Source: an uncultured Chlorobiaceae bacterium
Lineage (GTDB): Bacteria; Bacteroidota; Chlorobiia; Chlorobiales; Chlorobiaceae
Assembly (NCBI GenBank): GCA_903866255.1
Contig: CAIPMW010000046.1
Coordinates: forward strand, 1 to 64,000
DNA: 64,000 nucleotides
Reading direction: 5' to 3'
In this document: piece by piece, positions 1 through 64,000 of the stretch
Layout: each line of letters opens with the position of its first letter
Numbering within the stretch: position 1 is the first letter of the stretch
Notes under the pieces: model-generated
What the model saw: the letters and a program-made list of their open reading frames with translations, nothing else
The model's database searches: none
Told to the model about the DNA's origin: nothing
Program-made: the position numbers and the translations under genes

Positions 1-125
1 GAACATTTGGAGATTTTGCCAAGGGTGCGATTCTTGACCTTGCCATCTTCACGATACGATTCACGAAACAGGTATCGATAATAGGTTTTGCCGTTGATGG
101 TGGTCTTGCTGGTGTCGATATACAT
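1..125 (-). CDS. IS1634-family transposase, N-terminal fragment (runs off window)
   Basis: The minus strand from an ATG at 125-123 stays open to the window edge. It begins MYIDTSKTTINGKTYYRYL and continues with a basic stretch ending in RTLGKISKC, which I recognise as the N-terminus of IS1634/IS4-superfamily transposases. The rest lies outside the window, so intactness cannot be judged. The AT-rich 170 bp to its right should contain the element's end, but I could not identify the terminal repeat. The C-terminal tail of a transposase of the same family sits near 41 kb fused to a toxin gene. Confidence 0.65.
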   Translation of the reverse strand, partial: MYIDTSKTTINGKTYYRYLFRESYREDGKVKNRTLGKISKC

Positions 126-299
126 TGTGACTATATCAAGGTTTTTTAACTATTTCATAATAAGAAAAAAACATTTGACACGCAAATATTTTAGTGACTA
201 CATTTTTTGCGCCTTTTCGTCTTAAAAGTAATTATTATAAGGGGTTAACGAAAAAGTCGGCTGGAACTTCCGTTGAATGAATCCAGAGAACAAGAGTGT

Positions 300-635
300 T
301 TACGGCCGACTCACCCCGGAAAAAACCTTCAGCCCGATAACGCCGCTGATAATCAGCAACAGGCAGAGCACGCGAGCAAGATCACGCGGTTCATCGAACA
401 GAATGATGCCAAAAAGGGCCACCCCGACAGCACCTATGCCTGTCCAGACTGCATAAGCGGTGCCGACCGGAATGGTTTTCATGGCAAGTGAGAGCAACCA
501 GAAGCTGGCAACCATAGCCAGAACGGTCAACACCGACGGTACAGGCCGCGAAAAGCCTTCAGTATATTTGATACCTACGGCCCAGCCGCATTCAAGGCAA
601 CCGGCAATAATCAGGAAGATCCAGGAGATGGACAT
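300..635 (-). CDS. gdx: SMR-family guanidinium exporter (Gdx/SugE type)
   Basis: A 111-aa protein with four hydrophobic helices, the standard size of small multidrug resistance transporters, which work as antiparallel dimers in the inner membrane. The essential membrane glutamate is in TM1 ([14 protein letters not shown], Glu15), and TM3 carries the [14 protein letters not shown] signature. The [15 protein letters not shown] pattern is closer to the Gdx/SugE branch (guanidinium/H+ exchange) than to EmrE. It follows the oxidoreductase by 6 bp in the same direction, so the two are probably co-transcribed. No guanidine riboswitch was recognised upstream. Substrate is inferred from family only. 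Confidence 0.8.
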
Positions 636-641
636 CCTCGG

Positions 642-1775
642 TTAAATTTTAACCCAGCGATGAAGCTTATGGGATTTTCTCCCAGCCTGCAACACTTTCT
701 GAATCATCAGACCATCGGCAAAACCTGCTGCATCATGCAGGGTTTTCTCGTTTTTGTTGAGCGCTTTAACAATCCTGTGAGCAAGAAACGCAAATCCTAC
801 AGCAAAAATGCCGTGAACCGCAAGTGAGGATTGTTTGATCTTCTCCTGCAACACCAGCTCATCCCATGCAAGCATTGGCTCAACCAGTTTCCAGCGGGGA
901 GCATCAATGAGGCTTCGCCCCCCTTTTGCATTGTCGTTGTCAATTTCCCAGAGCCTTCCGGCGCCATCAAGCCTGATAGTTTTGAGACTTCCTACAACTT
1001 CATAGGAAAACCAGGTGTAGGCGCCAACGGTGGTAACGTGCATCAGAGAGGAACTTCCGAGGGCAACCGATGAAGGACCAAACTTCATCATCATGGCAAA
1101 ATGATCATCCGATGTGACAGCACAAGGCTTGCCTGACTTGTCGGGGCGAAATGGAATACTGATGCCGAGGTTGCACGACACCTCCGATATTTCGCCAATC
1201 AAGTAACGGTTCATATCAACCAGATGGGAACCGATTGCGCCGAGCGCTCCGCCACCTTTTTCGGCATCACACCACCATGACCATGGCATGTCCAGCCTGT
1301 TACGGGTGGCGAGATTAACGACAGCACGCACTTCATAAACCTTACCAATCTCACCACCATCAATCATCTGTTTCATACAGCGTACTCCCGGATGAAACCG
1401 GAGCTGATGGTCAATAAGAGCAACACCGGGGGCAGTGGAGGCGGTAGCAACCATAGAGGCGGCATCCTCTACATTGAGAGCAAAAGGTTTTTCGCAGAGG
1501 ACACTTTTGCCACTTTCAAGGAGAGCGTTCACCATCTCCGTATGCAAAAAAGTCGGCGTGGTCACACAAACAAGGTCGAGATCGCACTGCAAGAGGTCAC
1601 GCCAGTCGGCAAAGCCTTTGCTGATATCGAACATCTTCATAAACTTCTGGCGATGCAGCTCAGTGGGACTTGCTATGGCTGCAAGCTCCACATTTTCCAT
1701 CAGGGAAAAGGCTGGTGCCTGTGCCACCTTTGCCCAGCCACTTCCGATAAATCCTATTTTAATCTTTTTAGTCAT
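642..1775 (-). CDS. Gfo/Idh/MocA-family NAD(P)-dependent oxidoreductase
   Basis: A 377-aa protein. The N-terminal Rossmann fold opens with [13 protein letters not shown], and the family signature CEKPFALN follows at about residue 95. The C-terminal half has the [14 protein letters not shown] stretch typical of the GFO_IDH_MocA substrate domain. Family members oxidise or reduce sugars, inositols or related cyclic compounds with NAD(P); the substrate here is not predictable. It lies between hemN and gdx on the minus strand, with a terminator hairpin in the hemN gap, so it may have its own weak promoter. No clear Shine-Dalgarno sequence precedes the ATG. Confidence 0.8.
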
Positions 1776-1784
1776 AGAGTGGAC

Positions 1785-1814
1785 ATAAAAAAAGGGCGAC
1801 CAAGATCACCCTTT
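1785..1814 (-). terminator. Intrinsic terminator after hemN
   Basis: On the minus strand AAAGGGTGA (1814-1806) pairs with TCGCCCTTT (1799-1791) around a 6-nt loop with one mismatch, followed directly by a run of T. It lies just downstream of the hemN stop and before the oxidoreductase start, so hemN transcripts should largely end here. Confidence 0.75.
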
Positions 1815-1832
1815 ATAGTTGAAGAGCCCGAA

Positions 1833-3251
1833 TCAGTTGCTCTTTTGCAGCTTTGCGAGGCGGGCTTTTTCGATATAGGTCCTCTGAATATCACGCGACA
1901 CATTGTATGCTTTTGAAAGGCTGTCGGAGCTCCAGAGTCTTGCATCAAAGGCCATACAGATATTGCGGAGGAAGGGAATACCGACCTCGGTAACACGAAC
2001 ACTTTTGTCTCCCAGAACGACCAGTCCATCACTCTCCATATCTTCAAGGCGATAAAGTGCAATATCAAGCTCTTCAGTGTAGAGCTTCGGATCTGCCCAT
2101 GAGGTCTCCTGTTTACACATCAGGTTGAGAATGTGGCGGCGAAGCACCAGATCCTCATCGGTCAGCAAATGTCCACGATGCAGGGGAAAGCGACCTTCGT
2201 TAACAACCCTGATATAGTCAATATCGTCACGCTCGTTCTGAGCAAAAGCATACCATGTGTCGCTGATCGATGATGAACCAAGAGCAAGCATCATCTGGGT
2301 GGTATTTTCGGTATAACCCATGAAGTTACGATGCAGTGTGCCGTTGTTGGCGGCAATGTAGAGTGCATCTCCTTCAATGGCGAAATGATCCATGCCAATT
2401 TCATGGTAGCCGATGGATTCAAGCATCGCGCTGCCTTTATCGTACAGCTCCTGCTTCGCATCGCCAACCGGCAGATCCGATTCCTTGAATTTGCGCTGCC
2501 CTTCGTACATGTGGGGGTTGTGACCGTAAGCATAAAAGGCGAGGCGATCGGGCTTCAGCTCCATCACCTTCTGAATAGTGTCGGTGATGGTAGCCATGGT
2601 CTGCTTTGGCAAGCCATAAACCAGGTCAAAATTGATTGAGGTAAAGCCTATTTCACGGGCAAGGTCAATCTTCTCCTTGACCAGTTCGAATGACTGGAGA
2701 CGGTTGATCTCCTGCTGCACAACCGGGTCAAAATCCTGTATGCCGAAACTCATGCGGCGGAAACCGACACTGTAGAGCGCTTCAAGGTGCTCCTTTGATG
2801 TTGACTTGGGATTGGTCTCAAAGCTGAACATGTAGTTGTCCATCTTGTTGACATTCTTGCAAATACCGTCAATAAGGCGGATCAGGTTTTCGGGGCTGAA
2901 AAAGGTGGGCGTACCGCCGCCGATGTGCAGCTCTTTAACATTGAGCCTGCCGGGAAAAACATCGGTGTACATCTGCCACTCTTTGAGCAGCGCCTCAAGA
3001 TAGGGAGTTTCGTAGGAGTGATCCTGGGTACGGTGAGCGTTACAGCCGCAGAAGTAACAGTGGTTCTCACAGTAGGGAATGTGAATGTACAGACTGATTC
3101 CGGTGGTCTCATTGCTGTCGTTAAAACCTTTGACCATCGCCTCTTTCCACTGCTCCTGGGTTACACCGTCGGTACTCCATGAGGGAATGGTGGGATAGCT
3201 GGTATAACGGGGGCCGGGATTACTGTACTTTACTGCGAGATTGGTTGCCAT
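1833..3251 (-). CDS. hemN: Oxygen-independent coproporphyrinogen III oxidase
   Basis: A 472-aa radical SAM enzyme that decarboxylates two propionates of coproporphyrinogen III to give protoporphyrinogen IX without oxygen, as expected for tetrapyrrole synthesis in a strict anaerobe. The [4Fe-4S] motif is at about residues 60-70 ([17 protein letters not shown]: CxxxCxxC plus the extra Cys). The GGGTPTF glycine motif follows, and the HemN-specific C-terminal domain is present at full length. A good purine-rich ribosome site (GAGGAAAGAG) precedes the ATG. A terminator follows the gene. It should feed heme and bacteriochlorophyll synthesis. Confidence 0.95.
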
Positions 3252-3380
3252 TGTTCTCTTTCCTCTGCAAGGATTATTTTATTAAATTCGTCTTGGGGAA
3301 AATACATAAAACTCGACAATTTCATAAATCGTTATGCCCGTACTTTGGTGAAATCATGGTGCCTCAATGCCCCAATCACC

Positions 3381-3495
3381 CCCAGGGCTTACACCCAGCC
3401 CTGTGTACACCCACCGTGTACACCCCAGCACAGGGCTTACCCCACCCAGGGCTTACACCCTGGGCTGGGGTATTTCGCCCCTGCGGGGCTTTTTT
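3381..3495. repeat. Nested palindromic repeat cluster ending in a terminator-like hairpin
   Basis: The 16-bp unit CCCAGGGCTTACACCC occurs at 3381-3396 and 3445-3460. The second copy forms the perfect stem CCCAGGG/CCCTGGG (3445-3451 with 3458-3464). Between them AGCCCTGTG (3397-3405) pairs with CACAGGGCT (3429-3437), enclosing two copies of the palindrome GTGTACAC (3403-3410, 3416-3423). The block ends with GCCCC-TGC-GGGGC and six T (3477-3495), shaped like an intrinsic terminator pointing at purE, although no plus-strand gene precedes it. This looks like an interspersed palindromic repeat rather than a coding region. Confidence 0.75.
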
Positions 3496-3525
3496 GATAA
3501 ACCGCTTAACTGACATTTTCTTTCC

Positions 3526-4053
3526 ATGAAACAAACTGCACCAGATAACAAGATGCCGATTGTCGGCATTTTGATGGGCTCAGACTCTGATTTTGACATC
3601 ATGAAAGAGGCCTCAGAGACCCTGGATGATTTTAGGATTGCCTCGGAGATCTCGGTTATTTCAGCTCACCGGACACCCCATGACCTTGAGGAGTATGCCT
3701 CTTCAGCAATTGAGCGTGGTCTTAAGGTGATTATTGCCGGTGCAGGTGGCGCGGCGCATCTGCCCGGCGTAACGGCAGCCATGACGGTGTTGCCGGTTAT
3801 CGGGGTGCCCATCTTCAGTAAAAAACTGAACGGACAGGATTCGCTTTACTCCATTGTGCAGATGCCGGCAGGTATTCCGGTGGCCACTGTGGGAATTGAC
3901 AATGCGCGCAATGCCGCGCTTCTTGCTGTTCAAATTCTTGCTCTCTCCGATGACGCGCTGATGGCCTCTCTGCTTGAGTTCCGCAAAAAACTGGCTGATG
4001 CCTCACGGCAGAAAACCGCCAAAATCCGCGAAAAGCTCCATGCACAAGGCTGA
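3526..4053 (+). CDS. purE: N5-carboxyaminoimidazole ribonucleotide mutase
   Basis: A 175-aa protein of class I PurE size. It shows [10 protein letters not shown] near the N-terminus, ISAHRTPH at about residue 45 (the catalytic Ser/His loop) and the [11 protein letters not shown] loop. It converts N5-CAIR to CAIR in purine synthesis. Its 3' end overlaps the cupin gene by 14 bp, so the two are probably one transcript. The repeat cluster lies immediately upstream. Confidence 0.95.
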
Positions 4054-4537
4054 GTTCTGGATTGATAAGCTGGAGCTTCTTCGCCATCCCGAAGGCGGCT
4101 TCTATCGCGAAACCTGGCGAAGTGGGGGGGCGTATTCCTTCACCGAAGGACCCTTCAATGGCCCGCGCTCGTTTGTGACCGCCATCCATTACCTGCTCAG
4201 AGGGAGCGAATACTCAAAACTGCACCGCATCCATTCCGATGAGCTGTGGTTTTACCACGCCGGTGCGCCGCTGACGGTGCATATTTTTCCTGAAACTGGC
4301 GAACCCACCAGCTTTACTCTCGGTTTGGAACCCGACAAGGGGCAGGTATTGCAAGAGACCGCTCCGGCTGAAAGCTGGTTCGGTGCCTCTATTGAAGAGA
4401 CTGACGAGAACAATTTTGCGCTGGTGAGCTGCGTGGTTGCGCCGGGTTTTGACTTCCATGACTTTGCATTTGCCGACAAAAATGAGTTGCAAGAAAAATA
4501 CCCCCTGTACACCAAAATTATCGATCGACTAACCTGA
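4040..4537 (+). CDS. Cupin, DUF985 family
   Basis: A 165-aa protein when started at the ATG at 4040, inside the end of purE; a longer reading would overlap purE much more. It begins [20 protein letters not shown], matching the N-terminus of DUF985 cupins, and carries the family's [24 protein letters not shown] and PAESWFGAS segments. The HxxxxDELW block supplies likely metal-binding residues of the beta-barrel. Members are small cytosolic proteins of uncertain function. Coupling to purE is suggestive only. Confidence 0.85.
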
Positions 4538-4653
4538 GTTTTACAGTAACTCAGGAACTGATTCGGATAATTCCATCTTTTTTATACTTTATCACACAAT
4601 AGTACCAGTATGAATCATAAGGCATATTTAAAGTAAAAATAAAAAAGATAACG

Positions 4654-5961
4654 TTGAAGATAAAAACACGGGTTGTGATTGTAGGAGGCGGATTTGCGGG
4701 ACTCAATGCCGCCAAAGTGCTTGGCAACAGACCCGATATTGAGATTACCCTCATCGACCGGAAAAACTACCATCTGTTTCAGCCGCTTCTCTACCAGGTT
4801 GCCATGGCAGCACTTGGCGAGGGGGATATTGCCGCTCCACTGAGAAATATGCTTGCCAACTATCGGAACATCACCGTTTTCAAGGGTATTGTCGAAAACA
4901 TCGACACCATCAACATGATCGTCAAAACCGATTTCAGTGACATCCCTTATGACTACCTGATCCTTGCCTGCGGTGTACAGCATCACTATTTCGGCCATAA
5001 TGAATGGGAGGAGTTTGCGCCCGGCCTCAAAACCCTCGCCCAGGCAAAAGAGATTCGCCGACGGGTTATGGAAGCCTATGAGCGGGCTGAACGCACAACT
5101 GATGTTGTTGAGCGTAAAAAGCTCCTGACCTTTGTCATTGTCGGCGGGGGGCCAACCGGTGTGGAGCTTGCCGGTTCAATCGGCGAAATGAGCCGCTACA
5201 CCCTTTCAAAATTCTACCGGAACATTGACCCGAAACTTACCCGAATCTTCATTGTTGAAGCTGCGCCGCGCATTTTGGGCTCTTTTTCCACCGTTCTTGC
5301 CAGCAAAGCGACACGATCGCTTGAAAAGCTCGGCGTGCAGGTCTGGACAAACAGCATGGTAAGCGATGTTGATGGTGACGGTGTGCAGATCGGCAATGAG
5401 CGCATCGAGGCGGCAACCGTGCTCTGGGCTGCGGGTGTTACTGCCATAGAGATAGGCAGAACAATGGGGGTAGAAACTGATCACATCGGGCGGATCACTG
5501 TTGGTGAAGATCTCAGCATACCGGCTCATCCGGAAATATTTGTTGGCGGCGATCTTGCACACTTTATCTCCAAAGAGGGAACTACCCTTCCTGGACTTGC
5601 CCCCGTTGCCCTGCAACAGGGACGGGCAATCGGCAAAAACATTTTGCTTGACCTGAAAGCAAAGCCAAGAAAAGTCTTTCGCTACCGCGATAAAGGTCAG
5701 ATGGCCACCATCGGAAAAAACAAGGCTATTGTTGAGTTTGGCGGTCTGAAGTTTGACGGCATTCTTGCCTGGTTCACCTGGCTTCTGGTCCATATCTACT
5801 TCCTGACCAGCTTCCGCCACAGGGTCTTTGTGCTCTTGCAATGGGGATGGTCCTACTTTACCTTCAGCTATGGTGCCCGCCTGATTGTGAACCGTGAATG
5901 GCGCTTCTATCCAGACCCAGACCCTTGTGTCAACCACTCAGGAAAAGAGGATCAGGAGTGA
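4654..5961 (+). CDS. ndh: Type II NADH:quinone oxidoreductase (NDH-2)
   Basis: A 435-aa flavoprotein. The FAD-binding motif is VVIVGGGFAGLNAAK, the second nucleotide-binding motif FVIVGGGPTGVELAG is at about residue 160, and the HLFQPLLYQVAMA quinone-side motif is present. The C-terminal region has hydrophobic/aromatic stretches (residues ~365-410) that would anchor it to the membrane surface. It oxidises NADH and reduces quinone without proton pumping. The start is a TTG at 4654 with only a weak purine-rich leader; no ATG is better placed. It overlaps the next small membrane gene by one base (TGATG). Confidence 0.9.
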   Translation: MKIKTRVVIVGGGFAGLNAAKVLGNRPDIEITLIDRKNYHLFQPLLYQVAMAALGEGDIAAPLRNMLANYRNITVFKGIVENIDTINMIVKTDFSDIPYDYLILACGVQHHYFGHNEWEEFAPGLKTLAQAKEIRRRVMEAYERAERTTDVVERKKLLTFVIVGGGPTGVELAGSIGEMSRYTLSKFYRNIDPKLTRIFIVEAAPRILGSFSTVLASKATRSLEKLGVQVWTNSMVSDVDGDGVQIGNERIEAATVLWAAGVTAIEIGRTMGVETDHIGRITVGEDLSIPAHPEIFVGGDLAHFISKEGTTLPGLAPVALQQGRAIGKNILLDLKAKPRKVFRYRDKGQMATIGKNKAIVEFGGLKFDGILAWFTWLLVHIYFLTSFRHRVFVLLQWGWSYFTFSYGARLIVNREWRFYPDPDPCVNHSGKEDQE

Positions 5962-6170
5962 TGAAACAGGGTAGCACCACAATGGTTCTCGGAGTGATTC
6001 TGGCATCAACCTTTACAGGTATTGCTCTTTATATCCTGTTGTTCCCCGGCATCTTTCCTGCTTTGGCAAGAGAAAATCTGAAACTTTACGCCATGCTGAC
6101 CGGTGCCTATGGGATCTGGCGCTTTATCCGCGTCTGGCTTGCATGGAGAGATGGACAAAAAAATGAGTGA
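5961..6170 (+). CDS. Small membrane protein of unknown function
   Basis: A 69-aa protein starting at the ATG that overlaps the ndh stop (TGATG), with the purine-rich ATCAGGAG just upstream. Two hydrophobic helices are visible (residues ~8-32 and ~41-60), with a charged tail WRDGQKNE. Translational coupling suggests it accompanies NDH-2, perhaps at the membrane, but I do not recognise the family. Confidence 0.65.
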   Translation: MKQGSTTMVLGVILASTFTGIALYILLFPGIFPALARENLKLYAMLTGAYGIWRFIRVWLAWRDGQKNE

Positions 6171-6339
6171 CCCATGGTATTGGTGACACCACTTTAATCG
6201 TTTCCCCTGTTATAGTAATTGATTTTTTCCGTAGATTCACCCCCATTATAATATCTCTTCGTTTGTCCGGAAATGGCTGTTGTGTCAAACTCGAGAAGTA
6301 AAAAGAGATTTTTGAGCGAATGTTATAAAACGAACGACC

Positions 6340-7554
6340 ATGGCACCACTGCCCATAAACCGGGAAAGCGAACAGACGCTTTTTTTTCATAATTATGCCC
6401 GGCTTCCCATTGCCGTCACGCATGGCGAGGGGGGTTGGCTAGTCGGTGATGACGGCACCCGTTATCTCGACATGATTGCAGGCATCGGTGTTAATGCCCT
6501 TGGCTATGGCGACAAGCGTCTTGCCGAGGCAATCAGCGCACAAGCGGCAAAACTGATCCACGCATCGAACCTGTTCATGATGCAGCCCCAGTTTGAGCTG
6601 GCTGAAAAGCTGCTCGCACTCTCCGGTTTGTCAAAAGTCTTTTTTGCCAACAGCGGCACTGAGGCTATTGAAGCGGCTATCAAAATGGCAAGGAAATGGG
6701 CTGGACTGTTCGGCAATCCATATAAAAAAGAGGTATTTTCGCTGAGCAACTGCTTTCATGGCAGAACGTATGGCGCCATGTCGCTGACGGCAAAACCACA
6801 ATATGTTAATGGCTTTGAGCCTCTCCTGGCGGGAACCGGCATGATCAACTTCAACGATATCAATGATCTTGAAGAGCAGGTTTCTGACAATACTGCTGCG
6901 GTTTTCGTTGAAGTGGTACAAGGAGAGGGGGGCATTCACCGGATTTCTCAACCGTTTATTGACCGGTTAAAAGAACTTCGTGAACAGTATAACTTTCTGA
7001 TTGTGGCTGATGACATTCAGGCTGGTTGCGGAAGAACCGGAACATTTTTCAGCTATACGCAAGTAGATGCTGATCCTGATCTGGTCTGCCTTGCCAAACC
7101 ACTTGGAGGTGGTCTGCCCTTGTCAGCCGTTATCGGCAGTGAAAAAGTGGAGAATGTGCTGAGTTATGGTAACCACGGCACCACTTTCGGGGGCAATCCT
7201 GTGGCATGTGCTGCGGGTATTGCCATGATCAATGCCATCCATGATGACCATCTTATGGAAAATGCGAAAACCATCGGCAACTTTATCAATGATGAACTCC
7301 AGAAACTGGGGGCAAAACACCCGCAAATCCTCGACATCCGTCAATATGGACTGATGATCGGGATCACGGTCGACAAAGAGGCTAAATACTATGCAGGCAA
7401 GGCTCTTGAGAAGCATGTTCTTATTAACGCCACAAGCGTTAACGTTATCAGGCTTCTCCCTCCGCTGACCATCAGCCGCGAAGAGGCTCAACACTGTATC
7501 ACAACACTTGATGAAATCCTTACCGAAGAAACAGCCGCCGAAAAAAGCTGCTGA
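6340..7554 (+). CDS. argD: Acetylornithine aminotransferase
   Basis: A 404-aa class III PLP aminotransferase. It shows [17 protein letters not shown] (phosphate cradle), [13 protein letters not shown], the Asp of VADDIQAG that contacts the pyridine nitrogen, and the PLP lysine in [12 protein letters not shown]. The length and the VVQGEGGI and [11 protein letters not shown] motifs fit ArgD, which makes N-acetylornithine in arginine synthesis. Ornithine or succinyl-substrate relatives cannot be fully excluded. The family usually has DEIQ/DEVQ where this protein has DDIQ. The next gene begins inside its 3' end. Confidence 0.88.
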
Positions 7555-7771
7555 ACAAGCGAAAGCAATGCCCCTTGAACCAGTCAATTATATCATGATT
7601 GCAATGGGGGTATCAGTCATAACGGCAAGTTACTGGGGGATGTACCTCGAACGGGAGGTTGATGGGGTATTCGCTCTCTTTGTCAGCCCGGTTACCCTGA
7701 TCGGTTCATACCTCTGGATTGTCTTTGCTCTCCTCTACCATCCAAAGAGACAAAAAAAACAGCCAGGTTAA
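7511..7771 (+). CDS. Small two-helix membrane protein, DUF3098-like
   Basis: An 86-aa protein from the ATG at 7511 (in-frame alternatives are a TTG at 7508 and an ATG at 7568, the latter avoiding overlap with argD). After a Lys/Pro-rich start come [19 protein letters not shown] and a second helix around [17 protein letters not shown]. The NYIMIA...VSPVTLIG arrangement resembles small DUF3098 membrane proteins of Bacteroidota/Chlorobiota; the assignment is from memory of the pattern. Its stop codon overlaps that of the convergent tonB gene (TTAA at 7768-7771). Confidence 0.6.
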
Positions 7772-8589
7772 TCAATCTGAAACTTGATCGGAACGGTAAA
7801 CCACACTTTAACGGGGCTGCCGTTCTGTATCCCTGGATAGTATTTTGACTCCATCACGGACTTTATTGCAACAGCGTCAAAAACCTCGCAGTCGGCAGGA
7901 ACTCGTTTCATCACTTTTGCCTTGATTGGCCGCCCATTTTCCCCAATGAGCACACTGACAAATACCTTGCCTGTAATTCCGGCTATTCTTGCCATTTCAG
8001 GATAGAGCGGTTTTTTCTGCTCCAGAAAACCTGGCATTTTTTCACAGACAACAAACATAGGCACCTCATCACCCGAACTGGCGGAACCGCTACCTGTAGC
8101 TGGTGGCGGAGAGGCCTGTGTTGCCTCCCTCAGCTCTTTCTGCGTAGCAACCGTCTGCTGGAGTGGCGCCTCCTCCTGGCTCACCTGTTTAACTTTACCA
8201 ACACTTGGGGGAACAGGCGCTGATGATTCAGTTGGAACTGAAGGCGTGACCGGAGATGGTTCCGGCAAATCAAGTGGTGGTGGCGGTGGAAGCTGTGTCA
8301 CATTGGTCACAACTTCATAACAGACAACATTCGGCTCATCCTTCTTGAACAATCCTGTCAAGAGGGCTATGGTGTGCCAGTTAGCCGCAACAAGCCAAAA
8401 AATCCCAAGAAAAACAATCGCGGTAAGAACTCCGTGGGTAAGAAAAAGGTGCGCCTGTCTCCGAAGTACAAGATTTCCATAAGACAATCGACGCAAACGA
8501 TCAGTATCCAGAAAACCGTCACCCAAAGACCATGAAATGCCTTTTTTCTTTACTACTTTTTCATGTAATTGTTCCAGTTTTGACGACAC
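7768..8589 (-). CDS. tonB: TonB energy transducer
   Basis: A 273-aa protein. A cytoplasmic N-terminal ~45 residues is followed by one membrane helix (HGVLTAIVFLGIFWLVAA), a Pro-rich periplasmic spacer beginning PPPPPLDLPEPSP, and a C-terminal TonB domain with YPEMARIAGITGKVFVSVLI. It couples inner-membrane proton motive force to outer-membrane receptors. It is the last gene of the exbB-exbD-exbD-tonB operon. No receptor gene is nearby, so the substrate (iron chelate, cobalamin or other) is unknown. Confidence 0.92.
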   Translation of the reverse strand: MSSKLEQLHEKVVKKKGISWSLGDGFLDTDRLRRLSYGNLVLRRQAHLFLTHGVLTAIVFLGIFWLVAANWHTIALLTGLFKKDEPNVVCYEVVTNVTQLPPPPPLDLPEPSPVTPSVPTESSAPVPPSVGKVKQVSQEEAPLQQTVATQKELREATQASPPPATGSGSASSGDEVPMFVVCEKMPGFLEQKKPLYPEMARIAGITGKVFVSVLIGENGRPIKAKVMKRVPADCEVFDAVAIKSVMESKYYPGIQNGSPVKVWFTVPIKFQID

Positions 8590-8618
8590 CTGAAAAAACT
8601 CCTTCGCTGATTCCAGCC

Positions 8619-9140
8619 TTAAATAGCTCTTTTAACTTCAAGCGCATCCTGATCTGTATAATCATCAAGACTGAACCGCTCAATTTTCATCAAGTTCAGC
8701 TCATCAATAATATCAACGAGATAACGATACCTTGCTTTTTCACTTATTTTAACAACTATCACCAGTTTCTTGTTCGATGAATCCTGCTGCTTCAGGAGCT
8801 GACGAAGCTCACCACTCAATGCAAAGCGATTGCCGCCAGAGTCGTACAGAGGAACTCTTCTGGGCGCTTTCCCTCCGAGAGAGCAATAGGCCATAGAGTC
8901 ATCCGCGATCCTCAATGTCAGAACATTGTTCTCGACAACCTTCACCTCCATTTTTTCCGGAGGTGTATTGATCTCCATCGTATTCGACTTTGAAAAGGTG
9001 GTCGTCAGCATGAAGAAGGTCAACAGGAGAAACGCAACGTCCACCATTGGCGTCATATCAAGATGAAAGCCAAGGCGTTTGGAGCGTTTTCTGCCCTTCT
9101 TATTACCAGATCGCCTGCTCGGTGAATCAACAATCCCCAT
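8619..9140 (-). CDS. exbD: ExbD/TolR-type biopolymer transport protein (second copy)
   Basis: A 173-aa protein with a basic N-terminus, then [19 protein letters not shown], the conserved ExbD membrane segment with the proton-carrying Asp (MVDVAF). The remainder is a periplasmic domain. Its ATG overlaps the stop of the upstream exbD (ATGA at 9137-9140), so the two are translationally coupled. Paired ExbD genes are common in Bacteroidota/Chlorobiota Ton systems. Confidence 0.9.
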
Positions 9141-9673
9141 CAGCGAACCTCCTTCTCTAAAGCGGTAACAAGATTAAAGGTCAGCAGATTTGCTTTTTTA
9201 TAGACTTTGATGACCTTGTTCACCGCGTCAAAGCTTGCATTTGCATCTGCCTTGATCACAGGCCGAAGCTTCTGGTTTGCAAAACGGGCCATCACCACAA
9301 ACTTGTCAAGCTCATCCTGATCAACACGAAAATTATCAGCAAGTTTGAAATGCTTGAGGGAATCGGCAACTGCCGTTGAGGAGAACCCTGCTGACTGAAG
9401 TTTAAACCTCACCACACTGTTGAAAATTTTTTCCCGTGACTGCTGAGAAGAGACTCCCATCATAAAGGAGTTATCTCCAGCCACCGTCACCGTCAAAACA
9501 TCCGTTTCGGGAAGTTTGAGCTGGGAATGAGATGATGGCAAATCAATCCTTACCGCTTCAGGAGGACGAAACTTTGTGGTGAGCATAAAAAAGGTCAAAA
9601 GAAGAAATGCCACATCCACCATTGGGGTCATATCTATCCTGAAACCAACCCGCTTAGCCTTTATTCTCGACAT
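9140..9673 (-). CDS. exbD: ExbD/TolR-type biopolymer transport protein (first copy)
   Basis: A 177-aa protein from the ATG at 9673, which overlaps the exbB stop (ATGA); a TTG two codons upstream is less likely. It has the same [19 protein letters not shown] membrane motif with the essential Asp as its neighbour, then a diverged periplasmic domain. The two ExbDs share the membrane segment but little else, suggesting specialised subunits or a heteromeric channel rather than a recent duplication. Confidence 0.9.
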
Positions 9674-10422
9674 CAGCAATCAGATTTACCTGTTCCGAGA
9701 GTATGAATGATGTAGAAAGCAGCTTCATCAATCATATAGCTGAACCGGTCAACTTTGCTGGTAAAAACGTTATAAGCAACAATACCGGTAATACCCCCAA
9801 AAATACCGAGTGCTGTATTGAAAAGCGCTTCCGAGATACCAAGCGAAAGCTGTACCGCATCCGGCGCACCGCTGGTCGCCATTGCGGCAAAGGCACGAAT
9901 CATGCCAAGAGTGGTTCCAAGAAGACCCACCATGGTGGAAATGGAGGCAATGGTGGAAATCGCCACAAGATTATTCTCAAGCAGAGGCATCTCCATGATG
10001 GTAGCCTCCTCAACCGCCTTCTCCATCTCACTGATCTTTTTCTCACGATCGGTGACATTGAAATCAGAAAGTTTTTTGTACCGCTCAAGCACAGCACGAA
10101 GCACTGCCGCAAGAGAGCTTTGATGGGCATCACACTGGTCAATAGCTTTGTCAATAGCGCCATTTTCAATATCAAGTTTGAGGGCTTTCACAAACTGCGG
10201 TATATTTCCCCTGCCCGAAGCCTTCTTCAACGCAATAATCCGCTCCACGGTGTAGGCAATGACCATCAGAATAAGCGCCAGTAAAACAGATACCACCGGT
10301 CCACCTTTCCATATAGCGTGAAAGATTGACTCCGGAGGAGTTGTGCCCATCCACACATAAAATCCAAGAGAAACTGCGTAAGTTACTATAATAAGAAGAC
10401 CTGTAAAATAACCCTGTTTCAT
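9673..10422 (-). CDS. exbB: ExbB/TolQ/MotA-family proton channel subunit
   Basis: About 250 aa, with hydrophobic helices near residues 8-27, 38-58, ~155-180 and ~195-220. The conserved block LVAISTIASISTMVGLLGTT followed by GMIRAF marks the MotA/TolQ/ExbB family. It forms the channel that energises TonB with ExbD. An in-frame GTG at 10428 is an alternative start; ATG 10422 is preferred, with no strong ribosome site for either. It is the first gene of the operon; a dyad upstream may be an operator. Confidence 0.9.
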   Translation of the reverse strand: MKQGYFTGLLIIVTYAVSLGFYVWMGTTPPESIFHAIWKGGPVVSVLLALILMVIAYTVERIIALKKASGRGNIPQFVKALKLDIENGAIDKAIDQCDAHQSSLAAVLRAVLERYKKLSDFNVTDREKKISEMEKAVEEATIMEMPLLENNLVAISTIASISTMVGLLGTTLGMIRAFAAMATSGAPDAVQLSLGISEALFNTALGIFGGITGIVAYNVFTSKVDRFSYMIDEAAFYIIHTLGTGKSDC

Positions 10423-10485
10423 AGACACTTGATGGTTTAGATTATCCCGAACAGCGATACATTATGAACCGCGCTGTAATTTGCT

Positions 10486-10502
10486 ATACTGTGCCATAGT
10501 AT
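10486..10502. promoter_or_regulatory. 17-bp imperfect palindrome upstream of exbB
   Basis: ATACTGTGCCATAGTAT has perfect 5-bp outer arms (ATACT/AGTAT) and further partial symmetry inside. It sits about 64 bp upstream of exbB in the 250-bp divergent gap with dnaG. Size and placement suit an operator for the Ton operon, but it does not resemble the classical Fur box and no regulator can be named. Confidence 0.3.
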
Positions 10503-10680
10503 CAAAACTCCTCCTGTGAGCAAGATAGACCAAACCCATAGACGATTGACTCATCAAAACGAGTGAGGGCACAAGATCACATGCAATAATAACGACACTA
10601 TCGCCTGTTAATGTAGTAAATACGCTGGTTATTTTTCAACAGTAATTGTTCAAATCGTTATCATAAAAGAAAAAAGATTT

Positions 10681-12612
10681 ATGTTTTCTGCCAGTAATAT
10701 CACCAATAAGGGAAGGCAGATAATCCCGCCTGCAACCATTGACGAAGTCCGTCAAGCTGCTGACATTGTCGACATAATATCGGATTATGTGGCCCTTCAG
10801 CCTTCCGGACGCAACTATAAGGCGCTCTCTCCCTTTACCGTAGAGAAGACGCCGTCATTTATTGTCTCACCCGACAAGCAGCTCTACAAGTGCTTCTCTA
10901 CCGGTAAGGGCGGTAATGTCTTCACTTTTGTGATGGAGATGGAAAAGCTCCCTTTTCGCGAAGCGCTTGAACTTGTGGCAAAACGAGCGGGCATCGATAT
11001 CAGCAAGTTCACCCAAAAACAGGCTGCCCAATCGCCTGCTGAAGAGAGCCAGACCCAAACACTCCGGTGGGCAGCGAGGCTTTACCACGAAACTCTTGGG
11101 CGAGAGATGGGAAAGAGGGGGCAAGCCTATCTCCTGGAACGAGCGCTTTCTGAAAAAAGTATCCAGACCTTTGGCCTCGGCTATGCTCCAGATGCCTGGG
11201 ATTATCTTGTTACTGAGGCAAAACGGGCGAAAATTTCACAGCAACATCTGAATGATCTGGGACTCACGGCCACCCACAAACAGAAAAACTCCAGCTACGA
11301 TACCTTTCGCAACCGGGTGATCTTCCCCATTTTTTCGGTTGGGGGCCAGGTGGTCGGTTTTGGAGGCCGAACCCTCGACAGCGATCCCCAGACACCAAAA
11401 TACCTCAACTCCTCAGAGAGCAAGATCTTTGAAAAATCAAAACTGCTCTATGGACTTCATGCTGCCAAACATGAGATCCGACGACGTGAAACAGCTATAC
11501 TTGTTGAGGGATACATGGATGTTCTTGCGCTTCATCAGGCAGGTATGACCAATGCTGTGGCCTCTTGCGGCACATCGCTGACACGCTATCAGGCCAAGGT
11601 TCTTCACCATTATACCAAGCGGGTATTGTTTATGTATGATGCTGATCGTGCCGGTCAGAAATCAATGATGAGCGGTATCGATACGCTTCTGTCTGAAAAT
11701 GTCACACCTTATGTGGTTATTCTGCCAGAAGGCGACGATCCGGACAGTTTTGTTCGCCGTGTTGGAAAGGAGAAGTTTCTCGAATATGCTGAAAACAACA
11801 TGCTTTCGTTTCAGGACTTTCAGCTCCGTTTTTTTATGGAGTCGGGAGCTTTCGCACAACCCGATCTCAAATCAAGGGCAATAAGGGCTCTAGCGCACAC
11901 GATTACCCTGATCCCCGATCGAATCCGACGGGAACTTTATCTTCAGGAGTTATCAAAAAAACTTGCAGTCACTCTGCCAGCTCTCCAGGAATTGCTTGGA
12001 AAAGAGGAGGATGCAACCGAAAAAAAGAGGGTGTCGTTTGAAAGCCGTCAAGAGGTTCCTCCACAGAACAAGCCTGCGCCAAAACTCTCTGTGCTGGAAA
12101 AAACTTTTTTGAAGGCGCTGCTGGAAAGTACCAGTTACGGAAATGCCGTACTGGAATTTGCCGCATCACACCAGGAGATGCTTGAACTGCCACACCCTGA
12201 GGCGCAGGGAATCTTCAAACACCTGATCAATCGCTACCACGATATTGCAGACCATCCTGAAGAACGAATTGACATTGCATCCGAAATAAGTTCATTCAGC
12301 AATCCTGAATCGCGCGATCTGGCTTCGGGATTACTTATTGACCCGCCTGTCAGCAATAAATGGCTTGAGCAATCGGATGTCCACGCCGATAATGCCAAAC
12401 GGTGCCTCGCCATGTTCCTTGATGCGTTTAAAAATCTGATTCTGGAACCGTTGATCCTTCAGAAAGATATGTTGACCGAAAAGATACGTGTTGAGAATGA
12501 TCCGGGAAGGGAAATTGGACTTTCAAGGGAAAAAATCATCATTGACAAAAAAATCAGGACAACCACCCAGGAGCTGAAAAAGATGATCGTGGCCATTCTT
12601 GAAAACAGTTAG
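10681..12612 (+). CDS. dnaG: DNA primase with degenerate zinc-binding domain
   Basis: A 643-aa primase that makes RNA primers for replication. The N-terminal CHC2-type domain is recognisable (LSPFTVEKTPSFIVSP, then YKCFSTGKGGNVF), but the canonical CPFH and CFGCG ligands are replaced: Cys to Ser and His to Thr in the first pair, second Cys to Thr in the last. Only one Cys remains, so zinc binding is unlikely. The TOPRIM core is intact (ILVEGYMDVLALHQAG, GTSLT, FMYDADRAGQKS). A diverged C-terminal helicase-interaction domain follows. Confidence 0.95.
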   Translation: MFSASNITNKGRQIIPPATIDEVRQAADIVDIISDYVALQPSGRNYKALSPFTVEKTPSFIVSPDKQLYKCFSTGKGGNVFTFVMEMEKLPFREALELVAKRAGIDISKFTQKQAAQSPAEESQTQTLRWAARLYHETLGREMGKRGQAYLLERALSEKSIQTFGLGYAPDAWDYLVTEAKRAKISQQHLNDLGLTATHKQKNSSYDTFRNRVIFPIFSVGGQVVGFGGRTLDSDPQTPKYLNSSESKIFEKSKLLYGLHAAKHEIRRRETAILVEGYMDVLALHQAGMTNAVASCGTSLTRYQAKVLHHYTKRVLFMYDADRAGQKSMMSGIDTLLSENVTPYVVILPEGDDPDSFVRRVGKEKFLEYAENNMLSFQDFQLRFFMESGAFAQPDLKSRAIRALAHTITLIPDRIRRELYLQELSKKLAVTLPALQELLGKEEDATEKKRVSFESRQEVPPQNKPAPKLSVLEKTFLKALLESTSYGNAVLEFAASHQEMLELPHPEAQGIFKHLINRYHDIADHPEERIDIASEISSFSNPESRDLASGLLIDPPVSNKWLEQSDVHADNAKRCLAMFLDAFKNLILEPLILQKDMLTEKIRVENDPGREIGLSREKIIIDKKIRTTTQELKKMIVAILENS

Positions 12613-12655
12613 CCTCCCCGCTTTCCGGCAGGGTGGCTCACTGCACTCTCTCCTC

Positions 12656-13972
12656 CTAAACGCTGTATCCTTCGATTGGATTATTGCAACAAAGCGTCCG
12701 TATCTCCTCTCTGACCGTGACACAGATAGTGCCGACATCCGGTTTGTCTGCCGAAGAGATCACCTGATCAATCAGCTCGGCAATCCTCTTGCTCTCACTC
12801 TCTTTCATGCCTCTTGTAGTCATCGCCGGAGTGCCAATACGGATACCACTGGTCACAAAAGGAGACTTGTCATCAAAAGGCACCATATTCTTGTTGACCG
12901 TAATCCCTGCATCGTGCAGAAGATTTTCAGCGACCTTGCCCGTCACATTTTTGTTGCGCAGATCCAGAAGCATCAGATGGTTTTTCGTGCCTCCACTGAC
13001 AATATTGTAGCCAAGCTCCACAAATCGTTCGGCCATCACCGCAGCGTTTTTAATCACCTGCCCGGCATACTCCCTGAACGACGGCTGTAACGCTTCACCA
13101 AATGCCACAGCCTTGCCGGCAATGATGTGCATCAGCGGCCCCCCCTGAATACCCGGCATCACCTCGGCATCCATCACCTCCGACATCATTTTCAGCCGTG
13201 AGCCTGTTTTGGTCTTGATAGTAATACCCATAGGGTTCTCAAAATCAGAGCCCATCATAATCATGCCGCCTCTTGGCCCGCGAAGTGTCTTGTGGGTTGT
13301 GGTGGTAACAAAGTGGCAATGCGGAATGGGATTGCCCAGAAAACCTGCGGCAATCAAACCCGCAGGATGAGCAATATCGGCCATCAGAAACGCGCCAACC
13401 TTGTCAGCAATCGCTCTGAATGCCTTGATATCAAAACCCTGCGAATAGGCGCTGGCACCACAGATAATCAGCTTGGGGCGAACCTGCAGGGCAAGCTCCT
13501 CAACCTTGTTCATGTCAATACAACCGGTCTCGCGGTCAACACCGTAAGAGTGCGCATCAAACATCTGACCTGAAAAGTTGACCGAGCTGCCATGGGTCAG
13601 ATGCCCGCCATGAGAGAGATCAAGACCCATGATAGTGTCACCCGGCTTTAACACCGCAAAAAGCACGGCCATATTGGCACTTGAGCCGGAGTGAGGCTGA
13701 ACGTTGACATAGTCGCATCCAAAAAGTTTTTTTGCCCGATCGCGAGCCAGATTTTCAGCCACATCAACACACTCGCAACCACCATAATAGCGCTTGCCCG
13801 GGTAGCCCTCGGCATATTTGTTGGTCATCACCGACCCGCAGGCCTGCATGACCGCCCGGCTGGTGAAATTTTCTGAAGCAATAAGCTCAAGGGTGTCAGT
13901 CTGACGCCTCGTCTCGCTGGCAATAGCATCAAAAAGCTCTTTATCCTGCCTCTGAAGGATATCGGTATCCAT
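12656..13972 (-). CDS. glyA: Serine hydroxymethyltransferase
   Basis: A 438-aa PLP enzyme converting serine and tetrahydrofolate to glycine and methylene-THF. The PLP lysine lies in [14 protein letters not shown], and [29 protein letters not shown] and [12 protein letters not shown] are intact. Length is normal (family ~415-440). It converges with dnaG, 43 bp apart. An AGCCtCCC/GGGtGGCT hairpin at 12611-12639 lies in the gap but has no T tract. Confidence 0.96.
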
Positions 13973-14001
13973 CGTCTTTCATTCCTTTTCCTGACGGAAG
14001 T

Positions 14002-15261
14002 TTACGGGGTTGGAGTTGTTCTGTCGTGAGAATGCGTTACGGAGCCACAAGAGCAGCCGATAATGTGGCCAAGCTTGTCGCGTTTGGTATCGAGATAATT
14101 TTTGTTGATCGAATTGGGGGCAATTTCAAGCGACAGCCTCTCAACAATTTCGAGCCCATACCCCTCAAGGCCGACAACTTTTTTTGGATTATTGGTCAAG
14201 AGCCTCATTTGCCTTACCCCAAGATCCTTGAGAATCTGGGCGCCAATACCATAATCACGCAGGTCAGCCTTGAAGCCAAGTTTTTCATTGGCCTCAACGG
14301 TATCAAACCCCTCATCCTGAAGGTTATAGGCCTTGAGCTTGTTGATAAGCCCAATGCCGCGTCCCTCCTGCATCAGATAGATCAACACCCCGCGCCCCTC
14401 TTTTTCAATCATGGTGAGCGCTGAGGCAAGCTGATTGCCGCAATCACAGCGCAGAGAGGCAAAAGTATCTCCTGTAGCACACTGCGAGTGAACCCTGACG
14501 AGAACCGGCTCATCAGTGGTGATATCACCTTTGACAAAAGCAATATGATTATGCTGGTCAGTGAAAGATTCATAAGCGATAAGCCTGAACTCTCCATAAG
14601 CCGTCGGGAGCCTTGATTCAACCGCCCGTTGCACAAGCTTGTTGCGCTGCATCTGATAGGCGACCAGTGACTTGATGGTAATCAGTTTCAGTCCAAATTT
14701 TGCCTTCAGCTTGATCAGCTCGGGAAGTCGGGCCATACTTCCGTCATCATTAAGAATTTCACACAGGAGACCAACTGGAGAACAACCGGCAAGTCTGGCC
14801 AGATCAACGGCTGCTTCCGTATGTCCCACACGCCGGAGCACGCCACCATCCATCGCCCTGAGAGGAAAAATATGGCCAGGTCTTGAGAAATCGTCAGCTT
14901 TCGATGAGAGATCACCAAGCATTGTAATGGTCATGGTGCGGTCATAGACAGATATGCCTGTAGTAACCCCCTCGGCTATCGCATCAACCGAAACCGTGAA
15001 GTTGGTCTCGTGCTGCGAGGTATTCCTCTGCACCATCGGATCAAGCTGAAGCTCTTTGGCCCTCTCCATCGTCACCGCCACACAAAGAAGACCCCTCGCC
15101 TCTCTGGTAATAAAATTGATCATCTCGGTTGTCGCCCGGTCTGCGGCGCCAATAAAGTCCCCCTCATCTTCACGCTCCTCGTCATCAATCACCATAACAA
15201 GCTTCCCCTGCCGAATATCTTCAAGAGCTTCGTCAATAGAGTCAAAAATCTTTGTATGCAT
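14002..15261 (-). CDS. ribBA: Bifunctional DHBP synthase / GTP cyclohydrolase II
   Basis: A 419-aa fusion for riboflavin synthesis. The N-terminal RibB domain has [18 protein letters not shown] and [14 protein letters not shown]. The C-terminal RibA domain has the zinc site [20 protein letters not shown] and the [16 protein letters not shown] motif with the catalytic Tyr region. Both halves look functional: ribulose-5-phosphate to DHBP, and GTP to the pyrimidine precursor. It lies 29 bp downstream of no co-directional gene and just upstream of glyA, so the two may be co-transcribed. Confidence 0.95.
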
Positions 15262-15384
15262 ACCTGTTGATTACACCTTTTTGCAAACCGGATAGTAGAT
15301 GAAATTGAGAACGTAATGTAAAAAAATCCTTACCCATTTTCAGAGAGCAAAAAAAAGAGACCCGATGAGCAACACCGCTCAACT

Positions 15385-15412
15385 TTGAGAAGGATAGCCA
15401 TTTTTGTATAAT
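15385..15412 (+). promoter_or_regulatory. Sigma-70-type promoter of carB
   Basis: TTGAGA at 15385-15390 is separated by 16 bp from a perfect TATAAT at 15407-15412. Transcription would start near 15419, about 90 bp before the carB start codon. It sits in the divergent ribBA/carB gap, so its direction is unambiguous. Confidence 0.55.
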
Positions 15413-15507
15413 AGGGCGGTTTTTATTTATCAAAGGGCGAATCGTTACCTTGATGACAGCTCTTTCAGCTCCATTACGAAGCTTTTTAAATATCACAGTG
15501 AGATTGC

Positions 15508-17367
15508 ATGACCATTCAAGCTTCCGACCTGACGCACGAGTTTACTGACCTTGCCCGGAAATTCCCTGCCGAACGGCTGTTGAAAGCCAAGCAAAACGGC
15601 TTTTCCGATTTCCAGCTTGCAAATATTTTCAATACGACAGAGCCATCCATACGAGCTCTCCGCAAACATTACGGCATTGAGTCTGTCTTCAAAACTGTCG
15701 ATACCTGCGCTGCTGAGTTTGATGCTCAAACGCCTTATCACTACTCGACCTACGAGGAGGAGAACGAATCTCTCTCCTCTGACCGCAAAAAGGTGATCAT
15801 CCTTGGAGGAGGACCGAACCGCATCGGACAGGGAATCGAATTTGACTACTGTTGTGTTCAGGCGGTCTTCGCACTCAAAGAGGCTGGCTATGAAACCATC
15901 ATGGTAAACTGTAACCCCGAAACTGTTTCGACTGACTACGATATTGCCGACAAGCTCTACTTTGAGCCACTCACCTTTGAAGATACCATCCGGATTATTG
16001 AACACGAAAAACCCCTTGGTGTTATTGTCAGTTTTGGAGGCCAGACACCTCTCAAACTCTCGACCAAACTGCACGATGCCGGAGTCACCATCCTCGGCAC
16101 TTCATCGAAGGGAATTGATCTGGCAGAAGACAGGAAAAAGTTTGGGGCCCTGCTGGAACAGCTTGCTATTCCCCATCCCGAATACGGAACAGCCATCAGC
16201 CTTGAAGAGGCAAAGGAGATTACCCGCAGAATTGGATACCCGGCACTGGTCAGACCAAGTTACGTGCTTGGAGGACGGGCTATGAAAATTGTCTACAACG
16301 ACGACTCACTGAAAGAGTATATCGATCAGGCGCTCTTCATCACTGAAAAATACCCTCTGCTGATTGACCGTTTTCTTGAAACTGCCGTGGAATTTGACAT
16401 TGATGCCATTGCCGATACCTCTGATTGCGTTATCAGCGGCATCATGCAGCATGTGGAGGCCGCAGGCATACACAGCGGTGACTCAACCTCCATTCTTCCC
16501 TATCATAATATCAGTCAGACGGTTATTTCCACAATGAAGGCTTATACCCGAACCCTTGCAGCAAATCTGAAGGTGGTGGGCCTTATGAATGTTCAATACG
16601 CCGTACAGAATGAGAGCGTCTACGTTATTGAGGTCAATCCAAGAGCAAGCAGAACAGTCCCGTTTGTCGGCAAAGCAACCGCCATCCCTGTTGTTAAAAT
16701 AGCGACAAGAGTGATGCTTGGCGAAAAACTCAGTGACCTGCGCAAGGAGTATGATCTGAAAGATTGCGATGAACTGGGCATGAAGCACCTGGCCATCAAG
16801 GAACCGGTTTTCCCTTTCTCCAAATTTGTCAAATCAGGCGTCTATCTCGGCCCCGAAATGCGCTCAACCGGAGAGGCGATGAGCCTTGCCGACGAGTTTC
16901 CTGAAGCATTTGCAAAGGCATATCAGGCGGCAAACATGCAGCTCCCCCTCTCGGGCGCAGTCTTTATCAGCGTCAACGACCAGGACAAAAACCAGCGCAT
17001 TCTTGCCATAGCAAAGGCGCTCTTCCGTATGGACTTTGATCTTGTCGCAACAGCAGGCACGCATGAGTTCCTGACAAAAAACGGTATAGAGTGCAAAAAG
17101 GTCTATAAAGTAGGGGAAGAGGGACGTCCAAACATCTTTGATATTATCAAGCACGGCAAAATCAATTTTGTCATCAACACACCACGAGGCGAAAAAGCCC
17201 TGCACGACGAAGAGGCCATTGGAGCCGCATCGGTACTGAGCAATGTTCCATTTGTCACCACCATAGAAGCTGCAGAGGCATCGGTACAGGCCATCGACTG
17301 TATACGCCATCAGGAGTTTGGTGTCAAAAGTCTTCAGGAGTATGCCTCATACCGCAACAAAAACTGA
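15508..17367 (+). CDS. carB: Carbamoyl-phosphate synthase large subunit, C-terminal half (split gene)
   Basis: 619 aa covering only the second half of a normal ~1070-aa CarB. The order is an oligomerisation domain (~1-90, SDFQLANIFNTTEP), the carbamate-phosphorylating ATP-grasp unit (VIILGGGPNRIGQGIEFDYC, then PALVRPSYVLGGRAM and EVNPRASRTVPFVGK), and a C-terminal MGS-like regulatory domain (~470-619). It has its own promoter and a proper start, so this is a natural split like those of Aquifex and some methanogens, not a truncation. The N-terminal half is not in this window. Confidence 0.9.
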   Translation: MTIQASDLTHEFTDLARKFPAERLLKAKQNGFSDFQLANIFNTTEPSIRALRKHYGIESVFKTVDTCAAEFDAQTPYHYSTYEEENESLSSDRKKVIILGGGPNRIGQGIEFDYCCVQAVFALKEAGYETIMVNCNPETVSTDYDIADKLYFEPLTFEDTIRIIEHEKPLGVIVSFGGQTPLKLSTKLHDAGVTILGTSSKGIDLAEDRKKFGALLEQLAIPHPEYGTAISLEEAKEITRRIGYPALVRPSYVLGGRAMKIVYNDDSLKEYIDQALFITEKYPLLIDRFLETAVEFDIDAIADTSDCVISGIMQHVEAAGIHSGDSTSILPYHNISQTVISTMKAYTRTLAANLKVVGLMNVQYAVQNESVYVIEVNPRASRTVPFVGKATAIPVVKIATRVMLGEKLSDLRKEYDLKDCDELGMKHLAIKEPVFPFSKFVKSGVYLGPEMRSTGEAMSLADEFPEAFAKAYQAANMQLPLSGAVFISVNDQDKNQRILAIAKALFRMDFDLVATAGTHEFLTKNGIECKKVYKVGEEGRPNIFDIIKHGKINFVINTPRGEKALHDEEAIGAASVLSNVPFVTTIEAAEASVQAIDCIRHQEFGVKSLQEYASYRNKN

Positions 17368-17432
17368 AACAAGAGCCTCTTGCTCCTTGAGTAACGAAAA
17401 GAAAGAACAGCACATTCAACCACATTTGAAAC

Positions 17433-17903
17433 ATGACCGAGAAACTCCACAAACATCTTGACGAGTCAATACAACTGGAATTGAACCTTGCCAGACTCTA
17501 TACGCTTTTTAATGACTGCTTTGCTGATGATGAGGATTTCTGGTGGGATTTGGCAATGGAGGAACAGGGACATGCTGCCCTGTTGAATGAGGAAAAGAAA
17601 CAGCCACAGCAGAAAGAGTTTTTTCCAGAGAACCTGCTTGCCAAGGATTTGCAATCCCTTATCGATACCAACACAAAAATTACCGCACTGATCACAACGT
17701 ATACTGCCGCACCACCATCAAGAGCTGAAGCATTCAACACCGCGCATGCTCTGGAACTGGCGGCTGGAGAGTCCCATTTCCAGCAATTCCTTGATCGCCC
17801 GACAAACTCCTGTTCTGCAAATATCTTCAAACAACTGAATCAGGAAGACCGCGACCATGCCACGAGAATCCTTCAATACATTCAAGAAAATCACATCAAG
17901 TAA
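17433..17903 (+). CDS. Ferritin-like / rubrerythrin-type diiron protein
   Basis: A 156-aa, mostly helical protein. Metal ligands are placed as in ferritin-like four-helix bundles: Glu in IQLELNLARLY (helix 1), MEEQGHAAL (ExxH, helix 2), LELAAGESHFQQF (ExxH-like, helix 3) and NQEDRDHATRI (helix 4). No rubredoxin domain is attached. A role in iron or peroxide handling is likely for the family, but the exact reaction is not predictable. It follows carB by 65 bp. Confidence 0.7.
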   Translation: MTEKLHKHLDESIQLELNLARLYTLFNDCFADDEDFWWDLAMEEQGHAALLNEEKKQPQQKEFFPENLLAKDLQSLIDTNTKITALITTYTAAPPSRAEAFNTAHALELAAGESHFQQFLDRPTNSCSANIFKQLNQEDRDHATRILQYIQENHIK

Positions 17904-17911
17904 ACAACTAT

Positions 17912-18775
17912 TCAGGCAAGTGTTATAAACTTTTGTTCAATGCCCCCCTCTTTTCCTATAAGCAGTTCACTGTATCGCCGGGGAGAATAGCGAAAACTCC
18001 CGCCATTGATAAAGGTAATTCCATCCACAGAATAGGACTGAAACCGATGAAAATGGCCGTGCAACACGACCCTCGCCTTAATAACCTTCATCGCCGCCAA
18101 AAACTCATCACGGTTTTTCAACTCCATAGTCCAGTCGAATGCCTGGTCAATCAGGGAATCTGTACCGTAGACCCTGTAGGCGTGATGGCAGAGCCCAATC
18201 ACAAAACACTCTCGCAGCGAAGCAAGAACATGTTCAAGGCTCAGTGCACGCAACTGCCCGGAAGTAATTGAGCCCCTGGCACCCAGAGGATTGTCAGCAG
18301 GATACCAGGGATAAACAGAATTCAGTGCTGTAATTGCAATCTTCATCGAGGGGAAATTGATAATTTTCACAAAAGGAAATGCTTTATTCGCATCCTTTTC
18401 ACCAGTTATCAACTCCTGAAAAAAAAGAGAGAAATCGGTCAACTTGCGATCAAAGGCACTCTTTCGGAGCAAAGGCAACGGATTCAGCGCATTATAAAAA
18501 CGCATCTCCTCTTCAAGATTGATCACATCATGATTTCCTGCAATAACTGTACACTTGTCCCACTGATAAAGAGCATGGCCCTCCAGTTTTTCTTTGACAA
18601 GGCGCCAGTCTCCCTGATCAGCATTATTACTCAGATCTCCGGAAATAACAAGATGATCAAACCCTGCATTATTAAAATGATCCAGCAATCTGTCAAAAGC
18701 ATCAAGCTGACGGCGATCCTGCTTACCGGAAAAATGAAGATCCGAAATGTGCGCTATTTTTACTTTTTCCGTCAT
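17912..18775 (-). CDS. Calcineurin-like metallophosphoesterase
   Basis: A 287-aa protein with the complete dinuclear metal-site motifs in order: HISDLHFSG (DxH), VISGDLSNNAD (GDxxD-type), VIAGNHDVI (GNHD), LCHHAYR and LHGHFHRF (GHxH). It is a cytosolic phosphohydrolase; the closest general group is the CpdA/Icc-like exonuclease/phosphodiesterase branch, but the substrate cannot be set. Converges with the ferritin-like gene (8 bp) and diverges from glgP. Confidence 0.85.
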   Translation of the reverse strand: MTEKVKIAHISDLHFSGKQDRRQLDAFDRLLDHFNNAGFDHLVISGDLSNNADQGDWRLVKEKLEGHALYQWDKCTVIAGNHDVINLEEEMRFYNALNPLPLLRKSAFDRKLTDFSLFFQELITGEKDANKAFPFVKIINFPSMKIAITALNSVYPWYPADNPLGARGSITSGQLRALSLEHVLASLRECFVIGLCHHAYRVYGTDSLIDQAFDWTMELKNRDEFLAAMKVIKARVVLHGHFHRFQSYSVDGITFINGGSFRYSPRRYSELLIGKEGGIEQKFITLA

Positions 18776-18898
18776 CAGTTTTATAAGTCTTGCGGTTTTC
18801 TATATTAAAACAGATACATTGAGCACTATTTATTACTAACAGGCATTTAATTATAACGCCGCCAAAGCCCTTGATGCTTCAAGATACGACCTGTCATT

Positions 18899-21049
18899 TT
18901 GACTGAGGGCATCAGGGCAACAATTATACCATCAACTATGCGAAAAAAAATAACTGCACTTAAAGAACTGACAAGAAATCTCTGGTGGTCCTGGGATACT
19001 GAAGCAAAGCAGATTTTTGAAGAGCTCTCACCTCTCCTTTGGCAAAGAAATAATCATAATCCGGTACAACTCCTGGAGCATATATCTGATGATGAGCTAA
19101 TCTCGCGATGCCGGTGTGAATATGGTGATAAAATTGACCGTGTCTATAAACGCTTTACAGCCTATCTCAACAACAAGGATACCTGGGCCGCTCAACATGC
19201 GCCTGAACTTGTAAAAAACACTATCGCCTATTTCAGCGCGGAGTTTGGCATTCATGAAAGTGTAAGAATATATTCCGGGGGACTCGGTGTTCTCGCCGGA
19301 GACCACCTGAAATCTGCCAGCGATCTTGGTCTCAATTTTACAGGGATCACCCTTTTTTACAAAGAGGGCTATTTCCGCCAGTACCTCAATCACGATGGAT
19401 GGCAGATGGAAGAGTACCCGCTCCAGAATCCTCAAAGTCTTCCAATAGAAAAGGTTACCGATGCTGAAGGCAAAGACATTATTGTCACCGTCAATATAGC
19501 ACAAAGCGAGGTCTATGCACAGGCCTGGCTGCTTAAGGTCGGACGTGCAAAACTTTACCTGCTCGACACCAATATTGCAGCCAATGAACCTCACTATCGC
19601 GATATCTGTTGCCGTGTCTATGGCGGTGACCAGAATATGCGCATCAACCAGGAAATTCTTCTTGGCATTGGCGGCACAAAACTTCTCGACCAGCTTGGCA
19701 TTCAGCCCGCAGTCTACCACATGAATGAGGGGCACTCTGCATTTCTGACCCTTGAGCTGCTTTCCATGGAACTCGCAAAAGGGCTATCGCAAAAAGAGGC
19801 GATGGAGAATGTCCGGGATCGCTGTGTTTTTACCACGCACACACCGGTGCCTGCCGGTCACGACCGATTCTCCAGAGAGATGATGCACTACACCTTCGAC
19901 AAGTACCTTTCAACAATAGGGATGGGGTTTGATGAGCTGATGCTGCTTGGTTCTGAAGACCGGAACAATGTCTACGGCCTCTTTACCATGACTGTTCTTG
20001 CCCTGAATCTCTCCCGCTCAGCAAACGGTGTCTCCAAACTGCATGGGGAGGTCTCGCGCACCATGTGGCAGCACCTCTACCCGGAAAAAAAACTATCTGA
20101 AGTTCCTATTGGTCACATCACAAACGGTGTACACGCCAGCAGTTGGACATGCGGCTATACGGGGCGTTTCTGGCAAAGACAGGGGATAACAGTTGATGAT
20201 TTATGCTTCTCCCGGGAAGCGGCAGAAGCTGTTCTTGCAAGAATCACTGACCATGACCTCTGGTCATTGCGATACAGCCTGAAACGTCGTCTTATCGACT
20301 ATATTGACCGCTATCTGGGAAACCAGCTTTTCCACCAGCACATCAACTCATACTACAGCGACTATAATACCCTGGTGGCTGCAAAAAACACCTTCTCGCC
20401 CGATGTGCTGACCATTGGATTTGCCAGACGTTTCGCCACCTACAAACGTGCACCGCTCATTTTCAAGGATCTTGGCCGCCTCGACAGGATTATCAATAAT
20501 CCAGTTATGCCGATGCAGATTGTCTTTGCTGGAAAAGCCCATCCGCATGATGATGCCGGAAAAGATTATATACGCCAGATCGTCCACCATTCGCGCCGAC
20601 CGGAATTCAGTGGCAAGATTATTTTCCTTGAAAACTACAATCTTGGTGTTGCCAAGAGGATGGTGTCAGGCGTTGATGTCTGGCTGAATACTCCGGTCAG
20701 GCCAATGGAGGCCAGTGGCACATCGGGTGAAAAAACCGTTCTGCATGGTGGGCTCAATTTCAGTGTCCTTGACGGCTGGTGGCCTGAAGCCTATAACGGC
20801 GACAACGGTTTTTCCATTTCCAACGGAGAAGCCTTTGAAAACCATGAGGAGCAGGACAGCTTCGATGCAGAACAGATGTACACCACTCTGGAGACACAAC
20901 TTATTCCGGCATATTACGAACGCAATGAGCTGAACATCCCTGTCAGGTGGATCAATAAAATCCGCAACGCCATTACGACAATCGCACCTGAGTACAATAC
21001 TCACCGAATGGTCAAAGAGTACACGACCAAGTACTATCTGAAACATTAA
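18899..21049 (+). CDS. glgP: Alpha-glucan (glycogen/maltodextrin) phosphorylase
   Basis: A 716-aa GT35 phosphorylase of the short bacterial/archaeal type, releasing glucose-1-phosphate from stored glucan. Recognised segments are LTRNLWWSWD, YFSAEFGIHESVRIYSGGLGVLAGDHLKS, HMNEGHSAF, TTHTPVPAGHDRF, NGVHASSW and the PLP lysine region EASGTSGEKTVLHGGLN. The start is uncertain. ATG 18938 is the nearest ATG, but the upstream residues RATIIPS align with the usual family N-terminus before LWWSW, favouring the TTG at 18899. Confidence 0.92.
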   Translation: MTEGIRATIIPSTMRKKITALKELTRNLWWSWDTEAKQIFEELSPLLWQRNNHNPVQLLEHISDDELISRCRCEYGDKIDRVYKRFTAYLNNKDTWAAQHAPELVKNTIAYFSAEFGIHESVRIYSGGLGVLAGDHLKSASDLGLNFTGITLFYKEGYFRQYLNHDGWQMEEYPLQNPQSLPIEKVTDAEGKDIIVTVNIAQSEVYAQAWLLKVGRAKLYLLDTNIAANEPHYRDICCRVYGGDQNMRINQEILLGIGGTKLLDQLGIQPAVYHMNEGHSAFLTLELLSMELAKGLSQKEAMENVRDRCVFTTHTPVPAGHDRFSREMMHYTFDKYLSTIGMGFDELMLLGSEDRNNVYGLFTMTVLALNLSRSANGVSKLHGEVSRTMWQHLYPEKKLSEVPIGHITNGVHASSWTCGYTGRFWQRQGITVDDLCFSREAAEAVLARITDHDLWSLRYSLKRRLIDYIDRYLGNQLFHQHINSYYSDYNTLVAAKNTFSPDVLTIGFARRFATYKRAPLIFKDLGRLDRIINNPVMPMQIVFAGKAHPHDDAGKDYIRQIVHHSRRPEFSGKIIFLENYNLGVAKRMVSGVDVWLNTPVRPMEASGTSGEKTVLHGGLNFSVLDGWWPEAYNGDNGFSISNGEAFENHEEQDSFDAEQMYTTLETQLIPAYYERNELNIPVRWINKIRNAITTIAPEYNTHRMVKEYTTKYYLKH

Positions 21050-21082
21050 GAACACCGAACGTCATCGCTGCAGACAACTTTT

Positions 21083-21116
21083 CTTCCTGACTGAAAAAGA
21101 CAAACCAGTCAGGAGG
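21083..21116. other. Stable hairpin between glgP and pyrD
   Basis: CCTGACTG (21086-21093) pairs perfectly with CAGTCAGG (21106-21113) around a 12-nt purine-rich loop, and the stem extends outward by three more pairs including a wobble. There is no following T tract, so it may be a processing site or a factor-dependent end of the glgP mRNA rather than a classical terminator. The right arm contains AGGAGG-like bases about 35 bp before pyrD. Confidence 0.45.
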
Positions 21117-21151
21117 ATCGTTGCATTTATCCAGTCAAGAACGGCAACACC

Positions 21152-22096
21152 ATGAGCCAACACAGAACCCCGAACCCGGCACTCGCCGCAACAGTATCTC
21201 TTGGACGCGGACTTGAACTACAATCACCGGTACTCCTTGCTTCAGGCACGGCCTCTTATGGAGAAGAGCTGTGCAAGCTGTGCAATTTGTCTGCAATCGG
21301 CGGTCTGGTTACCAAGGCAATTTCACTTGAGCCAAGAGCCGGAAATCCACCACAACGTATCGCAGAGACCCCGTCGGGGATGATCAATGCTATCGGACTT
21401 GCAAATGTTGGAGTAGAAAGATTTATTGCGGATAAAGTCCCTTTTCTCAGCACTCTGGATACCGCTGTCATTGTCAATATTGCGGGCCGATCAATTGATG
21501 AATACTGCGAGGTCGTCGCAAGGCTTGACGGCGTTGAAGGCCTTGACGGTTACGAAATTAACCTCTCCTGCCCAAACGTCAAGGGTGAGTGCATGATTAT
21601 GGGGGTGAGCAGGGAGGCTACCTTTGAAATTGTTTCAAAACTGCGCCGGGTAACCTCCCGGCATCTTATGATCAAGCTGACGCCCAACGTCACATCAATC
21701 AGCTCAATCGCCCTTGCGGCTGAAGAGGCTGGCGCCGACTCAGTTTCACTGATCAACACAGTAGTCGGCATGGCTATCAACCATAAAACCCGCAGACCTC
21801 TCCTGAAAAATATCACCGGAGGACTCTCCGGCCCTGCTATCAAGCCAATTGCGCTGGCAAAAGTATGGGAAGTCTATAATGCAGTAAAAATTCCGGTTGT
21901 CGGCATGGGTGGCATCGCGGGATTCGAGGATGCCATGGAGTTTTTTCTGGCCGGGGCGCGTGCGGTGCAAATCGGCACCATGAACTTCGTCTATCCGGAC
22001 ATCAGCGAAAAGGTTGCCTCCGCCATTGAACAGTACTTCTCTGCTCCAGACATGACGCCTTTGAAAGAGTATTGCGGGAGTCTTATCACCGATTAG
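21152..22096 (+). CDS. pyrD: Dihydroorotate dehydrogenase, class 1B catalytic subunit
   Basis: A 314-aa FMN enzyme oxidising dihydroorotate to orotate. The catalytic base is a Cys (NLSCPNVKG) as in class 1, and LASGTASYGEE, IKLTPNVT, SLINTVVGMAI and the FMN-phosphate motif GMGGIAGFEDA are intact. Class 1B enzymes use a partner PyrK subunit to pass electrons to NAD; no pyrK is adjacent. Its stop overlaps that of the convergent DUF4407 gene (TTAG, 22093-22096). Confidence 0.93.
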   Translation: MSQHRTPNPALAATVSLGRGLELQSPVLLASGTASYGEELCKLCNLSAIGGLVTKAISLEPRAGNPPQRIAETPSGMINAIGLANVGVERFIADKVPFLSTLDTAVIVNIAGRSIDEYCEVVARLDGVEGLDGYEINLSCPNVKGECMIMGVSREATFEIVSKLRRVTSRHLMIKLTPNVTSISSIALAAEEAGADSVSLINTVVGMAINHKTRRPLLKNITGGLSGPAIKPIALAKVWEVYNAVKIPVVGMGGIAGFEDAMEFFLAGARAVQIGTMNFVYPDISEKVASAIEQYFSAPDMTPLKEYCGSLITD

Positions 22097-23205
22097 CTTT
22101 TCCGTCCGCATCCCCGTTTGTTCACCAGATATTGTTTGACACGCCTGGCTCCAACTTTAAGCCCCGGACGTCGATATTCACGCACAATACGATGTCGGGA
22201 CAGAAAAGAGGTATCAGTCAAAAAGGTAAAGATCCGCGCTTCCGTCTCCCGAATATCAACATCCGATGGGCCGATATCAGAAAGCAGCTTGACAATCAAT
22301 GGAGCACATTCAAAAACAATAAACAGGAGTGTGATAAAGTAAACCGCCGTTGCTGAAGAGCGACTCACATCATTAGGGGAATGAGTCAACTCGCCCAGTG
22401 CCCAGTTACGATCAGCAAATCCGGCATTGGACGTTTTCTCGTCAAGCTTCTCATCGGTCAACATCATCTGGCTGTTCATGCCCTCAGCACTCTTCTGCCG
22501 ATTCATATACTCCTGCTGCCCGGCAAGCTCCCGTGCGAGAAAATCAAGCCGATCCTGCTTGGCCGATACCACAAGCTCCTTGTTTTTGGCATAAGTTCCA
22601 TACCCCTCTTTACCGGAAGTCGTTGATGTACGCGCACCAAAAACCTCCGCTTTCAGCTCTTCACGCAAGCGATTTACCTCGCTGCTCAGCATATCATACT
22701 CTTTCTGGTATACGGAAATCTGACCAAGTTCCTGCGCATATTTCTCCTTGAATGACTGTTGTACCTTGACAATCCGTTGCTGCTGCTCCGTCAGATAGCG
22801 CAACCGAAGCTGTTCACGAATCTCCTTGTCAAATATTTTCAGTTCGAGAGGACGAACAATAACCACGGCAATCAGGACAGCAAAAATCATCCTGGGCGAT
22901 GCCTGAAAGAATTGCTTCAGCACTTTGGAGCTTTTTTTGATACTTGAAACGATATAGCGGTCCAGATTGAAAATCGCAACACCCCAAATCAAACCAAACA
23001 GAAAAGCCCACAACCACGCAAAAGTACTGCCGGAAAAGACAAAATAGAGTGCATATCCACCAGACAACCCCGCAAAAAGAGCGGTAAAAAAAATTGTCGC
23101 GCCGATACCGAAATACTTGCTGTGCTCAGTCGAGTACTTTTCAATTACCGACACCGGGGTTCCTGAACAAATCCAGAAAAAACGCTGAAGATCATAAAAG
23201 GTCAT
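22093..23205 (-). CDS. DUF4407 membrane protein
   Basis: About 370 aa from the ATG at 23205 (MTFYDLQRFFWICSG); an upstream in-frame start would add 18 unlike residues. Hydrophobic helices lie near residues 30-55, 60-80 and 105-125, followed by a long charged coiled-coil-like region (~130-270, EQQQRIVKVQQSFKEKY...) and a last helix near 285-310. The LDRYIVSSIKK motif and layout match DUF4407, a family of unknown function in Bacteroidota and relatives. A structural or mechanosensing role is only speculation. Confidence 0.75.
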   Translation of the reverse strand: MTFYDLQRFFWICSGTPVSVIEKYSTEHSKYFGIGATIFFTALFAGLSGGYALYFVFSGSTFAWLWAFLFGLIWGVAIFNLDRYIVSSIKKSSKVLKQFFQASPRMIFAVLIAVVIVRPLELKIFDKEIREQLRLRYLTEQQQRIVKVQQSFKEKYAQELGQISVYQKEYDMLSSEVNRLREELKAEVFGARTSTTSGKEGYGTYAKNKELVVSAKQDRLDFLARELAGQQEYMNRQKSAEGMNSQMMLTDEKLDEKTSNAGFADRNWALGELTHSPNDVSRSSATAVYFITLLFIVFECAPLIVKLLSDIGPSDVDIRETEARIFTFLTDTSFLSRHRIVREYRRPGLKVGARRVKQYLVNKRGCGRKS

Positions 23206-23383
23206 AGGCGCTCTGTGTTCACTGTTATTACCAGCTTGTGAGCCTACTCCGCAAATCATATAATTTGCGGAAAGTTAGCTCTTTTTTTGATAACTATTCA
23301 CAGACAGTGGAACAACTGGCTCAAAATATTCACAATTTATTCTATCTTTGGTGCCTGCGAACGTAACACTTAAACATCTTCTC

Positions 23384-23857
23384 ATGCGTATTGGTATTGG
23401 TATTGATGTACACCCTTTTGCAGAAGGTCGCAAACTGGTTATAGGAGGCGTCCAGATACCCGGACACCATGGGCTCGACGGCCATAGTGATGCCGATGTT
23501 CTGCTTCACGCCGTTAGTGACGCACTTCTTGGCGCTGCTGCACTGGGAGACATTGGTCTGCATTTTCCGAATACAAGCCCGGAGTTCAAAGATATTGACA
23601 GCATGATTTTGCTCAAACAGGTGGGAAAGCTGCTTGAAAAAAATGGATACCAGACTATCAATATCGATGCAATGCTGCTGCTTGAAGCCCCTAAAATTGC
23701 GCCATACATCACCGGGATGCGTAAAAATATTGCGCGCTGTCTCGGTATTGATATTGGAGCTGTTTCCGTGAAAGCTACTACCAATGAAAAACTGGGTTAC
23801 ATTGGACGGGAAGAGGGGGCGGCCGCACATGCGGTCTGCATTATCCGTGCCATTTAG
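23384..23857 (+). CDS. ispF: 2-C-methyl-D-erythritol 2,4-cyclodiphosphate synthase
   Basis: 157 aa from the ATG at 23384, giving the canonical start [12 protein letters not shown]. Zinc ligands Asp and His are in IDVHPF, with [21 protein letters not shown] and the C-terminal [14 protein letters not shown]. It makes MEcPP in the MEP isoprenoid pathway, which supplies quinone and (bacterio)chlorophyll tails. The octamer TATCTTTG lies 34 bp upstream. Its TAG overlaps the stop of the convergent permease gene (23854-23857). Confidence 0.96.
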
Positions 23858-25128
23858 CCCCCGACTTCGCCCCTGAGAATACTGACCGGCATATAGCGCG
23901 CTGCTTTTCTTGCCGGACTCCAGGAGGAGATGACGGCAATAAGAATGCCAAAGCCAATGACGATGAGATGAGTCTCAGGCCCTTCAATAAGATTGAGCCT
24001 GTCACTTTTGATTACCCCTGCCGTACTGGCTTCAAAACGGATGGTTTCAACCAAATGGCAGATCAGATGACCAAGGGGAGTGCCGACAAGCACCCCAAGA
24101 ATACCGATCATCAGCCCTTCGAGCATGAAAATCCTGGTGATACTTCCGCTTTGCATACCCATGGAGCGCATAATGGCGATATCCTTAACCTTCTGGAGAA
24201 TCACTGTGGTCATAACGGATGAAACACCAAGACCCGCAACAATAAATACAAACCCCACCAGCACCAGCGTAATCACCCCATTACGGTTGTAAAATTCTAT
24301 GACGTTTCGATTGGTCTCATCCCAGCTTTCGCTTTTGTAGCCACTGAGTGCCTGCACCCTCCCTGCTGTGTAACGGGCACGATCAACTTGCGCCGTTCTC
24401 AAACCAATCCCGCTCACCGAGTTCGCCGCAATTCCCTCCATTCTCTGGGCAAGTGACAGGTTAATATAGGCTTCGCGCTCATCTTTTGCATTAAATCCGC
24501 TGCTGAAGCGGCCAACGACCACCACAGGAAACTCCTCGCTATTTCTGGTAACAAGCACAATCCTGTCACGATAGCCGACAGCAAGTTTTTTTGCCAGAAG
24601 ATCACCGACAACAATGCCATTGGGGGTAGCAGCCAACTCGCCCAAAGCATTCGGATCAAGCAGATTTTTTTTTAGCCCAGCTATTTCAGCCTCAAGAGAA
24701 GGGATAATTCCTCGGGCCACACATGGCGTAAAGCGGCTCTTGTTACGCCCAATCACTTTACTGAGAACAAAGGGCGAGATACTTAGAAGTTCTTCTGCTG
24801 GCTGAATGCTTTTGACAACCTCAGCATAGTTTTTGATAACCACCTGTTCATTCTGGGTAATATTTTTGGTCACCAACGCAATCCGCCCCTCTCGTTGCCC
24901 CACAAGGTTGTCGGGGGCCAGCGGGACAAGCCTCTCCGCGCTGATCACCACATGAGGAGCAGTATCTATAATTTTCGCAATAACATTTGACGATGAACCA
25001 CGCGATACAGAAATGGTTGTCACCAGCATTGCAGAACCTACAGCTACACCAAGCGCTGTGAGAATAGTTTGACGTTTTCTCTCCCTGAGATGCACAAAAG
25101 CAATTCCCACTTGATCACGGAAGTTCAT
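23854..25128 (-). CDS. FtsX/MacB-type ABC transporter permease
   Basis: A 424-aa protein with one N-terminal helix ([20 protein letters not shown]), a ~240-aa periplasmic MacB_PCD-type domain, and three C-terminal helices (~285-305, ~335-360, ~385-405) typical of FtsX-domain permeases, ending in [18 protein letters not shown]. LolC/E or MacB roles are possible. No ATPase gene is adjacent in this window, so the transporter's identity is unresolved. Confidence 0.85.
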
Positions 25129-25307
25129 AAGAAAAACGTTAGTTCAGCCATTCCGTGCCATATTCACGGTTATTATTGAGCCAAATCGTTGAAAAATGAG
25201 ACAAATAATCTATCTTGACAACGAGAAACTTGAAAATTCATACTTTTACCAAGTAAGTAAATTAAGCCGTTAATTACTAACCTGAGAATGGAGAGGAGTC
25301 TATAATT

Positions 25308-26513
25308 GTGAAAAAAATAGGTGTTTTAACCAGTGGAGGGGATTGTGGGGGGCTCAATGCGGTACTGAAGGGTGCTGCCCTGATGGCTCTCTCAAAAGGT
25401 GTTGAACTATACGTAATCCCTAACGGATACGCGGGTTTGTACAACCTTGTTGATCAGGCAAGTATGGTGCAGTTTAACCAGGTCAGGCTCGACAAGTTTG
25501 ATGCCAGTTTTGCCGGTTCAGAGGCTGGCCATTCAAGAGTTAAAATCAAGGCGATAAGAAATCCTGAAAAGTATAATCGTATCAAGGCTGGCATGAAAAA
25601 ATTCGGTCTTGATGCGCTTATTATCAGTGGTGGCGACGACTCAGGAAGCGTTATGGTCGACCTGAACCAGCAGGGAATTCAGTGCATTCATGCACCAAAA
25701 ACCATGGACCTCGACTTGCAGACCTACTCGGTCGGAGGAGACTCAACCATAAACCGCATAGCCCAGTTTGTCCACGATCTGAAAACAACGGGGAAAACCC
25801 ATAACAGAGTTCTGGTCACCGAAGTTTTCGGACGATATGCTGGCCATACTGCCTTCCGCAGCGGGATTGCTGCGGAGGCTGACTGTATTCTTATACCCGA
25901 AATTCCAGCGAATTGGGACATTGTTTACCAGCACCTGACTGAACGTTTCACCCGCAGAATCAGGGAAAATGATATTCATAGCGGCACCTATACCATTGTT
26001 GTTGCTGAAGGCCTGAAAAATGCCGATGGCACTGATATTGTCGATGAATCGGCCGGAGTTGACGCATTCGGTCATAAAAAGCTTGCTGGCGCAGGGAAAT
26101 ACACCTGTCAGCAAATCCAGAAAAGAATGAAGGTCGACCCTGCAATGCCACTGTTCATGAAAGAGACCGGCATGTTTGTCGAGGGAATTTATGAAATACC
26201 CGAAGTGCGGGAAGTACACCCTGGCCACCTTGTGCGGTCAGGCAGCTCTTCAGCTTATGATATCAATTTTGGATTTGAAGCAGGCGCGGCTGCTGTACTG
26301 CTTCTGCTCGACGGCAAAACCGGTGTCACTATCTCCAAGGTAAAGGGTCGCAAAATTGAGTATATCGAATCAAGCAAAGCCATTGTGCAGCGCCATGTCG
26401 ACCTCGACCATGTTGCCATGTACGAATCTCTCGGCATCTGCTTTGGTCGCAACAGCAGCGCCTACGAACCAATCATGCGTGAAGTGGATGGCGTTTACGA
26501 AAGAATCTACTGA
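25308..26513 (+). CDS. pfp: Pyrophosphate-type phosphofructokinase
   Basis: A 401-aa PFK-family enzyme interconverting fructose-6-P and fructose-1,6-bisP. Two diagnostic residues point to PPi rather than ATP: Asp in ISGGDDSGS (ATP enzymes have GGDGS) and Lys in APKTMDLD (ATP enzymes have PGT). The usual TIDND catalytic loop reads TMDLD here, keeping both Asp but replacing the central Asn with Leu. EVFGRYAGHTAF and the C-terminal sugar site are recognisable. It is followed by a strong terminator. Confidence 0.85.
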   Translation: MKKIGVLTSGGDCGGLNAVLKGAALMALSKGVELYVIPNGYAGLYNLVDQASMVQFNQVRLDKFDASFAGSEAGHSRVKIKAIRNPEKYNRIKAGMKKFGLDALIISGGDDSGSVMVDLNQQGIQCIHAPKTMDLDLQTYSVGGDSTINRIAQFVHDLKTTGKTHNRVLVTEVFGRYAGHTAFRSGIAAEADCILIPEIPANWDIVYQHLTERFTRRIRENDIHSGTYTIVVAEGLKNADGTDIVDESAGVDAFGHKKLAGAGKYTCQQIQKRMKVDPAMPLFMKETGMFVEGIYEIPEVREVHPGHLVRSGSSSAYDINFGFEAGAAAVLLLLDGKTGVTISKVKGRKIEYIESSKAIVQRHVDLDHVAMYESLGICFGRNSSAYEPIMREVDGVYERIY

Positions 26514-26535
26514 CCTTAACAATTACTGAGAACAT

Positions 26536-26568
26536 AAAAAACCCCGTGTTGTGTCATGGGGTTTTTTA
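26536..26568 (+). terminator. Intrinsic terminator after pfp
   Basis: AAAAACCCC and GGGGTTTTTT form an 8-9-bp stem around a 12-nt loop with a T run, 23 bp after the pfp stop. The A tract on the 5' side makes it potentially bidirectional. Confidence 0.85.
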
Positions 26569-26620
26569 TATCTTTGAGTTTACTTCTGGCAAGGTACCAA
26601 TAAAACCCAACGGCTGCACC

Positions 26621-27532
26621 ATGAACAAGTCTGCAAAAATCTGGATGAACGGCGAACTGATTGACTGGATTGACGCAAAAATCCACATTCTGTCACATGT
26701 TGTCCACTACGGTTCATCGACCTTTGAAGGAATTCGCTGCTATGATACCCTTAAAGGGTCAGCAGTGCTCTTTCTGGACGAACACATCAAACGTCTCAGA
26801 GATTCATCGAAAATATACCGCATTGAAATTCCTTACTCTGAAAAAGAGCTGAAGGAAGCCATTATCGCCACCATTCAAGCAAATAATTTCAAGGCATGCT
26901 ACATCCGTCCGCTGGTTTACCGGGGACAGGGCGCTTTGGGTGTCAACCCTCACCGGGCATCCATTGAAGTTGCCATAGCCACCTGGGAGTGGGGGACCTA
27001 TCTTGGTGAAGATGTGCTTGAAACCGGTGTTGATGTCCGCGTCTCCTCATGGACCAGGCCAGCGCCAAACACACTGCCATCATGGGCAAAGGCTGGGGGA
27101 AACTATCTGAACTCACAACTCATCAAGATGGAAGCGCTGATGGACGACTATGCCGAAGGTATTGCGCTTGATGTCAATGGTTACGTTTCTGAAGGAAGCG
27201 GAGAGAATATTTTTGTTATCCGTGATGGCATCATCTATACCCCAATGTCTGGACAGTCAATTCTTCCTGGTTTCACCCGTTTCGCCATTATGCACATTGC
27301 CCGGGAGCAGGGCTATGAAGTCAGGGAGACACTGATTCCTCGCGAAGCGCTCTACGTTGCTGATGAGGTCTTCCTTACCGGCACCGCCGCAGAGATTACG
27401 CCGGTGAGAAGTATTGATAAATACCCTATAGGAAACGAAAAACGCGGACCCATTACCGAAATTCTGCAACAAGAATATCTGAACATTGTCCAGACCGGAG
27501 AAGATCCGTACAATTGGTTAACCTTTATTTGA
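26621..27532 (+). CDS. ilvE: Branched-chain amino acid aminotransferase
   Basis: 303 aa from the ATG at 26621 (MNKSAKIWMNGEL); the longer reading upstream runs through the pfp terminator and is rejected. Class IV PLP aminotransferase features are HVVHYGSSTFEGIRCY, RPLVYRG, the PLP lysine in AGGNYLNSQLIKMEA, EGSGENIFVI and FLTGTAAEITPV. It makes Val, Leu and Ile from their keto acids. TATCTTTG lies 45 bp upstream, as before ispF. Confidence 0.93.
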   Translation: MNKSAKIWMNGELIDWIDAKIHILSHVVHYGSSTFEGIRCYDTLKGSAVLFLDEHIKRLRDSSKIYRIEIPYSEKELKEAIIATIQANNFKACYIRPLVYRGQGALGVNPHRASIEVAIATWEWGTYLGEDVLETGVDVRVSSWTRPAPNTLPSWAKAGGNYLNSQLIKMEALMDDYAEGIALDVNGYVSEGSGENIFVIRDGIIYTPMSGQSILPGFTRFAIMHIAREQGYEVRETLIPREALYVADEVFLTGTAAEITPVRSIDKYPIGNEKRGPITEILQQEYLNIVQTGEDPYNWLTFI

Positions 27533-27548
27533 GCACACCAAGGCAGGC

Positions 27549-28721
27549 ATGAGCTGGGAAAATATTATTGGTCAACAGCAGCAGATTGGGGTTCTGCAGA
27601 AGGCGCTTGCAACAGATCGCCTGGCTCATGCCTACCTTTTCACCGGCCCTGATGGGTCGGGTAAAGAGTCGGTAGCGTTTGAAATTGCCTCTCTCCTCAA
27701 CTGCCGCAATTCGGGACACAACAATCTGACCGGCTCATGCGGAACATGCCCTGACTGCAGGCAGGTCAATTCGTTCATGCACCCGAATGTAGAGTATCTC
27801 TTTCCTGTAGAAGCAGCTCTCCTTGATCCGGGCGACTCCGCAAAAAAAGAGAACAAGAAATTTACTGAGGCCAAAGAGCGATACGATGCGCTGCTGGAGA
27901 AGAAACAGCAAAATCCATACTTTGCCCCCGCTATGGAGCGATCCATGGGCATTCTGACCGAACAGATCATCACCCTTCAGCATAAAGCTCTGTTTATGCC
28001 TGATGAGGGAAACAAAAAGATCTTCATTATTTCACAAGCTGAACGGCTCCACCCATCGGCAGCCAACAAGCTCCTGAAGCTGCTCGAAGAGCCACCAGCC
28101 CATGTGATGTTTATCCTTGTGTCATCGCGCCCTGAAACACTTCTCCCCACCATCCGGTCCCGATGCCAGGCTGTCAGGTTTTCGCGGGTGACCTCCCAGG
28201 AGCTACGACTCTGGCTGAAGGTTAACCGCCCCGAGATTGTTGATCCCGAGCTGAGCTTTATCGTCAGCTTTTCGAGAGGTAACCTCCGGCTGGCATGGGA
28301 GCTGATCAACAATCGCAGCGATAATCCCTCGGAAACCACAACCATTGTGCTCCGCAACCAGGCGCTCGACTACCTGCGTGCCGTGCTTACCCCAAGCGCT
28401 TTTCATAACGCCATCATTTCGTGCGAGCATAACGCAAAAAATCTTTCACGCGGCGACCTTACACTCTTCCTTGCGGCCCTCCTTCTCTTCTTTCAGGATG
28501 CCAACCACCGCCGCATCGATCCTGCCTTCCAGGAGCTCAACAACCCCGACATCAGTGATGCCGTCAACCGGTTTGCAAAAAACTTCCCCAACACCGATTT
28601 TTTTCAAATCTCCACCATAACCGAAGATGCCATCCGCGCCATCGAACGAAACGCCAACCCACTGCTGGTGATGGCCTCTTTTACGGCGCAGATCAAGTCG
28701 CTGCTGTTGCGGAAGGTTTGA
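27549..28721 (+). CDS. holB: DNA polymerase III delta' / clamp-loader subunit
   Basis: A 390-aa AAA+ clamp-loader protein. It shows IIGQQQQIGVLQKAL, a P-loop FTGPDGSGKESVA, a zinc module (Cys in LNCRNS and CGTCPDCRQ), and the SRC motif TIRSRCQAV. The KLLKLLEEPPAHVMFILVS stretch is typical of delta'. The P-loop is intact, unlike E. coli delta', so it could bind ATP. It begins 17 bp after ilvE. Confidence 0.87.
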   Translation: MSWENIIGQQQQIGVLQKALATDRLAHAYLFTGPDGSGKESVAFEIASLLNCRNSGHNNLTGSCGTCPDCRQVNSFMHPNVEYLFPVEAALLDPGDSAKKENKKFTEAKERYDALLEKKQQNPYFAPAMERSMGILTEQIITLQHKALFMPDEGNKKIFIISQAERLHPSAANKLLKLLEEPPAHVMFILVSSRPETLLPTIRSRCQAVRFSRVTSQELRLWLKVNRPEIVDPELSFIVSFSRGNLRLAWELINNRSDNPSETTTIVLRNQALDYLRAVLTPSAFHNAIISCEHNAKNLSRGDLTLFLAALLLFFQDANHRRIDPAFQELNNPDISDAVNRFAKNFPNTDFFQISTITEDAIRAIERNANPLLVMASFTAQIKSLLLRKV

Positions 28722-28728
28722 AAAGCAG

Positions 28729-29064
28729 TCAAGATTCTGACCCATTCGCAAAATCTGTAGCCCCATCAATCCAGCAGAGATAACCCGGCAACCCGCCAGT
28801 AATCGGCAGCATGATAATTTCCGGCACATCGTAGGGGTGATGCTCCAGAATATGGGCTTCGAGGTCGTGGTAACGGGCTTCGGTGGTTTTGATATACAGG
28901 GCAACTTCACCCTCTTTCTGCAGCTTGCCTTCCCAGATAAAAAAGCTTTGAATATCGGCCATCTGGATGCAGGCGGCGAGGTGTTGCTCAAGAATGCTCT
29001 CAGCAAGCTTTTCGGCGGTCTCCCGATCGGGTGCGGTGGTAATCACCATGCAATAGAGGCTCAT
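28729..29064 (-). CDS. cutA: Divalent-cation tolerance protein CutA
   Basis: 111 aa from the ATG at 29064 (MSLYCMVITTAPDRETA); a 10-residue longer reading is less likely. It matches the trimeric CutA1 fold: LAACIQMADIQSFFIWEGK, EVALYIKTTEARY and HPYDVPEIIMLPI. Family members have been linked to copper tolerance, but the true role is uncertain. It converges with holB and follows the peptidase gene by 19 bp. Confidence 0.92.
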   Translation of the reverse strand: MSLYCMVITTAPDRETAEKLAESILEQHLAACIQMADIQSFFIWEGKLQKEGEVALYIKTTEARYHDLEAHILEHHPYDVPEIIMLPITGGLPGYLCWIDGATDFANGSES

Positions 29065-29083
29065 TTTCTTCTGGATAAAAAAG

Positions 29084-30178
29084 TTACAGTTCAATCAGCT
29101 CTTTGGTAAATTGTTGCAACGGTGTCACTCCATGAGGCCCCATAAGAACCGTATCCTCAATGCGTACTCCAAACTTACCGGGCAGATAAATTCCAGGCTC
29201 AATGGTAAAAACCATATTCTCCCGTAACTCATGCTCCCCTTTGGCACTGATTCGGGGCTCTTCATGCACATCGAGCCCAACACCGTGACCAAGGCCATGC
29301 CCAAACTCCTCCGTGTAGCCGTGGTCGGCAATATATCGGCGAACCACAGCATCAAGCTCTTTGGCAACCATGCCGCATCGCGCCGACGCAATCCCAAGTT
29401 CCTGCGCCTCCTGCACAATGCGGTAGACCGTGCGCGCCTCATCTGATATGTTGCCAAGTGCAACCGTTCGCGTCTGATCGGAAGCATAGCCCTCAACCAC
29501 GCAACCGGTATCAATCACAATCAGCTCCCCCGGTTTAAAACAGGCCTCTGAAGGACGGGCATGCGGCATCGCAGAACGAGCGCCTCCAGCCACAATTGGC
29601 TCAAACGAGTCACTCTCCGCACCAAGCTTTTTATGCTGATACGTTATTTCGGTGGCGATATCAAGCTCTGTTACTGATGGAGAGATCATGGAAAGCACAC
29701 CCTCAAGCACCTGCTCACCGATGGCTGCAGCACGACGCATCCTCATTAACTCTATTCCGTTTTTAACCATCCTGAACTCATCGAAAAATGAGTCAACCGG
29801 TACTACCCGTTGCCTGCCATGAAAAAGCTCGATAAACCGGGTCGCTTCATGCCAGGTGACCTTGTCAGATTGCAGGGCAACGGTCTCTCCAAGGTAATAT
29901 CGTCCGGAACCAAGCTCTGCCTCAAATCCGTCTGCGGCAATAACCGTTTCCACCGCAGTAACCTCCTGGGCCGCCTGTTCCTGATAGCGAAAATCGGTAA
30001 AAAGCCAACTTTTTTCTGGTGTCACCAGCATCCTTGCACTCGATCCACTGAAACCAGTCAACCAGCGGATAACAGAGAGATCAGTAATGATACAGCCGTC
30101 CAGCGCACGGCTCATCATCTTTCTCAACACCAGCTCAAGCGACTCTTTCTGGTACACCTGTATCTGTTCACTCTCCAT
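29084..30178 (-). CDS. Xaa-Pro peptidase (M24B)
   Basis: A 364-aa protein with an N-terminal creatinase-like domain (~1-130) and a C-terminal pita-bread fold. All five metal ligands are visible: Asp in VIDTGCVV, Asp in YASDQTRTV, His in [15 protein letters not shown], Glu in FTIEPGIY and Glu in VRIEDTVL. It cleaves N-terminal residues before proline or X-Pro dipeptides; PepP and PepQ cannot be separated. Divergent from trpD. Confidence 0.9.
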
Positions 30179-30293
30179 AACTCTTTTGAAAATTTATAAA
30201 AATGGCCTGGGAATGGCGGTTAAACGCAATCAATTCTTTTTAATTAATTTACATTTACGAATATTCACAATCATTTGCCACACTGTCAGCATC

Positions 30294-31352
30294 ATGAGCC
30301 ATAAAAAGTTACTGCAAAAGCTGCTTGCCGGAGAACATTTTTCACAAGAAGAGATGATGTTTTCCATGAACAGCATTATGGATGGTCAGTTTTCCGAACC
30401 TGTTATTGCGGCGCTTCTTGCCCTTCAGCAGAAAAAAGGCATTACTCCGGCAGAGACTGCCGGGGCGTACTACAGCCTGATGAAAAAAGCCATTACTCTT
30501 GATCTGGACAACAATGCGGTTGATACCTGTGGAACTGGTGGAGACCATGCAGGCACCTACAACATCTCCACAACAGCTTCAATTATTGCATGCAGCGCTG
30601 GTGTCCCCATTGCCAAACATGGCAACCGTTCGGTAACAAGCAGTTGCGGCAGCGCTGATGTTCTTGAAGCTCTTGGTTTTACTATTGATTTACCCCCGGA
30701 AGCGACAAAAGAGCTGTTTCAGCGGACTGGATTTGCCTTTCTGTTTGCGCCACTCTACCACCCTTCAATGAAAAGAGTGGCCACTATCCGCAGGGAACTG
30801 GGCATCAGAACCATCTTTAACATTCTTGGCCCCCTGATTAATCCGGCAAAAACAAAACGCCAACTTGTCGGCGTGTTCAACAGGGAGCTGATGGAACTCT
30901 ATACCGAAGTATTTATCCAGACAGGAGCCAGCCATGCGCTGATTGTTCACTCCATGACTGAAGAGGGAATCGCTCTCGACGAACCAAGCCTCAACGGCCC
31001 GACCCATATTACTGAAGTTCAGAACGGAAATGTACAACAGCACACCATCTATCCTGAAGATTTCGGTCTGAAAAGACACCCCCTTGCGGACATTCAGGGT
31101 GGTAAAAAAGAGGATAACGCTCTTATTATCAGCCAAATCCTCGGAGGAGACGCTCCTGCAGCACACGTTGATGCGGCTCTCTTCACCACCGCCATGGCCT
31201 GTTATGTCTCAGGAAAGGCTGCAAGTATTGAAACAGGCTTTATCATGGCAAGGGATGCCCTGGAGAGCGGCAACTCAGAGCGGAAGTTTCATGAAATCCT
31301 GCGAGTGAATGCTGAACTCACCGGACAACACAAGCTGGCTGTCAACCAATAA
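30294..31352 (+). CDS. trpD: Anthranilate phosphoribosyltransferase
   Basis: 352 aa from the ATG at 30294 ([16 protein letters not shown]); the longer open frame upstream overlaps the divergent peptidase gene and is rejected. PRPP-binding motifs are [19 protein letters not shown] and [21 protein letters not shown]; the anthranilate region [16 protein letters not shown] is intact. It makes phosphoribosyl-anthranilate in tryptophan synthesis. The chlorophyll synthase gene follows 75 bp downstream. Confidence 0.95.
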
Positions 31353-31427
31353 ATCCTTATCTTTTTGCCAAAAAACTTGTATACTGTCTGCTTTGTTTTT
31401 ATGCTGGAACGAGAACCCCCTATACCC

Positions 31428-32420
31428 ATGAACGGACGAGAAACTCTTCATCCTGAAAAACAGCAAGGTATAGCAGAGAAGCTTCGCCTGTCAGGAGTAA
31501 GCGATTCCCGGCAGAAAGAGATCCAGCAGGCTCTTGAGAATGTCAACAGGCCTGGCTTCAGGATTGAACCCTCTGCCATTGTCCCGCTCATGAAGCCGGT
31601 TACCTGGTTCCCCCCGATGTGGGCTTTTGCCTGCGGCGTAGTATCGACCGGCGAAAGTGTTACTGAAAACTGGTCTATCCTCCTCCGTGGCGTCCTTCTG
31701 GCGGGACCGCTGATGTGCGCCATGTCGCAGACCATGAACGACTACTTCGACCGCGAGGTTGACGCCATCAATGAACCTGAACGTCCAATTCCGGCAGGCA
31801 AAATATCAAAATCAGCCAGTTGGCTTATCACCTTCGCTCTGATTGTCATCGGCTTCATTGTTGCGTTCTCCATTCACCCCTATGTCGTTGTGATAGCATT
31901 TGTGGGAGTGCTCATGTCGCACGCCTATTCCGGCCCACCAATCAGGGCAAAAAGAAACGGCTGGTTTGGCAACCTTATTGTAGGGCTTGCCTACGAAGGT
32001 GTGGCCTGGCTGACCGGCAGCTTTGCCATTACGCAAGGCATTCCTTCGATTGAAACCATTGCCCTTGCGATTATTTTTTCACTCGGTGCTCATGGCATCA
32101 TGACGCTGAACGACTTCAAGTCAATTGTCGGTGACAATATCCGCAAGGTAGCGTCAATCCCCGTACAGCTTGGCGAAAAAAAGGCAGCAATACTCGCATC
32201 AATTATTATGGATGTCGCCCAGCTTGCCGCAATCTCCATTCTCGTAGTCAAAGGCTCCATGACAACAACGGTCATCGCCCTTCTACTCCTCGTCGCGCAA
32301 CTGCCCATGCAAAAAATCCTGATTACACAACCAAAAGAGAGAGCGGTGTGGTACAACGCTTTCGGAACTCTGCTCTACGTGTTATCGATGATGGTCTGTG
32401 CTGTCGGCATCCGACCCTGA
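31428..32420 (+). CDS. bchG: UbiA-family (bacterio)chlorophyll synthase
   Basis: A 330-aa polytopic prenyltransferase from the ATG at 31428; an in-frame ATG at 31401 is possible and neither has a clear ribosome site. The first Asp motif is NDYFDREVDAINEPERP, the hallmark of chlorophyll synthases, and a second Asp-containing motif is LNDFKSIVGDN. About eight membrane helices follow a soluble N-terminus. It attaches the isoprenoid tail to (bacterio)chlorophyllide. The strong INEPERP match suggests the Chl/BChl a enzyme (BchG or ChlG) rather than the BChl c enzyme BchK, but this was not tested. Confidence 0.85.
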   Translation: MNGRETLHPEKQQGIAEKLRLSGVSDSRQKEIQQALENVNRPGFRIEPSAIVPLMKPVTWFPPMWAFACGVVSTGESVTENWSILLRGVLLAGPLMCAMSQTMNDYFDREVDAINEPERPIPAGKISKSASWLITFALIVIGFIVAFSIHPYVVVIAFVGVLMSHAYSGPPIRAKRNGWFGNLIVGLAYEGVAWLTGSFAITQGIPSIETIALAIIFSLGAHGIMTLNDFKSIVGDNIRKVASIPVQLGEKKAAILASIIMDVAQLAAISILVVKGSMTTTVIALLLLVAQLPMQKILITQPKERAVWYNAFGTLLYVLSMMVCAVGIRP

Positions 32421-32492
32421 CACGATACTTTTTCCAGTTTAGAAAACTATTGCTATATTCCGGTTCGTTTTTTAAAACCAATTGATTGCGCC

Positions 32493-32711
32493 ATGTCCAA
32501 AGTTTGTCTACTGACCGGTAAAAGACCTCTCTACGGCAATACGGTATCTCATGCCAATAACCATGTCCGTACCCGTTTTGAGCCCAACCTCCACACCAAA
32601 AGAGTCTGGATTGAAGAGGAAAAACGGTTTGTAAAGGTGAAGCTTTCTGCAAAAGCCATGAAAATTATTGCTAAAACCGGTACCGCCGAACTCGCCAAAC
32701 TGGTCAAGTAA
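32493..32711 (+). CDS. rpmB: 50S ribosomal protein L28
   Basis: 72 aa with the L28 signature start [23 protein letters not shown] and the RRVWIEEE-like segment [17 protein letters not shown]. Short relative to E. coli L28 (78 aa) but within family range. It has its own gap upstream (72 bp after bchG), with the AT-rich CTATATTCCGG about 40 bp before the ATG. Confidence 0.96.
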
Positions 32712-32859
32712 GGGCGAAACACACCAGTTTATCCATGAGTTCCACAAGAATCTTCTGTCGGACATAACAAAAACCGCCCATTCTCCCTGCTGACTATCGA
32801 TAATCGGGATTATGATGTCACAAAAAAGAGTGAGTTGTTGAATTGATTCAAATCTTGTA

Positions 32860-32892
32860 AAAGCTCAACATTGAACGGTTGAGCTTTTTTTA
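32860..32892 (+). terminator. Intrinsic terminator touching the rnhA start
   Basis: AAAGCTCAAC (32860-32869) pairs perfectly with GTTGAGCTTT around an ~8-nt loop, followed by a T run that ends 3-4 bases before the rnhA ATG at 32896. It should stop rpmB transcripts. Its position also removes space for an rnhA ribosome site, so it may control rnhA read-through. Confidence 0.8.
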
Positions 32893-32895
32893 TCG

Positions 32896-33336
32896 ATGGA
32901 GAAAAAAGTAATCATTTACACCGATGGCGCATGCAGCGGCAATCCTGGGCCTGGTGGTTGGGGAGCTGTAATGATGTACGGCTCTTCAACCCGTGAAATC
33001 TCGGGATATTCTCCCGCTACAACCAATAACCGAATGGAACTCAGTGCTGCAATTGAGGCACTGGGAGCGCTGAAAGAGCCCTGCCGGGTAGATCTGTACA
33101 GCGACTCGAGCTACCTCGTCAACGCCGTCAACAACGGATGGCTGAAGCGCTGGACAATCAATAACTGGCAGACCGCAGCAAAAAAAAGTGTTGAAAACAT
33201 CGATCTGTGGCAAAAAATCCTGAAGTTGCTTACATTGCACAGCATAAAATTTCATAAAGTAAAAGGCCACAGCGACAACCCTTACAACAACCGCTGCGAC
33301 ACTCTGGCACGCGAAGCCATCAAAAGAAAATCATAA
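32896..33336 (+). CDS. rnhA: Ribonuclease HI
   Basis: A 146-aa protein degrading RNA in RNA-DNA hybrids. Catalytic residues are visible: Asp in [17 protein letters not shown], Glu in [10 protein letters not shown], Asp in [11 protein letters not shown] and the last Asp in [22 protein letters not shown] is also intact. The ATG follows a terminator T tract with almost no leader. A membrane-anchored protein gene follows by 11 bp. Confidence 0.95.
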
Positions 33337-33347
33337 TCAGGTGATAT

Positions 33348-34391
33348 ATGCAGGTGAACCCCGAATCTGAAGCGACACCCGCAGTACGTGAAAAACGATC
33401 CCTGAAAAAAGGGGCAGGACTTCTCCTCTCCATCAGCGTTATCAGCACTGTCTGCTTTATCATACTGGCTCTCTGGGTCAACTGGTCGAAACCCCGGCTT
33501 CAGCCAGAGCCATTAACTCCCGCTCTTAAAGCATTGGTTGACCGTATTCCCGGCAATTCTGATGCCCTTGTCTACATCGGACTGAAAGATATCCGCGAGA
33601 GCCGACTCTGGAAAGAGATCATTCCTGACTCCCTGAAAAAAACACCAATCTTTCAGCCACAAGGCAAGCTCGATGCCATTTTAAAAGCCTCAAAGATCAA
33701 CCCCACGCTTGATATCGACACTCTGCTGATCAGTTTCAAACGGCACGGTTACAAAGAGCAGAACTATCTCGGCATCGCATCGGGCACATTTACCGAAAAG
33801 CTTCCGGCATCACTACTCAAATCCATGAGCACAAGCACAGAGGAGATCGGTGGCCATCAATGCTACACCCTCGACAGCACACTCTGGCTCAGCCCGCTTG
33901 GACCGAGACAAATTGCTCTGAGCAACAACAAAAAAATGCTCAGAGAATTCCTTGTCCCGACCGGCAGTTTCTTTAAGCGGGACTCTCTCTCTGTTGCATT
34001 GATCGACAAAGCCCTGTATAAATCGCACCTTTGGTTTGCCCTGCCATCAGCAGCCTGGACCGCAGGTGCCTTGCAAAGCCTCACGTCGACCAATCAGGGC
34101 ATACAATCAATGGGCAACCTGAACCGCATCCAGAATCTTGCTCTCTCCGTAAAATTCAAGGATGGAATAGAGGGGCAGAGCGAATGGGTCTATAACAGCA
34201 ATCAGGCAGCCTATTTTGCATCGACTTTCCTCTGGGGTGCCATCAAGCTCTCCGGGCTGAGCGGCAACAAAACCTCCGAGCAGACAAAAGGGTTGCTCGA
34301 TAGAATCAAGGTACAGCAAAACCTCAATTCAGTCATTATTCATACAGAGTTTCCTTTTGAGCTTTTTCAGGCAGCAAAACAAAAGAGATAG
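33348..34391 (+). CDS. Membrane-anchored protein of unknown function
   Basis: A 347-aa protein with a charged cytosolic N-terminus, one helix (LLLSISVISTVCFIILALWV, residues ~26-45) and a ~300-aa extracytoplasmic part. The latter includes VDRIPGNSDALVYIGLKDI and repeated alternating patterns reminiscent of proteins annotated as DUF3352-like, but I do not recognise it securely. It is probably co-transcribed with rnhA. No catalytic motif seen. Confidence 0.6.
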   Translation: MQVNPESEATPAVREKRSLKKGAGLLLSISVISTVCFIILALWVNWSKPRLQPEPLTPALKALVDRIPGNSDALVYIGLKDIRESRLWKEIIPDSLKKTPIFQPQGKLDAILKASKINPTLDIDTLLISFKRHGYKEQNYLGIASGTFTEKLPASLLKSMSTSTEEIGGHQCYTLDSTLWLSPLGPRQIALSNNKKMLREFLVPTGSFFKRDSLSVALIDKALYKSHLWFALPSAAWTAGALQSLTSTNQGIQSMGNLNRIQNLALSVKFKDGIEGQSEWVYNSNQAAYFASTFLWGAIKLSGLSGNKTSEQTKGLLDRIKVQQNLNSVIIHTEFPFELFQAAKQKR

Positions 34392-34427
34392 CAGCAGAAA
34401 AGCGCCTTGGATAATGGCAGCAACGGC

Positions 34428-35417
34428 CTACACCTCGTCCATATCCCGAAAAAAACAGAGCGATGCTCCTTTCCAGAGCACCCGCAATCGTCGGCCTGCC
34501 ATCACCATTTTTCCCTGATGCGTGTTCAGTACATTGACCAGCTTCTGGAGTGTTTGGGCATCGACCGGCGCATCCATATCCCGCAAGGCCCTCTTGAAAA
34601 GCTCTTTCTGTTCAAAAACTGTAAGCCGCTTCAGAGCCTGCACATCAAGCTTGCCATCAGTGAGGGAGAGCCCTGGCATCCGTTCAGAGAGTTCTTCAAA
34701 ATGGCGCTCAAGAAACTCCTCAAGCTCTCCCGCCTGTTCAGAAAATCTCTGAAGGGAAGGCAACAGCTTATGCGGAAAGCGCTCCTCAATCAGGGGAATA
34801 ACGCGGTTTCTGATAAAATTTCTGTCGTAATCGTTAGCAACATTACTCGCATCCACCCTGCTTGCCACACCCTTTTCTTTAAGATATGCCGCAATTTCAG
34901 CTTTGTGCAGCAGGAGCATCGGTCGGATGATTTTCCCGTTACAGGCACGAATTCCTCTCAGTCCAGGAGGTGATACCCCCCTGAAAAGATTAAAAAGAAT
35001 CGTCTCGGCATTATCGTTGCTATGATGACCAGTCGCAATTCTGGTATATCCCTGCTGCAACAGCACCTGATCAAAAAAAGTATACCGCAATATGCGTGCA
35101 CTTTCTTCAACAGATTTTTTCAACTCCCCGGCACAACGCAAGGTATCGAAGCACTCAACAAAACAGGGCAGCCCAAGCGAAAGAGCATGATCGCGCACAA
35201 AACATTCATCTGCATCACTCTCAGCACCACGAAGCTGAAAGTTGCAATGGACTATGGCAAGCTCACAATGCAGCATTGGCTTTACCGCCAAAAAAAGTGT
35301 AAGCAGTGCCATTGAGTCCGGCCCACCGGAAACAGCAAGAAGTACCTTGTCACCAGAGGCGACCAGACCTCTTGCCTTCATCTCTCCAAGAAACTTTTTT
35401 TCTAACGCACGCATCAT
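34428..35417 (-). CDS. tilS: tRNA(Ile)-lysidine synthetase
   Basis: 329 aa from the ATG at 35417 (MMRALEKKFLGEMKARG); an upstream in-frame ATG would add 24 residues unlike the family. The PP-loop is LLAVSGGPDSMALLTLF, and the TilS motifs ATGHHSNDNAETILFNLFRG and RNFIRNRVIPL are present. It converts C34 of the CAU-anticodon tRNA-Ile to lysidine. The C-terminal domain is short. Divergent from psd. Confidence 0.93.
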   Translation of the reverse strand: MMRALEKKFLGEMKARGLVASGDKVLLAVSGGPDSMALLTLFLAVKPMLHCELAIVHCNFQLRGAESDADECFVRDHALSLGLPCFVECFDTLRCAGELKKSVEESARILRYTFFDQVLLQQGYTRIATGHHSNDNAETILFNLFRGVSPPGLRGIRACNGKIIRPMLLLHKAEIAAYLKEKGVASRVDASNVANDYDRNFIRNRVIPLIEERFPHKLLPSLQRFSEQAGELEEFLERHFEELSERMPGLSLTDGKLDVQALKRLTVFEQKELFKRALRDMDAPVDAQTLQKLVNVLNTHQGKMVMAGRRLRVLWKGASLCFFRDMDEV

Positions 35418-35554
35418 TATCTGGAAATGGAAGATCAATTTTCGACACAAATCAAAAAATAACGGAAAAATATTTCCTGCCTCATCCAAGTCGAGGAAAA
35501 ATAATTATTATGGAGGGGGAACTTATCATATCGTCATCAAATAGAGATAACAAG

Positions 35555-36193
35555 ATGTTGACATCGTACGGCTACAGCACCATGATAAAAGTCCTGATTC
35601 TCGCCATGGTACTCAGTGCTGCGGCAGTGCTTTTCCCCACCTGGGCAGAGATGACAATTCTGGTGGCTCTCGGTGCCATAATCCTCTTCACACTCTATTT
35701 TTTTCGTGATCCCGAACGTTCAATACCAAACGAACAACGGGTTATTCTTGCACCTGCCGACGGTAAAATTATTCTCGTGCAGCCATATAAGCAGAGCTGT
35801 TCCTCCGGTCCCTTGACACTCATAAGCATCTTCATGTCACCCTTCAACGTGCACGTCAATCGAATACCTGTGAGCGGAAAAGTGACCCATCTGCGCTACT
35901 GCCCCGGAAAATTCCTTATGGCTTTTGACCATCAGAGTACGGAGAACAACGAAAGAATGGAGATCGGTATCGACAATGGAGAGATAGAGGTTCGATTCAG
36001 CCAGGTATCCGGCTTTCTGGCAAGAAGAATTGTCTGCACCCTGCAAAGCGGAGAGATGGTCAAAATCGGTAAACGCTTCGGCATGATCAAATTCGGCTCA
36101 AGAGTCGATCTCATCCTGCCCGCCTCGGCAAAAGTTGCAGTTCAACGAGGAGAGACAACCCGTGCGGGTGAAACCGTGATAGCCCGTTACTGA
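35555..36193 (+). CDS. psd: Phosphatidylserine decarboxylase proenzyme, short form
   Basis: 212 aa from the ATG at 35555, preceded by GAGATAACAAG; a longer start at 35510 is possible. Two N-terminal membrane segments (~10-28, 32-48) are followed by FFRDPERSIP, ILAPADGKI, FNVHVNRIPVSG and the self-cleavage site in KFGSRVDL (Gly-Ser, forming the pyruvoyl group). The size fits the short Psd-A class. It makes phosphatidylethanolamine. Confidence 0.92.
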   Translation: MLTSYGYSTMIKVLILAMVLSAAAVLFPTWAEMTILVALGAIILFTLYFFRDPERSIPNEQRVILAPADGKIILVQPYKQSCSSGPLTLISIFMSPFNVHVNRIPVSGKVTHLRYCPGKFLMAFDHQSTENNERMEIGIDNGEIEVRFSQVSGFLARRIVCTLQSGEMVKIGKRFGMIKFGSRVDLILPASAKVAVQRGETTRAGETVIARY

Positions 36194-36291
36194 GAAGAGC
36201 CACTCACCGTTGAAAAAAGTTGTTTCAGGAATCGGGATTGCGTATATAACCAGCACAGGCCCATCACAATAACATAATCGGGGGAAGACCT

Positions 36292-36501
36292 ATGTTCGGA
36301 TTAGGTGGACAGGAACTCATTCTTATTCTGCTGATCATTTTGCTGCTGTTCGGTGCAAAAAAGCTGCCGGAACTTGCGAGAGGTTTGGGGAAAGGGATGA
36401 AAGAATTTAAAAAGGCGCAGACAGAAATTGAGGAAGAGTTTACAAAAGCAGCCGATGAACTACCCAAAAAAGATAAATCACCCTCATCGACACAGGCATA
36501 A
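36292..36501 (+). CDS. tatA: Sec-independent translocase subunit TatA
   Basis: A 69-aa protein: short N-terminus [10 protein letters not shown], one hydrophobic helix, the [20 protein letters not shown] hinge and amphipathic helix, then a charged tail. This is the TatA/E layout; it forms the twin-arginine pore. No tatC is adjacent in this window. recN follows 18 bp downstream. Confidence 0.92.
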
Positions 36502-36519
36502 CGTGCGCAATAACTGGCC

Positions 36520-38223
36520 ATGCTTTGCACCCTTTACATCAAAAATTTTGCATTAATCCAGGAGTTAACGGTTGACTTTGACCCTGGTTTGACCATTATC
36601 ACCGGCGAGACTGGCGCAGGGAAGTCCATTCTTGTCGGTGCGCTGAACCTTGTACTGGGTGAGCGAGGCAGCAGTGATCTGGTGCGGTCCGGCGCATCCA
36701 AAGCGGTCATTGAGGCCGTGCTCAAAGAGGTTCATTCTGCAAAGATCGACAGTCTGCTGAATGCTGCAAACATCGAAACTGCGCTGGAGCTCATCCTTCG
36801 CAGAGAGATCTCATCTAGCGGACAATCCCGCTGCTTCATCAACGACACACCCTGCACAGCCGCCCTGCTCAAACAGGCAGGAGAAGAGCTGATTGACCTC
36901 CACGGGCAGCACGATCACCAACTGCTGCTGCACGCTGATACGCATGAAACGCTTCTTGATGATTTCGCGCTGGCTGCAGAGGAGGTTGTTACCTACAAAA
37001 CAACCCGCTCATCACTTCAGGCGCTCCAGCAACAGTTGAACTCGCTTAACAATGAGGCAGCAACCATCCGGGAAAAGAAAGAGATGGTTGATTTTCAGGT
37101 ACACGAGCTCAACTCGGTTGACTTGAAAAATGGTGAAGTGAAGACGATTGATACTGCAATTACCCTCCTCGAAAATGCCGAAACCCTCTTCACGCTCAGC
37201 ACCACCCTCAACGAGCTGCTTTACGACGGCGACCACTCCATCTATTCAGCCATAACATCAGCACTGCACACCCTCGAAAAACTTTGCGCTATCGACAAGC
37301 GCTTCGACATTCATCTTGAGGAGACCCGCACAGCAACAAGCATTGTTGATGAGCTCTCCCGCTTCACCCGCAGCTATATTTCGGGTATTGATTTCAATCC
37401 CGGAAAACTTGACACGTTACGTGAGCGTCAACTCCAGCTCCAGCGCCTTTGCAAAAAATATGGACGTACACACGCAGAACTGATTGAGCTGAAAAACGAG
37501 CTTGAAGCAAGGAGCGCACTTGAAGAGAACCTTGAAGAGGAGCGCTGCCACATTGAGCAGGCGATAACATTCAAAAAAACGGAACTCTCTCTTCAAGCCG
37601 AAACACTCAGCCACAAGCGGCTGGAAGCTGCACGCCGCCTTGAAACAGCCATTCAGGAGCAGTTGGCGACGCTCGGCATACCACACGCCACCTTCATTGT
37701 CAACATAACGCACGAAGAGCATCAAAAGGGCGATATTTCCGTAGCGGGCACAACATTTACCGCTTTTCCCGGCGGTTACGACAAGATTGAGTTTCTGATC
37801 TCCACCAATCCGGGCGAAAAGCCGAAGCACCTCGTCAAGGTGGCATCCGGTGGAGAGATTTCACGCGTCATGCTCGCCATGAAAAGCGCCCTGGCAGAGT
37901 CAGCCAAACTGCCAATACTCATTTTCGATGAAATTGATACTGGTATCAGCGGTCGTATCGCCGAAGCGGTAGGCAAAAGCCTGCAAAAACTCTCGCGCCT
38001 CCACCAGATCATCGCTATTACCCACCTGCCGCAAATTGCAGCCATGGCCGACCTGCACCTCAGCGTCAAAAAATCTGTCCAGCAGGAGAGAACCGTAACA
38101 GAGGTTACCCCTCTCGACCAAGAAAGCCGCTTGCAGGCCATTGCCAGCCTCATCAGCGGCCAGCAAATTTCAGCATCATCGCTCACTCTGGCAGCAGAGC
38201 TGATTGAGGCCGCTCGAGACTGA
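36520..38223 (+). CDS. recN: DNA repair protein RecN
   Basis: A 567-aa SMC-like ATPase. Walker A is ITGETGAGKSILVGAL at the N-terminus. The region ~150-370 is a coiled coil with a central turn. The C-terminal ABC signature is KVASGGEISRVMLAMK, and Walker B ILIFDEIDTGISGRIAE is followed by TGHLP-like ITHLPQIAA. It acts in recombinational repair of double-strand breaks. Length is normal (E. coli 553). The next gene begins 1 bp after its stop. Confidence 0.95.
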   Translation: MLCTLYIKNFALIQELTVDFDPGLTIITGETGAGKSILVGALNLVLGERGSSDLVRSGASKAVIEAVLKEVHSAKIDSLLNAANIETALELILRREISSSGQSRCFINDTPCTAALLKQAGEELIDLHGQHDHQLLLHADTHETLLDDFALAAEEVVTYKTTRSSLQALQQQLNSLNNEAATIREKKEMVDFQVHELNSVDLKNGEVKTIDTAITLLENAETLFTLSTTLNELLYDGDHSIYSAITSALHTLEKLCAIDKRFDIHLEETRTATSIVDELSRFTRSYISGIDFNPGKLDTLRERQLQLQRLCKKYGRTHAELIELKNELEARSALEENLEEERCHIEQAITFKKTELSLQAETLSHKRLEAARRLETAIQEQLATLGIPHATFIVNITHEEHQKGDISVAGTTFTAFPGGYDKIEFLISTNPGEKPKHLVKVASGGEISRVMLAMKSALAESAKLPILIFDEIDTGISGRIAEAVGKSLQKLSRLHQIIAITHLPQIAAMADLHLSVKKSVQQERTVTEVTPLDQESRLQAIASLISGQQISASSLTLAAELIEAARD

Positions 38224-38224
38224 C

Positions 38225-38746
38225 ATGCCAACATTAAAACCAAATGAAGTAAAGTGGCTTAAAGGCCTTCACCTGTTGGCTGTTTCCTGCTGGGTGGGCG
38301 GAGCGGTATCTTTGATATCGCTCTATTTTTTGAAAGCTGGCATTACTGATGGCCGCGTGTTGTACGGAATCAACCAGAGCCTTCATCACGTTGATATGTC
38401 GATTGTTGTGGTTCCTGGAGCTATCGGCAGCCTGCTTACCGGGTTGGCATACTCACTCTTCACCAACTGGGGCTTCTTCAAGCACAACTGGCTCACCTTC
38501 AAGTGGATTATAACCGTTGCAGCCATTGTGTTTGGAACCTTTTTTCTTGGCCCCTGGGAGTCAACGATGATGGAGATCTCCGGCAAACTCGGCATGGCGG
38601 CTCTCGGTGATGCCGCCTATCTCTACAATCAAAAGATGAATCTCTGGTTTGGAACTCTTCAAGTCCTGATACTGATGGGCACCATATTTGTCTCTATTCT
38701 GAAACCATGGAAATCAAAAAAAGAGGCCAAGAAAACGATCGCATAA
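38225..38746 (+). CDS. Four-helix integral membrane protein (DUF2269-like)
   Basis: 173 aa from the ATG at 38225 directly after recN. Four to five hydrophobic helices are visible, with conserved-looking His residues in KGLHLLAVSCWVGGA and SLHHVDMSIVV that could bind heme. The pattern resembles DUF2269-type predicted membrane proteins; function unknown. It is the last clearly backbone gene before the accessory island. Confidence 0.65.
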   Translation: MPTLKPNEVKWLKGLHLLAVSCWVGGAVSLISLYFLKAGITDGRVLYGINQSLHHVDMSIVVVPGAIGSLLTGLAYSLFTNWGFFKHNWLTFKWIITVAAIVFGTFFLGPWESTMMEISGKLGMAALGDAAYLYNQKMNLWFGTLQVLILMGTIFVSILKPWKSKKEAKKTIA

Positions 38747-38758
38747 AATTGTAGTTCA

Positions 38759-39043
38759 TCACGCCACACTCCACAGATAGAGATGCTTCTGAAACTCAAG
38801 AAAGGTCGATAAAATCTTCTCCGTTCTGCCAAGAAGGGCGGTAGCATCTGAAAGAGCATGATATTTGAGTTGCAGCAGGTGCGGCAGCTTTTCCTGATCG
38901 AGCTCTCCGACACCGGTTTCAATGTATTTGGCGAGCACAAAGTCGACAAACTCCCGCTGCACTTTGGTGCCAGCGACAACCCCCCAGCCACTCGCTTTCA
39001 GTTGCGGGTCAATCAGCTCCGCTCTCGTTTCGGCTTCGTTCAT
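38759..39043 (-). pseudogene. Type I restriction HsdR remnant (N- and C-termini joined by internal deletion)
   Basis: A 94-aa frame. Residues 1-32 (MNEAETRAELIDPQLKASGW, then GVVAG...REF) match the extreme N-terminus of one branch of type I R subunits. Residues ~33-94 (FVLAKYIETGVGELDQEKL, KYHALSDA..., FQKHLYL) match the extreme C-terminus of the same branch. The ~700-1000 residues between, with nuclease and helicase motors, are gone, and the reading frame is preserved across the junction. It is a decay product, though a small protein could still be made. It belongs to a different R subunit type from the one at 59-62 kb. Confidence 0.7.
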
Positions 39044-39064
39044 CTGATGATAATGGAGCGTTGA

Positions 39065-39541
39065 CTAAAACAACCGCACAGCCCGAACACGGCTGCCATT
39101 CGTTTTGTTGCCAACAAGCTGTTCTCCACTGGCAAAATTCTCGGCCCATGCGCTTTCAGCCTCGGCATCGGAGGAACTCCAATAAACAGTGGTCGCCATA
39201 CCCGCTGCACTGCGATTGATATAGAGCGTATGCAACTGCTCCCTGTTCGGCAAAAACCAGTCGCTGAAACCCTCCACAAAAGCATTGGCCACATCTTTTG
39301 CACCATACCAGTTAAAAAAACCCTCCTCTTTCTGAAAAGAGTGGCCTGGCATATCTGTTTTGGCAGCAATAAGGCCATGCTGACCAGTGCCATCGACATA
39401 AAAAACAACTCCCCCGCCATAGCTCTCTCCAATTTGTGGCGTAGCCGCAGAGGAGAGTGCTGTCGTGGTAATGGCGCTCAGGCTGGTGAGCAGAAAGATG
39501 ATCCAGAGACGGGTGAAGAAGACTTTTGTATCGCGTTTCAT
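39065..39541 (-). CDS. Secreted DUF1566-type protein
   Basis: A 158-aa protein with a basic N-terminus, one hydrophobic signal segment (LWIIFLLTSLSAITTTAL) and a likely cleavage near SSAATPQ. The mature part has GGGVVFYVDGTGQHGLIAA, a DWFLPNREQLHTLY stretch and VYWSSSDAE...ASGEQ...VRAVRLF, the layout of DUF1566/Lcl C-terminal lectin-like domains. It is probably periplasmic or surface-exposed; ligand unknown. Confidence 0.75.
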   Translation of the reverse strand: MKRDTKVFFTRLWIIFLLTSLSAITTTALSSAATPQIGESYGGGVVFYVDGTGQHGLIAAKTDMPGHSFQKEEGFFNWYGAKDVANAFVEGFSDWFLPNREQLHTLYINRSAAGMATTVYWSSSDAEAESAWAENFASGEQLVGNKTNGSRVRAVRLF

Positions 39542-39584
39542 GATGGTTTTGTTGAGGTTCAGGGTTTATTCAAAACAACATACT

Positions 39585-39884
39585 CTAATAATAATCCTCT
39601 TCCCGCTGGTGCCGTACCGCCAAAATGGTGACACTCTTCTCATTGTCGATTTCGAACAGCGCCACATAGCCGCTGGTTCCGAATGAGATGAGCAGTTCAC
39701 GCAAAAATGGATTATCCACTGATGCTTTCCTGCAACTGAATGGAAAATTCTGCAAAAAGAGCACTCCCTGGTTTATGGCATCCAAAGCCTTTTCAGCAGC
39801 AACAAGATCCTTTTCAAGCTGAAAGTCATACAGTCGGCACAAATCCTCTTGCGCTTCAGGGGTGAAACGGACAGTATAATTCAC
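39585..39884 (-). CDS. ParE/RelE-family toxin
   Basis: A 99-aa protein starting with GTG at 39884, overlapping the antitoxin stop (GTGA). It has MNYTVRFTPEAQEDLCRLYD at the N-terminus and LRELLISFGTSGYVALFEI...TILAVRHQREEDYY at the C-terminus, the usual ParE beta-sheet with a C-terminal HQRE. Full length, so probably active and held by the upstream antitoxin. Confidence 0.85.
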   Translation of the reverse strand: MNYTVRFTPEAQEDLCRLYDFQLEKDLVAAEKALDAINQGVLFLQNFPFSCRKASVDNPFLRELLISFGTSGYVALFEIDNEKSVTILAVRHQREEDYY

Positions 39885-40150
39885 CGCTTACTCTGTTTTG
39901 CTTTAAGAAGAGAGTTGTGCAGCGTACTCAAGACCTCATCTGCGGCAATATACTCACCAGTAGCACGGGCATGATCACGTGAAGCCAATCCTCTGGCAAT
40001 AAATTCATTCCGGGTGAGTCGTCTTTCAATATTGGTGCGAAGAGAGCTTTCGATAAAAGCAGAAAGCGTCTCACCTTCCCGTAGTACCAGTTCGGCAGAT
40101 TGACGAAGTTCTGGCTCCACACGGAGTGATGGTAACGATGCGCTTTTCAT
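39881..40150 (-). CDS. Antitoxin of the ParE-type module
   Basis: 89 aa from the ATG at 40150 (MKSASLPSLRVEPELRQSAE). The N-terminal PSLRVEPELRQ and GETLSAFIESSLR look like a ribbon-helix-helix DNA-binding fold; the C-terminus (ASRDHARATGEYIAADEVL) resembles the toxin-binding tail of antitoxins paired with this ParE type. It should autoregulate the operon and neutralise the downstream toxin. Confidence 0.82.
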   Translation of the reverse strand: MKSASLPSLRVEPELRQSAELVLREGETLSAFIESSLRTNIERRLTRNEFIARGLASRDHARATGEYIAADEVLSTLHNSLLKAKQSKR

Positions 40151-40398
40151 GAACAAATGGGTTGAGGGCGTTATAATGGGCATTGCAAATGCAATGCAAT
40201 TTACAATACTGTCAGGGGACTTGCAAACTGAGATACGACAATAACTGACACCAGTGGTGTGTGAGACTGTATTCTCCCGCAATCTCTGAAGAGCACTCTG
40301 CTACCACCACGCTTCGGCGCGACAAAAAAATCTATCGAAATTTCACTACATTAAAATACAAAATTTTCTCTTCCCACCTTTTTTCAGAAGGAGAACCA

Positions 40399-40626
40399 AT
40401 AACAACCGCTGAGAAAATATATCAAACAGTTAAAGAGTTTCCTGAGCCAATGCTTCATGAAGTATTGGATTTTGCGGAATTATTAAAGCAGAAAACAATT
40501 CCCGACGAGCCACAATCCGGGAATCTTGCCATCCTTATTCATAATCGCTTTAAAGGGTTGGATGCCGATAATCTTCCTATCCCGTCACGTCAGTTATCAC
40601 GCAATCCACCATCATTCGAGGAGTAA
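40399..40626 (+). CDS. VapB-like antitoxin (DUF2281 N-terminus) with an apparent AUA start
   Basis: About 75 aa. Homologous antitoxins begin MTTAEKIYQ..., whereas here the codon is ATA at 40399 (ITTAEKIYQTVKEFPEP). A strong AAGGAG at 40388-40393 is spaced 5 nt from it, so initiation at AUA, or a mutated start, is indicated. The nearest accepted start in frame is a GTG at 40261, which would add 46 unrelated residues. The C-terminal half (IHNRFKGLDADNLPIPSRQ) is like VapB toxin-binding tails. The stop overlaps the vapC start (TAATG). Confidence 0.65.
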   Translation: MTTAEKIYQTVKEFPEPMLHEVLDFAELLKQKTIPDEPQSGNLAILIHNRFKGLDADNLPIPSRQLSRNPPSFEE

Positions 40627-41207
40627 TGATGCAGGCTTTTTTGCTTGATACCAATGTTCTCTCTGAATTGATGCGTGCTCAGCCAGAACTACAAGTAATA
40701 AAGTGGTTTGACAGGCATATTGAGGCGCGATGTTTTACCTCTTCGATAACAATAGCTGAAATTTTTCTCGGCGTTGCTTTACTTCGTGACTGTGCACGTA
40801 GAGCGAACTTGGCAAACAAAGCAGAAAACATATTTTCCAAAGATTTCTATGGCCGTTGTCTGCCTTTTGACGATCAATCGGCTATGGTTTATGCAAAATT
40901 GGTGTCACATATAAAATCCATACTCGAGACTCGCCCTGTTTACCATAAACAAGATGAGACAATACTGGGCCATGTCTTCTGTAGTTTTCTTGCACTGGTA
41001 CTTCGCAAGGAACTCGATCAACGCCTGGAAAAAGTCGGCCATCAGTTTGAATGGGAGGACATGAAACGCGACCTGATGGCTCTCCAGGAGGTAACCATTG
41101 AGGACAGCGGTCGAAAGCTGGCTATCAGGACAGCCAGTGTTGGCACTTGCGGCAAGGTTTTTCAAGCTGTACACGCAGCAATACCGCAAAGTATTCGTAA
41201 CGTATAA
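40626..41207 (+). pseudogene. VapC toxin truncated and fused to an IS1634 transposase C-terminus
   Basis: Residues 1-98 are a PIN-domain toxin (FLLDTNVLSELMRAQPE, the conserved Glu in ITIAEIFLGVALL). From about residue 99 the sequence becomes the C-terminal tail of an IS1634-type transposase (LETRPVYHKQDETILGHVF, then CSFLALVLRKELDQRLEKV) in the same frame. The VapC third and fourth acidic motifs (DxxIAA, TRNxxDF) are missing, so the toxin is most likely dead. The junction near 40920 marks an old IS insertion or deletion scar. The downstream antitoxin-like order is intact otherwise. Confidence 0.8.
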
Positions 41208-41312
41208 AATCGAACTGAAATTATGAATAAAAAACACACCATGGTGGTGCCAACACTTTTTTTTAAAACGCCAACTCTTTATAATAAAGATAGTTGTGTT
41301 TTTGAACTGTAG

Positions 41313-41681
41313 AAGACGAGCAATGGTATCGACCGTTTGCCACCGACTCCATACTCGGCATTTTCTGTTTCTGTGGCAGGGAAAATGGTTGATCTCCGAA
41401 ACAGCTCTTTCGATAAAGATGCCGATTTTTGGACACACCCTCGCGACTATGGCGCAACACAGGAATTTGCCCGCGCTGCCCGACAAGCGCCCATCGAAGC
41501 CATTCTTTACCGCTCTGTTCGTGACCCCAAGCCGCATTTTTGTATCGCGGTGCTTACTCCTGCTGCATTCCAGTCAAAGGAGCCCGACACGATGGAGACA
41601 TGGACGCTTACCGTTTTACCGGAACAGGCTCTATGGCACACGCTTGTGGCGGCCCCTCATTTTTTTTACCTACCGCATTTT
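41313..41681 (+). pseudogene. RES-domain toxin fragment lacking its N-terminus
   Basis: The frame is open from a TAG at 41310. It reads LPPTPYSAFSVSVAGKMVDL, then FWTHPRDYGATQEFARAAR and APIEAILYRSVRDP...CIAVLTPAAF, matching the middle and C-terminus of RES-family NAD-degrading toxins (the RES partner of MbcA/Xre-type antitoxins). The first ~50 residues and the antitoxin are gone, presumably lost with the IS scar just upstream. The frame stays open to 41987 but the later part overlaps another gene. No good start codon, so it is treated as a relic. Confidence 0.65.
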
Positions 41682-41835
41682 GGAAATAATAAACAAACTG
41701 TCACTGGGCTGCAGTCACTTGATTTGAATTATTGCCCCACTATGGCTTATATTTTCCTGGCAGCATCAGAATGGCCACAGGGCGCAATTCCCCATAAAAA
41801 GAACGATACACCCGACTATCAAAACGGAGTTTTTC

Positions 41836-42429
41836 ATGAAACCACAAACAGCAAAAGCCATCTATCAGTTGAAAGTTACGTTGATGGGCTCAAAGCCTCC
41901 GATATGGCGACGCATTCTGGTGGCCGACACCATCACCCTTGGAAAGCTCCACACGGTCATGCAGGCGACGATGGGGTGGTTCGATGAACATCTCCATCAA
42001 TTTGTTCTTGGAAGGGAGCTGTACGGCGTGCCTGACAAGGATGAAAAAAACTTCTTTTTTGGCATGGGGGTCAAGGATGAAGACAAGGAGTTTCTGTCGA
42101 GCCTGTTGCAGAAAGAGAAGGATTCCCTGACCTATGAGTATGATTTCGGCGATGGATGGCAGCACAAGGTGACACTTGAAAAAATCCTCCCTTTCGACCG
42201 CACTATAACACTGCCTTGCTGCATCAAGGGCAAAGGTGCCTGCCCGCCGGAGGATTGTGGCGGTATCTGGGGATACGTTGATTTGGTTCAGGTTATGAGC
42301 GACAAATCAAATCCCGATTACGCTGACCGGGCGGAGTGGCTGGAGGATCATTTTGGTGTCACCGATTTTAATCCCGAACTGTTTGATCTGGAGGCGGTGA
42401 ACTCCCGGCTCAGGAGAGCGTGCAGATAA
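41836..42429 (+). CDS. Plasmid pRiA4b ORF-3-like protein
   Basis: A 197-aa protein with the family start IYQLKVTLMGSKPPIWRRIL, then LGKLHTVMQATMGWFDEHLH and LTYEYDFGDGWQHKVTLE, and the Cys-containing CCIKGKGACPPEDCGGIWGY. These are the hallmarks of the pRiA4_ORF3 family, often found in mobile and defence contexts; function unknown. GGAG lies 8 nt before the ATG. Full length. Confidence 0.88.
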   Translation: MKPQTAKAIYQLKVTLMGSKPPIWRRILVADTITLGKLHTVMQATMGWFDEHLHQFVLGRELYGVPDKDEKNFFFGMGVKDEDKEFLSSLLQKEKDSLTYEYDFGDGWQHKVTLEKILPFDRTITLPCCIKGKGACPPEDCGGIWGYVDLVQVMSDKSNPDYADRAEWLEDHFGVTDFNPELFDLEAVNSRLRRACR

Positions 42430-42815
42430 TTGAGGAGGTTCAACGGAACGGCTCATTTTCCGAAACGCTGGTCATCGATTGCAGGATAATCGTTAAAACT
42501 GGTCTCCACCTCCATATTGGGAAAACTACACCGCGTTTAGCTCAAATGCATACTTGAGATAACTGATCATGGGATTTTTTGCCTTGACATTTTCACTCCA
42601 TGCAGGCTCTTGATGGCTGATAGTGTGTGCTGACAGAAGAAAACCGCTCAACTGTTTTACGTAATAAATTCATCTCTTCATGAGCAAGAATTCCTGCTTT
42701 GCAAACTCGCTCAGGTGCTGGTAAAAATGTCTCCCCGACTCCCCCGTTGCTGAACTCTTTACGTTCAACAAGAACATCACCGTTTTTCTCAATCCAGTCA
42801 AAAATACTGTTGTAA

Positions 42816-42840
42816 CCTGAAAGCAGGATAAAGCGCACAC
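42816..42840 (+). repeat. Left terminal inverted repeat of the IS
   Basis: Reads CCTGAAAGC then AGGATAAAGCGCACAC. Compared with the reverse complement of the right end it differs at two positions (C/T after CTGAAAG, and C/A in GCGcACAC). Confidence 0.8.
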
Positions 42841-44555
42841 TATTTGCTGGGCACTCCCAGATATTCCAGGAACAACCTGTCTCTCTGTACTGATTCGGTA
42901 GACCAACGGTAGTTGCCCATGGCTGTTCGCACGTGGGTCGTCTCAATGCAGTCGAACCAGTCCAGAATCTGGGTGAGTGAGCGTTGCTCAAGCCACTTGT
43001 CCAGATTATTTTCGAGCTTGACAAGAGCGGCACTCTTTTCGCTTTTGTTCTTTCCAAGCCCTTCCCGCATTTCCTTGATTTTCTTTGTCAGAAAGCAGTG
43101 ATAGCCCAGTGAGACAAACTGCACGAACTGCCTTCCCCGCAGATTGTCGGGGTACCATGTGCGCGGCCGTGCGCCATCAAGCCCCCCCTTATGCACCGCG
43201 AAGAGTTCCTCTATTTTTTCACGCAGTCGATAGTCTTCAAGTGCTGTGAACGTATCCATGCTCTAATTGCTGACAAGTGCGAAATAGCCAAAGTATTTCT
43301 TTGCTTCGGTGGTGGCTTTGTCGTTGAAGCCAACCTTCACTTGTCCATCGCGCCCCTTTTTCGAGCAGACCAGGTACCTCTCGATCTTTCTTTGCGCGGA
43401 TTTTGTGAACTCCGCCACTCCGCCTTCCACTTGAGCCTTTAAATCAAGCAAGTCCTTACGAAAGGCAAGTTGCTTCCTGGTGTCGTTGTCGGGGGAATAG
43501 AAGACATGCACATAAAGGCGGCGAACGAACGTCTCTTCTTCACCTGCCAGCTTGCCGTTGCGCGACCGCTGGCGAACTTGACGGAACTCGTGCGTTCTCA
43601 TCGTCATAGCACCGCAAACGGATGGATCAAATGGACAAGTGCTGGACATGCTCCCCAGCGTTTCACGAAGCGCGTCCACTGCTTCGCGAAACCAGGTGAC
43701 GTTGGGGTCGACCAGAGTCAGGAATTTCATGTTGCGCAAGGCGAATTTCATCATGTTCTCCTGACTGTAGTAACCATTGTCAGTGACGATCAAAGGCTTC
43801 TCAAGGCTAAAGCACTTGAGCTGTGTCAGGGCGTTCTCAATGGATATCACGTCAGGGACATTACCGGGCTGCCTGGCGAAGGCCAGAGGCTCGCGCTCCT
43901 TGACAGAATATAAGGTCAGAAGCTTGATGGTGTTCAGTCCGTCACCGTCCGTGTTAAACCCGCGCCGCGCTTGCAACTGATTCTCGGTGTAGGTTGAGAG
44001 AATGGTCGAATCGAACGCCAGTACCGGATATTTGCCAAAGCGATCCGCCCGGAAGGAGAAGTAGCGCTGCACGCCGTCCTCGTCGCGGCCGACACTTTTG
44101 AACAAGTCGCCGTAAACGTCTTCGGTGATAGCTTCGCTGTATGGAAGGGAGTGCATTACCTGCCAACCCTCAAGGCGTGGCACGGTGTTTCCGCCGGAAC
44201 CGATCCAGTATCGCGCAATGGAGAGAATCTTGGCTGCGTCGCCCTCGCTGAACGAAGATCGCACGTCATCGTCAATGCCGGAGGCTGTTCCGACCCACTC
44301 CAGAATATCCGTGAGTCCGCTGTGCTTGCGCATCGCGCAAGCCACGACTCCCTCACCTTTGCGTTTCTTCGGACGTGTGGTGATGACCTCCTGTGTGCCC
44401 GACTTGATTTTCCCCTTCAGCTTCTGGCTGACGGTATAGGTCTTTCTGGCCTGTTCATTATAGGCCGTAACCCTCTCATAGATATAAACATCGCCATTCG
44501 GGCGTCGTTCACGGCGTTCTCCAACGTGAGTTTTTCCAGTTACTGGTTTAGACAT
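42840..44555 (-). pseudogene. IS1634-family transposase interrupted by an amber codon
   Basis: The first part (44555 to 43263, 430 aa) covers the N-terminus and most of the DDE domain: FDSTILSTYTENQLQARRGF (first Asp), PLIVTDNGYYS (second Asp) and RIYVHVFYS-like RLYVHVFYSPD. It ends FALVSN-TAG. Without any frame change, the next codons continue AGC-ATG-GAT as MDTFTALEDYRLREKIEEL, the normal continuation with the catalytic Glu region, for another 139 aa to 42840. One nonsense change therefore splits an otherwise complete ~570-aa transposase. Confidence 0.85.
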
Positions 44556-44621
44556 GGGGTTTGCTCCTTTTTATCGCGTTTCCCTTATAATACATACGTA
44601 CACGTTAAAAAGCAAGAAAAA

Positions 44622-44646
44622 AGCACGATTTTGCTTGAAAATCGTG
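44622..44646 (-). other. Perfect 10-bp hairpin inside the IS end
   Basis: GCACGATTTT and AAAATCGTGC flank a 5-nt loop, between the transposase start and the right terminal repeat. Hairpins at this place in IS elements often act as terminators that protect against read-through from outside promoters; that role is inferred. Confidence 0.5.
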
Positions 44647-44672
44647 CCTGCGCGGTGATGTTTTTCGTTAAT

Positions 44673-44697
44673 GTGTTCGCTTTATCCTACTTTCAGG
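44673..44697 (-). repeat. Right terminal inverted repeat of the IS
   Basis: Reads GTGTTCGCTTTATCCT then ACTTTCAGG on the plus strand, the inverse of the left end with two mismatches in 25 bp. Confidence 0.8.
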
Positions 44698-44742
44698 AGA
44701 TAGAGTTATTGTTTCAAGCTGACTTCAAAACGTAGGAACACC

Positions 44743-45036
44743 ATGAAATCAATACCCGTTACCCCTGCAACACTGAATGTGGCCCGCCACGTTGTATGGT
44801 TCAAGCCACCAGCGGAAGCGCTTGCCGAACCGGTGCATTTTCTTGCGCATGTTATGACGTTTGGCACCATTGAAGATTTGATCGCGCTGCGGGGTATCGT
44901 GGGAAATGATGAGCTCAATGAGGTTTGGGAACATACCCCACCCGGTATTTTTGACGCACGCTCGCGGGCTTACTGGAATCTGAACTGCGGGCGGCAACCC
45001 GTGCCGGTCTTTTATAAGGGATCATGGATTTTCTGA
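44743..45036 (+). CDS. Small protein of the type found beside AbiEii-like nucleotidyltransferases
   Basis: A 97-aa protein reading ATLNVARHVVWFKPPAEAL, FLAHVMTFGTIEDLIALRG and HTPPGIFDARSRAYWNL. From memory this conserved pattern belongs to small proteins encoded upstream of AbiEii/nucleotidyltransferase toxins, where they may act as antitoxin or partner. No such toxin follows here, so it would be an orphan. The assignment is tentative. Confidence 0.5.
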   Translation: MKSIPVTPATLNVARHVVWFKPPAEALAEPVHFLAHVMTFGTIEDLIALRGIVGNDELNEVWEHTPPGIFDARSRAYWNLNCGRQPVPVFYKGSWIF

Positions 45037-45093
45037 TAAAGAGAAACATGTTTTATATATTCAGGTAGCTGATAATAAGGGAGGAGAAAAGAG

Positions 45094-45315
45094 ATGCATC
45101 TAAAAGACATTCCGCAGCTTGTTCAACTCAGTATCCCTGAAAAGATTCTTCTGGTAGAGGAGCTTTGGGAAAGTATCTATGCTGCAGAAGTTGATGTTGC
45201 GATTCCCCATGACCATATTTCTGAGCTTGAGAACCGGCTGGCCAGGCATAGATCTCATCCCGATGACCTCTTATCTTTTGAAGATCTTTGCAAAAGAATA
45301 GAATTAAGAAAATGA
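45094..45315 (+). CDS. Addiction-module antitoxin
   Basis: A 73-aa protein (LSIPEKILLVEELWESI, DHISELENRLARHRSHPDD) of the short antitoxin family often annotated as putative addiction module component. An excellent GGGAGGAG ribosome site lies just before the ATG. Its stop overlaps the toxin start (ATGA at 45312-45315). It probably remains functional although the toxin is interrupted. Confidence 0.82.
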   Translation: MHLKDIPQLVQLSIPEKILLVEELWESIYAAEVDVAIPHDHISELENRLARHRSHPDDLLSFEDLCKRIELRK

Positions 45316-45629
45316 CCTGGTCTCTCCAGTTTCTTCCTGAAGTAGAGGACGATGTCATAAAAAGTTATAGCTGGTACAAAACAAAATCAAGAGCACTTGT
45401 GGAGGATTTCCTTCGTATTTTTTATGCTTCTGCGCAGGATCTTCCAGGGAATTCATTGCTCTATCCAAAAGTTTATAAGGAATTTCGGCGACGGCTGATC
45501 AGACGATTTCCCTATGCGATCTATTTTGCATGAGATGATGATCGGATCATTGTCTTCGGGCTATTTCATTGTGCACGTAACCCTCGATGGCACTTCAAAA
45601 CAGAGAGAAAGAATAATCTCCTTGCCTAA
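45312..45629 (+). pseudogene. ParE/RelE-type toxin with one in-frame TGA
   Basis: From the ATG at 45312 the frame gives MTWSLQFLPEVEDDVIKSYS and RRLIRRFPYAIYFA, then TGA at 45531-45533, and continues in the same frame as DDDRIIVFGLFHCARNP then RWHFK to TAA at 45627. The downstream part is exactly the missing last strands of a ParE toxin, so the TGA is a nonsense change within an otherwise intact 105-codon gene. The shortened 73-aa product lacks the C-terminal catalytic-side strand. Confidence 0.8.
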
Positions 45630-45669
45630 CAATAAACCTTATAGTGAACACTGAAAATCACAACAAACC

Positions 45670-46098
45670 ATGATTATCAAACAGCTCTCGGTTTTTCTCG
45701 AAAACAGGACTGGCCGGCTGACCGAACTGACCGGTATTCTTGCCGCCAACGACATCAATATCTCGGCATTCAGTATTGCCGATACTGCCGACTACGGTAT
45801 TCTGCGCATGATTGTCGGACGGCCGGATGCGGCGGCAGAGATACTGCGCAAGGCGGGATTTGCCGTCAAAATTACTGATGTGGTCGGTATGATTATCCCC
45901 CACAGACCCGGCGGGCTGCACAAGGCGCTGCAGCTTATTTCCGACAATAACGTAGCCATTGACTACATGTACGCTTTCGCCTCTGGAGACTGTAAGGCCA
46001 CCGTGGTTATAAGAGCGGAATCGTTGCAGAAACTCATTGATGTCCTACAGGAGCACAAGATGGAACTGCTGCAGGAGGGGGATGTCTATCAGGTGTAA
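45670..46098 (+). CDS. Tandem ACT-domain protein
   Basis: A 142-aa protein made of two ACT domains (~1-68 and ~72-142): LSVFLENRTGRLTELTGILA and HRPGGLHKALQLISDNN carry the typical amino-acid-binding turns. Such stand-alone tandem ACT proteins are thought to sense amino acids or to accompany acyl-CoA ligases. Its GC and codon use look like the backbone, so it is probably a resident gene inside the island. Confidence 0.8.
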   Translation: MIIKQLSVFLENRTGRLTELTGILAANDINISAFSIADTADYGILRMIVGRPDAAAEILRKAGFAVKITDVVGMIIPHRPGGLHKALQLISDNNVAIDYMYAFASGDCKATVVIRAESLQKLIDVLQEHKMELLQEGDVYQV

Positions 46099-46157
46099 CC
46101 AATTACCAATATGTTGCTCCTACGGAGGCTTGTACTCCATTGCCCTGAAGGAGCCTT

Positions 46158-47381
46158 ATGCTGTTAGTGATAACAACAAATACAATCATGCCAAGATTTT
46201 CTAAAGCAGTTTCATCACTCCGCTCTTCCGAAATCAGGGATCTCATGACCCTGGCCTCAAGACCGGACATCATCTCCTTTGCGGGTGGAATGCCCGGCAA
46301 CGATCTCTTTCCCGTTCAGGCGATTGAGGATCTTTTCAAAGCGCTCGACATCAAAAAAAAGCGCATTGCATTTCAGTACGGCCCGACACCCGGCCTTCCC
46401 TCACTGCTTGAGTCACTGAGCGGCTTCCTCGAAAAAAAGGGGTTGCCGGTACACACGAACCGACTGCTCATCACCACCGGCTCACAACAGGGGCTCAATC
46501 TGCTTGGCAAAGCCTTTATTGATCCTCACGACCCTGTCCTTGTCGAAAATCCCTGCTTTATCGGAGCGCTTTCGGCTTTCCGCTCCTACGACGCTGAACT
46601 GAGAGGTGTCCCTGTTGACCGCGACGGTATTGTCATGGAGGCGCTGCAACGGGAGATCGACCAAAAAGAGAAGCCAAAATTTCTTTACGTCACCCCATAT
46701 TTCCACAACCCGGCAGGGCTGCTCTACAGTTCTGAACGCAAAGAGCAACTTATAACCGCGCTTCAGGGGCGCGATATCCCGCTGATTGAGGATGATGCCT
46801 ACGGCGACCTCTACTTTTACGAAGAAGATCGGGAGCAACTCAAGCCCATCAAGGCCATCAATCCTGAAGGAATTGAGATCTGCTCTACCGGCTCATTCTC
46901 CAAGATTCTCGGCCCCGGCCTGCGACTGGGCTGGATGCTGGTGCCCGAAGAGATCTACCAGAAGTGCGAACTGATCAAGCAGTCTGCCGATGCCTGTTCG
47001 CCGAGCTTCACCCAGGTACTGGCTGACGAATTCATCCGCTCCGGCCAGATTTACAGCTATATCGCCACTGTTCGGCAGGAGTACAAAAGAAGGGCAAACG
47101 CCATGGTTTCTGCTCTCAAGGAACACCTGCCAAACTACGTCCAGTGGAACGAACCACGAGGGGGCTTTTACCTCTGGCTCACCCTGCCGGAAGAGACCGA
47201 TGCTACGAAAATTGTGCAACTTGCCATCGAGGGCGGCGCGGTGTTTGTGATAGGAAAAACGTTCGATCCGGCAGGAACGCAAAACAATTCACTCCGCCTC
47301 TCCTATTGCAACAACACCCCGGAGCAGATCGCCGAGGGAATTCCAATTGTGGCGAGGGCTATACGGCAGGTGTGCGGATGA
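46158..47381 (+). CDS. PLP-dependent aminotransferase (MocR/2-aminoadipate type, class I/II)
   Basis: A 407-aa protein; AAGGAG sits 4 nt before the ATG at 46158, though MPRFSKAVSSLRSSEI from 46188 is the conserved start. It shows DIISFAGGMPGNDLFP, QYGPTPGLPSLLE, TTGSQQGLNLLGKAF, the aspartate in IEDDAYGDLYF and the PLP lysine in CSTGSFSKILGPGLRLGW. This group includes 2-aminoadipate and aromatic/branched-chain aminotransferases; the substrate is unknown. It lacks a GntR DNA-binding domain. Confidence 0.87.
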   Translation: MLLVITTNTIMPRFSKAVSSLRSSEIRDLMTLASRPDIISFAGGMPGNDLFPVQAIEDLFKALDIKKKRIAFQYGPTPGLPSLLESLSGFLEKKGLPVHTNRLLITTGSQQGLNLLGKAFIDPHDPVLVENPCFIGALSAFRSYDAELRGVPVDRDGIVMEALQREIDQKEKPKFLYVTPYFHNPAGLLYSSERKEQLITALQGRDIPLIEDDAYGDLYFYEEDREQLKPIKAINPEGIEICSTGSFSKILGPGLRLGWMLVPEEIYQKCELIKQSADACSPSFTQVLADEFIRSGQIYSYIATVRQEYKRRANAMVSALKEHLPNYVQWNEPRGGFYLWLTLPEETDATKIVQLAIEGGAVFVIGKTFDPAGTQNNSLRLSYCNNTPEQIAEGIPIVARAIRQVCG

Positions 47382-47491
47382 ACAGGAGATTTTGCGATCC
47401 GATCAACTATCACCACCCATAAGCCATAGTAAACAGTTTAGTACTGTGAAGATTGAATATCACCCTTGCGAAACAAGAATGCAGATAAGCA

Positions 47492-47782
47492 TCAAATACG
47501 ATCTTGCCAATATGAAGGGTTTCTGTGAGAATTAGCAAAAGCAACAACAAGAATCTCAGTTTCTCTCATTTGATAAATAATCCCGTAAGGAAAACGACGA
47601 AGCTTACATCGCCTGATTCTCGGGGAACATTGATGTCATGCTTGAGGATGCTTCATGATTCGATCAAGAGCATGAAGAGCTTTAACAAGAAACACCTTGC
47701 CCAAACCAGCAAGCTCATGGTTATAATAATCAATGGCATCATCAAGCTCTTTTTGGGCGACCACAAGCAAGCGAATATCCAT
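47492..47782 (-). pseudogene. ParE-type toxin with a Trp codon changed to TGA
   Basis: From the ATG at 47782 the frame reads MDIRLLVVAQKELDDAIDYY ... RIMKHPQA, then TGA at 47638-47636, and continues in frame as HQCSPRIRRCKLRRFPYGII through VAFANSHRNPSYWQDRI to a TGA at 47494-47492. Relatives have Trp after HPxA, so this looks like TGG to TGA. Apart from this codon the 96-codon toxin is intact. It follows its antitoxin by 5 bp. Confidence 0.8.
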
Positions 47783-47787
47783 TGCTG

Positions 47788-48006
47788 TCAGAGATTCTTA
47801 TACTTTTCAAGAACCTCTCCTAACGAGACTGACTGTAATTGCCCCTGTTCATACGCATCAATCCGGCTTTCCGATTCTGTTGTCCATAACTCATCAATTG
47901 TTTTATCGGGTGCATCAAGATGAGCAATCAGTTTATCAACAAGCACCGCCTGCTCTTGAGGTTTCAGAGCCAAAGCATACAGATAAATATCTTTTGCCGT
48001 AATCAT
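47788..48006 (-). CDS. Addiction-module antitoxin
   Basis: A 72-aa protein (MITAKDIYLYALALKPQEQ, VLVDKLIAHLDAPDKTIDEL, SRIDAYEQGQLQSVSLGEVL) of the short addiction-module antitoxin family, similar in size and layout to the one at 45.1 kb. The last part is the flexible toxin-binding tail. It is intact; the toxin behind it is interrupted. Confidence 0.82.
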   Translation of the reverse strand: MITAKDIYLYALALKPQEQAVLVDKLIAHLDAPDKTIDELWTTESESRIDAYEQGQLQSVSLGEVLEKYKNL

Positions 48007-48118
48007 TAAAAACCCCCTGTTATAAGAAGAGTTAACTGTAAATTGTACAACACCGTCTTTTGATTATAACAACAACTTCAGAAGAAGACAAATTTGCTGA
48101 TATAACTACTGATACCCC

Positions 48119-48609
48119 ATGGCATCAAGCACACATCAAGATCTCGCAGGATTTATATGGAACATCGCCAACAAGCTGAGGGGCCCATACCGTCCGCCGC
48201 AGTACCGTCACGTCATGCTGCCTATGACCATCCTCCGCCGCCTTGATCTGGTGCTTGAACCAACCAAAGAGCCGGTGCTTGCCGAACTGAAAAGACTGCA
48301 AGCCAAAGGGATGACCGGCCCGGCGCTCGAAGCTGCCCTCTCAAGAGTTGCCAACGGCGGCAACCGCAAACAGGCGCTCTACAACACCAGCCCCTTCACC
48401 TTCCAGAAGCTGCTTGGGGATGCTCCAAATATTGCCGACAACCTCATCTCCTACATCAGAGGCTTTTCGCCCCGTGTACGCGACATCTTCGAAAAATTCG
48501 AGTTTGAAAAAGAGATTGAAAAGCTTGACGACAGCAACCGACTCTTCCTCATTGTCAAAGAGTTCTGCAGCTCAGAAATCGATCTCTCCCCGGCCAAACT
48601 CTCAAACCT
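48119..48609 (+). repeat. hsdM: Long direct repeat A (5' hsdM), upstream copy
   Basis: 491 bp aligned without gaps to 54286-54776. I count 16 differences (96.7% identity), every one at a third codon position and synonymous. The repeat starts at or within a few bases of the ATG and ends at codon 163/164. Confidence 0.92.
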
Positions 48610-48667
48610 TAATATTATCAACTCGACAAACTATATTCTATCATGCTCGAACTTGTATTGGGAATAG
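48119..48667 (+). pseudogene. hsdM: hsdM 5' stub (type I DNA methyltransferase N-terminus)
   Basis: The first 163 residues (MASSTHQDLAGFIWNIANKL ... EIDLSPAKLSNL) are the helical N-terminal domain of type I HsdM and are identical in protein sequence to the start of the second hsdM at 54.3 kb. From 48610 the sequence changes abruptly to AT-rich DNA, adding 18 unrelated residues before a stop at 48667. The methyltransferase motifs are absent. The stop lies 25 nt inside the following cargo gene, so translation of the stub could couple to the cargo. Confidence 0.9.
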
Positions 48668-50793
48668 GAGCCCTAATTGGAGCTCTAATATGGCTTCTAA
48701 GTTGGATAGTATTTCCTGCATTTATGATTATCACAATTATTCAGACGGTAACGATTGTGAAAAATCGTTCACTTGACGCAACCAATAAAGTATCTGATCT
48801 ATCGGAGGATATTGCTACTTTTTATTTATTATCCAGCATAATCTTCTTCAGCACTATCACTACTAATTTTTCTGTTGGTTTCGAATGGATAACTATATCT
48901 AACATATTTATCTATATTTGGTTAATTATAATTGTTACGACAATACTATGGGCAATTGATTTTGCCGTGATAGTAGTACTTGACCGTATAAATACTGCTC
49001 TAAATTATATATTAATATTTCGTTCCTTTTTATGGCTTTTTATATTTGTACTCTCCTTTACAAAAGCGATTACTTTTCAAGACGTAATCTCAGAAATCAA
49101 TTACTCTTTTATACTTTACAATGTATGCGCAGCTATTATTATTATACTACATCTTGTTCTGCAGTTTCAGAGTAAAAACTACATAATCACATCAATTGTC
49201 ATATTAATAAATTGCTTTTTTCTTTGGCTTTTTTTTATATACTTTTTTGCTTTCAAAGCGTCATATCAAATCTTTTTGCTCTCAATGCTAATCGGCTATA
49301 TATTTTCAATTATCTTTTATGTCTATAATAAAAAGTATATAAAAGATATAATAAAAGATAAGGCTTTTTTCCTTATAACAAAAAGTATAAATTACAGCTC
49401 TGCTTATAATAAGCTCTTGATAAGCTTATTGGTTTTTGCTTCTATGTTAGTTTCAAGCCATATAATGATTATAAATAATTCACATAATTATTTATATCTA
49501 TTTTATTTCTTTTTTAATTCTACCTTAGCGATACTGCTTTCTATTTATTCAATACCCTTTGTGATAAAATACGCGAAAAATGCGCGCTATATTTCAAAAC
49601 TGAATAAAGAGAAATCAAAGTTACAAAGCGAACTTAAACAAATAGGACTTACTGTACTGATAAGGGATATGCAAGTCAAGGATGATGGGAAGATCAATTT
49701 TGAAAAAGCAATTATTGAACGGATAATTAAATCAAAGAATTCAAATGCCGCAGAGTTAATTTATAAAATAAGCTCTGAATTTCTTGTAATGATTAATCTT
49801 TATTTAGTAGACAAATTCATTTCCCAACCTTCGACAAAGCATTTAATTTATTTTGAACAAAACTATAATAACTTTTTAAGGGAATATATCCAAGAAACTA
49901 AATCAGACAAAAATTTGATCGATTATCTGTATTACAATAAATTACCAATAAACGATTTCCCCGATTATAAAATTAATCGCAAAACTGTCAGCAGTCTATT
50001 ACATAAATTATCAAATGAATATACATATTTAGATAATTATTATGATGTGGTTTTTCGCTTGTTATCAAACGCTCCTTACAAGGAGATTGCAATAGATCAA
50101 AATTACTTTCGGGACATAAAATCAATTATTGAAAATATCAAGCCAAGAAATGGAATAACAATCGAAGATTTAGATTCATTAAAAAATAAAGCAATTAAAA
50201 ACCATGATTATGATTTTTTAAAAAAAGCTTTATTTTTATATGAATTTGATCTACATACCAGCTTAATTGTTTTAAAACATTTAGGAACAAAAAAAGTATC
50301 TCCTCAATTAGTAGATAACTTCATTTATAAGATAAAACCTCTAATCAACGATTCGGAAATAAATTATGATTTCAATTTTTATCAAGATTATGCTTCTGAT
50401 AAATTAGAAAAATATAATATCACAATAAACAGAACAGAATTTATAACCTTTGCAGACGAACTCTGGCAATATATAAATAAAGAGATGCTTTCTGATGATT
50501 ATTTACGGCTTATTTCTGCACTCTTTGAAAATGATACACAATTCAAATATATTGAATTAATCACCGACCCCAACCACACCAAATTATCAATGAATACTGT
50601 GTTTGAAGTTTTGAAACATTTAAAAGGCGCAAATCAAACCGAAATAGAGGCACAAATTAAAGCGAGGATATTAGGATATCCACATATCACAACATTTTCC
50701 AAGCTAAAAAATCCAGCAGGTACTCCTCTGTCTACTTTAATACAAAGGGCAATGATCGAAACTAATTTCAATAACACAATGAATCAATTATGA
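48643..50793 (+). CDS. Large polytopic membrane protein of unknown family, first gene of the MoxR/VWA operon
   Basis: A 716-aa protein. Residues ~1-310 hold about nine or ten hydrophobic helices (for example MLELVLGIGALIGALIWLL and LFYFFFNSTLAILLSIYSIP). Residues ~320-350 form a charged coiled-coil-like segment (KLNKEKSKLQSELKQIG), and the last ~370 residues are soluble, helical and Lys/Asn/Ile rich. No enzyme motif was recognised. Base composition is far more AT-rich than the backbone, indicating recent acquisition. There is no ribosome site; the start lies within the hsdM stub frame. Its stop overlaps the MoxR gene start (ATGA). Confidence 0.8.
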   Translation: MLELVLGIGALIGALIWLLSWIVFPAFMIITIIQTVTIVKNRSLDATNKVSDLSEDIATFYLLSSIIFFSTITTNFSVGFEWITISNIFIYIWLIIIVTTILWAIDFAVIVVLDRINTALNYILIFRSFLWLFIFVLSFTKAITFQDVISEINYSFILYNVCAAIIIILHLVLQFQSKNYIITSIVILINCFFLWLFFIYFFAFKASYQIFLLSMLIGYIFSIIFYVYNKKYIKDIIKDKAFFLITKSINYSSAYNKLLISLLVFASMLVSSHIMIINNSHNYLYLFYFFFNSTLAILLSIYSIPFVIKYAKNARYISKLNKEKSKLQSELKQIGLTVLIRDMQVKDDGKINFEKAIIERIIKSKNSNAAELIYKISSEFLVMINLYLVDKFISQPSTKHLIYFEQNYNNFLREYIQETKSDKNLIDYLYYNKLPINDFPDYKINRKTVSSLLHKLSNEYTYLDNYYDVVFRLLSNAPYKEIAIDQNYFRDIKSIIENIKPRNGITIEDLDSLKNKAIKNHDYDFLKKALFLYEFDLHTSLIVLKHLGTKKVSPQLVDNFIYKIKPLINDSEINYDFNFYQDYASDKLEKYNITINRTEFITFADELWQYINKEMLSDDYLRLISALFENDTQFKYIELITDPNHTKLSMNTVFEVLKHLKGANQTEIEAQIKARILGYPHITTFSKLKNPAGTPLSTLIQRAMIETNFNNTMNQL

Positions 50794-52082
50794 GCGATAT
50801 ATTAGAACCAAGTATTTTGCAGATTTTAGGGAAAGTTCATAAAGTTATAAATGAACTTAATGAAATATTAATTGATAGAAAACGGATTATTGATTTGTCA
50901 ATTTTAGCACTAATTGCAAATGAAAATATCCTATTACTTGGCCCTCCTGGTACGGCTAAAAGTCTATTGGCAAGCGAGGTCTGCAAAAGAATTGAAAACG
51001 CAAAATATTTTCAAAGATTGTTAACAAAATTTTCAACAAATACAGAGTTACTCGTATCTGGACAAGAAATTCATAGAGAGACACTCAACGGTAATAGTGA
51101 AATAACCAGAATAAAAAATTCGCATAAAGGAATGCTACCAGAGTGCGAAATTGCTTTCCTGGATGAAGTATTCAAAGCAAATTCGGCAATTCTAAATGCG
51201 TTACTCACGTTAATAAACGAACGTGTGTACTACACAAATGATGGAAAAGAGATAAAATCAAGTTTAATTAGTGTTTTTGGGGCGAGTAATGAGCGCCCCA
51301 AACCCGAAGAAGGATTAGAAGCATTATATGATAGATTCCTTATCAGGTATTACATCGGTTACCTGCAAGACAGAGACGATTTTATAAAAATGCTTAGTTT
51401 AGAAAAAAATAATAATACAAAAATTACAAAAATTACAATTAACGACATCTATACTTTAAATGGATACTTGGACAAGATTGAGATTCCAAACGATATCCTA
51501 GAAACAATATACAGAAAAAAAGAAATATTAAAGAAATCACAGGAATTGAAACTTATAAATCCTTCAGACAGAAGGTGGAGAAATTCATTAAAAATACTTA
51601 GGGCACACGCATTACTGAAAGGCAGAGGCGCTGTAATAACTACTGACATAATGGAAACTTTTCCTTACATTCTATGGGATACTCAACCAGGGATGTCGAC
51701 AAATCTTAATTATGATAAATTAGAAGAATTGGAAATGTTTTTCAGGAAAAGTGTTAGCTTAAATCTAGATGAAATGATGAAGAATTTAGAAAAACTGAAA
51801 ACGAAACTCAAGGAACTACAACATACTGAAGAGACAATTCGGCAAGAAATACATTCAAATCAGCCTGACAAGTATGAAAAAAATATTAATGACTATGACC
51901 TTGAAGGGACAAAGTTTATTGCTCAGGTTGAAGAGTATAAAAAGCGGGCAGAGGATTTCAATCCAGACACTTTACCATTAGGTGAACAGGAATGGTTAAA
52001 AGGATTTGGCCTTCAAACCGAAAAATTTAAAACCCATGTAAAAAATAAAATAAGAGAGCACAATGATTACTTAATGCAATAA
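50790..52082 (+). CDS. RavA-like MoxR-family AAA+ ATPase
   Basis: A 430-aa protein. Walker A is ILLLGPPGTAKSLLASEV, Walker B EIAFLDEVFKANSAILNALL, sensor 1 lies in VFGASNERPKPEEG, and the arginine-finger region is ALYDRFLIRYY. The RLLTKFSTNTELLVSGQEI and IFLDE-FKANSAILN motifs are those of the RavA branch of MoxR proteins. The C-terminus (~320-430) is coiled coil plus a small domain ending LGEQEWLKGFGLQTEKF. MoxR ATPases act as chaperone-like motors with VWA partners; here the partner is the next gene, 13 bp downstream. Confidence 0.9.
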   Translation: MSDILEPSILQILGKVHKVINELNEILIDRKRIIDLSILALIANENILLLGPPGTAKSLLASEVCKRIENAKYFQRLLTKFSTNTELLVSGQEIHRETLNGNSEITRIKNSHKGMLPECEIAFLDEVFKANSAILNALLTLINERVYYTNDGKEIKSSLISVFGASNERPKPEEGLEALYDRFLIRYYIGYLQDRDDFIKMLSLEKNNNTKITKITINDIYTLNGYLDKIEIPNDILETIYRKKEILKKSQELKLINPSDRRWRNSLKILRAHALLKGRGAVITTDIMETFPYILWDTQPGMSTNLNYDKLEELEMFFRKSVSLNLDEMMKNLEKLKTKLKELQHTEETIRQEIHSNQPDKYEKNINDYDLEGTKFIAQVEEYKKRAEDFNPDTLPLGEQEWLKGFGLQTEKFKTHVKNKIREHNDYLMQ

Positions 52083-52095
52083 AATTTATATCTAT

Positions 52096-53682
52096 ATGAA
52101 CAAGTCAATACTGCACTTTCAACTAAAAAACACAATTTCATATAAAAACGACTTTGAAATTAAGCTATTACTACAAGACAATAACAATTCCAAGGAATAT
52201 GACAGGATTAAAAATTTACCGCAAAACCTTTTAATAAATACTTTTGATGAACTATCAAGTGATATCTTCTATTCATTTTATAATAAAAAAGTAGAACTAC
52301 TACAAGCTGAATACGTGCAACTCAAATTTTTATTAAATCATCTTATCATGGATAATTTTATCAAGCAAGATGACTATAAGAAATTTCGAGAAGGGCAATA
52401 TAAAACTATCTATAACGACGAAGCAAGCTTTGAAGCAGTTCTAATTTCCATTCAAAAAATAATTAAATATTTGGACCGATATCTATCTGATGATAGTAAG
52501 AATGAAATTAATGACGTTTCTGATGAAATTAACCAAATTGACAAGAAGGAAAATCACCTTAATGAATTAAAAAAGAAAGGTCAATTATCTGGGCTCGATC
52601 AAAAAGAATTTGAAAAACTTAATCAAGAAATTATAAAATCAAAACTCGCTCTAAAAAATAAAATTCAAGAAATATCCTCAACATTGAAAGGGACAATTGC
52701 TCAATCCATACAAAAAGGCCTTTCAGAAGCCAAATCTGATATAGACGATTCTAAAAAAGAATTACAAAAAGTCTTAGGGGGATTTAACCAAGGATTTGAA
52801 CAAGGTGAGTTACAGAAATTGCCAATTCACAAAAGGATTGAATTAGCAAAGTTACTCTCATCCAACAAAAAAATTATGGAGATCGCAGAAATATTAGGTC
52901 GTTTTAATATAATAGCAGAACAAAAGCAAATTGAAAAAAAATCGAACCTAAAAATTGAAGTATCTGACATAACTAAAGGCAATGACTTGGAAAAGGTTAC
53001 ACCTGATGAGTTTTCAAATTTAAGTAATCCACATACTCGAGATGACTTCAATGTTAGATGGGCTTCAGGAGAATTGCTTACATTTGAACGAAAGCCAGAA
53101 ACTGATAAAGAAAATATAGGAAAAGGGAGTGTTATAATTTGCGTTGACACAAGTGGATCTATGGCAGGGATAAAAGAACTAAAAGCTAAAGGACTGGCTT
53201 TGTCTGTTGCTCAAATTACGTATCAACAAAAACGAAATTTTGCATGCATATTATTTAGCTCTTCACACAATAATTTAATAGTTGATATAATTAGTCAATC
53301 TGATAGCCCTGCCAGCATTGCAGAAAAAGTTATTAATATAGCAACGAGTTTTATTGGAGGAGGCACTGATTTTGAATCTCCTTTAAATAAAGCAATCAGC
53401 ATCATTGAACAAGATGAATTTAATAATGCTGATATTCTATTTTTAACCGATGGTTATGCAAATATTTCCGAACCCTTTCTATCAAAATACAATGATCTCA
53501 AAGGTAAAAAAAAGTTTAAAACAATAGGATTGCTTGTAGATGCCAATGATGCTGACAGATATTCGGTTAGAGATGTTATGCATAAATTCTGTGATGATAT
53601 TAAATACAATCAAGATATCGAAAAAGATTTAGATTTTTCACAAGCCGATGAATTCGTAAATGATATTTTTTTAAAAATTTAG
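52096..53682 (+). CDS. ViaA-like VWA-domain protein
   Basis: A 528-aa protein. The N-terminal ~300 residues are helical with a coiled coil at ~145-215 (NQIDKKENHLNELKKKGQLS). The C-terminal VWA domain (~345-528) has a complete MIDAS: IICVDTSGSMAGIKELKAKG, the Thr in FIGGGTDFESPL and the Asp in ILFLTDGYANIS. The block WASGELLTFERKPET before the domain and the VWA itself resemble ViaA, the partner of RavA. It ends the three-gene AT-rich operon. Confidence 0.88.
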   Translation: MNKSILHFQLKNTISYKNDFEIKLLLQDNNNSKEYDRIKNLPQNLLINTFDELSSDIFYSFYNKKVELLQAEYVQLKFLLNHLIMDNFIKQDDYKKFREGQYKTIYNDEASFEAVLISIQKIIKYLDRYLSDDSKNEINDVSDEINQIDKKENHLNELKKKGQLSGLDQKEFEKLNQEIIKSKLALKNKIQEISSTLKGTIAQSIQKGLSEAKSDIDDSKKELQKVLGGFNQGFEQGELQKLPIHKRIELAKLLSSNKKIMEIAEILGRFNIIAEQKQIEKKSNLKIEVSDITKGNDLEKVTPDEFSNLSNPHTRDDFNVRWASGELLTFERKPETDKENIGKGSVIICVDTSGSMAGIKELKAKGLALSVAQITYQQKRNFACILFSSSHNNLIVDIISQSDSPASIAEKVINIATSFIGGGTDFESPLNKAISIIEQDEFNNADILFLTDGYANISEPFLSKYNDLKGKKKFKTIGLLVDANDADRYSVRDVMHKFCDDIKYNQDIEKDLDFSQADEFVNDIFLKI

Positions 53683-53699
53683 GTATCAGGTTTAGGGAA

Positions 53700-53734
53700 G
53701 TTGCATACATATAAATAATTAATGTATACGCAAC
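53700..53734 (+). terminator. Imperfect hairpin after the MoxR/VWA operon
   Basis: GTTGC-ATACAT (53700-53710) pairs with ATGTAT-(AC)-GCAAC (53722-53734) with a 2-nt bulge and an 11-nt AT loop, 18 bp after the VWA stop. The T run comes only about 10 nt later, so termination is plausible but not certain. Confidence 0.35.
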
Positions 53735-53815
53735 AATAGATGCGTTTTTGCCCAGTCACGGTATTGAAGGAAAAATCTTATTGGGCACGACACAGGATAA
53801 AGATTTGCACACTCT

Positions 53816-54064
53816 ATGATGGTAGAAAATCTTTTCGCTCTCGGATTAAACGCACCTTTAATTGTGCTGGTCGGCTTTATCTCGCCATTTACAAGTTATC
53901 GTGAAATGGTGCACAGCCTCTTTTCCGTAAGGGAATTTTTGGAGGTATTCGTCAATACGCCACTGGACGGTTCCTACAAGGCACCGCTTACCCCTGAGAT
54001 TCATCTTTCAGGCACAATGGCATCCCCGGGTTTGATACTGAACTTGTTGACTTTGCGAAATTGA
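53816..54064 (+). pseudogene. Adenylylsulfate kinase (CysC) remnant with internal deletion
   Basis: The frame reads VGFISPFTSYREMVHSLFSV then REFLEVFVNTPL, matching the middle of APS kinase (AFISPFRADREMAR...EFIEVFVDTPL). It then jumps to KAPLTPEIHL, matching the later SPYEAPxNPEIHL of the same enzyme. About 30 residues (the RDPKGLYKKARAGEI region) are missing, as is the whole N-terminus with the P-loop. It is a relic trapped between the cargo operon and the second hsdM copy. Confidence 0.65.
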
Positions 54065-54285
54065 TTTTCACCTCGTCCCGAAAAGAGAGCCCGCCTTTGC
54101 CTGCCAGTTACACAAGAAAAGGTAGAAAAGGCGTTAATCCATTCCCCTTTTCTGAAGAAAAGCCGATAACTGGTTTCTTCAAAAGCAAAAAAGGCGTTCT
54201 TTCTCGAATACCTTGAATTTTCAACTCCTGAAAGCCGATGAAAAAAAAGAGGCGCATCAATAACACCAAGAAGTACCCCAATACC

Positions 54286-54776
54286 ATGGCATCAAGCACT
54301 CATCAAGATCTCGCAGGATTTATATGGAACATCGCCAACAAGCTGAGGGGGCCATACCGTCCGCCGCAGTACCGACACGTCATGCTGCCCATGACCATCC
54401 TCCGCCGCCTTGATCTGGTGCTTGAACCAACCAAAGAGCCGGTGCTTGCCGAACTGAAAAGACTGCAAGCCAAAGGAATGACCGGCCCGGCGCTCGAAGC
54501 AGCCCTCTCAAGAGTTGCCAACGGCGGCAACCGCAAACAGGCGCTCTACAACACCAGCCCCTTCACCTTCCAGAAGCTGCTTGGGGATGCTCCCAATATT
54601 GCCGACAACCTTATCTCCTACATCAGAGGCTTTTCGCCTCGTGTACGCGACATCTTCGAGAAATTCGAGTTTGAAAAAGAGATTGAAAAACTTGACGACA
54701 GCAACCGCCTCTTTCTCATTGTCAAGGAGTTTTGCAGCTCAGAAATCGATCTCTCCCCGGCCAAACTCTCGAACCT
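54286..54776 (+). repeat. hsdM: Long direct repeat A (5' hsdM), downstream copy
   Basis: Second copy of the 491-bp repeat at 48119-48609, same orientation, 5.7 kb of cargo and debris apart. Homologous recombination between the copies would remove the MoxR/VWA operon precisely and rebuild one hsdM 5' end. Confidence 0.92.
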
Positions 54777-55053
54777 CCAGATGGGCTATCTCTTTGAGGA
54801 GTTGGTCAGGAAATTCAACGAACAGGCGAACGAGGAGGCCGGAGACCACTTCACCCCGCGCGAAGTTATCCGGCTCATGGTTGAACTGATGTTTATCTAC
54901 GAAAATGAGGTCTTCAAGGCCGGAAAATACAGCTCCATCTACGACCCGACAGCCGGAACCGGTGGAATGCTCTCCGTTGCTGAAGAGTACATCAAACGAA
55001 CAAACAAACATCACCCCTTATTGCCGGAAAAGGGAGTGTTCTGGCAGACCTGA
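54286..55053 (+). pseudogene. hsdM: hsdM, second copy, truncated after motif I
   Basis: 255 aa from the ATG at 54286. Residues 1-163 equal the upstream stub. It continues correctly as MGYLFEELVRKFNEQANEEA, GDHFTPREVIRLMVELM and the SAM motif DPTAGTGGMLSVAEEYI. After KRTNKH it loses homology and stops at 55053; the catalytic NPPF motif and C-terminus (normal length ~500+) are missing, and no hsdS follows. The break runs into a vapBC relic, so this methyltransferase is inactive. Confidence 0.88.
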
Positions 55054-55201
55054 CCGCGCCGGTATCACCTGCAGATGAGTGGAGCTGCCTCTCATGATCG
55101 TGCTCGACACCCACATCTGGGTTAACTGGATGATCACAATTGACAAGATCGGGAATTTTTTTATGCCGATAATTTCTGACCTTCGAAAGGCAACTTATTG
55201 A
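55035..55201 (+). pseudogene. vapBC relic: antitoxin tail plus toxin start
   Basis: In the +1 frame relative to hsdM, SVLADLTAPVSPADEWSCLS ends at a TGA (55095-55097), like the C-terminus of antitoxins paired with PIN toxins. It overlaps by ATGA a new start at 55094 reading MIVLDTHIWVNW, the exact N-terminus of a VapC. After these 12 residues homology stops. Both halves are cut, so nothing functional remains. The same MIVLDTHIW start occurs in the intact VapC at 55.5 kb. Confidence 0.6.
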
Positions 55202-55379
55202 GAATCAACTCCCTGAGATTTATTTTTTTATTGGCATTGTCAATATCCATACCCACAAGAGTGCCCTCCTCGTCATAATCGAGAACAACCCCTTCTGAAA
55301 TTTCAACACTTTCCGAACTCTCTTTGTCTGAAAATTCGATATACAGTGAGTCGGTATACGGGTAATAATTAATTTTCAT
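55161..55379 (-). CDS. DUF2283 protein
   Basis: 72 aa from the ATG at 55379: MKINYYPYTDSLYIEFSDKE, then EISEGVVLDYDEEGTLVGMD and IDNANKKINL. This is the compact DUF2283 fold, commonly found in TA-like contexts, often with a DUF4258 partner. No partner was recognised next to it. Function unknown. Confidence 0.82.
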   Translation of the reverse strand: MKINYYPYTDSLYIEFSDKESSESVEISEGVVLDYDEEGTLVGMDIDNANKKINLRELILNKLPFEGQKLSA

Positions 55380-55543
55380 GTCTATATCTCCGATCTGGAA
55401 ATGCATTATGTATCGTTACTTTATCATCAAGGGTTGCAAAAATCTGACATTTCAGGTGAATGTGCATGAAATCATGACCGGGCCACGAGACGTAAAAAAA
55501 CAACGATACAAGGATGAACTCCAGAGTCTCTTGAAGGTTTATG

Positions 55544-55933
55544 CTACAACAGCCTGTTCTTCAGTTCTGTATAACCGCTGAATTTTCGATCAGAGGACAT
55601 AAGACACGCATGATGCACGAGAGCTGTTGCAATGATAATTCTATCCTGAGGGTCACTGTGGTGCTCAGGTAATTCAACTGCGACACACGCAATTTCAGGA
55701 GTAACAGGTAGTAATTGTATACCAGATCCATAAAGCGCTTTTTCAAACCAATCACTCTTACTGGCAGATAAAGCAATGCGGCCGTGGTGCTCCAGCCAAG
55801 CCACTTCAAAACAGCTTATTGCCGATACGGCTATGACATCTGAGTTTGCGATCTGCTCCAATCGACTTTGATCAAGATGATCAGTATCATTGTTGACCCA
55901 CCAAAGCCATATATGGGTATCAAGAACAATCAT
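55544..55933 (-). CDS. VapC-type PIN-domain toxin
   Basis: A 129-aa protein with all acidic PIN residues visible: Asp in MIVLDTHIWLWWVNN, Glu in AISCFEVAWLEHHGR, Asp in HHSDPQDRIIIATAL and Asp in MSSDRKFSGY. It should be an RNase. The start overlaps the antitoxin stop (ATGA, 55930-55933). Full length and probably active. Confidence 0.88.
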   Translation of the reverse strand: MIVLDTHIWLWWVNNDTDHLDQSRLEQIANSDVIAVSAISCFEVAWLEHHGRIALSASKSDWFEKALYGSGIQLLPVTPEIACVAVELPEHHSDPQDRIIIATALVHHACLMSSDRKFSGYTELKNRLL

Positions 55934-56160
55934 TCAGGCAAATCCCAACTGGAAGAGGGCTCGCTGCTCATGATATCGCCTTTGATGATAACTTTTCCTG
56001 CTATGTCAGGATGTGGCACTCGACGAAGGGCTGCCGTAAAAACAGCGTCTTCTGAAATAACCAGAAATATAGCCTCCAACTTTTTGTTAGGGGGCAATTT
56101 TGGAACTCGTTTCAGTTTACCCGTCATATCAGTCTCCAACATCAATCGTTCTGCATACAT
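55930..56160 (-). CDS. VapB-type antitoxin
   Basis: A 76-aa protein (MTGKLKRVPKLPPNKKLEAI, VISEDAVFTAALRRVPHPD, SSEPSSSWDLPE). It directly precedes the PIN toxin and shares the ATGA overlap, the standard VapBC order. I do not recognise the DNA-binding fold with certainty; the role is deduced mainly from position and size. Confidence 0.72.
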   Translation of the reverse strand: MYAERLMLETDMTGKLKRVPKLPPNKKLEAIFLVISEDAVFTAALRRVPHPDIAGKVIIKGDIMSSEPSSSWDLPE

Positions 56161-56642
56161 AATTTCATCTTAAATAAACCGTTACGTTGAATGGCAAGAG
56201 CCAGATTTCACCGACATTCCGCTCCGGTGAAAAGATAAAGAGTTTATCAAACTTAACCCACACCAAGATTTTCCATAACCGCCTCTACCAGCCAGATGCG
56301 CAAGATTAGGTAGAGATAATAGCCGGAAGCCAGCCGAATAAAGTTTTGCGGTGGCCCGCCTTTCATGATAATAAAACGTCACCAAACGTCATTCCCGATT
56401 CGTCAATTGAGATGCTCATCCTAACGATACCTCAAGCGTTTGATCAAACAAGCGAATTGATTGATTAATAATTTCATTATCAGGAATACCATGAAACAAA
56501 TGACTGGCAAAAGTGAAAATGGTGGGCTTTGTTCGATGCTGAGCCGCATGACGTGCAATAAGCGAGCACTGTAAACCACGTCCAGCGAACCTGATAGATT
56601 GCCGTTATTCAATCAGAATATGGAGATGGGAATGAAAAATAG
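56161..56642. other. Gene-free stretch, probably decayed DNA
   Basis: No gene could be supported in about 480 bp between vapB and brnA. Short frames exist on the minus strand, including one around 56420-56590 that would read FASHLFHGIPDNEIINQSI, but they lack a start, a ribosome site or a family I recognise. Composition is like the neighbouring TA debris. Confidence 0.4.
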
Positions 56643-56855
56643 TCAGGAACTCTTCTGTTCATACCTTTTGACAATCGGAAGAAGTGAGCGCAATGCCTCA
56701 TTGACAGAGTCATGGTCAGGGAAATATTTGGCCACATCAGTATCAATAACAACGACATTGGTTCCCTCGGAAAATCTCGCTGTATACTTGCCCCTTACGC
56801 CTTTGCTGAAATCATACTCATCCAGCAGGTCAGGATCATTCTGCATGACTTTCAT
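56643..56855 (-). CDS. brnA: BrnA-type antitoxin
   Basis: A 70-aa protein with the BrnA-like pattern DEYDFSKGVRGKYTARFSEG and a C-terminal ribbon-helix-helix-like part (VVIDTDVAKYFPDHDSVNEA, LRSLLPIV). It overlaps the 3' end of the upstream brnT by 20 bp. In this family the toxin gene comes first, as here. Confidence 0.82.
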   Translation of the reverse strand: MKVMQNDPDLLDEYDFSKGVRGKYTARFSEGTNVVVIDTDVAKYFPDHDSVNEALRSLLPIVKRYEQKSS

Positions 56856-57117
56856 ACTGTAACCTCTCGTTTTTCGTCGCCTTTCTGGCAGTGATTATTC
56901 GAAGTATATCTCCCCGCTCCGTATGAACGACAGTCAATATACGGTTTTTATGAGATCTCCCAATGACCACAAACCGATCCTCATTTTCAGAATGAAGGGG
57001 GTCATGGAGCGTCAGTGAAAGAGTATCTCCAAAAACTGTACTGGCCTCATCGAAAGAAATTCCATGTTTTTGTTCATTGCTGAACGCCTTTTGACTATTC
57101 CACTCAAACGATAGCAT
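56836..57117 (-). CDS. brnT: BrnT-type RNase toxin
   Basis: A 93-aa protein with the BrnT signature: FEWNSQKAFSNEQKHGISFD, EASTVFGDTLSLTLHDPLHS, EDRFVVIGRS and the C-terminal ILRIITARKATKNERLQYE (the RIIxAR motif). It is an ~11-kDa ribonuclease of a type II TA system and looks intact. Confidence 0.88.
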   Translation of the reverse strand: MLSFEWNSQKAFSNEQKHGISFDEASTVFGDTLSLTLHDPLHSENEDRFVVIGRSHKNRILTVVHTERGDILRIITARKATKNERLQYESHAE

Positions 57118-57392
57118 GTTTGGCCATTTTTTTATTTATGCTATTGCCTCCGATCACGAGATTAAGCTTTCCAGGCTCCTCTCCCTGTACAGAAGAAAGT
57201 GGGCCGAAATTCTTTATATCAAATGACTTGATCATTGGACTTGACTTGTTGCTATCATTTTCAGAGACCCGTTCTCTGAAAAATTCTTTTTTTACTTGTA
57301 AAATATAAGACGATCTTGAAAGAGAACTATCAACTTTTACAGAAAAGAACCAAATCCGGCCAAAACATCAACCCTGTTCACCCTCTGCAACC

Positions 57393-57578
57393 ATGCACAA
57401 GGAATCAAACTTCGAGCACTCCATAGAGCAATCGCTGCTCCAGCATGGCGGCTACAGCAAGGGCGACCCGCTGGCGTACGACATGAAGCTGGCGCTCTTT
57501 CCGGGTGAAGTTGTGGCCTTCGTTCAGGATACCCAACCTGAGTTCCGGGAGCGTTTCTCTGCGCTGAACAATAACGGA
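57393..57578 (+). repeat. hsdR: Direct repeat B (5' hsdR), upstream copy
   Basis: About 186 bp, ~91% identical to 59072-59254 with one codon (AAC) inserted near its end. It begins at the ATG in both copies and ends in AATAACGGA. Confidence 0.85.
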
Positions 57579-57590
57579 TTCTTGCCATGA
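57393..57590 (+). pseudogene. hsdR: hsdR 5' stub
   Basis: A 65-aa frame beginning MHKESNFEHSIEQSLLQHGG, the same N-terminus as the full hsdR at 59072. After FSALNNNG it diverges (FLP, stop). The TGA at 57588-57590 overlaps the ATG of the AlbA_2-type gene (ATGA), giving translational coupling. Compared with the full gene I count 16 nucleotide differences in the first 58 codons and six amino-acid changes, so the stub comes from a different allele or has drifted. Confidence 0.88.
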
Positions 57591-59032
57591 ACCTTTTACA
57601 ATTAATAGATTTGGCTGCTTCAGGAGAGGATGGCTCCCGGCAGTTCAAGTCGGATATTCGGAACGCTGAATCTCTGGCATCAGAAATGGCAGCCTTTGCC
57701 AATGCTGAAGGAGGAATCATTCTCATTGGCGTTGCTGACAATGGCTCCATACCGGGTCTTGAAAGCATTGATGTTTCGCGCATCAACCAGCTTATCAGCA
57801 ATGCCGCCAGCAATCTGGTACGTAGTCCGCTTACGGTACAGACTGAAAATATTCTGCTTGAAAATCGAAATGTTGTCATTGTTCTTACCGTACCCAAAGG
57901 AATCGATAAACCCTATTTCGATAAAAACGGTGTTATCTGGCTCAAATGTGGTGCTGACAAGCGACGAGTCAATACAAAGGAAGAGTTACGACGACTGTTT
58001 CAGATATCCAATCAGTTTCACGCTGATGAACTTCCAGCAAAAGCAGGTATTGACGCTCTTGATAAGCTTCGTTTCAGGGATTTTCTTAAAAAGACCTATC
58101 AACTGGACTATCCCGAGACCAATGAAGAGCTGAAAAAGCTTCTGCAAAATATGAATCTGGCTACCGACACTGGAGCACTGAATCTTGCTTGCGTCCTTTT
58201 GTTCGCCGAAAGACCAGAATGGATCGTACCACAATTTGTTGTGAAGACGGTTCGCTTTCCGGGTAATGAAATCCATCAAAGCGAGTATCTGGATATGGAG
58301 GATTTTACCGGAGCTTTAGGAGCCATTTTTGAGGGAGCGATGGCCTTTTTGATGCGAAATATGCACAAGGTGCAGGCCGGGCGGGGAATTAATGCGCCCG
58401 GAACCCCTGAAATTCCGCCGATTGTCTTTGAAGAGCTACTGGTTAATGCCCTGATGCACCGCGATTATTTTGTAAGCGCCCCAATCAGACTGTTTTTATT
58501 CGATAACCGAATTGAAATTATCAGTCCGGGACACCTGCCCAACAACCTGACTGTCGCCAAAATCAAAACAGGTAATTCCAATATCCGTAATCCGATTCTG
58601 GTCTCCTATGTCGCAAAAGGGCTGTTACCCTACCGGGGGCTTGGTTCTGGAATCAAACGGGCAATTGATGCATGGCCAAACATTGACTTTATCGATGATC
58701 ATGATGGTTGCTTGTTTACCGCCATTGTTCACCACAATAAAATTGGAGGTTCGGTAGAAAGTTCGGTAGAAAGTTCGGTAGAAAGCTCGACAGAAGGTTT
58801 GGTAGAAGGTTTTGTAGAAAACCCAATAGATGGTTCGGTAGAAAGTTCGGTAGAAATCGATAATCCTGTTCTCGAACAGTTCAGACTTAATCCTGAACTG
58901 ACTCTTCATGCTTTGGCAAAAACACTGGATATATCATTGAGAGCAACTGAAAAAAGGGTGGCCAACTTGCAGGAAAAAAATAAATTAAAACATGTCGGGC
59001 CGAAAAAAGGCGGCTACTGGCAGGTGCTTTAA
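57587..59032 (+). CDS. AlbA_2/Schlafen-type ATP-binding regulator (COG2865 type)
   Basis: A 481-aa protein. The N-terminal AlbA_2 domain (~10-120) has SRQFKSDIRNAESLASEMAA, FANAEGGIILIGVADNG and KPYFDKNGVIWLKCGADKR. The middle region (~270-380) has a GHKL-like ATPase part with ELLVNALMHRDYFVSAPIRL, FDNRIEIISPGHLPNN and LPYRGLGSGIKRAID. A repeated SVES linker (~388-425) joins a C-terminal winged helix (LHALAKTLDISLRATEKRV). Such proteins are frequent in type I R-M operons. It is the cargo between the two hsdR 5' copies. Confidence 0.85.
   Translation: MNLLQLIDLAASGEDGSRQFKSDIRNAESLASEMAAFANAEGGIILIGVADNGSIPGLESIDVSRINQLISNAASNLVRSPLTVQTENILLENRNVVIVLTVPKGIDKPYFDKNGVIWLKCGADKRRVNTKEELRRLFQISNQFHADELPAKAGIDALDKLRFRDFLKKTYQLDYPETNEELKKLLQNMNLATDTGALNLACVLLFAERPEWIVPQFVVKTVRFPGNEIHQSEYLDMEDFTGALGAIFEGAMAFLMRNMHKVQAGRGINAPGTPEIPPIVFEELLVNALMHRDYFVSAPIRLFLFDNRIEIISPGHLPNNLTVAKIKTGNSNIRNPILVSYVAKGLLPYRGLGSGIKRAIDAWPNIDFIDDHDGCLFTAIVHHNKIGGSVESSVESSVESSTEGLVEGFVENPIDGSVESSVEIDNPVLEQFRLNPELTLHALAKTLDISLRATEKRVANLQEKNKLKHVGPKKGGYWQVL
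58748..58859 (+). repeat. Degenerate 12-bp tandem repeat coding the SVES linker
   Basis: Units close to TCGGTAGAAAGT repeat in frame, giving SVES-SVES-SVES-STEG-LVEG-FVEN-PIDG-SVES-SVEI. The 12-bp period keeps the frame when copies are gained or lost, so the linker between the ATPase and winged-helix parts can change length. Repetitive linkers at this place are known in related proteins. Confidence 0.85.
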
Positions 59033-59071
59033 TGGTATACGCTTTCAAACATCTCAATCCACACACCCTTC

Positions 59072-59254
59072 ATGCACAAGGAATCAAACTTCGAGCAGTC
59101 GATAGAGCAATCCCTGCTGCAACATGGCGGCTACAGCAAGGGCGACCCGCTGGCGTACGACAAGAAGCTTGCGCTCTTTCCCGATGAAGTGGTGGCCTTC
59201 ATTCAGGATAGCCAACCGGAGTTCTGGGAGCGTTTCTCCGCACTGAATAACGGA
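59072..59254 (+). repeat. hsdR: Direct repeat B (5' hsdR), downstream copy
   Basis: The 5' end of the full-length hsdR, matching the stub at 57393-57578 (~91%). The 1.5 kb between the copies holds only the AlbA_2-type gene. Confidence 0.85.
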
Positions 59255-62098
59255 AATGCCAACGCTGTTCTGATCGAGAGTCTTGTGCGGGAGCTGCGAA
59301 CCAAGGGAATGCTCTCCATTTTGCGAAGCGGGTTCAAGTGTTTCGGCAAAACCGTGCGCATCGCCTTTTTTCAGCCAAATACCGGCATGGAGCCGCTTGC
59401 GCTCGAACGGTTCAGCAAAAACCGGCTGACCGTGATTCGTCAACTGGAAACAGAGAGTGGTGCCATCCCTGACATGGTGCTTGCGGTGAACGGCTTGCCT
59501 GTAGTGACAATAGAGTTGAAAAATCCCCTGACCGGGCAGAATGTGGTGCATGCCCAACAGCAGTACCGCGACCGCGATCCCAATGAGCTGCTCTTTGCCT
59601 TCAAGCAGCGCTGCCTTGTACATTTTGCGGTGGATACGGAAGAGGTCTGCATGACCACCAAGCTTGACCGGGGTGCGACTTCATTCCTTCCCTTCAACCG
59701 GGGAAACAACAACGCCAAAGGCAATCCGCCGGTTGAGGGTGATGTGCGCACAGCCTACCTGTGGAAAGAGGTGCTGGTGAAAGAGAGTCTGATGGATATT
59801 CTGGGCCGTTTTCTCCACCTGCAGGTTGAGGAGAAAACTGTTCCGACCGCCAAAGGGTTGAAGAAGCTTCGGCACGAAAGCATGATTTTCCCCCGCTACC
59901 ATCAGCTTGATGTGGTGCGCAAACTTGCCAACCATGCCCGGCAGTACCGCTCAGGGCACAACTACCTGATCCAGCACTCTGCCGGATCGGGAAAGTCGAA
60001 CTCCATTGCCTGGCTTGCCCACCGGCTTTCGACCCTGCACGATGCCCGGAACGAAAAAATCTTCCATTCGGTGGTCGTTATTACCGACCGGGTGGTGCTC
60101 GATCAGCAGTTGCAGGATACCATTTTCCAGTTCGAGCACAAGCAGTGTGTGGTGCAGAAGATTGACGAGAACACACAGCAACTGGCCAGAGCTTTGGCCG
60201 ATGGCGTACCGATCATCATTTCAACCATCCAGAAGTTTCCCTTTATCACACAGGCTCTTGCCACGCTTGAGAACAAGGGCCAGGGCATCGACATCTCCAC
60301 AGCAGGCAGACGCTTCGCCGTCATTGTTGATGAAGCGCACAGCTCACAGAGTGGCGAAACGGCCATGGAGCTGAAAAAGATTCTGAACCGCGAAGGGATT
60401 GAGTCGGCCATTGCCGAACAGATTCTCGACATGAACGACGAACCGCTCTCGGATTCGGCAAAGCGCTCCATGCTGCGTGATCAAATAAAGCGAACCAAAC
60501 AGCCGAACCTGAGCTTTTTCGCCTTTACGGCCACGCCGAAGTTCAAAACGCTTGCAATTTTTGACGAGCCCGGTGAAAACGGTGCCTCCCCGTTCCACCT
60601 CTACAGTATGCGTCAGGCCATTGAAGAGGGGTTCATTCTTGATGTGCTGGAAGGGTACACCTGCTACAAGCGATACTATCAGTTAATCCGGACGGTTGAG
60701 GACGATCCCGAGCTGCCGAGAAGAAAGGCCGCACGAGCGCTTGCCAGGTATGTTGATCTGCACGACTACAACATTACGCAGAAGGTTGAAATCATCGTTG
60801 AGCATTTCCGCACGCACACCCGCCACAAGATCGGCGGGCAGGCCAAAGCGATGGTGGTGACCGGCTCGCGTGAACATGCCGTGCGCTACAAAATGGCGTT
60901 CGACAGCTACCTGAAAGCGAAGAAATACCACGACATCAAAACTCTCGTTGCCTTTTCGGGTGAACTCTCTCTTGACGATCATCCCGGTATCAAGTTCACC
61001 GAAACACAGATGAACCACGGCATCAGGGAGAGTGAGCTGCCGGAGCGCTTTGCCTCCAATGAGTTTCAGGTGCTGCTGGTGGCTGAAAAGTACCAGACCG
61101 GCTTTGACCAGCCTCTGCTGCATACCATGTACGTCGATAAAAGGCTCGCTGGCATTCAGGCAGTGCAAACCCTCTCACGTCTGAACCGCACCTGCCCCGG
61201 CAAGGAGAACACCTTTGTGCTTGATTTTGTGAACGATCCGGAGGAGATCGGTCTCTCCTTCAAGCCCTATTACGAAACAACCCGGCAAGGCGAAGAGAGT
61301 GATCCGCAGCAGCTCAACGAACTGGCGCACAAGCTCGACCTGTGGAAGGTGTACGACCAGTCAGAGGTAAACGCGTGGTGCGAAATCTGGTTCAGCAACC
61401 GGATGCACCCGACCGGGGCTGAACATAAAAAGCTGAACAGTATCCTTGATGTCGTCGTTGAGCGGGTCAAAAAGCTTGAAGAGGAGGAGATTGATCTCTT
61501 CAAAAGCCAGTTCACCAGCTTTCTGAACCTCTACGGATTCCTGTCGCAGGTTATTCCCTATCAGGATTCCGGACTTGAAAAGCTCTACACCTTCGGGCGC
61601 TACCTGCTCTCAAAGCTTCCCCGAGACACCGGACGACATATCAGCATCGATGACGAGGTGCAGTTGAAATACTACCGGCTGGAGAAGTACAGCGAAGGAG
61701 CCATCTCATTGCGGGAGGGAGATGCGCCTCCATTGACTGGCCCGAAAGAGGTCGGCACCGGAAGCGCAGAGGAAGAGGTGCCACTCTCCACACTGGTTGA
61801 ACAGCTCAACGAACGATTCGGCACCGATTTCACCCCTGCCGATCAGCTCTTTTTCGAGCAGGTACAGGCAGCAGCCACAGAAAACGAAAAAATCCGGCAG
61901 GCGGCAGAGGCCAATACGCTCTCAAACTTTGAGCCGGTCTTCAACCAGCACCTCGAAACCCTGCTGCTCGACCGCATGAACGGCAACGAAGCCATCTTCA
62001 ACCGCATCATGAACGATGAAGCCTTCAAAAGCTTTATTGCGCAGAGGCTGATGCTCAACGTCTTCAAAAATCTCAACCAAATTATTTCAGCACCGTAA
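59072..62098 (+). CDS. hsdR: Type I restriction enzyme R subunit
   Basis: A full-length 1008-aa motor/nuclease. The PD-(D/E)xK nuclease is IPDMVLAVNGLPVVTIELKN (Asp, then ExK). The SF2 motor has Walker A IQHSAGSGKSNSIAWLAHRL, motif II VIVDEAHSSQSG, motif III FFAFTATPKFKT, and later motifs including EKYQTGFDQPLL and QAVQTLSRLNRTCPGK. The C-terminal helical region binds HsdM. It needs M and S subunits to act; the only hsdM here is broken and no hsdS is present, so it is likely an orphan unless complemented elsewhere. Confidence 0.93.
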   Translation: MHKESNFEQSIEQSLLQHGGYSKGDPLAYDKKLALFPDEVVAFIQDSQPEFWERFSALNNGNANAVLIESLVRELRTKGMLSILRSGFKCFGKTVRIAFFQPNTGMEPLALERFSKNRLTVIRQLETESGAIPDMVLAVNGLPVVTIELKNPLTGQNVVHAQQQYRDRDPNELLFAFKQRCLVHFAVDTEEVCMTTKLDRGATSFLPFNRGNNNAKGNPPVEGDVRTAYLWKEVLVKESLMDILGRFLHLQVEEKTVPTAKGLKKLRHESMIFPRYHQLDVVRKLANHARQYRSGHNYLIQHSAGSGKSNSIAWLAHRLSTLHDARNEKIFHSVVVITDRVVLDQQLQDTIFQFEHKQCVVQKIDENTQQLARALADGVPIIISTIQKFPFITQALATLENKGQGIDISTAGRRFAVIVDEAHSSQSGETAMELKKILNREGIESAIAEQILDMNDEPLSDSAKRSMLRDQIKRTKQPNLSFFAFTATPKFKTLAIFDEPGENGASPFHLYSMRQAIEEGFILDVLEGYTCYKRYYQLIRTVEDDPELPRRKAARALARYVDLHDYNITQKVEIIVEHFRTHTRHKIGGQAKAMVVTGSREHAVRYKMAFDSYLKAKKYHDIKTLVAFSGELSLDDHPGIKFTETQMNHGIRESELPERFASNEFQVLLVAEKYQTGFDQPLLHTMYVDKRLAGIQAVQTLSRLNRTCPGKENTFVLDFVNDPEEIGLSFKPYYETTRQGEESDPQQLNELAHKLDLWKVYDQSEVNAWCEIWFSNRMHPTGAEHKKLNSILDVVVERVKKLEEEEIDLFKSQFTSFLNLYGFLSQVIPYQDSGLEKLYTFGRYLLSKLPRDTGRHISIDDEVQLKYYRLEKYSEGAISLREGDAPPLTGPKEVGTGSAEEEVPLSTLVEQLNERFGTDFTPADQLFFEQVQAAATENEKIRQAAEANTLSNFEPVFNQHLETLLLDRMNGNEAIFNRIMNDEAFKSFIAQRLMLNVFKNLNQIISAP

Positions 62099-62267
62099 AA
62101 GTTGTAGACCCGAACGGCTTGAACATCCTCCACGTTGACAATAGTGGAAACAAAAATCTGACAAAGAATTTTCAGCAGAATAAAACTTTTCCGGCAACTT
62201 TATTGTTATTCTTAACAAGACAAAAAAAGTCTTGTATATGTAACACAAATAATAACAATACTGTATC

Positions 62268-62798
62268 ATGAGAATAATAATAAATAATCACGAGTATGAG
62301 GCCAGTGCAGGCGACCGGCTTCTTGATATAGCCCGCAGTAACCACGAACATATAGGGTACTTCTGTGGAGGAAATGCAATGTGTCAAACCTGTTACGTCA
62401 AGGTGCTCGAGGGCAATGATCTGCTCTCACCCCTCAGTGAAGAGGAAGAGGCGTTTTTGTCCAGCGACCTGGTCAAAGAGGGAACAAGAATGGCCTGCCA
62501 GGCGACCGTTGAAAAACAGGGAACAATACGGTTTGTATCGGCAGTCGAAGAGGTAAAGCAGATGGTTGAACATGAGCCATTGCACCTGGTTGGATATGTA
62601 GCTAAAATGGGATGGGAGGCGATTATCAAGTTGCCGGATACGCTGCAGTTGCAGGCAAAAAGAGAACTGGATCTCTGGACGGTACTCTCGGATGTGCTCA
62701 GTGGCATTGGAGACGCATTCACCCTGATTGGAAGGGCATGTCAGCAGTCGTGTTGTTGCAAAACCGGAAACTGCGAATGCGAGTCAGGAAAGGGTTGA
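62268..62798 (+). CDS. Chlorosome envelope protein with [2Fe-2S] ferredoxin domain (CsmI/CsmJ/CsmX type)
   Basis: A 176-aa protein. The N-terminal ~85 residues form a plant-type ferredoxin: CGGNAMCQTCYVKVL supplies three cluster Cys and RMACQA the fourth. The C-terminal part (residues ~95-155, LVGYVAKMGWEAIIKLPDTL, VLSDVLSGIGDAFTLIG) is amphipathic, like the chlorosome-envelope domain of CsmI/J/X of Chlorobium, which bring redox clusters to the light-harvesting organelle surface. The tail QQSCCCKTGNCECESG adds six Cys. Which paralogue it is was not determined. Confidence 0.82.
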   Translation: MRIIINNHEYEASAGDRLLDIARSNHEHIGYFCGGNAMCQTCYVKVLEGNDLLSPLSEEEEAFLSSDLVKEGTRMACQATVEKQGTIRFVSAVEEVKQMVEHEPLHLVGYVAKMGWEAIIKLPDTLQLQAKRELDLWTVLSDVLSGIGDAFTLIGRACQQSCCCKTGNCECESGKG

Positions 62799-62846
62799 TA
62801 GAGACAATCAACAAAATGACTATATTTTGTTTTTTGTCTTGTAACC

Positions 62847-64000
62847 ATGGAACTGCCGATGGGGTACCCTTCTGATATCGGAACTGTAGAGTTTGATCTT
62901 GGCGCAAAGACCCTTGAGCGGTGGCTGATCAAACCTGAGAAGACCATGAGTATTGTTCTCGGCATTCCAAGAGAGCGTGCTCAGGATGAGCGCCGGGTGG
63001 CCATCTCTCCCCCTGGCGTTCAGATTCTTGCCGAGCAGGGCATACAGGTGGTCGTTGAAAAATCGGCGGGCCATTTTTGCAACTTCACCGATGTAGCGTA
63101 TGGCGAGGCTGGTGCAATTATTGTTGAATCACCTGAAGAGCTGTACAGGCAGTGTAATGTGGTTGTAAAAGTCTCCCCCCCTCAGCCAGAGGAACTTTCG
63201 CTCTTCGCCCCAGGCCTCTTGCTCATCTCGGCACTGCATCTCGGCACGGTAACTCCCCTGTTGCTCAAAACCCTCCTCGAAAAAAAAATTACGGCTATTG
63301 GCTTTGAGTTTATCGAAACAAGGGATGGTGAACTGCCCATTGTGAGAACACTGAGTGAAATAGCCGGTTCGCTGGCCGTTCAAACTGCGGCAAAATATCT
63401 TGAAACCGGTTATGGCGGCAGCGGTATCCTGCTTGGTGGTATTGCTGGCGTTCCACCTGCACATGTCACCATTATCGGAGCAGGAACCGTTGGGCTTTTT
63501 GCAGCGCAGGATGCACTTGGGCTTGGTGCCCAGGTCACCGTGATTGACAAGGAGATCAACCGCCTGAGAAGGTTTGAAGCTTTTTTTAATCGCCATCTCG
63601 TCACCGCCATCGCCAACGATCATTACATTGCGGAACTTGCCAAAATGTCTGATGTCTTGATTGGTGCCCTGAGCCCGAAACAGAAAATCATCAAACCGTT
63701 GGTGAGTGAACAGGTGGTAAAATCGATGAAGCCCGGTTCGGTCATTATTGATGTCTCGATTGATCAGGGAGCCTGTTTCGCCACAAGCAGGCATACGTCA
63801 CACACCAATCCGATCTATGTCAAGCACGGCGTAACCCACTACTGCGTTCCAAATATCCCCTCAGCCGTAGCAAAAACAGCCTCTTTCGCCCTGACCAATA
63901 CCCTTCTGCCCTTTCTGCTGAAGTTGACAGAACATGAAACAATTTCCGATATTCTCTGGAAAAGCCACAGCCTGAGGAGAGGCACCTATCTTTTCAAGGG
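62847..64000 (+). CDS. ald: Alanine dehydrogenase (3' end beyond window)
   Basis: The frame is open from ATG 62847 to the window end (384 codons). An N-terminal extension of 33 residues (MELPMGYPSDIGTVEFDLGA...) precedes the conserved VLGIPRERAQDERRVAISPP; similar extensions occur in Bacteroidota relatives, so the early ATG is preferred over the one at 62946. It also has AGHFCNFTDVAYGEAGA, the NAD site VTIIGAGTVGLFAAQDALGL and HYCVPNIPSAVAKTASFALT, which favours Ald over transhydrogenase PntA. It interconverts alanine and pyruvate with NAD. Confidence 0.85.
   Translation, partial: MELPMGYPSDIGTVEFDLGAKTLERWLIKPEKTMSIVLGIPRERAQDERRVAISPPGVQILAEQGIQVVVEKSAGHFCNFTDVAYGEAGAIIVESPEELYRQCNVVVKVSPPQPEELSLFAPGLLLISALHLGTVTPLLLKTLLEKKITAIGFEFIETRDGELPIVRTLSEIAGSLAVQTAAKYLETGYGGSGILLGGIAGVPPAHVTIIGAGTVGLFAAQDALGLGAQVTVIDKEINRLRRFEAFFNRHLVTAIANDHYIAELAKMSDVLIGALSPKQKIIKPLVSEQVVKSMKPGSVIIDVSIDQGACFATSRHTSHTNPIYVKHGVTHYCVPNIPSAVAKTASFALTNTLLPFLLKLTEHETISDILWKSHSLRRGTYLFK

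Follow-up and report, generated by a model that had tools for sequence, protein, structure and literature searches.

Several described types of recombination scar come close to the locus reported here. In insertion with long target duplication (Nobusato et al. 2000; cited in PMC3031569 and PMC1643837), direct repeats of a portion of the target flank a restriction-modification-linked insert, and our locus shares this layout. As that architecture is summarized in the citing articles, two differences stand out: the repeats in our locus look like diverged alleles with different leaders rather than copies of one target, and it is not the restriction-modification genes that were inserted. Homology-facilitated illegitimate recombination has been defined, and integration by homologous plus illegitimate exchange has been documented (PMC3240628). 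A single event with homology on one side and an illegitimate join on the other would produce exactly the arrangement we describe, although here we infer the process, including its homologous side, from the arrangement. A similar recombination was proposed by the authors of a study on the sequential displacement of type VI clusters in Vibrio cholerae (PMC5361080), where imported modules likewise leave resident gene fragments that resemble the alleles of other strains. In V. cholerae the anchor lies upstream and immunity genes are retained there, whereas our locus keeps a 5' stub and would have been anchored in the gene downstream. Finally, the genes involved are those of a type I restriction locus of the order hsdM-hsdS-hsdR, with HsdM_N and N6_Mtase domains and a complete hsdR, but hsdM is broken twice and hsdS is absent from the locus. 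The locus is a fresh example of known recombination scars and not a new type of system.

We analyzed a stretch of 64,000 nucleotides from an uncultured Chlorobiaceae bacterium (hereafter the window), in which two 5' copies of hsdM, termed A and B, flank a cargo of three genes (Table 1).

Table 1. Features of the hsdM region, in coordinates of the window
Feature	Position	Strand	Remarks
Aminotransferase gene, conserved left neighbour of hsdM	46158..47381	+	Pfam Aminotran_1_2
Native leader and intergenic region of copy A	47438..48118	+	continuous with hsdM in L035 and L037
Copy A, HsdM_N domain, hsdM codons 1-163	48119..48609	+	base comparison, domain match
Junction of hsdM-A and cargo, abrupt	48609..48610		stub reading frame continues 19 codons to 48667
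Cargo gene 1, 716 aa, hydrophobic N-terminal half, no Pfam match	48643..50793	+	
Cargo gene 2, MoxR-type AAA ATPase (bpMoxR)	50790..52082	+	domain match
Cargo gene 3, VWA-domain protein (C-terminal VWA)	52096..53682	+	domain match
Shredded Chlorobium sequence, ~570 bp, between cargo and copy B	53690..54260	+	
Leader of copy B	54261..54285	+	type preceding hsdM in L014, L039, L040 and L041
Copy B, hsdM codons 1-240, truncated	54286..55005	+	frame closed by 55053
Right breakpoint	55001..55090	+	hsdM codon 240 joined to a gene tail found ~5.5 kb downstream in L035
Complete hsdR, without hsdM and hsdS at the locus	59072..62098	+	

A base-by-base, ungapped comparison of copy A (48119-48609) with copy B (54286-54776, offset 6167) reproduced exactly the count given in a preliminary description of this DNA: 16 mismatches in 491 bases, every one of them a synonymous change at a third codon position, so that the translations agree at all 163 residues. 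The dN/dS comparison suggested there yielded a dN of 0.000 and a dS of 0.157 (NG86). Random changes in the sequence of the hsdM copies would be silent in 23-28% of cases, and the probability that 16 of 16 random changes are silent is 7e-11 to 1.6e-9, depending on the transition bias assumed. Identity between the copies, both of which contain the HsdM_N domain, begins 2 bp 5' of the ATG and ends sharply past 48609. Gene conversion between A and B is not visible, as their differences are spread from 48133 to 48604 and the longest identical run measures 92 bp. A third close hsdM copy was not found in the source genome. Copy A is broken off at codon 163 and reads 19 further codons into the cargo, while copy B tracks the hsdM family to about position 55005 (codon 240 of 733) and then passes into unrelated sequence. 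Neither copy is a working gene. The truncation of copy B had been missed in the preliminary description.

We compared both copies with nine intact 733-codon hsdM relatives from the same genus, eight of which were also found as named contigs. Five of these relatives form a close cluster together with A and B. The two copies are 16 bases apart, and most other pairs in the close cluster are separated by 18-28 bases; L009, L011, and L012 are mutually nearer, with 8-11 base differences. The five close alleles contain both bases at 10 of the 16 sites that distinguish A from B, and the full set of nine does so at 13; random silent changes would be expected to give 1.7-1.9 and 6.6-7.2 such sites, respectively. 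The observed counts were reached in 0 of 5000 simulations with the five alleles and in at most 0.3% of those with all nine. Because both bases of most A/B sites are present in other alleles, most of the differences are old polymorphism that predates the joining of the copies. Private sites number two in A and two in B, all of them silent. The earlier proposal that the two sequences diverged inside selected hsdM genes is thus borne out by the purely silent changes, by a distance near that between alleles of different genomes, and by the polymorphic state of 10 of the 16 sites. A tree of hsdM 5' ends, in which one copy had been expected to group with a foreign allele, gave a mixed answer. In the best maximum likelihood tree B groups with L010 (59%) and A with L013 (38%), but A and B are sisters in 28% of the bootstraps, and this sisterhood is not rejected (AU p 0.32). 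We count the nonsignificant A-B split against the view that the copies are separate alleles. The site patterns are in conflict with one another, which suggests recombination among the alleles; a blockwise comparison of B with the other alleles produced no clear crossover point.

The flanks of the two copies differ from each other. Of the 120 bp located 5' of copy A, 118 are identical to the hsdM leader of L035 and 117 to that of L037. The leader of copy B agrees with the leaders of L014, L039, L040, and L041 at 20-21 of 27 bases in register, as opposed to 12 of 27 when it is compared with the leader of A, to which it is unrelated. The aminotransferase gene preceding copy A also adjoins hsdM in L034, L035, L036, and L038 and was not found in the searched parts of the L014, L039, L040, and L041 loci. 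Copy A, with its leader and aminotransferase gene arranged as in other genomes, thus appears to be at its home site, and copy B would come from another context. Since each copy has its own natural leader, neither was duplicated from the other. The different leaders meet at the shared coding sequence, and hence, of the two ends of the repeat, only the right one is a breakpoint.

These findings bear on the reading in which an insertion with target duplication, or a simple tandem duplication, was followed by purifying selection on both copies. The architecture does resemble the insertions with long target duplication known for restriction-modification genes. Unconstrained drift after a duplication, however, would leave only silent changes with a P of about 1e-9 to 1e-10, and a fragment of 163 codons has no evident HsdM function on which selection could act. 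The 10 pre-existing polymorphisms and the unrelated leaders speak against it as well, and we assign this reading a negligible probability. Simple duplication, which the preliminary description had ruled out from the silent substitutions, is rejected independently by the polymorphism test and by leaders that each match hsdM leaders of other genomes.

The cargo is foreign to its surroundings, with a GC content of 24-36% (48610 to ~53690) versus ~50% in the neighbouring genes. The product of its first gene is probably a membrane protein. The MoxR ATPase is absent from the other 85 genomes of the family and from 393 genomes of the phylum, and the viral contigs searched contain no relative of it. 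An adjacent MoxR-VWA pair is also found on Brevibacillus plasmids, and PADLOC gave the cargo no name. Transposon-type ends were not found: the left junction (48600-48720) has no 9-mer in common with the right cargo end (53500-54290), whether in direct or in inverted orientation. The frame of the hsdM stub runs across the start codon of the first cargo gene, with an overlap of 25 bases (48643-48667), and the resident hsdM promoter could thus drive cargo expression or be coupled to it. Between the cargo and copy B, the pieces of debris match 12 other genomes of the genus Chlorobium at 71-96%, and a reading-frame remnant, recognized by eye in translation, resembles APS kinase (cysC). The position of this Chlorobium debris suggests that the source of copy B was a Chlorobium chromosome.

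We consider it likely that A and B are two natural hsdM alleles, A being the resident and B having been imported together with the cargo from another Chlorobium lineage. The donor DNA would have comprised the cargo, the debris, the leader, and hsdM-B, so that hsdM followed the cargo and was preceded by a leader of another type, and it probably entered as a linear fragment. On the right side, this fragment would have paired homologously with the resident hsdM, and on the left side it would have been joined illegitimately to resident codon 163. The product would be resident hsdM(1-163), the cargo, the donor leader, and the donor hsdM, with the resident 5' end kept and that of the donor added. 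One such event would be enough for the order of resident stub, cargo, and donor hsdM, and a later deletion would have taken out the remainder of hsdM together with hsdS. As the import would have joined a resident and a donor 5' end, the 491-bp repeat would not represent a copying event. That B rather than A is the import is our inference, as are the pairing step and the sequence of events. For the homologous side, B is a homologous allele, and A has no sequence beyond codon 163 in which a crossover could be placed. The left side lacks homology, with hsdM codon 163 abutting AT-rich cargo at a point where other alleles continue as hsdM. Homologues of comEC and dprA are present in the genome, but both genes are widespread and therefore provide weak evidence for competence.

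The purely silent divergence by itself cannot separate an import from two old resident loci, and the evidence from the flanks is thus needed. Silent-only divergence and different leaders would also be expected if the lineage had long carried hsdM at two sites and a deletion or rearrangement later brought the two genes together, without any import from another strain. Yet two close hsdM alleles do not occur together in any of the other 85 genomes of the family that were searched, where second hsdM copies are only 50-54% identical, and many of the A/B differences are common to alleles of other genomes. We regard such a fusion as quite unlikely. An unlikely course of events, too, is the integration by a single (Campbell) crossover of a circular element in which the cargo was fused to a 5' fragment of hsdM-B. 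It would yield the same order of repeat, cargo, and flank, with a native right flank expected, and the repeats would be reciprocal A/B hybrids. A reciprocal switch is not visible, however: A has L013 sites in both halves, and B has L010 sites across 48310-48565. In addition, we found no gene for an integrase, for replication, or for transfer among the cargo genes. Both the circular single crossover and the fusion of two resident loci are less likely than a linear import. An assembly chimera of two strains would be in line with the draft state of the assembly (117 contigs) and with a junction between A and the cargo that is found in no other genome of the family. On the other hand, this junction holds no collapsible repeat and has no 9-mer in common with the right cargo end, the longest identical A/B run is the 92 bp given above, and the reported contamination is low (0.67%), making a chimera very improbable.

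The import of one copy, as put forward in the preliminary description, is thus supported by the flanks and by the lack of a second family genome with two close alleles. Its description as recent is plausible, given at most two private changes in A and a cargo found only here, but the event is undated. No genome was found to carry the donor arrangement of cargo followed by hsdM. With the hsdM repeat as query, the only match in a plasmid collection was a Rhodococcus fragment, and viral contigs contained only distant hsdM sequences.

Beyond codon 240 of copy B, the window contains neither the remainder of hsdM nor any of hsdS, and the hsdS-bearing stretch of L035 (12199-13539) has no match in it. 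The N6_Mtase domain was matched over positions 6-74 of 311, and the window has no complete hsdM. The hsdR product comprises 1008 aa, of which residues 1-1003 align to L039 and L040. As copy B is truncated in addition to copy A, the type I restriction system of this locus is probably dead. The biology of the locus would otherwise be ordinary, a dead restriction system holding a foreign gene cluster. The region 55000-57130 is a patchwork of small remnants, apparently pieces of toxin-antitoxin genes, which match L035 in separate blocks.

A further stub is present in the same operon. A 5' stub of hsdR (57393-57571, ~60 codons) is located just before an SLFN/AlbA_2 gene, which is followed by the complete hsdR. 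The stub differs from hsdR (59072-59250) by 17 changes, six of which alter an amino acid, and silent changes are still overrepresented (P 0.0006). The same arrangement is found in L035 (17837, 19516) and L040 (15482, 17237), though not in L039, and its presence in these two loci indicates an older stub. The replacements are as expected of an old stub and provide an in-locus control for the hsdM copies. A third 5' stub in such an operon is found in L035: the AlbA_2-type gene, complete at 18031, has a 5' stub at 14196-14348, in front of other genes. These additional stubs support, without proving, that like events have occurred repeatedly in the hsd operon. Tentatively, and with some doubt on our part, the genes of the operon may be recurrent landing points throughout the genus: successive imports, with hsdM, hsdR, and the AlbA-type gene as anchors, would each have put new cargo behind a resident 5' stub, and the stacked stubs would record one invasion after another. 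If this reading is general, some of the long target duplications near restriction-modification genes may be allele fusions instead of duplications. An imported allele can be told from a local duplication in a repeat-cargo-repeat arrangement by comparing the leaders and by looking for the differences in other genomes. We suggest that a target duplication be called in a defence locus only after the repeats on either side of the cargo have been examined for allelic divergence. The C-terminal half of the AlbA_2-type protein in our window contains short repeats of approximately GSVESSVESSVE (58753-58860), possibly a variable linker.

What the first reader, a model, noticed from the sequence alone, without database searches (positions are those of the whole stretch)
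48643..53682. Three-gene system: polytopic membrane protein + RavA-like MoxR ATPase + ViaA-like VWA protein
The genes are tightly linked (ATGA overlap, then a 13-bp gap), share unusually low GC, and sit in an R-M/TA island. RavA-ViaA is a known chaperone-like pair with links to membranes. Here it has a dedicated ~10-helix membrane partner with a 400-residue cytosolic tail that I cannot assign to any family. A motor/VWA pair gating or remodelling a membrane effector would fit an anti-phage, abortive-type system, but that function is inference.
Basis: partly seen in the sequence, partly recalled or inferred. Interest (0 to 1): 0.85.

Follow-up and report, generated by a model that had tools for sequence, protein, structure and literature searches.

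The report
Membrane protein with phage-type MoxR–VWA pair
A foreign-looking three-gene block, in which a membrane protein with no known relatives sits next to a protein-remodelling motor and its partner of a kind common in phages and plasmids, has landed inside a broken restriction-enzyme gene, and may be an undescribed bacterial conflict (possibly anti-phage) system, though no other genome searched carries the same trio.

Summary
Three intact co-directional genes (716, 430, 528 aa; ATGA overlap, 13-bp gap) share 27-31% GC (GC3 0.22-0.28, host genes 0.62-0.68). The MoxR has Walker A/B, sensor and arginine residues; the VWA protein has a complete MIDAS. "RavA-ViaA-like" is loose: both score far below the curated RavA/ViaA cut-offs, and the MoxR tree puts the window outside the RavA clade. 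Nearest relatives by sequence and fold are MoxR-VWA pairs of phages, plasmids and Bacillota. In 140 such loci no relative of the membrane protein occurs. The membrane protein is an orphan in every library and in about 1,000 genomes of its phylum, so the requested co-occurrence support is absent. New: the block lies inside hsdM of a type I R-M locus. The first 493 bp of hsdM flank it on both sides as two different alleles (16 differences, all synonymous); hsdM is truncated and hsdS gone. Relatives carry other AT-rich cargo, including an NB-ARC/TPR protein, in the same locus. Best reading: a horizontally acquired MoxR-VWA machine with a dedicated membrane client, probably a conflict system; mechanism inferred, one genome only.

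The parts
48117..48609 (+). hsdM 5' end, copy A, in the native hsdM position; starts at the hsdM ATG. Its ORF (48119-48667, 182 aa, HsdM_N domain) runs out inside the first cassette gene
   Evidence: native upstream flank 45586-48116 is continuous with hsdM in genomes G280/G303
48610..54283 (.). insert between the two hsdM copies: the three AT-rich genes plus about 600 bp of decayed sequence
   Evidence: no match to related hsd loci except short fragments of the last 600 bp
48643..50793 (+). orphan polytopic membrane protein, 716 aa, 8-9 TM segments then a 408-aa helical tail predicted cytosolic
50790..52082 (+). MoxR AAA+ ATPase, 430 aa: GPPGTAKS (51-58), FLDE (123-126), SN (166-167), DRF (181-183), SDRR (259-262); charged helical C-terminal extension
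   Evidence: PF20030 bpMoxR 159 bits, phrog_19600 233 bits
52096..53682 (+). VWA protein, 528 aa: helical N-terminal part, VWA domain about 341-528 with complete MIDAS (DTSGS 351, T424, D452)
   Evidence: phrog_24053 over residues 47-508
53683..54283 (.). non-coding remnant between VWA gene and hsdM copy B; one frame reads like a decayed APS kinase (cysC) end
   Evidence: the cysC reading is by eye
54284..55005 (+). hsdM copy B, 720 bp of hsdM then broken (ORF 54238-55053, 271 aa against 733-740 aa in relatives)
57391..57571 (+). hsdR 5'-end fragment starting at the hsdR ATG, upstream of the Schlafen gene
   Evidence: also present in G280, G169, G264, absent in G217
57587..59032 (+). Schlafen/AlbA_2 gene of the hsd locus with a RecG-C-type domain
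59072..62098 (+). intact hsdR, 1008 aa

Best explanation
The three genes are one operon acquired as a unit from an AT-rich donor (shown by shared composition and gene overlap). The MoxR ring is an ATP-driven remodelling motor and the VWA protein its MIDAS adaptor (inferred from intact motifs, family and fold). Their dedicated client is the co-encoded membrane protein, gripped through its 408-residue cytosolic tail, so that ATP hydrolysis assembles, gates or opens the membrane protein (inference). Because the block sits as cargo in a type I R-M locus that in related genomes carries other AT-rich cargo, including an NB-ARC/TPR protein, the most likely role is a conflict system against phages or plasmids, with the membrane protein as the effector that harms or alters the cell membrane (inference). 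Confidence in the operon with motor, adaptor and membrane client is about 0.7; in the conflict role about 0.45; the figure given is for the whole chain.
For: Operon anatomy and composition. Catalytic residues conserved. MoxR and VWA lie near each other on one strand in 127 of 140 relatives, so the pair acts together. The VWA model (pLDDT 83) matches phage VWA proteins over its full length, the Acidianus two-tailed virus ORF892 protein, and the VWA partner in the NorQD complex. Insertion into hsdM. Other AT-rich cargo in the same locus of relatives. Published MoxR-vWA ternary conflict systems pair the two with a variable third component (PMC7159879). RavA-ViaA act at the inner membrane (PMC9489729).
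Against: One genome only; no relative of the membrane protein in any search, and none next to 140 relatives of the pair. No known effector or sensor domain. Close phage and plasmid kin of the pair suggest an ancestral role in phage or plasmid biology rather than host defence. The host R-M locus is itself broken, so co-location may reflect a dumping ground. Reads could not be inspected, so an assembly error at the hsdM repeats is not excluded.
Confidence: 0.4

Rival explanations
1. A phage- or plasmid-derived module (for example membrane or tail assembly, or superinfection exclusion) that landed in the hsd locus and serves no host defence role; it may be decaying or selfish.
For: Closest MoxR-VWA kin are in viral contigs (61 loci), plasmids and phage records, PHROG families match best, full-length fold matches are viral, and the Acidianus two-tailed virus ORF892 is among the matches.
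Against: No other phage or plasmid gene in the insert; the membrane protein is unknown in phages and plasmids; many relatives of the pair also sit in Bacillota genome contigs.
Confidence: 0.25
2. A chaperone/maturation set: MoxR and VWA fold or load a cofactor into the membrane protein, as NorQ-NorD or RavA-ViaA do for respiratory complexes, with a metabolic rather than conflict role.
For: That is the established role of several MoxR-VWA pairs (PMC9976466 abstract; PMC9489729); the NorQD VWA partner is among the fold matches.
Against: No metabolic or respiratory gene in the block, no cofactor-binding family recognised in the membrane protein, and no match to the membrane protein in 98 genomes of the class.
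Confidence: 0.2
3. The membrane gene and the MoxR-VWA pair are unrelated neighbours brought together by chance on an AT-rich fragment.
For: No second genome shows them together.
Against: 4-bp ATGA overlap, same strand, matching codon composition in all three.
Confidence: 0.1
4. Assembly chimera: the AT-rich block was joined to the hsd contig at the near-identical hsdM copies.
For: 493-bp repeats of 97% identity on both sides; draft genome of 117 contigs.
Against: The junctions lie at the ends of the repeats next to unique sequence, the two copies are distinct alleles, and two other sets of hsd 5'-end fragments occur, one of them in related genomes too.
Confidence: 0.05

Closest known systems
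Phage/plasmid MoxR-VWA pairs (phrog_19600 + phrog_24053; e.g. Moorella phage MTATph1, Brevibacillus and Alicyclobacillus plasmids)
   Same: Same two proteins in the same order; VWA aligned over most of its length (25-31% identity), MoxR up to 40-43%
   Different: They lack the membrane protein; 54 of 140 loci have DUF6744 nearby instead
RavA-ViaA
   Same: MoxR + VWA pair, AAA core of RavA matched to model position 334, membrane link reported for RavA-ViaA
   Different: Scores far below curated cut-offs, C-terminal part of RavA (where the LARA domain lies, from general knowledge) unmatched, ViaA's arginine-rich C-terminal helix absent, tree places it outside the RavA clade
MoxR-vWA-centric ternary conflict systems (VMAP, iSTAND, FtsH, beta-propeller classes; Kaur et al. 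2020, PMC7159879)
   Same: MoxR + vWA + one further component; MoxR matches PF20030 (bpMoxR); P-loop GXXXTAKS as reported for the FtsH and propeller classes
   Different: No VMAP, iSTAND, FtsH or propeller part; nothing follows the VWA domain; third component is an 8-9 TM orphan
NorQ-NorD
   Same: MoxR-VWA machine acting on a membrane protein complex
   Different: No nitric oxide reductase or cofactor target here
Insertion with long target duplication in R-M loci (Nobusato et al. 2000, cited in PMC4978471)
   Same: Block in an R-M locus flanked by a long direct repeat of the target
   Different: The two copies are different alleles (16 of 16 differences synonymous), so recombination with a donor locus fits better than a fresh duplication

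Membership tests
RavA-ViaA | MoxR passes the curated RavA model (NF010054, 681 bits) | tested here: not met
   188.9 bits, residues 12-344 against model 7-334 of 498
RavA-ViaA | VWA passes the curated ViaA model (NF008230, 500 bits) | tested here: not met
   84.3 bits, residues 234-477 only
RavA-ViaA | MoxR falls in the RavA clade | tested here: not met
   FastTree of 132 MoxR: gamma RavA group with Bacteroidota copies supported at 97, window outside it on a long branch; its own position is weakly supported
RavA-ViaA | Arginine-rich C-terminal lipid-binding helix of ViaA (PMC9489729) | tested here: not met
   C-terminus is QDIEKDLDFSQADEFVNDIFLKI, no arginine
MoxR-vWA ternary systems, propeller class | MoxR matches bpMoxR (PF20030) | tested here: met
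   159.4 bits against cut-off 27; how specific the model is against other RavA-like proteins was not tested
[quoted passage not shown]
   the VWA domain ends at the C-terminus, residues about 341-528
MoxR-vWA ternary systems, VMAP/iSTAND/FtsH classes | VMAP, inactive STAND or FtsH third component | tested here: not met
   no such gene in the insert; third gene matches no Pfam family even at E 10
Phage-type MoxR-VWA pair (phrog_19600/24053) | both proteins match the families over most of their length and are adjacent | tested here: met
   1.2e-68 (residues 9-358) and 1.4e-56 (residues 47-508)
Known anti-phage defence system | match to PADLOC models of a described system | tested here: not met
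   no match for genes 1 and 3; only generic AAA matches of about 17 bits or less for gene 2
Known anti-phage defence system | protects against phage | not testable with these tools
   needs an experiment

The most novel reading that the evidence does not exclude
A further class of MoxR-vWA ternary conflict system, in which a phage-lineage motor-adaptor pair drives a polytopic membrane effector through its cytosolic tail, carried as exchangeable cargo of type I R-M loci.
Probability: 0.25. Interest if true: 0.75.

Novelty: new variant of a known kind. Interest (0 to 1): 0.5.

Why it matters
If real, it would show a MoxR-VWA machine with an obvious genetic partner in the membrane, which makes the open question of what these machines act on testable in a three-gene system, and it would suggest that phage-type motor pairs are captured by host conflict loci. 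It also points to a type I R-M locus in this genus as a place where new conflict genes can be looked for.

Tried and rejected
Relatives of the membrane protein: genome contigs and viral contigs with exact peptide patterns (insensitive to distant kin), six-frame search of 394 phylum, 98 class, 335 and 235 further genomes, partly overlapping sets (only short, low-complexity or stop-ridden matches, E 0.008 to 8e-6, rejected), plasmids and phages by tblastn, Pfam to E 10 on both halves, PDB sequences. AlphaFold2 of the membrane protein alone gave pLDDT 41 and was not used for a fold search. Large (at least 400 aa, at least 5 TM) same-strand neighbours near the pair: only two, in Caryophanon; the one annotated is a glycerophosphodiester phosphodiesterase and the other looks like it; rejected. 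MoxR loci of other Bacteroidota-type genomes found with the MoxR profile are a different operon with 233-247, ~800 and ~570-aa partners; no similarity to our membrane protein. The PDB fold search was dominated by the VWA domain, so it does not test the N-terminal part. The idea that the hsdM repeat is a fresh target-site duplication was dropped because all 16 differences are synonymous and the divergence equals that between species. A search of genomes centred on other phyla was not possible with the tool.

Full report
What was claimed and what is there. The three genes exist as described: 48643-50793, 50790-52082 and 52096-53682, all on the + strand, with an ATGA overlap and a 13-bp gap. Shuffled sequence of the same composition never gave an ORF above 142 aa. 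GC falls to 27-31% over the block and third-position GC is 0.22-0.28 in all three genes against 0.62-0.68 in the native genes measured. They are therefore real, alike in composition, and foreign to this genome.

The membrane protein. Hydropathy gives 8-9 segments in the first 308 residues and then a 408-residue hydrophilic tail; the charge of loop 229-258 and of the tail places the tail in the cytosol (prediction). It matches no family in Pfam even at E 10, PADLOC, NCBIfam or the PDB, and nothing convincing in PHROGs. No relative was found in 98 genomes of the class, a sample of 394 genomes of the phylum, two further class samples of 335 and 235, or in plasmid and phage records. The pattern scans of 84,980 species genomes and of viral contigs were also empty, but these find close relatives only. 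A single-sequence AlphaFold2 model was poor (pLDDT 41) and says no more than that the protein is helical.

The MoxR-VWA pair. The MoxR has Walker A GPPGTAKS, Walker B FLDE, sensor SN, DRF and SDRR; the VWA has DTSGS, T424 and D452, mostly in columns conserved across relatives. NCBIfam sees RavA and ViaA only far below their cut-offs (188.9 against 681 bits; 84.3 against 500 bits), and RavA is matched to model position 334 of 498 only. The best models are phage families: phrog_19600 over residues 9-358 and phrog_24053 over residues 47-508. tblastn and pattern searches found relatives in plasmids, phage records, 61 viral contigs and 80 genome contigs, mostly Bacillota. In FastTree trees the gamma-proteobacterial RavA group clusters with Bacteroidota copies (97) and excludes the window, whose own place is on a long, weakly supported branch among phage, plasmid and genome copies. 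A good model of the VWA protein (pLDDT 83, 50 sequences) matches phage VWA proteins over the full length and the Acidianus two-tailed virus ORF892 protein, and in the PDB generic VWA domains and the NorQD complex.

Neighbourhoods of relatives. Among 140 loci with a VWA relative, 127 have a MoxR relative nearby on the same strand, 54 have DUF6744 nearby, none has a relative of the membrane protein, and only two have any large multi-TM neighbour on the same strand (the one annotated is a glycerophosphodiester phosphodiesterase). So the pair is common and mobile, and the trio is seen here only.

Where it sits. The block lies inside hsdM of a type I R-M locus. In related genomes hsdM is a single complete gene of 733-740 aa followed by hsdS, and in several a Schlafen/AlbA_2 gene and hsdR follow. 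In the window the native upstream flank runs straight into hsdM at 48117, hsdM stops matching at 48609, the block follows, and hsdM begins again at its start codon at 54284 and breaks after 720 bp; hsdS is absent and hsdR intact. The 493-bp copies differ at 16 positions, all synonymous third positions, and are nearly as far from each other as from other species' alleles (16 against 18-28 differences). That fits recombination between a resident hsdM and incoming DNA that carried its own hsdM allele behind the block, rather than a fresh duplication; this step is inference. A like fragment of the hsdR 5' end precedes the Schlafen gene in the window and in three relatives but not in a fourth, and a further set of hsdM fragments lies on another contig of the same genome. 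Insertion with long target duplication has been described for R-M loci (Nobusato et al. 2000, cited in PMC4978471).

The locus as a cargo site. In G169 the position between hsdS and the hsdR fragment holds an AT-rich ParA-like/NB-ARC/TPR protein of 955 aa; in G264 two AT-rich genes, one with five TM segments and one with DUF5677; in G280 AT-rich ORFs. This makes a conflict role for AT-rich cargo here plausible, no more.

How it most likely works. MoxR-VWA pairs are remodelling machines; published ternary conflict systems add a variable third component to the pair (PMC7159879), and RavA-ViaA act at the inner membrane (PMC9489729). The simplest model is that the membrane protein is the client: the VWA protein binds its cytosolic tail, and the MoxR ring uses ATP to assemble, gate or open it. 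Motor and adaptor identity rest on motifs, families and fold; partnership rests on operon structure; client recognition, gating and the anti-phage role are inference. Rivals are a phage or plasmid module with no host role, and a maturation set for a membrane protein.

Caveats. The genome is a draft in 117 contigs and reads were not available, so an assembly error is unlikely but not excluded. The first gene starts only 34 bp after the junction, without a clear ribosome-binding site, inside the end of the truncated hsdM ORF; its N-terminus could be shortened, or its translation may depend on the truncated hsdM. The promoter scan gave no more sites than shuffles.

Verdict. Observation confirmed; interpretation partly supported; at most a new variant of the MoxR-vWA-plus-third-component kind. 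Interest 0.5, because the partner is novel and testable but the system rests on one genome.

Noticed in passing
48117-48609 and 54284-54776: hsdM 5' end present twice around the block, starting at the start codon; 16 differences, all synonymous, so the two copies are different alleles
   Followed up: yes
57391-57571 and 59071-59250: hsdR 5' end present twice around a Schlafen/AlbA_2 gene; the same arrangement in G280, G169 and G264 but not G217; in the window the fragment's ORF ends by an ATGA overlap with the Schlafen start
   Followed up: partly
L203 (G000:C52:5000-19150): Fragments of an hsdM-like gene (including its 5' end, 92-94% identity) lie upstream of an intact 875-aa copy, a further case of partial hsdM duplication in this genome
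   Followed up: partly
L198:8700-13258 (G169): The same hsd locus carries an AT-rich ParA-like/NB-ARC/TPR protein of 955 aa and a 253-aa unknown: a candidate conflict gene
   Followed up: partly
L200:4894-6467 (G264): The same hsd locus carries AT-rich genes for a 289-aa protein with five TM segments and a DUF5677 protein
   Followed up: partly
L008, L009, L010, L011, L013 and many Bacillota loci: DUF6744 is a frequent neighbour (54 of 140 loci) of phage/plasmid-type MoxR-VWA pairs; function unknown
   Followed up: partly
53683-54283: Decayed sequence with short matches to other genomes of the genus; one frame looks by eye like an APS kinase (cysC) remnant
   Followed up: partly
G000 genome: 15 HsdM_N matches in a 2.8-Mb genome, a large number of type I R-M methylase genes and fragments
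   Followed up: no
58735-58867: 12-bp tandem repeats in the Schlafen gene encode a repeated SSVE-like peptide; the copy number may vary between strains
   Followed up: no
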